Origin: Candidatus Omnitrophota bacterium
Lineage (GTDB): Bacteria > Omnitrophota > Gorgyraeia > Aquiviventales > Aquiviventaceae
NCBI GenBank assembly: GCA_020057015.1
Contig: JAGVGS010000213.1
Coordinates: 1-32,184 of the forward strand
Length of the DNA: 32,184 nt
Reading direction: 5' to 3'
The notes below the pieces were generated by a model. That model was given only the letters and a program-made list of their open reading frames with translations, was not told where the DNA came from and searched no databases. Both the position numbers and the translations under genes were made by a program. Shown here piece after piece: positions 1-32,184 of this stretch; the first letter of the stretch is position 1, and each line of letters starts with the position of its first letter.

Positions 1-188
1 CCCTGCTGCGCCGGCTGCAGGAGCGGCTGGAGCAGCGCGAGAGTGCGCGCATCGAACTGACAACCGAAATCGCCCCAGCACTCCTCGGCGGGCTGCAGGT
101 GGTACTCGATCATCGCGTCATTGATGGCTCTGTGCGCCGGCAACTGGATGACCTGCGCACGCAACTGCGCAGTATTTCCGTAAGCTAA
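1..188 (+). CDS. atpH: F1Fo ATP synthase delta subunit, C-terminal end only (5' truncated by window)
   Basis: Frame 3 reads [61 protein letters not shown], typical delta/OSCP C-terminus (GG..v...d.viDgSvr.qL..L), directly upstream of atpA. Confidence 0.88.
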
Positions 189-201
189 GGGAGTCGCCCA
201 C

Positions 202-1728
<1,527 letters not shown>

Positions 1729-1748
1729 GGCGGGCGTAGAGTAGCACG

Positions 1749-4041
<2,293 letters not shown>

Positions 4042-4094
4042 CCTGCCCGAAATACGCCCGAAACATTTTTTGGGTAGGCTGGGATTGGTGAGAC

Positions 4095-4373
4095 ATGGCA
4101 AAGACCCTCACGTTGCGCGTGGTAACGAATGATGGCCACGGTTTTACCGAGCAGGTCAGCGCCGTGCGCGCCCCAGGCGAAGCCGGCTCGCTGGGCATTC
4201 TCTTTAATCACGCCCCACTGGTTACGACCCTGGTGCCGGGCAAGCTGCTGTGGCGCAAGCTCAGCGGGGCGGAGCACGCGGCCCAGATCGGGGCCGGCCT
4301 GCTCGAAGTCTCGCACAATCGCATCACAGTGCTCACCGACCACCTCGCCGAGACGGCGGCGGCCGCAGCCTAA
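4095..4373 (+). CDS. atpC: F1Fo ATP synthase subunit epsilon, short form (92 aa)
   Basis: Matches epsilon N-terminal beta-sandwich (tLtLrVVTndG...VSAVRAPGEAGSLGILFNHAPLVTTL...GAGLLEVSHNRITVLTD); ORF ends where the C-terminal helical domain would start. Confidence 0.9.
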   Translation: MAKTLTLRVVTNDGHGFTEQVSAVRAPGEAGSLGILFNHAPLVTTLVPGKLLWRKLSGAEHAAQIGAGLLEVSHNRITVLTDHLAETAAAAA

Positions 4374-4376
4374 GCC

Positions 4377-5828
4377 ATGAGTAGCGAATCAGCCCCCGCT
4401 CCCTCGCTGCGCGACTGGGGCTGGTACGCCCTGGGCGTGATCGGCACGCCGGGGCTGTTGTCGCTCTTGGGGCTCACCGTCCAGCAAACGCTCGCGGTGG
4501 CCGGCTTTGCCATCGTGCTCTTCGGCGCGATCTTCTTCTGGCAGTACCGTTTGGCGTTTGCGTGTTTCGGCATTTCGCTCTTGCTCTCCGCCGGCCTGCT
4601 CGATATCCCCCATCTGGTGGAGTTTGCCGGGCTGGATATCATCCTCTTCCTGATTGCCATGATGACGATCATCGGTTTCATGGAGGAGCGGCAATTCTTC
4701 GAGTACATGATCGAAAAGCTGCTCGAATGGGTCGGGCCGCATCCCAAGAAGATCCTCGTCGTCATGATGATCGTGGCGACCCTTGCGGCCGCCCTCGTCG
4801 ATGAAGTGACTTCGATTCTCTTTATGACCGCAGCCCTGCTCAACCTGCTGGGCGGCTCCCGCGTGAACCCCGTGCCCTTTATCCTGATGATTGTCTTCGC
4901 GACCAACATCGGCTCCAGTGCGACGGTGGTCGGCAACCCTGTCGGCGTCATTATCGCCATGCGCAGCGGGCTCACCTTTGCCGACTTCATTCGGTGGGCA
5001 ACCCCGATTTCCGTGGCTTGCTTGGGGCTCTGCATTCCGATCTGCCTGACGTGGTTTCGGAAGGATATTCAAGGCTTAAAAGGCGTGCTCACGGGCAAGC
5101 GCGGGGAAAAGCATATCGAGCATATCGTGGTCAATGAGCGCAAGGCCAAGCGCGGGGTCAAGCAAAGCGGCATACTCTTTGCGCTGGTGGTCGTAGGCTT
5201 AGTCCTGCATCACCAGATTGAGCGCGGGCTGCACCTGCCGGCGAACACCATGTTGCTTGGGATCGCCCTGCTGGGGGCCGGGGTGGCCCTGGCCATGACG
5301 GGTGCTCAAGCGCGCGAGCTGGTGGAAAAGCGCGTCGATTGGTGGACCCTCGCCTTCTTCCTGCTGCTGTTTTCCTCGGTGGGAACGCTCAAGTTTACGG
5401 GGGTCACGAGTGTGTTGGCCGAGCGCATCGTGAATCTCTCCGGCGGCAATGTGCCGGTGCTGACGACACTCTTCGTGTGGTCCTCCGGGGTGCTGACGGC
5501 CGTGATGGATAACGTGCTCGCGGTCGCCACCTTTGTGCCGATCGTAGGCGATGTCGCGCAGACCGGGATTCCGACCTTTCCGTTGTGGTGGGCGATGCTC
5601 TTTGGCGGGACGCTGATGGGCAACGCCACCTTGATTGGCTCAACCGCCAATATCGTCGCCGCCGGCCTTTTAGAGCGGCGTCAGATGGGGACCATCACGT
5701 TCGGCGAGTGGCTTAAACCCGGGCTCTTGGTGGCCATTACGACAACGATCTTGGCGAATCTCTTGCTGCTGGCGCAGCTCTCGCTGATGCCGGCCCACCC
5801 CGCGGCCGCTCCCCTCCTCGGCCACTAA
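4377..5828 (+). CDS. nhaD: SLC13/NhaD-ArsB-type permease, probable Na+/H+ antiporter
   Basis: 483 aa polytopic protein; LVDEVTSILFMTAALLNLLG, FATNIGSSATVVGNPVGVIIA, TAVMDNVLAVATFVPIV and GNATLIGSTANIVAAGLLE resemble the ion transporter superfamily. Starts 3 nt after the atpC stop. Confidence 0.8.
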   Translation: MSSESAPAPSLRDWGWYALGVIGTPGLLSLLGLTVQQTLAVAGFAIVLFGAIFFWQYRLAFACFGISLLLSAGLLDIPHLVEFAGLDIILFLIAMMTIIGFMEERQFFEYMIEKLLEWVGPHPKKILVVMMIVATLAAALVDEVTSILFMTAALLNLLGGSRVNPVPFILMIVFATNIGSSATVVGNPVGVIIAMRSGLTFADFIRWATPISVACLGLCIPICLTWFRKDIQGLKGVLTGKRGEKHIEHIVVNERKAKRGVKQSGILFALVVVGLVLHHQIERGLHLPANTMLLGIALLGAGVALAMTGAQARELVEKRVDWWTLAFFLLLFSSVGTLKFTGVTSVLAERIVNLSGGNVPVLTTLFVWSSGVLTAVMDNVLAVATFVPIVGDVAQTGIPTFPLWWAMLFGGTLMGNATLIGSTANIVAAGLLERRQMGTITFGEWLKPGLLVAITTTILANLLLLAQLSLMPAHPAAAPLLGH

Positions 5829-8560
5829 GCCTTCGTGTTACGGCGCACGCGCCACTTCTCTAACTCGACTGCCCAAAACACGATGGAGCTGACCGCGACA
5901 CACGCCAGCAGTTCCAGGGGGTTAAGCCCCGTCGTGTGAAACAGCCGCTGCAGCGGCGGCCAGTACACCACGGCAATCTGCAAGCCCACCATCAGCAGCA
6001 CGGCCCCGGCGAGTGCCTGATTCGACCAGAACCCCAACCGAAAGAACGACTCCCGCTCTGAGCGCCCGGCCAGGACATTGCTCAGCTGCGACCAGGCCAG
6101 CGTCGTAAACAGCATCGTCTGCCAGTGGGGCGAGCCCAGGCGCCACATCCACCAGCCTATCGCCAGGGTCGCGGCCCCCATCAGCAGGCCTGCCCAGAGC
6201 ACGTGGCCGCCCAACCCCCGCGCAAACACACTCTCCTTCGGGGGGTGCGGCGGGCGCTGCATGACGCCGGGCTCCGGTGGCTCGACGCCTAAGGCCAAGG
6301 CCGGCAGGCCGTCGGTCACGAGATTGATCCAGAGGATCTGCAGCGGCAACAGCGGCAGGGGCATCCCGAGGAAAGGCCCGGCGAGCATCACCCAGATTTC
6401 TGCGGCATTGGTGGTGAGCAGATATTTGATGAACTTGCGCAGGTTGTCGTAAATCACGCGGCCTTCTTCCACCGCGGCGACGATGGTGGCGAAGTTGTCA
6501 TCGAGCAGCACCATGTCGGCCGATTCTTTGGCCACATCGGTGCCCACGAGTCCCATGGCGACCCCGATATCCGCCTGCTTGAGCGCGGGCGCGTCGTTGA
6601 CCCCATCGCCGGTCATGGCCACGATATGCCCGCGGCTGCTGAGGGCTTTGACGATTTTGAGTTTGTGTTCGGGTGCTACCCGGGCATAGACGCTGATAGT
6701 TTCCACCTGCTCGGCCAGCGCTTCGATCGACAGCTTCTCCAGCTGCGCGCCAGTGAGCAGGGTGTCGGCGCCGGGAAAGCCCAGCGTGCGGGCGATATGC
6801 TGGGCGGTGAGGGGATGATCACCGGTAATCATCACCGGCCTAATGCCGGCCGTGAGGCAGCGGGCCACGGCCTCGCGCGCCTCGGCCCGCGGTGGGTCGA
6901 CCATGCCCACCAGGCCAATGAAGATTAACTGTTGCTCCACCGAGACATCTACCGGCCCGGTGGGGGTGCCCGGCAGCAGCCGGGCCGCCACCCCCAGCAC
7001 TCGCTGGCCGCTCGAGGCCAGCTGGTCATGAGCACTGGTGATGCGCTGGCGCCAGGCCTCGTCGAGGGGCTGCACCTTGCCGTTGTCGAGCACGTGCGTC
7101 GAGAGGTGCAGCAGTCCGTCGACCCCGCCTTTGGTGATCACCAGGCACGCCCCCGCTCCTAAGTCGCGCCAGCCGCTGAGCGCGGGGGGCAGGGTCGCCG
7201 GCAGCGCGTGCAAGGTAGTCATGCGCTTGCGCTCCGAATCAAAGGGCACCTCGCCCACACGGGGCAGCGCCTGCTCGAGGGTTTGTTTGGGCAGACCGAA
7301 ATGAGCGGCCGCCATTACGAGGGCGTTTTCCGTAGGGTCGCCGAGGGCTTGCGGCTCAGCGCCATCTTTGGCTGCCTCGAATACCGTTTCATTGCACAGC
7401 GCACCACCCGCCAGCAGCAAGGCTAGCGAGGGGTGCTCCGGCATCTCTGTCGGTGGCGTCGCGAGCGACTGGGCCACCGTAGTGGGGCGCAGCGGCTCCT
7501 TGAATTCCAGCCGAAAGCCGGCGACATCGAGCACCGTGACGGCCATGCGATTTTCGGTGAGCGTGCCGGTTTTATCCGAGCAGATCACCGTCACCGAGCC
7601 CAAGGTTTCCACCGCGGCCAGCCGCCGAATCAGGGCCCGGCGCTTGAGCATGCGCTGAGCACCCAGGGCCAGCGCGATCGTCACCACCGCGGGCAAACCC
7701 TCAGGGACCGCTGCTACCGCGAGGCTGATGGCGGTCATGAGCATGACAGGGAGCGCTTCGCCGCGCAGCAGGCCGAGTGCGAAGACCACCGCCACGATCC
7801 CTAAGGCAGCCCCGGCCAGCCGGTGGCCGACCTGCTCGAGACGGCGCTGCAGCGGGGTGGGCTCGCGCTTGACCTCTTGCAGCATGCTCGCGATGCGGCC
7901 CAGCTCGGTCTTCATGCCGGTGGCGACGACGAGCCCGGTGCCGCGCCCGTAGACCACCATGGTGCCGCGGTAAGTCATGTTGCGCCGATCGCCCAGGGTG
8001 AGCTCCGCGCCCTGGATAGGGTCGGCGGTTTTCTCCACCGGCACCGACTCGCCGGTGAGCGCGGCTTCCTGCATCCGAAGGTTGACCGCCTCAACCAGGC
8101 GGCAGTCGGCGGGTACCAAGGTGCCGGCTTCGAGCAAGATGAGATCGCCCGGCACCAGCACTTGCGCCGAGATCTCGCGCACCTGCTTATCGCGTTTCAC
8201 TTTTATTCTGGGCACGGCGAGTTCCTTAAGGGCCGCCAGGGCCCGCTCGGCCCGGTATTCCTGGTAAAAGCCGAGCAAGGCGTTGAGGACCACGATGGTG
8301 AGAATAACGAGGGTGTCTTTGAGTGCTCCCACGAGCAGGGAAATACCGGCGGCGGCCAGCAGGATGAGGACCATGGTGGCGGTGAGCTGATCCCAGAGGA
8401 TGCGCCACGGGTGGCGCCCGCTGCGCTCGATGAGGGTATTCGGGCCGTAGGTCTGGAGGCGCTGTTGGGCCTCGGCTTCGCTGAGGCCTTGATTGAGATC
8501 GGTGCTGAGTGCCTGGGCGATCTCCGTGGCCGGGCGTTCGTGCCAGGTAGCAGAAGCCAT
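5825..8560 (-). CDS. Type II (SERCA/PMR1-like) cation-translocating P-type ATPase, probable Ca2+ pump
   Basis: 911 aa; phosphorylation motif CSDKTGTLT, TGES, MTGDGVNDAPALKQADIGVAMG; M4 AAVPEGLPAVVT and M6 NLVTDGLPALALG resemble type IIA Ca2+ ATPases. Confidence 0.9.
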   Translation of the reverse strand: MASATWHERPATEIAQALSTDLNQGLSEAEAQQRLQTYGPNTLIERSGRHPWRILWDQLTATMVLILLAAAGISLLVGALKDTLVILTIVVLNALLGFYQEYRAERALAALKELAVPRIKVKRDKQVREISAQVLVPGDLILLEAGTLVPADCRLVEAVNLRMQEAALTGESVPVEKTADPIQGAELTLGDRRNMTYRGTMVVYGRGTGLVVATGMKTELGRIASMLQEVKREPTPLQRRLEQVGHRLAGAALGIVAVVFALGLLRGEALPVMLMTAISLAVAAVPEGLPAVVTIALALGAQRMLKRRALIRRLAAVETLGSVTVICSDKTGTLTENRMAVTVLDVAGFRLEFKEPLRPTTVAQSLATPPTEMPEHPSLALLLAGGALCNETVFEAAKDGAEPQALGDPTENALVMAAAHFGLPKQTLEQALPRVGEVPFDSERKRMTTLHALPATLPPALSGWRDLGAGACLVITKGGVDGLLHLSTHVLDNGKVQPLDEAWRQRITSAHDQLASSGQRVLGVAARLLPGTPTGPVDVSVEQQLIFIGLVGMVDPPRAEAREAVARCLTAGIRPVMITGDHPLTAQHIARTLGFPGADTLLTGAQLEKLSIEALAEQVETISVYARVAPEHKLKIVKALSSRGHIVAMTGDGVNDAPALKQADIGVAMGLVGTDVAKESADMVLLDDNFATIVAAVEEGRVIYDNLRKFIKYLLTTNAAEIWVMLAGPFLGMPLPLLPLQILWINLVTDGLPALALGVEPPEPGVMQRPPHPPKESVFARGLGGHVLWAGLLMGAATLAIGWWMWRLGSPHWQTMLFTTLAWSQLSNVLAGRSERESFFRLGFWSNQALAGAVLLMVGLQIAVVYWPPLQRLFHTTGLNPLELLACVAVSSIVFWAVELEKWRVRRNTKA

Positions 8561-8609
8561 ACTTCGATTGTAGCGGGAGCGCCGAACGGCGCCTAGCAGA
8601 ACTGGACGC

Positions 8610-9599
8610 CTAGCGGACGAACAAGAGGACGAGCTTAGTGGTCCCCCAGGCGACCACCCCGCAGATCGGGAAGGTGAGCACCCAGGCCGTCACGATATTC
8701 CGCGTGACGCCCCAGCGCACGGCGGAGAAGCGCCGGGTGGCCCCCACCCCCATAATCGCCGTGCTGATGGTGTGGGTGGTGCTCAGGGGAATGCCAAAGT
8801 GCGAGGCGAGCACAATGGTGCCGGCCGCGGCGGTCTCGGCGGCAAAGCCGTGCACCGGCTCGAGCTTGGTGAGCGACATGCCCAGCGTCTTCATAATGCG
8901 CCAGCCGCCGATCGCGGTGCCCAGCGCCATCGTGACGGCACAGAGCAAAATGACCCACAGCGGCACGTGAAACTCCGGCATCACGCCACTCAGCAACAGC
9001 ACCAAGCAAAAGGCCCCGATAAACTTTTGCCCGTCATTCGAGCCGTGGCTGTAGGCCATGAAGCCGGCCGAGACAATCTGCAGCCGGCCAAACACCCGCC
9101 GGATGAACGCCGGATGCGCCTTTTGGAAGATCCAATAGATGGCCACCATCAAGAGCAACCCCGCGGCAAAGCCCAGGAACGACGAAAACAGCAGGCCGAT
9201 GCCCACCTTCTTCCAGCCACCGAGAATCAAGGCTTCCGGGCCGGCGGTCGCGAGTGCGGCCCCGGTGAGGCCGGCAATGAGGGCATGCGATTCGCTGGTC
9301 GGCAGGCCGTAGTACCAGGCCAGAGTGCTCCAGAAGATAATGCCCACCATGGCTGCGCCGACAGTGTAGATGCTGATCACTGAGGGATCGACAATGCCTT
9401 TGCCGATGGTGGCGGCCACGGCGGTGCCGGATAACGCGCCCAAGGCATTGAGGACGCTGGCCATCAAGAGCGCTTTGCCGGGGGAGAGCACGCGGGTGGA
9501 CACGACGGTGGCGATGGAATTAGGCGCATCGGTCCAGCCGTTGACAAACTCGGCCGCGAGGACTAAAAAGAGCACGCCCAGGACGACGGGGGAGAGCAT
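8610..9599 (-). CDS. pit: Inorganic phosphate transporter, PiT family
   Basis: 329 aa; N-terminal EFVNGWTDAPNSIATVVSTRVLSP, internal SHGSNDGQKFIGAF, C-terminal STTHTISTAIMGVGATRRFSAVRWGVTRNIV. Confidence 0.95.
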   Translation of the reverse strand: MLSPVVLGVLFLVLAAEFVNGWTDAPNSIATVVSTRVLSPGKALLMASVLNALGALSGTAVAATIGKGIVDPSVISIYTVGAAMVGIIFWSTLAWYYGLPTSESHALIAGLTGAALATAGPEALILGGWKKVGIGLLFSSFLGFAAGLLLMVAIYWIFQKAHPAFIRRVFGRLQIVSAGFMAYSHGSNDGQKFIGAFCLVLLLSGVMPEFHVPLWVILLCAVTMALGTAIGGWRIMKTLGMSLTKLEPVHGFAAETAAAGTIVLASHFGIPLSTTHTISTAIMGVGATRRFSAVRWGVTRNIVTAWVLTFPICGVVAWGTTKLVLLFVR

Positions 9600-9606
9600 C
9601 GCTGCC

Positions 9607-10230
9607 TCAGGCGTTCTTCAGCACGATGGCTTCAACGGTATTGGCGATGTCCTGGCACTTGTCGGTGGCGGTTTCCAGGTATTCATAGAGGCCGCGCCAT
9701 TTGATCACGGTGATGGGGTCGGGCGTGCCGTCAAACAAGGCGCCGATCGAATCGCGCAAAATGCGATCCGCCACATTCTCGAGGCGGTTGATCTCAATGC
9801 AGTGCTCGAGCACATGCTCGCGCCGCAGGTGCCGCAGCTTGGGCAGCATTTGCTGCACTTGGGCCACCTGGTCGCGGATCACCTTGGCGATTTGGTTGGC
9901 TTCCGGCCGCAGATGGTCGACCTTGTAGAGCACGAAGCGCTCGGTCGCGGCCTCCATCAAATCCAGCACATCATCCAGGGCCGTGGCCATACGGTGGATG
10001 TCTTCGCGATCCAGCGGGGTGATAAACGTGCGGTTCAGGCGCGCCATAATCTCATGGGTGATTTGATCGCCGTCGTGCTCCAGGCGCTCGATGCGCTTAG
10101 CTCCTTCCACCATGTTCTCAACCCGCGCGGTGGCCTGCACCAGCTCCTCGGCGGCCTTCACCAGGACGCCGCAGAGCTGCTCGAACATGTCAAAAAACGA
10201 TTCTTCCTTCGGAATAAGGCGAAACCCCAT
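9607..10230 (-). CDS. DUF47 / PhoU-like protein (phosphate transport regulator type)
   Basis: 207 aa; all-helical sequence MGFRLIPKEESFFDMFEQLCGVLVKAAEEL...ERLEHDGDQITHEIMARLNRTFITPLDREDIHRMATALDDVLDLMEAA; 7 nt upstream of pit on the same strand. Confidence 0.92.
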   Translation of the reverse strand: MGFRLIPKEESFFDMFEQLCGVLVKAAEELVQATARVENMVEGAKRIERLEHDGDQITHEIMARLNRTFITPLDREDIHRMATALDDVLDLMEAATERFVLYKVDHLRPEANQIAKVIRDQVAQVQQMLPKLRHLRREHVLEHCIEINRLENVADRILRDSIGALFDGTPDPITVIKWRGLYEYLETATDKCQDIANTVEAIVLKNA

Positions 10231-10287
10231 AGCGACCCCCTTGTTATCGGCGCGTGCGGATGACCTTGAAAACAGGTGAGCCAGCCG

Positions 10288-10296
10288 ATTATAGCA
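10288..10296 (-). promoter_or_regulatory. Extended -10 promoter element for the DUF47-pit operon
   Basis: Plus strand ATTATAGCA is TGCTATAAT on the minus strand, about 58 nt upstream of the DUF47 start at 10230. Confidence 0.5.
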
Positions 10297-10328
10297 GAGG
10301 CCCTGGCGCGACGGTAGCCAAGTTCTTG

Positions 10329-10337
10329 TGCTATAAT
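10329..10337 (+). promoter_or_regulatory. Extended -10 promoter element for tRNA-Val
   Basis: TGCTATAAT about 47 nt upstream of the tRNA-Val 5' end; weak -35. Confidence 0.55.
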
Positions 10338-10383
10338 ACCCCGTTCGTTGACTCCCCGACCACTCCCGTACCTGCTCGATTTC

Positions 10384-10457
10384 GGGCGGTTAGCTCAGCT
10401 GGTTAGAGCGTCTCCTTTACACGGAGAAGGTCGAGGGTTCGAGTCCTTCACCGCCCA
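10384..10457 (+). tRNA. tRNA-Val (anticodon TAC); CCA not encoded
   Basis: GGGCGGT/ACCGCCC acceptor stem, GCTC D-arm, TCTCC-TTTACAC-GGAGA anticodon arm (TAC), GGTTCGAGTCC T-arm. Confidence 0.95.
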
Positions 10458-10481
10458 GTTTTTCAACTCAAGGAGGGGCCG

Positions 10482-10838
10482 ATGGAACAGGCAACAGCAC
10501 CGACCGAGGTAGGCAAGTCGTCTACCGGGATGCAGGCCAACTTTGCGGCCCTGCTGGCGTACGTCTTTGGGCTGGTCACCGGGCTGGTCTTTTTCCTCGT
10601 CGAGAAAGAGAGCAAGTTCGTGAAGTTCCACGCGATGCAGTCGATCTGCTTCTCGATTGCGTTCTTCGTGGCCGGCGTCGTGCTCGCCTTCATCCCGATC
10701 ATCGGATGGGCGATCGGCATCCTGCTCAACCTGGGAGGCATCGTGCTCTGGATCGTGTGCATGGTGCAGGCGTACCAGGGTAAGTGGTTCCGGCTACCCG
10801 TGGTCGGTGATTTCGCCGCCAAGCAAGTCGGCGTCTAA
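10482..10838 (+). CDS. DUF4870-like small membrane protein
   Basis: 118 aa; ANFAALLAYVFGLVTGLVFFLVEKESKFVKFHAMQSICFSIAFFV pattern; AAGGAGG upstream of ATG. Confidence 0.8.
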   Translation: MEQATAPTEVGKSSTGMQANFAALLAYVFGLVTGLVFFLVEKESKFVKFHAMQSICFSIAFFVAGVVLAFIPIIGWAIGILLNLGGIVLWIVCMVQAYQGKWFRLPVVGDFAAKQVGV

Positions 10839-10855
10839 CGTCGTTCTCCCCATTT

Positions 10856-10932
10856 GGGGGCGTAGCTCAATTGGTTAGAGTGGCGGCCTGTCGAGCCGTA
10901 GGTTGCGGGTTCGAGCCCCGTCGCCCCCGCCA
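10856..10932 (+). tRNA. tRNA-Asp (anticodon GTC), CCA encoded
   Basis: GGGGGCG/CGCCCCC acceptor stem, discriminator G, CCA at 10930-10932; anticodon arm GCGGC-CTGTCGA-GCCGT. Confidence 0.95.
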
Positions 10933-10936
10933 TTTA
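10910..10936 (+). repeat. Proximal att-like direct repeat (tRNA-Asp 3' end)
   Basis: TTCGAGCCCCGTCGCCCCCGCCATTTA; matches 24388-24414 at 26/27 positions. Confidence 0.85.
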
Positions 10937-10948
10937 GAAGTAGAGGCT

Positions 10949-10989
10949 AAGCCGTTATCTGGCAACAGATAACGGCTTCCCCCTTTTTT
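10949..10989 (+). terminator. Intrinsic terminator after tRNA-Asp
   Basis: Perfect 12-bp stem AAGCCGTTATCT-GGCAAC-AGATAACGGCTT followed by CCCCCTTTTTT. Confidence 0.88.
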
Positions 10990-11193
10990 CGGCTCACCCT
11001 GAAACGTAACCATGCAGCGTAGCTTCGTTTTCGTCTCTGCTAGAGAGTTGCTAACCCCCCCTTACGATGGTGGGTAATGATGCGCATGTTGGATTTTCTG
11101 ATGCTTCAGTCTCGTTCCATTGCGAGTTATTCCTGATAGGGGGATAATAAACGCTGGTTTTGATAAGCCGAGACTTGAGTGGGGAGCGGCCGC

Positions 11194-12525
11194 ATGAATA
11201 TCATTATGATGACGAATACGTATAAGCCGATTATGGGCGGCCTCGAGAAGTCCATTGAATCATTCTCGAAAGAGTTCCGCAAGCGCGGCCACCGTGTGAT
11301 CATCGTCGCTCCTGAGTTTGAAGGCATGGTGCCCGAGGACGATGTCATCCGCGTTCCGGCTATTCAGCATTTCAGCGGCACCGATTTTTCCCTGCAGCTG
11401 CCGATTCCCGGCGTGTTGGCTGAAACGCTAGGCGACATGGTGCCGGACATCATCCACTCCCACCACCCATTTTTAGTCGGCAATACCGCGTTGCGCATGG
11501 CGTATAAGTTCAATAAGCCGCTTATTTTTACGCACCACACGCTCTATGAACAGAACACCCACTTTTTTCCCGGGGATTCCGAGGCGATGAAACGGTTTGT
11601 CATCGAATTGTCCACGGGGTATGCCAACCTCGCTGACCGGGTTTTTGCGCCCAGCGAAAGCGTGATGGAGCTGATCAAAGAGCGGGGCGTTGAGACCCCG
11701 ATTGAAGTGGTGCCAACCGGATCCTACACCGAGCGCTATGCCAAAGGGGATGGGGAACAAATGCGCAAGCGCGCGGATATTCCGAAAGAGGCTTATGTCG
11801 TCGGTCATTTGGGAAGGCTATCCCTCGAGAAAAACCTGGAGTTTCTCGCTAAGGCGATTAGTCTTTTTCTTTTGCAGGAGAAAAGGGCGCATTTTCTTCT
11901 TGTCGGCAAAGGCCCCTCGGAAGAAACGCTGCCGGCCTTGTTTCAGGAAGCCGGCGTCGCCGACCGGTTGCATATGACCGGGCCGCTATCCGGCCAAGAC
12001 TTGGTGGATGCTTACCATGCCATGGATGTTTTCGCTTTTGCCTCGCAGAGCGAAACCCAGGGGCTCGTGCTTGTGGAAGCCATGGCTTCGGGTTTGCCGG
12101 TTGTGGCTTTGGATGCGCCGGGTGCTCGGGAAGTGGTGAAAGACGAGGTCAACGGCCGGCTGCTGATGAGTGAGCGGGCCGAAGACTTTGTCGCCGCCCT
12201 TCAGTGGGTCATGCGCCAGAGCCCTGAATCGCTTGCAAAGATCAAGGTAAGCGGGCTTGAAATGGCGGATGAATTTTCCATGGGACGGTGCGTTTCGCGG
12301 GCCCTGGAAATCTATACTCCGCTTGCAGCGGATCAGCAGTATAAGCGCAAGCAAAGCGATGAAAGCGGTTGGGCTAAAGCCGTTCGGCTTATTCAAGCGC
12401 AGTGGGATATTACGAAGAACATCACAAACGCCACCAAAGAGGCGGCCTTACCTTCTCCGGATAAGCAAGATAAGCCAGCAAAGGATCCTGTTGAGGGCGA
12501 GCCGTTTTCCACCCCGCGGGCTTAA
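11194..12525 (+). CDS. GT4-family glycosyltransferase (glycolipid glycosyltransferase-like)
   Basis: MNIIMMTNTYKPIMGGLEKSIESFSKEFRKRGHRVIIVAPE...GRLSLEKNLEFLAKAI...SETQGLVLVEAMASGLPVVALDAPG; ATG at 11194 chosen over GTG 11179. Confidence 0.85.
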   Translation: MNIIMMTNTYKPIMGGLEKSIESFSKEFRKRGHRVIIVAPEFEGMVPEDDVIRVPAIQHFSGTDFSLQLPIPGVLAETLGDMVPDIIHSHHPFLVGNTALRMAYKFNKPLIFTHHTLYEQNTHFFPGDSEAMKRFVIELSTGYANLADRVFAPSESVMELIKERGVETPIEVVPTGSYTERYAKGDGEQMRKRADIPKEAYVVGHLGRLSLEKNLEFLAKAISLFLLQEKRAHFLLVGKGPSEETLPALFQEAGVADRLHMTGPLSGQDLVDAYHAMDVFAFASQSETQGLVLVEAMASGLPVVALDAPGAREVVKDEVNGRLLMSERAEDFVAALQWVMRQSPESLAKIKVSGLEMADEFSMGRCVSRALEIYTPLAADQQYKRKQSDESGWAKAVRLIQAQWDITKNITNATKEAALPSPDKQDKPAKDPVEGEPFSTPRA

Positions 12526-12546
12526 GCCCGGCGCCGCATATCCCAG

Positions 12547-15000
12547 ATGATTGTCCCGGCAGAAGCACTGCGGCAGCGATTACGCGACTTCTTCAGCCGA
12601 AGCGAGTGGCTGGCGCGGTTTTTGAACATAGCACCTCCCAAAGGCATTTCAGCCGAGCCGGGCCTCGTGATGATACAAATCGACGGCCTAAGCCTGACAC
12701 AGCTTGAGCGCGCCATAACAAAAGGGCACATGCCCTTTCTGAGCCGGCTGTTGAATCAGGAGCAATATAGCAAGTACCGGCACTATACCGGCATTCCCTC
12801 CAACACGCCTGCGGTGCAGGGAATGCTTTTTTACGGTGTTAAAGCCTGCGTTGCCGCCTTCAGTTTCCGGGATAACCGCAACGGGCAAGTCGGCAATATG
12901 TTTACTCCGGCGACCGCAGCAGCCGTGGAAGCGGTCCTGAAGGATAAAGGCGAAGCTTTATTAGACGGCGGCAGCGCCTATGGAGATATTTTCACCGGAG
13001 GGGCTAAAGAAGCGCGCTTCTGCGCCGCTTCCATAGGCTGGGGCAGTTTGCTTAAAGTAGCCAATCCGGCAGGCGTGCCGTTCACCCTGCTGTTTAACCT
13101 GCACATTCTAGCCGGTGCCTTGCTTCTCGCTGTTGTCGAGTTTTTCCTGGCCCTTATCGATTCGTTCCGCGGGATCATTTTCGGGGAAAAGCTGCGGGAA
13201 GAAATTCAGTTCATCCCGCTGCGGGTGATGGTTTGCGTTGTGCTGCGGGAAATCGTGGAGATGAGCGTCCGCATCGATATCGCCCGCGGAATTCCGGTTA
13301 TCCATGCTAATTTTGCCGGTTATGACGAACAGGCCCACCACCGCGGTCCGACTTCGGCTTTTGCGCATTGGTCGCTTCATGGAATCGACGGGGCGATCCG
13401 GCGCGTCTGGAAGTCTGCGCGGCGCTCGCGCCCTCGCGACTACGATGTGATTATCTATTCAGACCACGGGCAGGAGGAAACAGTTGATTATCCAACCGAA
13501 ACCGGCCGGTCGCTGGAAGAAGCGGTGGCGCAAGTCTTCAGCGAAAAGATCTCAGCCGGTGGCTGGAAAACAACGCCATTTATCCCAAGCAATCCGCACT
13601 GGCGAGCACAGCTGCTGCGCAATCCCGCCAATAAGCCGGTGTCTGCCGCACCGGTAGCTCTTGCACCAGCGGTTGAGGGACTGGAAAAGCAGCCGGATTT
13701 GAATGTTACGATTACCGCCATGGGCCCCTTGGGCCATATTTATCTGCCGCAAGCTTTGACATCGAGTGAGAGCGAAATGATCGCGCGAAAGCTCGTGGAT
13801 GAAGCAAAAATTCCCCTTGTCATGCGGGCGGATGGAACGGGGCGGGTGTTTGCCTGGAACGCGCAGGGAAGATTTGCGCTTCCCGATGAGGCGGATAAAG
13901 TCATTCAGCCGGACCATCCGTATTTTGATGAGGTGAAAAGAGACCTGGTCGACCTGTGCCATCATCCCGATGCAGGCATGTTTGTGATTTCCGGATGGAG
14001 ACAAGGGGCTAAATCGCTTACCTTCCGCAAAGGCGAACAGGGAAGCCATGCCGGCCCGGGAGTTGAGGAAACAAACGCGTTTGCCTTGCTTCCTTTCGGG
14101 GTACTTCCGCGTCATTTAAGAAACAAAAAAGCCATTGATACGCTCGAGCTACGGCAGATCGCGCGGTCCCTGTTGGGCCACCCCGTAGAGCACAAGCCTG
14201 CCGCAGAGGTTGCTTCAGGCGCGGTTGCAACTGTGCTGCGCATCATGACGTATAACGTGCATGGCTGTATGGGAAGGGATGGGAAAGTCTCCCCTGAGCG
14301 CATCGCCCGGATTATTGCCAGGCATGAACCGGATGTCATTGCGCTGCAGGCATTGAATATGCGGGAAGGCCTCAATCAGGCCGAGGTTATCGCCCGCAAG
14401 CTGTCTATGCCGTTTCACTTCCGTTCAGCCGTTGCCGCTGAGCAGGGACGCATCGGTAACGCTATTTTCAGCCGGTTTCCCATGCGACTTGTCCAGGCGC
14501 AGGAGCTGCCGCGATTTTCCAAATTGCCGCTGGTGAAACCGCGGGGTGCCTTGTGGGTTGAAATCGAATTGCCAGGCAAAAAAGTGCAGGTGCTCAATAC
14601 CCACTTAAGCCTCTATTCGGCGGAGGGCCTGGTGCAAGCGCAAGCCCTCTTAGGCAATGGATGGCTCAAGCATCCGGCCTGTGCAGAGCCGGTCATTCTG
14701 TGCGGCGATTTCAATGCATTGCGCCAATCAAAAATCGGCAGCCTGCTTGAGAAGACGCTTAAGAATACTCGCGTAGAGCCTAATAGGCGCGGCTTCTTCG
14801 CCTCGGTGCCAAGCTACCCCGGGGGGCCGGGGGACCATATTTTTGTAAGCCCTGAAATAACAGTGAAGGCGTCATGGGCTCCCAAGACAGACTTGGAAAA
14901 AACCGCATCAGACCACTTGCCGCTTATTACAGAAATAGAAATAGCCGGCCCAAGCCCGGCTGGTGAACCGGCAAGCACTGCGGCTCAACAGATATCCTAA
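12547..15000 (+). CDS. Fusion protein: type I phosphodiesterase/alkaline phosphatase superfamily domain + C-terminal endonuclease/exonuclease/phosphatase (EEP) domain
   Basis: N-terminal MIQIDGLS, SNTPAVQGMLFYG, ANFAGYDEQAHHRGP, IIYSDHGQEE, GSHAGPG metal/nucleophile motifs with a hydrophobic insertion; C-terminal RIMTYNVHG, EPDVIALQ, LNTHLS, ILCGDFNAL, ASDHLPLITEIEI typical of EEP. Confidence 0.8.
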   Translation: MIVPAEALRQRLRDFFSRSEWLARFLNIAPPKGISAEPGLVMIQIDGLSLTQLERAITKGHMPFLSRLLNQEQYSKYRHYTGIPSNTPAVQGMLFYGVKACVAAFSFRDNRNGQVGNMFTPATAAAVEAVLKDKGEALLDGGSAYGDIFTGGAKEARFCAASIGWGSLLKVANPAGVPFTLLFNLHILAGALLLAVVEFFLALIDSFRGIIFGEKLREEIQFIPLRVMVCVVLREIVEMSVRIDIARGIPVIHANFAGYDEQAHHRGPTSAFAHWSLHGIDGAIRRVWKSARRSRPRDYDVIIYSDHGQEETVDYPTETGRSLEEAVAQVFSEKISAGGWKTTPFIPSNPHWRAQLLRNPANKPVSAAPVALAPAVEGLEKQPDLNVTITAMGPLGHIYLPQALTSSESEMIARKLVDEAKIPLVMRADGTGRVFAWNAQGRFALPDEADKVIQPDHPYFDEVKRDLVDLCHHPDAGMFVISGWRQGAKSLTFRKGEQGSHAGPGVEETNAFALLPFGVLPRHLRNKKAIDTLELRQIARSLLGHPVEHKPAAEVASGAVATVLRIMTYNVHGCMGRDGKVSPERIARIIARHEPDVIALQALNMREGLNQAEVIARKLSMPFHFRSAVAAEQGRIGNAIFSRFPMRLVQAQELPRFSKLPLVKPRGALWVEIELPGKKVQVLNTHLSLYSAEGLVQAQALLGNGWLKHPACAEPVILCGDFNALRQSKIGSLLEKTLKNTRVEPNRRGFFASVPSYPGGPGDHIFVSPEITVKASWAPKTDLEKTASDHLPLITEIEIAGPSPAGEPASTAAQQIS

Positions 15001-15040
15001 CAAGCCCCCCCCGCAGCATTCTTCAATCGCCTCATCCGCT

Positions 15041-15109
15041 ATGATGAGCCCTATTCATTCAGCATATGCATACTATGCATTGGCTTTATACAATGCCGAG
15101 TGCGATTAT
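15041..15109. promoter_or_regulatory. Conserved promoter/operator block, copy A
   Basis: Gap-free match to 19016-19084 (about 52/69 by hand); contains GCATA-N7-TATGC and GCATTG-N8-CAATGC dyads; upstream of the 15207-18135 genes. Confidence 0.6.
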
Positions 15110-15206
15110 CCCCTGTGGCCAAATAGACGGCATGGCTTACAGGTGGAAGAGACAAGGGGGGAAGCGTCGGGCAGTAACGAAGAGTAGTCACTAAGGAGGA
15201 TGCGCA

Positions 15207-15557
15207 ATGCATCGAAAGCGAATGGGGTACGTACTGTTTCTGGGCGGCCTCTTGAGCCTTGTTGCCGGTCATTCAACCGTGTATGCCTTGGGTTCGACAG
15301 CTGGCGATAAATTGACGCGGGGACTCGCCAACACCATTCAAGGTATTTTCGAGGTTCCACGGAACATCAGTAATACGACTGAAACGCAAGGCCTTCTGAC
15401 CGGTTTGACTGTGGGATTAGGTAAGGGCCTGGGCTATGGGGTGCTGAGGACGCTGGTCGGGCTCTACGAAGTCGTGACGTTTCCCATCCCGGTGCCCGCG
15501 GGCTATGCGCCTATCATCCAGCCGTATGCGTGGAACACTGGCGGAATGTGGCTGTAA
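15207..15557 (+). CDS. Exported protein resembling the exosortase-system-associated TIGR04073 family
   Basis: Signal peptide, then KLTRGLANTIQGIFEVPRNISNTTETQGLLTGLTVGLGKGLGYGVLRTLVGLYEVVTFPIPVPAGYAPIIQP; TAAGGAGG before ATG. Confidence 0.6.
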   Translation: MHRKRMGYVLFLGGLLSLVAGHSTVYALGSTAGDKLTRGLANTIQGIFEVPRNISNTTETQGLLTGLTVGLGKGLGYGVLRTLVGLYEVVTFPIPVPAGYAPIIQPYAWNTGGMWL

Positions 15558-15621
15558 TGTGAGAAGGTCTTCAGGCAGGAAGTGGTTACGGTCTTTAAGG
15601 AAGGAAGGAGGAGGCTAAGCG

Positions 15622-16029
15622 ATGGTGTTAGAAGTAGCAGCCGTTATCGCTGTCGTCATTTTCGCGGTTTTGGCCGCGGCGACCATTCAGACTCAACTTA
15701 AATTGCAGCGGACCTTGGCGGAAGCCCAGCGCGTGCTGGGCACCGTACAACAGGAAATCCCTGTGCTGGCGGTGAACCTCAACGCCATGGCTTGCGCCGT
15801 TACTGCGTTGTCGATAGAAGCGCGGCGCGGTGTTGATCAGGCCTCTGGTTTTCTAGGGGCGGTCGAAGAGGCCGGTGAAGGGCTGAAACAGATGCAGCGT
15901 CTCGTGTATGGAAAAGGCGACGCATGGTATATGCAGGCGCGAGGAGTTTGGGCAGGCGTGCGCGCCGCGTCATTAGTACTCTTGGGGGCGGTGTCACTAA
16001 CAAAGGGAAGACATTCCAATGGACAATGA
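15622..16029 (+). CDS. DUF948-like single-pass membrane protein
   Basis: N-terminal TM MVLEVAAVIAVVIFAVLAAATI followed by coiled-coil-like region; directly upstream of a YtxH-like gene. Confidence 0.55.
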   Translation: MVLEVAAVIAVVIFAVLAAATIQTQLKLQRTLAEAQRVLGTVQQEIPVLAVNLNAMACAVTALSIEARRGVDQASGFLGAVEEAGEGLKQMQRLVYGKGDAWYMQARGVWAGVRAASLVLLGAVSLTKGRHSNGQ

Positions 16030-16324
16030 ACAGCAAGGCGGGTCGGCGGCGGTAGGTTTGGCGTTTTTGCAAGGAGCGGTAATCGGAGCCATTGGGGCAT
16101 TGTTATTAGCGCCTCGTTCCGGCCGAGAGTTCCGCAAACAAATCAAGGGGTATGCACAGCAGACAGGCGAGAAATTACGCACCGTGGCGGGCAATGGACA
16201 GGATGCGCTTCAGCACGGCATGGAAGAGGGAAGACATCTCGCCGAAAAAGGCCGTCAGATTCTCAGAGAGGCTGCAGAGGCCGGCCAGAGCGCCATCAAA
16301 CAGGAGCGTGGTCGTCCTTCGTGA
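16019..16324 (+). CDS. YtxH domain-containing protein
   Basis: FLQGAVIGAIGALLLAPRSGREFRKQIKGYAQQTGEKLRTVAGNGQDAL is the YtxH pattern (G..GallLAP.sG.e.R). Confidence 0.85.
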   Translation: MDNEQQGGSAAVGLAFLQGAVIGAIGALLLAPRSGREFRKQIKGYAQQTGEKLRTVAGNGQDALQHGMEEGRHLAEKGRQILREAAEAGQSAIKQERGRPS

Positions 16325-18135
16325 GCGATATGGGCGCTGAAGCAAAGGCCGTTGAAAAAATGATCAAGGGGATAGGGGCCATGCCGCACGCGCAGGGTGT
16401 TGCGTTTCGCGTGTGGGCGCCCCATGCGCAACGCGTATCCGTTATCGGGTCATTCAACGACTGGAATGGCAGCAAGCACCCCATGCAAGCTGAGGAGAAC
16501 GGCACCTGGTACGCCAATGTGGCCGAGGCGCATGTCGGCGATGAGTATCGCTACCAATTGGCGACGCCGAAGGGCGAGGTGAAGCGCATCGATCCGTATG
16601 CCCGCGAAGTGACCGGCTCGGTCGGAAACGCCATTATCCACGACTCGAAGTTCGACTGGGAAGGGGACAACTTCCACCTCACGGCGTGGAACGAGCTGGT
16701 CATCTATGAGCTGCATGTCGGCACTTTCAATGATGAGGCGGGCGGTGACCAGTCGGGCAAGTTCGCATCGGTGTCGGCTCGATTGGGGCACTTGAAAACC
16801 CTTGGCGTGAACGCCATCGAGATCATGCCGGTGGCCCAGTTTGCGGGAGAGCGGTCATGGGGGTACAATCCCGCCCATATTTTCTCGATTGAAAGAGCGT
16901 ATGGGGGCTCGTTGGCATTTAAGCGATTTGTCAAACAGGCCCATAAGCAGGGCATCGCGGTGATTCTGGATGTGGTGTACAACCACTTAGGTCCCAGTGA
17001 CCTCGATTTATGGCAGTTCGACGGCTGGTCTGAAAACAATCGCGGCGGCATTTACTTCTACAACGATGACCGAGCGAAGACGCCCTGGGGGGAAACCCGG
17101 CCGGATTACGGGCGCGGCGAGGTGCGGCAATTCATCCGCGACAATATCTTCATGTGGCTTGAGGAGTACCACGTCGACGGCCTGCGCTTCGACTGCACTC
17201 AATTCATCCGGACCATGAATGGATCGAACGACCACGAGCTGCCTGAGGGTTGGAGCCTGCTCCAATGGCTCAACAGCCAGGTTGCCGAGAAGTTTCCTGG
17301 CCGGATTACGATCGCCGAGGATTTGCAGAATGATAAGCGGCTCACCCAGGACGCCGGATCCGGCGGAGCAGCTTTCGGTTCGCAATGGGATGCCAACTTC
17401 GTGCACCCGATCCGCCAGGCGGTAATTGCTCCCGAAGATCAACAGCGGTCTTTAATTGCCATTCGCGATGCGCTGACTTACCGCTACAACGATGATGCCT
17501 TCGACCGGGTCATTTACAGCGAATCGCATGATGAGGTGGCCAACGGCAAAGCGCGCGTCCCGGAAGAAGTGAACTCGCAAGACCCCAAAGGCTGGTATGC
17601 GCAAAAACGCTCAACCTTGGCCGCCGCCATGGTCTTCACGGCCCCCGGCATTCCCATGCTCTTCCAGGGCCAGGAATTTTTAGAAGGCGGATGGTTTCGC
17701 GATACGGTGCCTATCAATTGGGACCAAAACGAAGAGTTCCATGGCATTGTTCGCCTCTACCGCGACCTCATCCGTTTGCGTCTTAACCGCGGCGGCTTTA
17801 CCCGCGGCCTCTGCGGGCAGTTTACGCAGGTCCATCACTTAGACGATGAGCGCAAGGTTCTAGCTTTTCACCGCTGGGAGAAGGGTGGGCCAAAGGACGA
17901 CGTGGTGATCGTTGCCAATTTTTTCCATCAGCCGCAAGACGGCTACGTCATCGGCTTTCCGGCGGCAGGCGCTTGGAAATTACGGTTCAACAGCGATTGG
18001 CAAGGCTACAGCGATGATTTCAAAAATCATCCAAGCAGCGATGTAACCGCCGGAGCAGGCGAGCACGACGGCTTGCCCTTCCATGCAGCGCTTTCGATAG
18101 GCCCCTACAGCGTGCTGATCTTTTCACAACTCTAA
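16321..18135 (+). CDS. GH13 1,4-alpha-glucan branching enzyme / alpha-amylase family protein
   Basis: CBM48-like VAFRVWAPHAQRVSVIGSFNDWNG, LVIYELHVGTFND, VVYNHLG, DGLRFDCTQFIRT, ITIAEDLQ, YSESHDEVAN; GTGA overlap with the upstream ORF. Confidence 0.85.
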   Translation: MSDMGAEAKAVEKMIKGIGAMPHAQGVAFRVWAPHAQRVSVIGSFNDWNGSKHPMQAEENGTWYANVAEAHVGDEYRYQLATPKGEVKRIDPYAREVTGSVGNAIIHDSKFDWEGDNFHLTAWNELVIYELHVGTFNDEAGGDQSGKFASVSARLGHLKTLGVNAIEIMPVAQFAGERSWGYNPAHIFSIERAYGGSLAFKRFVKQAHKQGIAVILDVVYNHLGPSDLDLWQFDGWSENNRGGIYFYNDDRAKTPWGETRPDYGRGEVRQFIRDNIFMWLEEYHVDGLRFDCTQFIRTMNGSNDHELPEGWSLLQWLNSQVAEKFPGRITIAEDLQNDKRLTQDAGSGGAAFGSQWDANFVHPIRQAVIAPEDQQRSLIAIRDALTYRYNDDAFDRVIYSESHDEVANGKARVPEEVNSQDPKGWYAQKRSTLAAAMVFTAPGIPMLFQGQEFLEGGWFRDTVPINWDQNEEFHGIVRLYRDLIRLRLNRGGFTRGLCGQFTQVHHLDDERKVLAFHRWEKGGPKDDVVIVANFFHQPQDGYVIGFPAAGAWKLRFNSDWQGYSDDFKNHPSSDVTAGAGEHDGLPFHAALSIGPYSVLIFSQL

Positions 18136-19017
18136 GGCGCGTCCAGGCGCTTTTAGGGGAGTGGTGAGGAGATTGATGAACTTCTTTGCCGGCAGCGAGA
18201 GCTCTGCTCGCTTTCGAGTGATTATCCCGATGGTGCGTTCAAACGGGCCTTCCGCGAGTTCCAGAGCTTTCAGCTTTCCGTATCGAACTTCATCTAAAAC
18301 GGTGATTTGAGGCACTAGGGCAAGCCCTAAGCCGGCTTCCACCGCGCGCTTCGTAATTTCAATATTGTCGAAGGCGTGCATGACTTTAACCCGGATATTG
18401 GTCCCCCGCAAAATATCATCTACCGGAAACTCCGCCTGAGGGACGATGAACGGCGCATCCTGCAGCTTGGCAAGAGAAACCTTCTTTTTAGCGGCCCACG
18501 GGTGCTTGGGCGGCACGATCAGGACGACCTGCTCTTTCCTAAAGGGTGTAATCGTTAACTGAGGATGTGGTTTAGGGGAGTCGACAATCCCGACCTCTAT
18601 CCGGTCAGCGAGGACGGCATCCTGCACGTCCTTATCTTTGAGGTACGTCAGGAAAAGGTCGACCTTCGGATAACGCTTGAGGAAGTGGCTCGTGTACTGG
18701 GGCAGCTGGTAGAGTCCCGTCGTGTAGATGCTGGCAATCCGCAGGTGGCCGGTTACTTCGCCCGGTGGCGCCTTAAGGGCGCTCTCAAGCTGTTCGTACC
18801 TCTTGAGGAGATCCTGAGTGGCCTCAAAAAACAGGGCTCCGGCCCGGGTGAGTCGAATTTGCCCGCGGCCCCGTTCTACAAGCTGCTGCCCGAAAGCCTT
18901 CTCGATTGCTCTTAAGTGATGACTCACCGCCGACTGTGTCAGGAAGTTGCGGTGTGCCGCCTCGGTGAAGCTTTGGGTGGCCACGAGGTCCCGGAAGATT
19001 CGGAAAGCACGCAACAT
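18124..19017 (-). CDS. LysR-family transcriptional regulator
   Basis: 297 aa; N-terminal HTH (FRIFRDLVATQSFTEAAHRNFLTQSAVSHHLRAIEKAFGQQLVERGRGQIRLTRAG) plus substrate-binding domain. Confidence 0.93.
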   Translation of the reverse strand: MLRAFRIFRDLVATQSFTEAAHRNFLTQSAVSHHLRAIEKAFGQQLVERGRGQIRLTRAGALFFEATQDLLKRYEQLESALKAPPGEVTGHLRIASIYTTGLYQLPQYTSHFLKRYPKVDLFLTYLKDKDVQDAVLADRIEVGIVDSPKPHPQLTITPFRKEQVVLIVPPKHPWAAKKKVSLAKLQDAPFIVPQAEFPVDDILRGTNIRVKVMHAFDNIEITKRAVEAGLGLALVPQITVLDEVRYGKLKALELAEGPFERTIGIITRKRAELSLPAKKFINLLTTPLKAPGRALEL

Positions 19018-19084
19018 GATGAATTATCCTCATCTAGCATATTACGAGTATGCATTGGCCTTATACCATGCCGCGTGCCATTAT
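19016..19084. promoter_or_regulatory. Conserved promoter/operator block, copy B (lysR divergent intergenic region)
   Basis: Gap-free match to 15041-15109; GCATA-N7-TATGC and GCATTG-N8-CCATGC dyads; starts at the lysR start codon. Confidence 0.6.
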
Positions 19085-19111
19085 GCAATGCCAGATTGAA
19101 AGGAGGGTGTT

Positions 19112-19189
19112 GTGAACCGCATGGGCCTGCCGTGGCTGAGCTTAAGCGGGCACGGGAAGCGGCGCAAGCCAGGGCGCTCGTTAAGTTAG
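19112..19189 (+). CDS. Possible 25-aa small ORF / leader peptide
   Basis: GTG start after AAGGAGGG; reads MNRMGLPWLSLSGHGKRRKPGRSLS*; lies between copy B and the YeaQ-like gene. Confidence 0.25.
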   Translation: MNRMGLPWLSLSGHGKRRKPGRSLS

Positions 19190-19210
19190 AAAGCAAACAA
19201 GGAGACGAAT

Positions 19211-19471
19211 ATGGAAAGCAGAGCAGAGTACTGGATTTGGTTCCTCGTAATGGGTGCCATCGTTGGTTGGTTGGCAGGAATCATCATGCGTGGCCGCGGG
19301 TTTGGGCTTTTCGGCGACATCGTAGTCGGCGTTGTGGGAGCCGCGCTGGGTGGGTGGGTAGCCAACACCATGGGGCTGTATGCCACCAGCTCGCTCGGGG
19401 CTTTCCTCGTGGCACTTGGCGGCGCATTGCTTTTGGTGGCTCTCACGCGTTTTGTGAAGCGCTTAGCTTGA
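19211..19471 (+). CDS. GlsB/YeaQ/YmgE family stress-associated membrane protein
   Basis: 86 aa; WFLVMGAIVGWLAGIIMRGRGFGLFGDIVVGVVGAALGGWVANTMG matches the family pattern. Confidence 0.88.
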   Translation: MESRAEYWIWFLVMGAIVGWLAGIIMRGRGFGLFGDIVVGVVGAALGGWVANTMGLYATSSLGAFLVALGGALLLVALTRFVKRLA

Positions 19472-19554
19472 TATTGGCAGAAGTGATTGTTCGTGGGAAA
19501 TGATTCATGCCCTGTGCGCACGCGAGTGCCACGGGGCGCAAAAGGAGAACTTCG

Positions 19555-20229
19555 ATGTTTGGGTATAAATCACTTGTAGTGGGATTACTTGGCGTCGGGT
19601 TGTGTAGTGGGATTGTCCCAGGCGCTGTCTCGGCGGCAGAACTGGTGGTCCCGGTGCGCCAGGCTGCGGGACAAATCGTATGGCTGGATACCCAGCTAGG
19701 ACGCCTGCAACTGAACGCGGATAACTCCCCAGGAATGCAGGCCACACAGTACACGATTACTCAGCATGACACCCGTGTGACTGACCGTTCGGATAAGCAG
19801 TTTCTCGCTATTACGGATTTACGAGCAGGGCAGCATATCACGATTGAATCCCGGGCCAGCGGGGAGGAGCAAATCGCGACCAAGATTACCGTGGAACCTT
19901 CCTCGGCACCCTTATTCCAAGAAGCTGAGGGTACGATTGAGTCAATTGACGCCGGTAATCCGGGCACGTTTACCCTCAAGGAGACTACAGGCACCCAGCC
20001 AGCGGGAACGGTGTCCTTGTTCACGTTTGATCCCAATACCATAGTTGTCATGGAAAGCCCTAGCCTTCAGCCGGTTCGATTGGAAGTAAAGCCCGGTGAT
20101 TTTGTGAGGGTGGCCTACGTGGTGAATGATGGCAAGCGCACTGCGCGTTCAATGATGCGGTATTCAGTCAGGCCGGCGCCATCGACCACCATCACCACTA
20201 CGACAAGCACCACGACCACGACGCAATAA
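19555..20229 (+). CDS. Exported protein of unknown function with Thr-rich C-terminus
   Basis: ATG 19555 after AAAGGAGAA; signal peptide MFGYKSLVVGLLGVGLCSGIVPGAVSAAE; ends PSTTITTTTSTTTTTQ. Confidence 0.7.
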   Translation: MFGYKSLVVGLLGVGLCSGIVPGAVSAAELVVPVRQAAGQIVWLDTQLGRLQLNADNSPGMQATQYTITQHDTRVTDRSDKQFLAITDLRAGQHITIESRASGEEQIATKITVEPSSAPLFQEAEGTIESIDAGNPGTFTLKETTGTQPAGTVSLFTFDPNTIVVMESPSLQPVRLEVKPGDFVRVAYVVNDGKRTARSMMRYSVRPAPSTTITTTTSTTTTTQ

Positions 20230-20279
20230 GGGTGATTTTTAAGGATGCGTCTAGCAAATGAGAAGCTAAGGAGTCAGAG

Positions 20280-20567
20280 ATGCGTTATGTTTTTTACGTT
20301 GTGATAGCCGGTACCCTGCTCGCAAGCGGCCCACTGGGGTGCGCGAGCAGGAGGATCACTACCGTCAAGACACAGGAGCAAGTCCAGCGTCCAGGGGTAA
20401 TGGTGGGCACGGAAGAGGTGCGCATGGACAAGGTAACGACGACCACCACGGTCACCCAAACTCCTCAGGAATCGCGAGGAATACTTTCCACCACGATTCA
20501 TTTCCTGGGTGAAGTCATCAGTTGGCCGTTTCGTTTGGTCGGTTCTCTGGTGCGTGCCCTCTTCTAA
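20280..20567 (+). CDS. Small putative lipoprotein
   Basis: 95 aa; signal sequence with lipobox-like GPLGC. Confidence 0.65.
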   Translation: MRYVFYVVIAGTLLASGPLGCASRRITTVKTQEQVQRPGVMVGTEEVRMDKVTTTTTVTQTPQESRGILSTTIHFLGEVISWPFRLVGSLVRALF

Positions 20568-20584
20568 AGTGAGCAGGAGATGCG

Positions 20585-21106
20585 ATGAAGGTTAGCGAGT
20601 GCATGACCACGGACACGAGTGTGTGCGTAGCTGAAAGCAGTTGTGCGGCAGCCGGCGAGATCATGCGCCGGAGCCAGTCCGGATTCATGCCGGTTGTTGA
20701 CAGCCTTAAAAACAAACGGGTCGTGGGCGTGGTGACGGATCGCGACTTGATGCTTCATTTGGTTCGTCAACCGCCCGCACGCCATATCCCCGTGAAGACT
20801 TGCATGACGAAAGCCCCCACGCTGATTGCGGCCGATGCAGATCTCGAGGAAGCGATACGCGTGATGAAAAGGGCGGCGGTGCCCCAGCTGCCTGTCGTCG
20901 ATGACGGGGTCCTTGTCGGGGTGCTCTCGTTGCTGGATATTGCCCTGGCCGTTCGCAGGCAATGGGCCTATGTAGGACCGAATGTCACGGACAATCATGT
21001 GACCGAGATCATTGAAGCGATCGCGGTGGCTCGAGCCGCGGCCCAAAATGGCCACGCATTACTTAGGAAGCCTAAAACGGTAAAAAGAAAGGTGCGTTCT
21101 TTATGA
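20585..21106 (+). CDS. CBS-domain-pair protein
   Basis: VSECMTTDTSVCVAESSCAAAGEIMRRSQSGFMPVVD...VVGVVTDRDL...CMTKAPTLIAADADLEEAIRVMKRAAVPQLPVVDDGVLVGVLSLLDIA. Confidence 0.93.
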   Translation: MKVSECMTTDTSVCVAESSCAAAGEIMRRSQSGFMPVVDSLKNKRVVGVVTDRDLMLHLVRQPPARHIPVKTCMTKAPTLIAADADLEEAIRVMKRAAVPQLPVVDDGVLVGVLSLLDIALAVRRQWAYVGPNVTDNHVTEIIEAIAVARAAAQNGHALLRKPKTVKRKVRSL

Positions 21107-21228
21107 AGACACTCGTATCCATTCTGGTTGCTCTCGGCGTACTTGTGGGATTGACTGGCTGCCACAGCGGGACCATGCGTGGGGTGGGTTCCGATGTGGA
21201 GCGCCTCGGTGACAGGATGCAGCGATAA
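21103..21228 (+). CDS. Entericidin A/B-like small lipoprotein
   Basis: Not in the ORF track; reads MKTLVSILVALGVLVGLTGCHSGTMRGVGSDVERLGDRMQR*; lipobox LTGC and GxGxDVxxLG; ATGA overlap with the CBS gene. Confidence 0.75.
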   Translation: MKTLVSILVALGVLVGLTGCHSGTMRGVGSDVERLGDRMQR

Positions 21229-21341
21229 GGTGAAGCCGTGGCTATGTAGCAACCAACACGACTACGAAATTCGAAGGAACCAAATTCGAAAGGGCTCGAT
21301 CGTCTAGTAATGAAGGAACAAAAGATTTCCGATGTGAGGAA

Positions 21342-22550
21342 ATGCCTATACCGGATAAACTCAGCAGTCTGGCAAGTCAAACGAATTCGAAAACAGCGAA
21401 GCGTTTTGGGGCGATGCCGCTGGGGCAGTTGTTGCGCTCCAGGCCGAGATCTCACAAGAAGCGCCCTGCGAGTCAGGATTTTGCAGATATCAGCAAGCTT
21501 CTGATTGGCTCGGGGGACAGCCGTGCCTTTGCCCTCAATGCGATCCTCGTTCTCCTGGTCATCTGCACGCTTTACTTCGGCCGCACGGCCATTCTCCCTA
21601 TGGTTTTGGGGATTTTTCTCAGCTTTTTGCTTCGGCCCATTGTTCGCCAACTCGCCGTGTGGAAGATTCCAGAATCGGTAGGAGCCGGCATCGTCCTGTT
21701 GGTCATGCTCGGCACCCTGAGTTTTGGCGTCTCTCAACTCGCGGAGCCGGCATCCCTGTGGATGCGGAAGGCCCCTGAGAGCCTGCAGGAGATCGAGTGG
21801 AAGCTTCGCAATGTGCTCAGACCTGCCAAGCAAGTCAGTCAGGCGGCTGAACAGGTTGAGCAGATGACGGGCGGCGCGAAGGACAAAGAAGTCCAAACTG
21901 TGGAAATAAAATCTCCTGGCCTGCTGGATATGGTGCTGCTTGGCATGAAGAACATCCTAGGCGGGGTCGTGATTACCTTCGGCGCGCTCTACTTTCTCCT
22001 CGCCTCCGGAGATTTCTTTTTGCGTACGTGGGTCGAAGTCTTGCCAGGCCTCACCGAGAAAAAGCGGGCCGTAACCATTGTGCGTGAGCTCACGAGGACG
22101 ATGTCCAGGTACCTCGGCACCATTACGGTGACTAACATCGTGCTCGGCGTCCTGACCGCCTTCGCGATGTCCCTCTTAGGCATGCCCCATCCGATCCTCT
22201 GGGGCGTGCTGGGAGGCGTTCTGAACTACATCCCCTATTTAGGGGCGCTTGTGGCTGTCATCATCATCGGCCTGGTCGCATTGCTGCACTTTAGCTCGGT
22301 GGGGCATGCGCTCCTTGCCCCCTTAAGCTATTGGGCTCTTACCATCGTGGAAAGTGGGCTCATAAGCCCGATCTTCCTCGGTCGCCAATTAGCCCTCAAT
22401 CCCGTCATGATCTTCTGCTCACTCGTCTTCTGGGGCTGGCTGTGGGGGATTCCTGGGACGTTTCTCGCTGTTCCGAACCTGATGGCCCTGAAGATCATCT
22501 GCGATCACTCGAAACCCTTGGCCTTCATCGGGAAGTTCTTGGGGCGATGA
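21342..22550 (+). CDS. AI-2E family transporter-like membrane protein
   Basis: 402 aa; ILPMVLGIFLSFLLRPIVRQLAVWKIPESVGAGIVLLVMLG...GVLGGVLNYIPYLGALVAVIIIGLVALL...GRQLALNPVMIFCSLVFWGWLWGIPGTFLAVP. Exact start uncertain. Confidence 0.88.
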   Translation: MPIPDKLSSLASQTNSKTAKRFGAMPLGQLLRSRPRSHKKRPASQDFADISKLLIGSGDSRAFALNAILVLLVICTLYFGRTAILPMVLGIFLSFLLRPIVRQLAVWKIPESVGAGIVLLVMLGTLSFGVSQLAEPASLWMRKAPESLQEIEWKLRNVLRPAKQVSQAAEQVEQMTGGAKDKEVQTVEIKSPGLLDMVLLGMKNILGGVVITFGALYFLLASGDFFLRTWVEVLPGLTEKKRAVTIVRELTRTMSRYLGTITVTNIVLGVLTAFAMSLLGMPHPILWGVLGGVLNYIPYLGALVAVIIIGLVALLHFSSVGHALLAPLSYWALTIVESGLISPIFLGRQLALNPVMIFCSLVFWGWLWGIPGTFLAVPNLMALKIICDHSKPLAFIGKFLGR

Positions 22551-22782
22551 GCGGTAGGTTTGAAATCAGAGACGGAAGCGCTCGCCTAAAAACGTAACCA
22601 GGTTGTAATCAGCGGCGTTGATTTCGTGCAAACTCCTGCCACGTCCTGCTAGTGAGGCATCGTCACCAAGTGGTTCAGGCATCAACGAGGAGGGGTTTTT
22701 GGTTTCTGCAAGTCGAGCGACGGGCTCCCGCGGAGCGAGTCGGCGATGGCCGGCTCGCGGAGTGCCGAACCTTCCCCGAATA

Positions 22783-22937
22783 GGTATAGCTAGTGTCATG
22801 GCGCTATACCCGTTACAGCCTATTTTTAACTAATCCACGTAATTAATATACCGTTTAGGGTATAGTATTTATATAGCTATATCCTTAAGGGTATATTTAT
22901 CGTGTTTATATCTTGAATTTATACCTGATATGGTATA
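22783..22937. promoter_or_regulatory. Operator/promoter array upstream of hipB
   Basis: TATACC-N6-GGTATA at 22847-22864 and 22920-22937, an imperfect TATATCC..GGGTATA around 22878-22895, and GGTATAG-N14-CTATACC at 22783-22810; AT-rich. Confidence 0.7.
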
Positions 22938-22948
22938 GTATTTATGAC

Positions 22949-23182
22949 ATGGATACGTTTGGGAAGCAGATCAAGGAATTGCGCAAGCGAGCCGGCCTCA
23001 CGCAGCTGGAATTTTCCAGCCGAGCGGGCGTCGGGTTGCGGTTTATCCGTGACCTTGAACAGGGTAAGCCCAGCGTGCGTCTGGATAAGGTAAACCAGGT
23101 GCTGAAATTCCTGGGGCATCACCTGGAGATCGTGTCAGACCATGAGCGAAGAACAGACTCGAAGAGCGACCGTTCAGTATAA
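22949..23182 (+). CDS. hipB: HipB-like XRE-family antitoxin/regulator
   Basis: MDTFGKQIKELRKRAGLTQLEFSSRAGVGLRFIRDLEQGKPSVRLDKVNQVLKFLGHHLEIV; XRE HTH of the HipB subtype; upstream of hipS/hipT-like genes. Confidence 0.85.
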   Translation: MDTFGKQIKELRKRAGLTQLEFSSRAGVGLRFIRDLEQGKPSVRLDKVNQVLKFLGHHLEIVSDHERRTDSKSDRSV

Positions 23183-23471
23183 CGGGCGGGTCGCAGGCTT
23201 CTTGTCGGAGACGGCAACCGGCTACCGGTTCAGCTACGACAAGGACTACCTCCGCACAGGCCCCGCGATCTCCATCTCGCTGCCTCTTCGCGAGGAACCC
23301 TATGAGTCCAAAGATCTCTTCAGTTTCTTTCGGGGATTGCTGCCCGAAGGGTGGTACCTGTCGATTGTCAGTGCCACCGCCAAGGTTGATGCGCAGGATG
23401 CGTTCGGGATCCTCCTGGCCACGACGGCCGATACGATCGGTGCGGTCACCGTGCATAAGGCAGACGCGTGA
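23142..23471 (+). CDS. hipS: HipS-like protein (stand-alone HipA N-terminal subdomain)
   Basis: 109 aa; VQYNGRVAGFLSETATGYRFSYDKDYL...AISISLPLREEPYESKDLFSFFRGLLPEG corresponds to the HipA N-terminal subdomain; overlaps hipB and hipT. Confidence 0.82.
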   Translation: MSEEQTRRATVQYNGRVAGFLSETATGYRFSYDKDYLRTGPAISISLPLREEPYESKDLFSFFRGLLPEGWYLSIVSATAKVDAQDAFGILLATTADTIGAVTVHKADA

Positions 23472-24349
23472 GTGCGGGGGCCTTGATGGTTGACGCGAAA
23501 ACGCTCAAGGGCCTGTTCCATCTCTCGGTGGCACCCACCCTTTCACTCTCGCTGCCGGACATTTCTCTGCAGGCGCAGGCGATGGTCGGGAAGATGTCCA
23601 TTTCCGGGGTCCAGCCGAAACTGTCGCTACGGCTGGATAAGGCCAAGCGAGAGCTGGTCCCGGTTGCTGCCGGCGGCGAATACATCTTGAAGCCGCAGAT
23701 TCAGGCGTTTCCCCATGTCCCTGAAAATGAGAGCTGCTGCATGGATCTCGCCGCGATGCTGGATATCGACGTACCGCCGCATTGCCTCTTGCCGCTGAAA
23801 GACGGCACGCTGGCCTACGTGGTCAAGCGCTTCGATCGGGACGGAGAGCAGAAGATCCACCAGGAGAATTTTTACCAGATCCTTGAGAAGAAGGATAAAT
23901 ACGCGGGTGCTCTAGAGGAAATCGGCAAGAAGCTCAAGGAAATCTCGGCTGTGCCGGGGCTAGACGTGCAGCTGTTCTTTGAGCGCGTCGTCCTCAACTT
24001 CTTGATCGGCAACGGCGACGGGCATTTTCAGAACTACTCGATTTCGTATACCGACCACGGCGTGCGCCTGGCCCCGGCGTATGATCTCGTGTGCACGAAG
24101 CTGGTGATCCCCACCGAGGAAGATTCCGCCTTAACGCTGCATGGGAAACGAAACCACCTCACGCGGAACGACGTGGATGCGCTGGCAGACTACCTGGAGA
24201 TTCCCTCGCGCGTTCGCTATCAGAAATTCGTCGGCACGCTGACCCGGATGGAGCAGCTGGTCAAGGCCAGCCGCCTGCCCACCGCGTTCTGTGAGCGATT
24301 CCTCGAGATCATCCGGTTGCGGCACGGGCGCCTAAAACTGAGCTCCTGA
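23468..24349 (+). CDS. hipT: HipT-like Ser/Thr kinase toxin (HipA core kinase)
   Basis: 293 aa; Gly-rich loop MSISGVQPKLSLRLDK with SIS motif, catalytic GNGDGHFQNYSI, LAPAYDLV; GTGA overlap with hipS. Confidence 0.85.
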   Translation: MSAGALMVDAKTLKGLFHLSVAPTLSLSLPDISLQAQAMVGKMSISGVQPKLSLRLDKAKRELVPVAAGGEYILKPQIQAFPHVPENESCCMDLAAMLDIDVPPHCLLPLKDGTLAYVVKRFDRDGEQKIHQENFYQILEKKDKYAGALEEIGKKLKEISAVPGLDVQLFFERVVLNFLIGNGDGHFQNYSISYTDHGVRLAPAYDLVCTKLVIPTEEDSALTLHGKRNHLTRNDVDALADYLEIPSRVRYQKFVGTLTRMEQLVKASRLPTAFCERFLEIIRLRHGRLKLSS

Positions 24350-24387
24350 CGCTTTACGCAAGTCCTTGCAATTCCTCGTCTTCCGAA

Positions 24388-24414
24388 TTCGAGCTCCGTC
24401 GCCCCCGCCATTTA
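24388..24414 (+). repeat. Distal att-like direct repeat (partial tRNA-Asp 3' end)
   Basis: TTCGAGCTCCGTCGCCCCCGCCATTTA; 26/27 identical to 10910-10936 and includes the CCA. Confidence 0.85.
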
Positions 24415-24421
24415 TCATCAG

Positions 24422-24459
24422 GCTTCAATATGTGCTCGATCTGCGGGTCATATTGAAGC
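24422..24459. repeat. Inverted repeat / stem-loop beside the distal att
   Basis: GCTTCAATATG-N16-CATATTGAAGC, perfect 11-bp arms, no T-run. Confidence 0.6.
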
Positions 24460-24546
24460 GATAAGTGGGGCAGAGTGCCCTGGCTTAAGATCGCTTAGCA
24501 TTGCATAGACCGTATTTTCTGCCCCCTTTCTCCTTGTGTCCTAGAC

Positions 24547-24610
24547 TGCCGAGAGGTAGCCTGGCGGGGTGTGGTGAACCCTCGCTGTCGAGGCTCTCCA
24601 GCCTACGGCA
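24547..24610 (+). ncRNA. Candidate structured 5' leader (cis-regulatory RNA), class unknown
   Basis: TGCC..GGCA and GTAGCCTGG..CCAGCCTAC closing helices (one C-C mismatch) enclosing GGT-GTGGTGA-ACC and CCTCG-CTGT-CGAGG hairpins; 26 nt before the ATG. Confidence 0.35.
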
Positions 24611-24636
24611 CGTGTGCCTGCGAAGGAGATTATGTC

Positions 24637-27048
24637 ATGAAGAAGCTTCTGTTCTTGGTAGCGTTGCTCGCCTTTGGTTTCCTCGCTCCTTCCTCTGCCC
24701 ATGCTGCACAGCCTGTGGGTTATTGGAATTTTGAGGAGCAGACGGGCTCGCAGGTCATTGGTCGCCCTTTAAGAAATTCCGGAATGTTAACAGGAGCGAG
24801 CCGAGGTGGTGGCAAGGTAGGCATGGGCGTATGGATGAATGGAAGCGGAGGTGTCACCATTTATCCAAGCGAAGACTTTAATTCCTTGCTCGGAGGATTC
24901 ACATTCTCGGCGTGGATCAACCCTAGCAGTAATGTGTCCGGGTACGTGACCATTTTCTCGAAAAGCCCGAACCCTTTAGCTACAAACCCCGCAGATGTTC
25001 ACAATCAACTGCACATTCGCGTGCATAATGATGGCCACCTGCAATTCGTGCTGAACAATCATGTAGATTTCGGGGGCTTCCAAGGCTTTACTCCGGCGGG
25101 TGTTGTTCCTCACGGCTCCTGGTCTTTCGTTACTTGGACCTATGATGAAACCATCCACCGCATTCATGTCAATGGTGTTGAGGTATTCAGCGCCTCATTC
25201 AATCAGCCCTGGACTGGGAACAGCGAACCGCTGGGCATTGGTCAAGGAGTCGAACCCTTTGTCGGATCTATCGATGAGGTTCGTGTGTATAAGGGGGCGC
25301 AAACGCTGGAAGAAATCGTTGCCGATATGAACAACACCACCGTGCAACCCACGGGTGTCTATTTAGACTGGGGCTTTCCGATGGTTACAGCAGCGAGCCC
25401 GCAAGAGGTAAAAATTGAGTTCCAAGTTAGTAATGGGGGACCCGACAATTTAACAGAGTCCATGTTTGAGGACTTTGGCAATATTGGCGGAGGACCATTT
25501 GGCTCTTTCCCTGGTGAGTATTATACCCAGACAGTTGAACCCTGGTATGTTGGGCTGAATATGGCTCCTGGAGAAAGCAAGCAGTTTCATGTCATTTCTT
25601 TAACTGCGACAGGTCAAGGGGCTCCCCCTGGTGAGTATGGTGGGGAGGGATGGATGAGACTTAAGCTTGAATTCGATCTTTTTGATCGATTTGGATCGCA
25701 ATCTTCAAGGTATCCCAGGCCGTTTAGATTCACAATTCTTCCACCTCCCAATCTCTCCGATATACTTACCTTTCCTAACATTTCCGGTCTTCAATTTCAA
25801 GTCATCACGTCAAACATCGCTGCACCGCTCATGGGCAAAATTGGCTCTGGAAGGGATTTAACAGTAGATAGTAATGGAAATATCTATGTGGGTGGAGTTT
25901 ACCGCGGCGCTCCAGGTTACAGTTCGCCAGGCTCGGCAGCGGTGATGAGGATTCTTCAAGATGGGACGAGCCATGTGGTTGCCTACGTTAACCCGCCTGA
26001 GGGATTTCAGAGTCCTGAACCTCCCGAGGGCATGGCTTTTGATCCTGATGGTAACTTAATTGTACAGTTCACACTAAAGTCTGTACCCGACGGGTACATG
26101 ACAGTGCATCCGTTGGTCAGAATCACGGGTCTTTCATCAGCTGTTGTTGAACCCGTTGCGACTCCGACAATTGACCCATCTGGTGGCGTATTCGATTACC
26201 CTGTTGATGCGACAATCGCAACAGCTACGGCGGGTGCAGAAATACGCACGACACTCGATGGAAATATCCCTACAGCGCTGTCAGCGTTGTATACGGGGCC
26301 TATTCAGATATCTCAAAGCGGGGTCTTGAAAGCGAAAGCCTTCAAGTTTGGCAGGTCAGATAGTGCTGTTGCCAGCGCCAGCTTCACGATCCAGGCAGCT
26401 AGCCCGATCATTAGTCCAGCCGGAGGGAGCTTCGTCAGCTCAGTTCAGGTGAGCCTATCATCGAGCACGAGCGGTGCGACGATACGTTACACAACCGATG
26501 GAAGTACCCCAAACTCTGGCTCAACGGTTTACGGAAGCCCGTTTACGCTAACAAGCAGCAAGCCGGTGAAAGCTTATGCCAGCAAGTCTGGGATGACGGA
26601 CAGCGGTGTGGCCAGCGCGGACTTTACTATTACCCAGCCAGCTGGAACAATCACGATCCCTGCGTCAGGAACCTCAACCCGCAGCACCGGCTGGCTCACC
26701 ACCAACAGCACCGAGCTGTGGTATTGGAATGCGAACCAGTGGCTGGAATACTCAGTAGATTTTGGGGCGGGTGGCAGCCGGACAATCAGTGCCACGGCGA
26801 TCAACCATAACAGCGCTGGGCTGGGCCTGCCTGCGGGCTATACCTTCAATCTCACTGTGCTGATCGATGGCGTCAACAAGGGCACCCTCAAGGTCCCGGG
26901 CTCCACCACGCTCTATAAGACCGGCAGCCTCGTCGTGACCGCCCCAGCCGGCGTCCACACCGTGCGATTTACCTGGACCAATGATGTGTGGACCGCGGGG
27001 CTGTATGACTCAAACATCCAGGTCAAAGAGGTGTCCATCGCGCCGTGA
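24637..27048 (+). CDS. Secreted multidomain protein: LamG/concanavalin-like domain, CHB_HEX_C-like repeats, CBM-like C-terminal module
   Basis: ATG 24637 after GAAGGAGA; signal peptide MKKLLFLVALLAFGFLAPSSAHAA; GYWNFEE...AWINPSSNVSGYVTIFSK...IDEVRVYKGAQTLEEI (LamG); PAGGSFVSSVQVSLSSSTSGATIRYTTDGSTP (CHB_HEX_C). Confidence 0.8.
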   Translation: MKKLLFLVALLAFGFLAPSSAHAAQPVGYWNFEEQTGSQVIGRPLRNSGMLTGASRGGGKVGMGVWMNGSGGVTIYPSEDFNSLLGGFTFSAWINPSSNVSGYVTIFSKSPNPLATNPADVHNQLHIRVHNDGHLQFVLNNHVDFGGFQGFTPAGVVPHGSWSFVTWTYDETIHRIHVNGVEVFSASFNQPWTGNSEPLGIGQGVEPFVGSIDEVRVYKGAQTLEEIVADMNNTTVQPTGVYLDWGFPMVTAASPQEVKIEFQVSNGGPDNLTESMFEDFGNIGGGPFGSFPGEYYTQTVEPWYVGLNMAPGESKQFHVISLTATGQGAPPGEYGGEGWMRLKLEFDLFDRFGSQSSRYPRPFRFTILPPPNLSDILTFPNISGLQFQVITSNIAAPLMGKIGSGRDLTVDSNGNIYVGGVYRGAPGYSSPGSAAVMRILQDGTSHVVAYVNPPEGFQSPEPPEGMAFDPDGNLIVQFTLKSVPDGYMTVHPLVRITGLSSAVVEPVATPTIDPSGGVFDYPVDATIATATAGAEIRTTLDGNIPTALSALYTGPIQISQSGVLKAKAFKFGRSDSAVASASFTIQAASPIISPAGGSFVSSVQVSLSSSTSGATIRYTTDGSTPNSGSTVYGSPFTLTSSKPVKAYASKSGMTDSGVASADFTITQPAGTITIPASGTSTRSTGWLTTNSTELWYWNANQWLEYSVDFGAGGSRTISATAINHNSAGLGLPAGYTFNLTVLIDGVNKGTLKVPGSTTLYKTGSLVVTAPAGVHTVRFTWTNDVWTAGLYDSNIQVKEVSIAP

Positions 27049-27719
27049 GCTGCGCAGGAATCCTGAATCCTGGGACACATGCCTTAGGAGAAAGAGCTTT
27101 GCATTGTATACACCTGGATAACAAGCGCGTGTGCCGTCGAAGTTGGCTTCATCTGGCAAGTGGTTTGTTCGTTGTCTGCTTTGGCGGGTGGTTAATTAAC
27201 GACCATCGTGCCAGCGCACCCCAAGGAGCGGACGTCGCGTTCTACCGATATTCCCCATCGATGTCTATGCAAGATGTCAGCCTGACCGGCTATCTCGATC
27301 GGAATGGTGTTTTGGTCAGAGGCTGCACTATCGAGGGAAGGCGCCTGGGCTTGGAGAGTAAGCGCTACGGCGTCTTCAAGATCGCTGCGGAGAAAGTGAT
27401 CGGCATTCATGACGCCAAGGCTACGTTTCTTGAGGCCGATCAGGTGGTTTCGGTTGTTACTGCGAAGAAAGCCGTGACGGAGGCCATTCGCGAGCGGGGA
27501 ATCGCTGGGGCTGTGGCCGGCGGTCTCCAGTTTACTGGCGAGGTGGTGCTCACAACGAAGGATCAGCGCGTTCTCACGTGTGATCGCATGCGCTGGGAGC
27601 CTTCGACCGGCCATCTTGTTGCGGGCAGTTGCATTTACTATTGGGACAATAAGATCGCGCGAATCGAGGCAGTCAACTCAGATCCGGAACTTAAGAATCT
27701 TCGGGAGGGTTCAACGTGA
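27045..27719 (+). CDS. LptC-like (LPS-export periplasmic) membrane-anchored protein
   Basis: N-terminal TM, then beta-rich region TIEGRRLGLESKRYGVFKIAAEKVIGIHDAKATFLEADQ...FTGEVVLTTKDQRVLTCDRMRWEPSTGHLVAGSCIYYWDN; GTGA overlap. Start uncertain. Confidence 0.5.
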   Translation: MSCAGILNPGTHALGERALHCIHLDNKRVCRRSWLHLASGLFVVCFGGWLINDHRASAPQGADVAFYRYSPSMSMQDVSLTGYLDRNGVLVRGCTIEGRRLGLESKRYGVFKIAAEKVIGIHDAKATFLEADQVVSVVTAKKAVTEAIRERGIAGAVAGGLQFTGEVVLTTKDQRVLTCDRMRWEPSTGHLVAGSCIYYWDNKIARIEAVNSDPELKNLREGST

Positions 27720-30700
27720 ACATGCGGCGTGGTGTCTGGGCTTCGGTCCTGCTTGGGTTTATCATCTGGGCGCCTCCTTGCTATTCTGCAGATACAACCT
27801 CCCCACACACTTCGCAGCACAATCCATCGGTCAGCGCGGTCGGTGTCGACCTGGATACGAGTATTAGCCTGCATATTCTGGATCTGGACAGCGGCGTGAA
27901 TCAGTCCACCATAAGAATCAGCGTGGAGGGCGCACTGGTGTATGACGGTTCAACGCCACTTTCCTACCCGAATGTGACCATAATGGGCTCCCCCTCTGAT
28001 TTCAGCCTCACGTACTATCCGCCTGCAAGCTACGCATTTCTTCAGGTCATCAATGTGGCCGTGGATGCAGCGGATTTATCGGGTAATGCGATGCCGCAAA
28101 ATGTCTATTCCTTCACCATTCGGGGCAGGCTCCTTCCGGATGAGGCGGTGGAGCGAGGAAAGAACGAGCTTCTTCAACGTAAGGATGTCTTCAAAGCAAA
28201 CCAATTGTTCAACGAAGCCCTATCGCAGAACCCGAATCACCCCAAAGCCCTATTCTGGCATGCCATCACGCGCTTCTCTGAGAATAGTGAAGCTGTAACG
28301 CTGGTTCGAGACTCGCAAGTTATCGATGAACATAACCAAGCACTCTTCGATGCGCAAGGCAGATGGGGCGCTGATCTGAATCAGCCGTTTCCGAACCTGA
28401 CAGAGTATCAACAGGGAGGAATCGGTTTGCTTCCAGACATCGACGCGGCACTCGCAGAGCTTGCTCCGCTGGACCAGACATTTAGCGATACGCTGTCGGT
28501 TGTGCAGATATTCGATTTGGATTATGGGGAGGCAAAGCTTTATGAAGCCGGTCTGCTCGCAAGCAAGGCGGCAGTTCACATCGGTGCGGCGTACGATGCG
28601 GATTACGCGGATCTGGCCCCGCGGTTTATCCAGCCAACGTCTGGCAAGGGACGGGAGATTATTCGGCAGATTATGCTTGAGTATCCGCAGGGGTTGACTC
28701 TCTTACCAGGCGCGGCAGCACATCTTGCACAGGCCAAGGAAGCCATTCAGCAGTCGCTGGAGGCGTATCTCGAAGCTTCAGCCTTCATACGCCACCGCTC
28801 CGACAATGACGGGTTGAACCATCTTGTGCGGTTCTACGACCTTGACGACACGCAGCAAGAGAGGTTCATAGCGCTCTTCGCGGAGGCCATGCTGCGCGGG
28901 AAGCTGGCGGATCTTCAGGACCACCTAGCTAATCCGGGTGGGTTTCCCATGTTGAGGGTCAGCTACGATGCCTACATGGACGGCCTGAATGAGTTCAATA
29001 AGGTACCGCTGAGGCCTCGCAAGTTTGATATCAATGAGTTCTTGTCATATCCCAAGAATGTCAGGGCCTATCTCAATGAGTTCTTGAGCAATGACTTTGT
29101 CGTCAATTCATTTTCCGACCCCACCTTGGGACAGGTGCTGCCCGAAGCGACGCCGCCCGATTACAATTGTGTCGCCGGCCGGGGAGCGAACTTCAAGAAG
29201 CGTTTCCCCGCTGTGGTTACTTGGTCCGGAGGTCAGGCTTCGGCGCAACTGGCTTGGGATCCGGTTGACCCACGATTTGTGGGCGCCTTTCTGCGCGCTG
29301 AGATCTACCGTTCCGCTTCGCGGCCGGTTGACTCCAGCTCCCAGCTGATGACGACCCTCACGAATCCTACTGTGACGGCATTCCTGGATGTGGATCTGGA
29401 TGAGGCGGTTGATAGCTACTACTATCGTATTTACACCTACTATAATTTTGGCGGCGGCCGCACCGCGACAGCTTATAGCGCGGTGGCTGAGGCGGTTCTG
29501 CGAAGCTCTCCCGATACGCAGTATCCGGAAATAGTTGTGACGGTGCCCAGCGAGGGCGATTCGATCACGGCGGACCGGGTCACCGTAACCGGCAGCATCG
29601 CGAATGAAAGAGGCATTGCGTACGCTGTCATCAAAGTCAATGACGGCTCATTCGAGGGGCTGGCTTTGGATGAAGAGGCGGGTGGGTTCTCCCATGAAGT
29701 GCCTTTGCGTCCGGGACTGAATCAGATAGTACTTCAGGCATCCAACTACTCGAATCTTGTTCAGGAACATGCGCTGAACGTATGGAGGTTGGTCGACATA
29801 ACGCCGCCAACTACCACCGCCACCCCGCCAGGCGGCAACTACATAAGCCCGGTGAATGTTGTCTTGGGCGCGAACGAATCCGCGACGATCTACTACACAA
29901 TCAATGGGAGCGCGCCGACGACCGCCTCCTCGGTATATGCGAGTGCGATACCTATCAATGGTAATACCACACTCAAGTTCTTCGCGGTAGACAACGCTGG
30001 AAACCCGGAGTCTACAAAGACAGAAACCTATATTGTGAGCCAGGGTGCGCAGACAATCATCATTCCAGGAGCCAGCACCTCCAATCGCAGCAGCGGGTGG
30101 AGTGTCGGGGGCACCGAAGCCTATGCGTGGAACGCCCAGAACTGGCTGGAGTACTCGGTAGATTTTGGGCTGGGCGGGACTTGGACTTTCAGGGTGACGG
30201 CGAAGAACCAGAACAATCCAAGCGCACCAGGCCTTCCGGGTGGGTACGCCTTTAATCTGGCGGTACAGATCGATGGCGCCAGCAAGGGCAATCTGCAGGT
30301 CCCTGGGTCCACCACTACCTATCAGACGGGTAGCTTGGCGGTGAGTGTTCCGGCAGGGGTCCACACCGTTCGATTCACCTGGACCAACGATGCGTGGAGT
30401 TCTGGGGTCTACGACGCGAACATCCGTGTGAAGGAAGTATCGTTTACCTCAGAAGGGGTGCCTCCTGTGGATCCGGTCGCGACGCCCACGATCACGCCGG
30501 CTGGAGGCAGTTTCGTCAGCTCAGTTCAGGTGAGCTTATCATCCACCACCAGTGGAGCGACGATCCGCTACACAACCGATGGAAGTGCCCCAAGTTCTAG
30601 CTCAACGGTTTACGGAAGCCCGTTTACGCTAACAAGCAGTAAGACGGTGAAAACTTATGCCAGCAAGTCTGGGATGACGGACAGCGGGGTGGCCAGCGCG

Positions 30701-31804
30701 GACTTTACTATCACCCAGCCAGTTGGGACGATCACCATCCCCGCCGCCAACACCGCCACCCGCAGCACCGGCTGGCTCACCACCAACAGCACCGAGCTGT
30801 GGTATTGGGCGGCTCACCAATGGCTGGAATATGCGGTCGACTTCGGCACCGGCGGTAGCCGCACCATCAAGGCAACTGCTATCAACCACAACAGCGCCGG
30901 CCTCGGGCTACCGGCAGGGTACACCTTCAACCTGGACGTCAAAATCGACGGCGTGGTCAAAGGCACCCTCAAGGTCCTGGGCTCCACCACGCTCTATAAG
31001 ACCGGCAGCCTCGTTGTGACCGCCCCAGCCGGCGTCCATACCGTGCGCTTTACCTGGACCAATGATGTGTGGACGGCTGGGCTGTATGACTCGAATATTC
31101 AGGTGAAGGAAGTATCGTTTACCTCAGAAGGGGTGCCTCCTGTGGATCCGGTCGCCACACCCACGATCACGCCGGCTGGAGGCAGTTTCGTCAGCTCAGT
31201 GCAGGTCAGCCTATCATCGACCACGAGCGGTGCGACGATCCGCTACACAACCGATGGAAATACCCCGAACTCTGGCTCAACGGTTTACGGAAGCCCGTTT
31301 ACGCTAACAAGCAGCAAAACGGTCAAGGCTTATGCCAGCAAGTCTGGGATGACGGACAGCGCTGTAGCCAGTGCGGACTTTACTATCACCCCACCAGCTG
31401 GAACGATCACGATCCCTGCGTCAGGAACCTCAACCCGCAGCAGCGGCTGGCTCACTACCAACGGCACCGAACTGTGGTATTGGGCGGCTAACCAATGGCT
31501 GGAATACGCGGTGGACTTCGGCACCGGCGGCAGCCGCACCCTGAGTGCTGCCGCCATCAACCACAACAGCGCTGGGCTGGGCTTGCCTGCGGGCTATACC
31601 TTCAATCTCACCGTGCTGATCGATGGCGTCAACAAGGGCACCCTCAAGGTGCCCGGCTCCACGACCCTCTACAAAACAGGCAGCCTCGTCGTGACCGCCC
31701 CAGCCGGCGTCCATACCGTGCGCTTCACCTGGACCAATGATGTGTGGACCGCGGGGCTGTATGACTCGAATATTCAGGTCAAAGAGGTGGCGGTGGGGCC
31801 GTAA
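27716..31804 (+). CDS. Very large secreted protein: Ig-like N-terminus, TPR-like segment, CHB_HEX_C-like/CBM-like repeats
   Basis: 1362 aa; signal peptide MRRGVWASVLLGFIIWAPPCYSAD; helical TPR-like AVERGKNELLQRKDVFKANQLFNEALSQNPNHPKALFWHAI; three C-terminal module pairs. Confidence 0.8.
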   Translation: MNMRRGVWASVLLGFIIWAPPCYSADTTSPHTSQHNPSVSAVGVDLDTSISLHILDLDSGVNQSTIRISVEGALVYDGSTPLSYPNVTIMGSPSDFSLTYYPPASYAFLQVINVAVDAADLSGNAMPQNVYSFTIRGRLLPDEAVERGKNELLQRKDVFKANQLFNEALSQNPNHPKALFWHAITRFSENSEAVTLVRDSQVIDEHNQALFDAQGRWGADLNQPFPNLTEYQQGGIGLLPDIDAALAELAPLDQTFSDTLSVVQIFDLDYGEAKLYEAGLLASKAAVHIGAAYDADYADLAPRFIQPTSGKGREIIRQIMLEYPQGLTLLPGAAAHLAQAKEAIQQSLEAYLEASAFIRHRSDNDGLNHLVRFYDLDDTQQERFIALFAEAMLRGKLADLQDHLANPGGFPMLRVSYDAYMDGLNEFNKVPLRPRKFDINEFLSYPKNVRAYLNEFLSNDFVVNSFSDPTLGQVLPEATPPDYNCVAGRGANFKKRFPAVVTWSGGQASAQLAWDPVDPRFVGAFLRAEIYRSASRPVDSSSQLMTTLTNPTVTAFLDVDLDEAVDSYYYRIYTYYNFGGGRTATAYSAVAEAVLRSSPDTQYPEIVVTVPSEGDSITADRVTVTGSIANERGIAYAVIKVNDGSFEGLALDEEAGGFSHEVPLRPGLNQIVLQASNYSNLVQEHALNVWRLVDITPPTTTATPPGGNYISPVNVVLGANESATIYYTINGSAPTTASSVYASAIPINGNTTLKFFAVDNAGNPESTKTETYIVSQGAQTIIIPGASTSNRSSGWSVGGTEAYAWNAQNWLEYSVDFGLGGTWTFRVTAKNQNNPSAPGLPGGYAFNLAVQIDGASKGNLQVPGSTTTYQTGSLAVSVPAGVHTVRFTWTNDAWSSGVYDANIRVKEVSFTSEGVPPVDPVATPTITPAGGSFVSSVQVSLSSTTSGATIRYTTDGSAPSSSSTVYGSPFTLTSSKTVKTYASKSGMTDSGVASADFTITQPVGTITIPAANTATRSTGWLTTNSTELWYWAAHQWLEYAVDFGTGGSRTIKATAINHNSAGLGLPAGYTFNLDVKIDGVVKGTLKVLGSTTLYKTGSLVVTAPAGVHTVRFTWTNDVWTAGLYDSNIQVKEVSFTSEGVPPVDPVATPTITPAGGSFVSSVQVSLSSTTSGATIRYTTDGNTPNSGSTVYGSPFTLTSSKTVKAYASKSGMTDSAVASADFTITPPAGTITIPASGTSTRSSGWLTTNGTELWYWAANQWLEYAVDFGTGGSRTLSAAAINHNSAGLGLPAGYTFNLTVLIDGVNKGTLKVPGSTTLYKTGSLVVTAPAGVHTVRFTWTNDVWTAGLYDSNIQVKEVAVGP
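30437..31804 (+). repeat. Two tandem ~675-bp repeats encoding CHB_HEX_C-like + CBM-like modules
   Basis: GTATCGTTTACCTCAGAAGGGGTGCCTCCTGTGGATCCGGTCGC begins at 30437 and again at 31112; both units end TGGACCAATGATGTGTGG...GTATGACTCGAATATTCAGGT. A third near-identical copy lies at about 26400-27048. Confidence 0.88.
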
Positions 31805-31869
31805 GCGTGGTTTGGCGGATAGGGATGGGGATAGTATTGGCGTTGTTTCAGCCATCTGGGGAGGCGGCA

Positions 31870-32184
31870 ATGGCGCTTAAGCTGACATCCAGCGTGTTTT
31901 CCGATGGGGAGGAAATCCCAGCGAAGTATACGTGTGTAGGGGAGGATCTCTCACCACCGCTGGCGTGGACCGGCGTGCCCCAAGGCACGCGCAGCCTGGC
32001 GCTGATTGTTGATGACCCCGATGCGCCAGACCCGAACGCGCCGAAGATGACTTGGGTCCACTGGGTCTTGTACAACATCCCGCCTGAGGTCTCCGCCATT
32101 ACGCAGGGCGCTTCAGCTAGCGATCTCTCCCCGCAGGTGGAGTCCGGTCTCAACGACTGGAAGCGCACGGGCTATGGCGGGCCG
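31870..32184 (+). CDS. YbhB/YbcL family Raf-kinase-inhibitor-like protein, 3' truncated by window
   Basis: LTSSVFSDGEEIPAKYTCVGEDLSPPLAWTGVPQGTRSLALIVDDPDAPDPNAPKMTWVHWVLYNIPPEV matches the family. An in-frame GTG at 31807 would add a hydrophobic leader. Confidence 0.92.
   Translation, partial: MALKLTSSVFSDGEEIPAKYTCVGEDLSPPLAWTGVPQGTRSLALIVDDPDAPDPNAPKMTWVHWVLYNIPPEVSAITQGASASDLSPQVESGLNDWKRTGYGGP

Follow-up and report, generated by a model that had tools for sequence, protein, structure and literature searches.

Two similar 69-bp blocks are present in the window, the whole stretch of 32,184 nucleotides of Omnitrophota DNA analyzed here (Table 1). Comparison with related genomes makes it likely that each copy combines a LysR-type operator with a sigma-70-type promoter and that the same LysR acts at both gene clusters next to these blocks, repressing its own gene at copy B and driving both clusters. 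As the same operator-promoter is found beside lysR and before the neighboring cluster, a single switch probably controls both. The block, its retention at lysR orthologues, the fixed spacing and the uniqueness of both sites in the draft genome are seen in the sequence, and from these we infer binding, activation, autorepression, ligand and direction of control. The mechanism as such is ordinary, and the modest novelty lies in the compact trans copy and in the deep conservation of the operator. The blocks provide a concrete candidate for the operator of a LysR-type regulator from an uncultured phylum with little-studied regulation, and they would be a clean example of a regulon that gains a second operon through a compact operator-promoter copy.

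Table 1. Positions of the operator-promoter copies, their predicted elements and the surrounding genes in the window.
Feature	Position	Strand	Remarks
Copy A operator-promoter block	15041..15109	+	before TIGR04073/DUF948/YtxH/GlgB-like cluster; 75% ungapped identity to copy B; profile E 2.3e-10
Copy A distal T-N11-A box	15044..15058	+	ATGAGCCCTATTCAT; proposed recognition site; homologous position to ATKAG-N5-CTMAT, 31 bp before second box
Copy A proximal T-N11-A box	15075..15089	+	ATGCATTGGCTTTAT; proposed activation site
Copy A outward promoter (predicted)	15080..15109	+	-35 TTGGCT, 18-nt spacer, TGC + -10 GATTAT; towards 15207
TIGR04073 protein, exosortase-system-associated (cluster A)	15207..15557	+	3.6e-24, over cut-off
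DUF948-like protein (cluster A)	15622..16029	+	2.5e-07, below gathering score
YtxH-like protein (cluster A)	16019..16324	+	5.8e-13
GH13 alpha-amylase/branching-enzyme-like protein with CBM48 (cluster A)	16321..18135	+	3' end overlaps lysR 3' end
LysR-type regulator, 297 aa	18124..19017	-	Pfam HTH_1 5.4e-17, LysR_substrate 1.8e-46; nearest solved chain 5y2v
Copy B operator-promoter block	19016..19084	+	between divergent lysR and GlsB/DUF5666/CBS cluster; profile E 4.8e-11
Copy B distal T-N11-A box	19019..19033	+	ATGAATTATCCTCAT; proposed recognition site; abuts lysR start codon
Copy B proximal T-N11-A box	19050..19064	+	ATGCATTGGCCTTAT; proposed activation site
Copy B outward promoter (predicted)	19055..19084	+	-35 TTGGCC, 18-nt spacer, TGC + -10 CATTAT; towards 19112/19211
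lysR promoter (predicted)	19060..19088	-	-35 TTGCAT, 17 nt, -10 TATAAG (inside proximal box)
25-aa ORF (cluster B)	19112-19189	+	ahead of Transgly_assoc gene
Small membrane protein Transgly_assoc, GlsB/YeaQ-type (cluster B)	19211..19471	+	1.4e-10
DUF5666-like protein (cluster B)	19507..20229	+	1.8e-04, below gathering score
Tandem-CBS protein (cluster B)	20585..21106	+	67% identical to CBS protein of L022 lysR-divergent cluster

Two copies of one block

The initial annotation had aligned both copies without gaps and had placed copy B in the divergent promoter of lysR and copy A ahead of the genes at 15207-18135, and all of this is correct. The copies agree at 52 of 69 positions, whereas shuffling the two intergenic regions 2000 times gave a best ungapped 69-mer match of 30.9 on average and 40 at most, so the match lies far beyond chance (z about 14). 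Identity stops at the edges of the block, as the 25 nucleotides on either side are unlike each other (4/25 identical on the left, 7/25 on the right). The left end of copy B overlaps the start codon of lysR. A search of 14900-19400 for structured RNAs gave no Rfam match.

Two similar copies in one region could also belong to a repeat that is dispersed over the genome and has nothing to do with regulation, the outcome against which the initial annotation had set its own proposal. However, the sequence TATGCATTGGNNTTATACNATGCCG with up to three mismatches has two matches in the window (0 expected), and neither a third match to the longer core TATGCATTGGNNTTATACNATGCCGNGTGC nor a further match at E <= 10 to a profile of related promoters was found in the 1.73-Mb Omnitrophota draft genome, which is 73.6% complete. 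Furthermore, the edges of the block coincide with functional elements and the homologous blocks of other species sit at lysR. With only the two copies matching, such a repeat can be rejected for the ~74% of the genome covered, and the explanation as a whole has a negligible probability.

Two T-N11-A boxes and overlapping divergent promoters

A comparison of the regions upstream of orthologous lysR genes, which had been suggested as a check, revealed that nearly all relatives with an orthologous lysR keep the block just upstream of it. Conserved are ATKAG-N5-CTMAT and ATKCATTNGNYTTAT, two T-N11-A boxes 31 bp apart, together with two overlapping divergent promoters. The distance between the starts of both boxes is 31 bp in 13 of the 14 aligned Omnitrophota sites and 30 bp in the remaining one (L020). 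The distal box of 15 bp adjoins the lysR start in most relatives and has the arms ATGAR-N5-YTCAT in the near relatives of the window and ATTAG or ATAAG elsewhere. Its T and A are invariant in 14/14 sites and 82.9% of the cells are paired in the dyad register (25.7-48.6% in slid controls); covariation of the arms was not above shuffles. The proximal box is the most conserved element across Omnitrophota and only an imperfect dyad. It overlaps the outward -35, and the -10 of lysR is located inside the same box on the opposite strand.

Taken as a whole, a T-N11-A box with an imperfect dyad lies near a divergent regulator gene and a second box follows at fixed spacing at or near the -35 of the target, and these are the features by which LysR-type operators are recognized. 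In line with this, a core search with three mismatches in 58 other relatives hit four places, each beside a lysR orthologue that had been found independently by protein search.

The outward hexamers occur at fixed offsets and are similar in most relatives, with an 18-nt spacer and usually TGC followed by GATTAT or GATACT. For the predicted lysR promoter, the relatives have a -10 of TATAAG/A and, in about half of them, a TTGAAT-like -35 at 17 nt. By consensus the outward promoter is weak (8/12, with 2-4 of 6 matches in the -35); a generic consensus promoter scan did not report the block, and the outward promoter of copy A scored below its threshold. As the most conserved part of the block includes promoter hexamers on both strands, it might also be a promoter used by one particular sigma factor, or a site of another regulator common to both clusters, instead of a LysR operator. 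This is very improbable, because strong sites are confined to genomes that have this lysR, where they lie directly next to it, and a pair of T-N11-A boxes is a typical feature of LysR-type sites (PMC8407307).

Within the LysR operator that we favor, the conserved elements are not the dyads that had been named at first. GCATA-N7-TATGC is present in both copies, and with at most one mismatch 0.72 occurrences are expected in the window by chance. It had been read as a bound dyad and is kept only in the nearest relatives (L021, L022 and partly L023 and L026), and the second dyad GCATTG-N8-CAATGC is restricted to this genome. In the alignment, these dyads amount to a partly conserved middle segment and a symmetry that is not preserved in the relatives. 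The spacer behind ATGATGA, which was said to diverge, retains TCAT in both copies (15055-15058 and 19030-19033); this is the second arm of the distal box that is conserved in the relatives.

Copy A as a second target of the adjacent regulator

The scan of the whole genome for the motif, likewise suggested at the outset, was done on the draft genome with a profile of 11 relatives' lysR promoters from which copies A and B were left out, and it detected only these two sites at E <= 10. Among 59 relatives, 27 genomes of the family and 384 of the phylum, every other match with E < 1e-8 at the level of family, class and phylum abuts a lysR orthologue. The scores of the relatives are not independent because their own sites trained the profile; the fair part of the test consists of copies A and B along with the lack of further sites. 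As all other strong sites are located at lysR orthologues, copy A stands alone as a trans site among the genomes searched, which contained no other member of the genus. The second site of genome G045 is weak (0.02), and G004, the lysR-bearing genome with the most distant match (41% identity), is without a strong profile site. The idea of one LysR regulon for both clusters is supported insofar as the relatives' profile finds A and B alone, but it does not hold for the dyads on which it was originally based.

Differences between both copies follow a pattern. Copy A has TATAAA at the place homologous to the lysR -10, but GGGGAT (15108-15113) where copy B has the lysR-ward -35 TTGCAT, so that the outward -35 and the extended -10 are retained and the lysR-ward -35 is lost. 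This is the expectation for a copy A that acts on the genes to its right alone and has no lysR to serve. The lost -35 would also suit a duplicated lysR intergenic region that is decaying and plays no part in regulation, as would the unrelated flanks, the lack of a lysR reading away from copy A and the fact that no second trans site was seen. We consider such a duplicate improbable, since differences are more frequent outside the predicted elements (13/36 positions) than inside (4/33; Fisher P=0.027), and copy A has preserved both boxes with their 31-bp spacing as well as the extended -10 and the 18-nt spacer of the promoter. Moreover, with 41.0 bits copy A scores like real lysR promoters of other species (39.0-52.6 bits). 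From the blocks of the relatives and the profile made of them, it is very probable that the adjacent LysR has its second target in copy A.

The arrangement with two boxes and a divergent lysR agrees with the published LysR-type model, in which the protein is anchored at the first box and the second one is located at the -35 (PMC8407307, PMC11739112), and the steps proposed here follow from this model. A LysR tetramer would anchor on the distal T-N11-A box and reach the proximal box 31 bp, or about three helical turns, further on, where the contact would overlap the outward -35. At copy B, lysR would be repressed because its -10 is inside the proximal box, and the divergent GlsB/DUF5666/CBS cluster would be activated when the ligand is present. 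As copy A has the same operator and outward promoter, without lysR or a lysR-ward -35, the same LysR would control the TIGR04073/DUF948/YtxH/GlgB-like cluster in trans. The boxes overlap both promoters and NdhR, a relative from cyanobacteria, is a repressor (PMC13249358), which would also agree with a variant in which LysR binds both blocks but represses both clusters; the operator is then the same and only the direction differs. This variant is rather unlikely, because a proximal box at a weak -35 in a two-box arrangement is the usual activator layout.

Cluster B, which also holds a small lipoprotein-like ORF, looks like the older target, as judged from the similarity of its CBS protein to the one in the lysR-divergent cluster of L022. 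For the GH13/GlgB-like protein no orthologue was found at 1e-60 in the 58 other relatives, so cluster A is not traceable across species, and at other loci none of its genes was found beside lysR. Many relatives have TIGR04073 genes, yet the strong profile matches outside this genome are all at lysR.

Both operator copies, lysR, both clusters and a hipBA-like module lie between two repeats of the 3' end of tRNA-Asp (10856-10932), which recurs 13.5 kb away (10903-10936 and 24381-24414, 27-bp core with one mismatch). This stretch is a possible island integrated at tRNA-Asp; among the ORFs examined, none was recognized as an integrase. It is possible, and we suggest it with reservation, that the ancestral lysR operator-promoter was copied as a 66-69-bp cassette within this tRNA-Asp-bounded island and that the copy captured a newly arrived glycan/envelope cluster, which would give a LysR with an operator architecture common to Omnitrophota and Acidobacteria a lineage-specific trans target.

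Further repeats were observed in the window. Three near-copies of a 26-nt element (TATACCGTTTAGGGTATAGTATTTAT) at 22847-22945 are located just ahead of a small HTH-like ORF (within 22913-23182), which is followed by split HipA genes (23142-24349); the elements are probably HipB operators. In addition, 26416-27035 and 30128-31791 contain several long direct repeats with a 675-bp period and up to 92% identity within and between two large genes, the first of which has chitobiase C-terminal-like and CBM6 domains.

Relation to known LysR-type systems

The regulator has an N-terminal winged HTH and a C-terminal substrate-binding domain, both with Pfam scores over the cut-off. The nearest solved relative of the LysR alignment is 5y2v (163.7 bits vs 108.9 for the next different protein), whose record is titled 'Rubisco operon transcriptional regulator' and which we take to be cyanobacterial NdhR/CcmR. 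None of the curated LysR subfamily models shown passes its cut-off: NF045990 for CbbR, which covers a particular CbbR subgroup, gave 112.6 bits (cut-off 450) and the selenium-metabolism LysR model NF040786 gave 165.3 bits (equivalog cut-off 250). A search of the 73.6% complete draft genome for RuBisCO_large gave no match. The regulator would work like a CbbR-group LysR, and we do not claim membership in CbbR/RbcR.

More distant relatives of the LysR in Acidobacteria (34-42% identity) have an ATAAG-N5-CT box whose distance to a TTCATTTNAYCTTA box is almost the same; the shuffle comparison of these sites is only indicative, as the scoring consensus was written after seeing the sequences. In most of the about 20 loci examined among L036-L071 (Acidobacteria/Blastocatellia), the distant lysR orthologues are divergent to or near sdhC, mostly followed by sdhA and sdhB (sdhCAB, succinate dehydrogenase). 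No paper on a divergent lysR-sdhCAB arrangement was found in the literature. The similar layout at these loci would make the question of the ligand accessible in relatives that are possibly easier to handle.

A transfer of lysR between Omnitrophota nzgw326 and Patescibacteria nzgw387 has been reported, with the gene treated alone (PMC12455944). These MAGs contain our loci L025 and L022, which have the orthologous lysR and the same operator. In L022 (Peribacteria MAG nzgw387), however, lysR shares its 4.2-kb contig with the operator and the divergent CBS gene (1298-3407), which means that the transfer involved a larger unit or else that the contig is misbinned.

The LysR promoters described for BsrA and YhaJ consist of recognition and activation sites with T-N11-A boxes and 50-60 bp of bound DNA (PMC8407307, PMC11739112). 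The blocks described here share the T-N11-A boxes, the divergent regulator gene and the overlapping promoters with them, but here the candidate operator also occurs once without a regulator gene. The NdhR/CcmR motif ATAG-N8-CTAT (PMC13249358) is not the motif found here, and no NDH or carbon-uptake genes were recognized beside this lysR. A further parallel is the RbcR operator of Synechocystis, ATTA(G/A)-N5-(C/T)TAAT, in the form in which it is quoted from Bolay et al. (2022) in PMC13249358. Compared with this quoted motif, the window has ATGAR/YTCAT arms, a second box and overlapping divergent promoters belong to the conserved unit, and the predicted targets are envelope, CBS and GH13 genes, whereas a RuBisCO large subunit was not found in the draft genome. 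In the Omnitrophota loci L034 and L014, however, the distal box reads ATTAG-N5-CTAAT, which is the same 15-bp motif as the quoted RbcR operator and is likewise associated with a LysR-type regulator.
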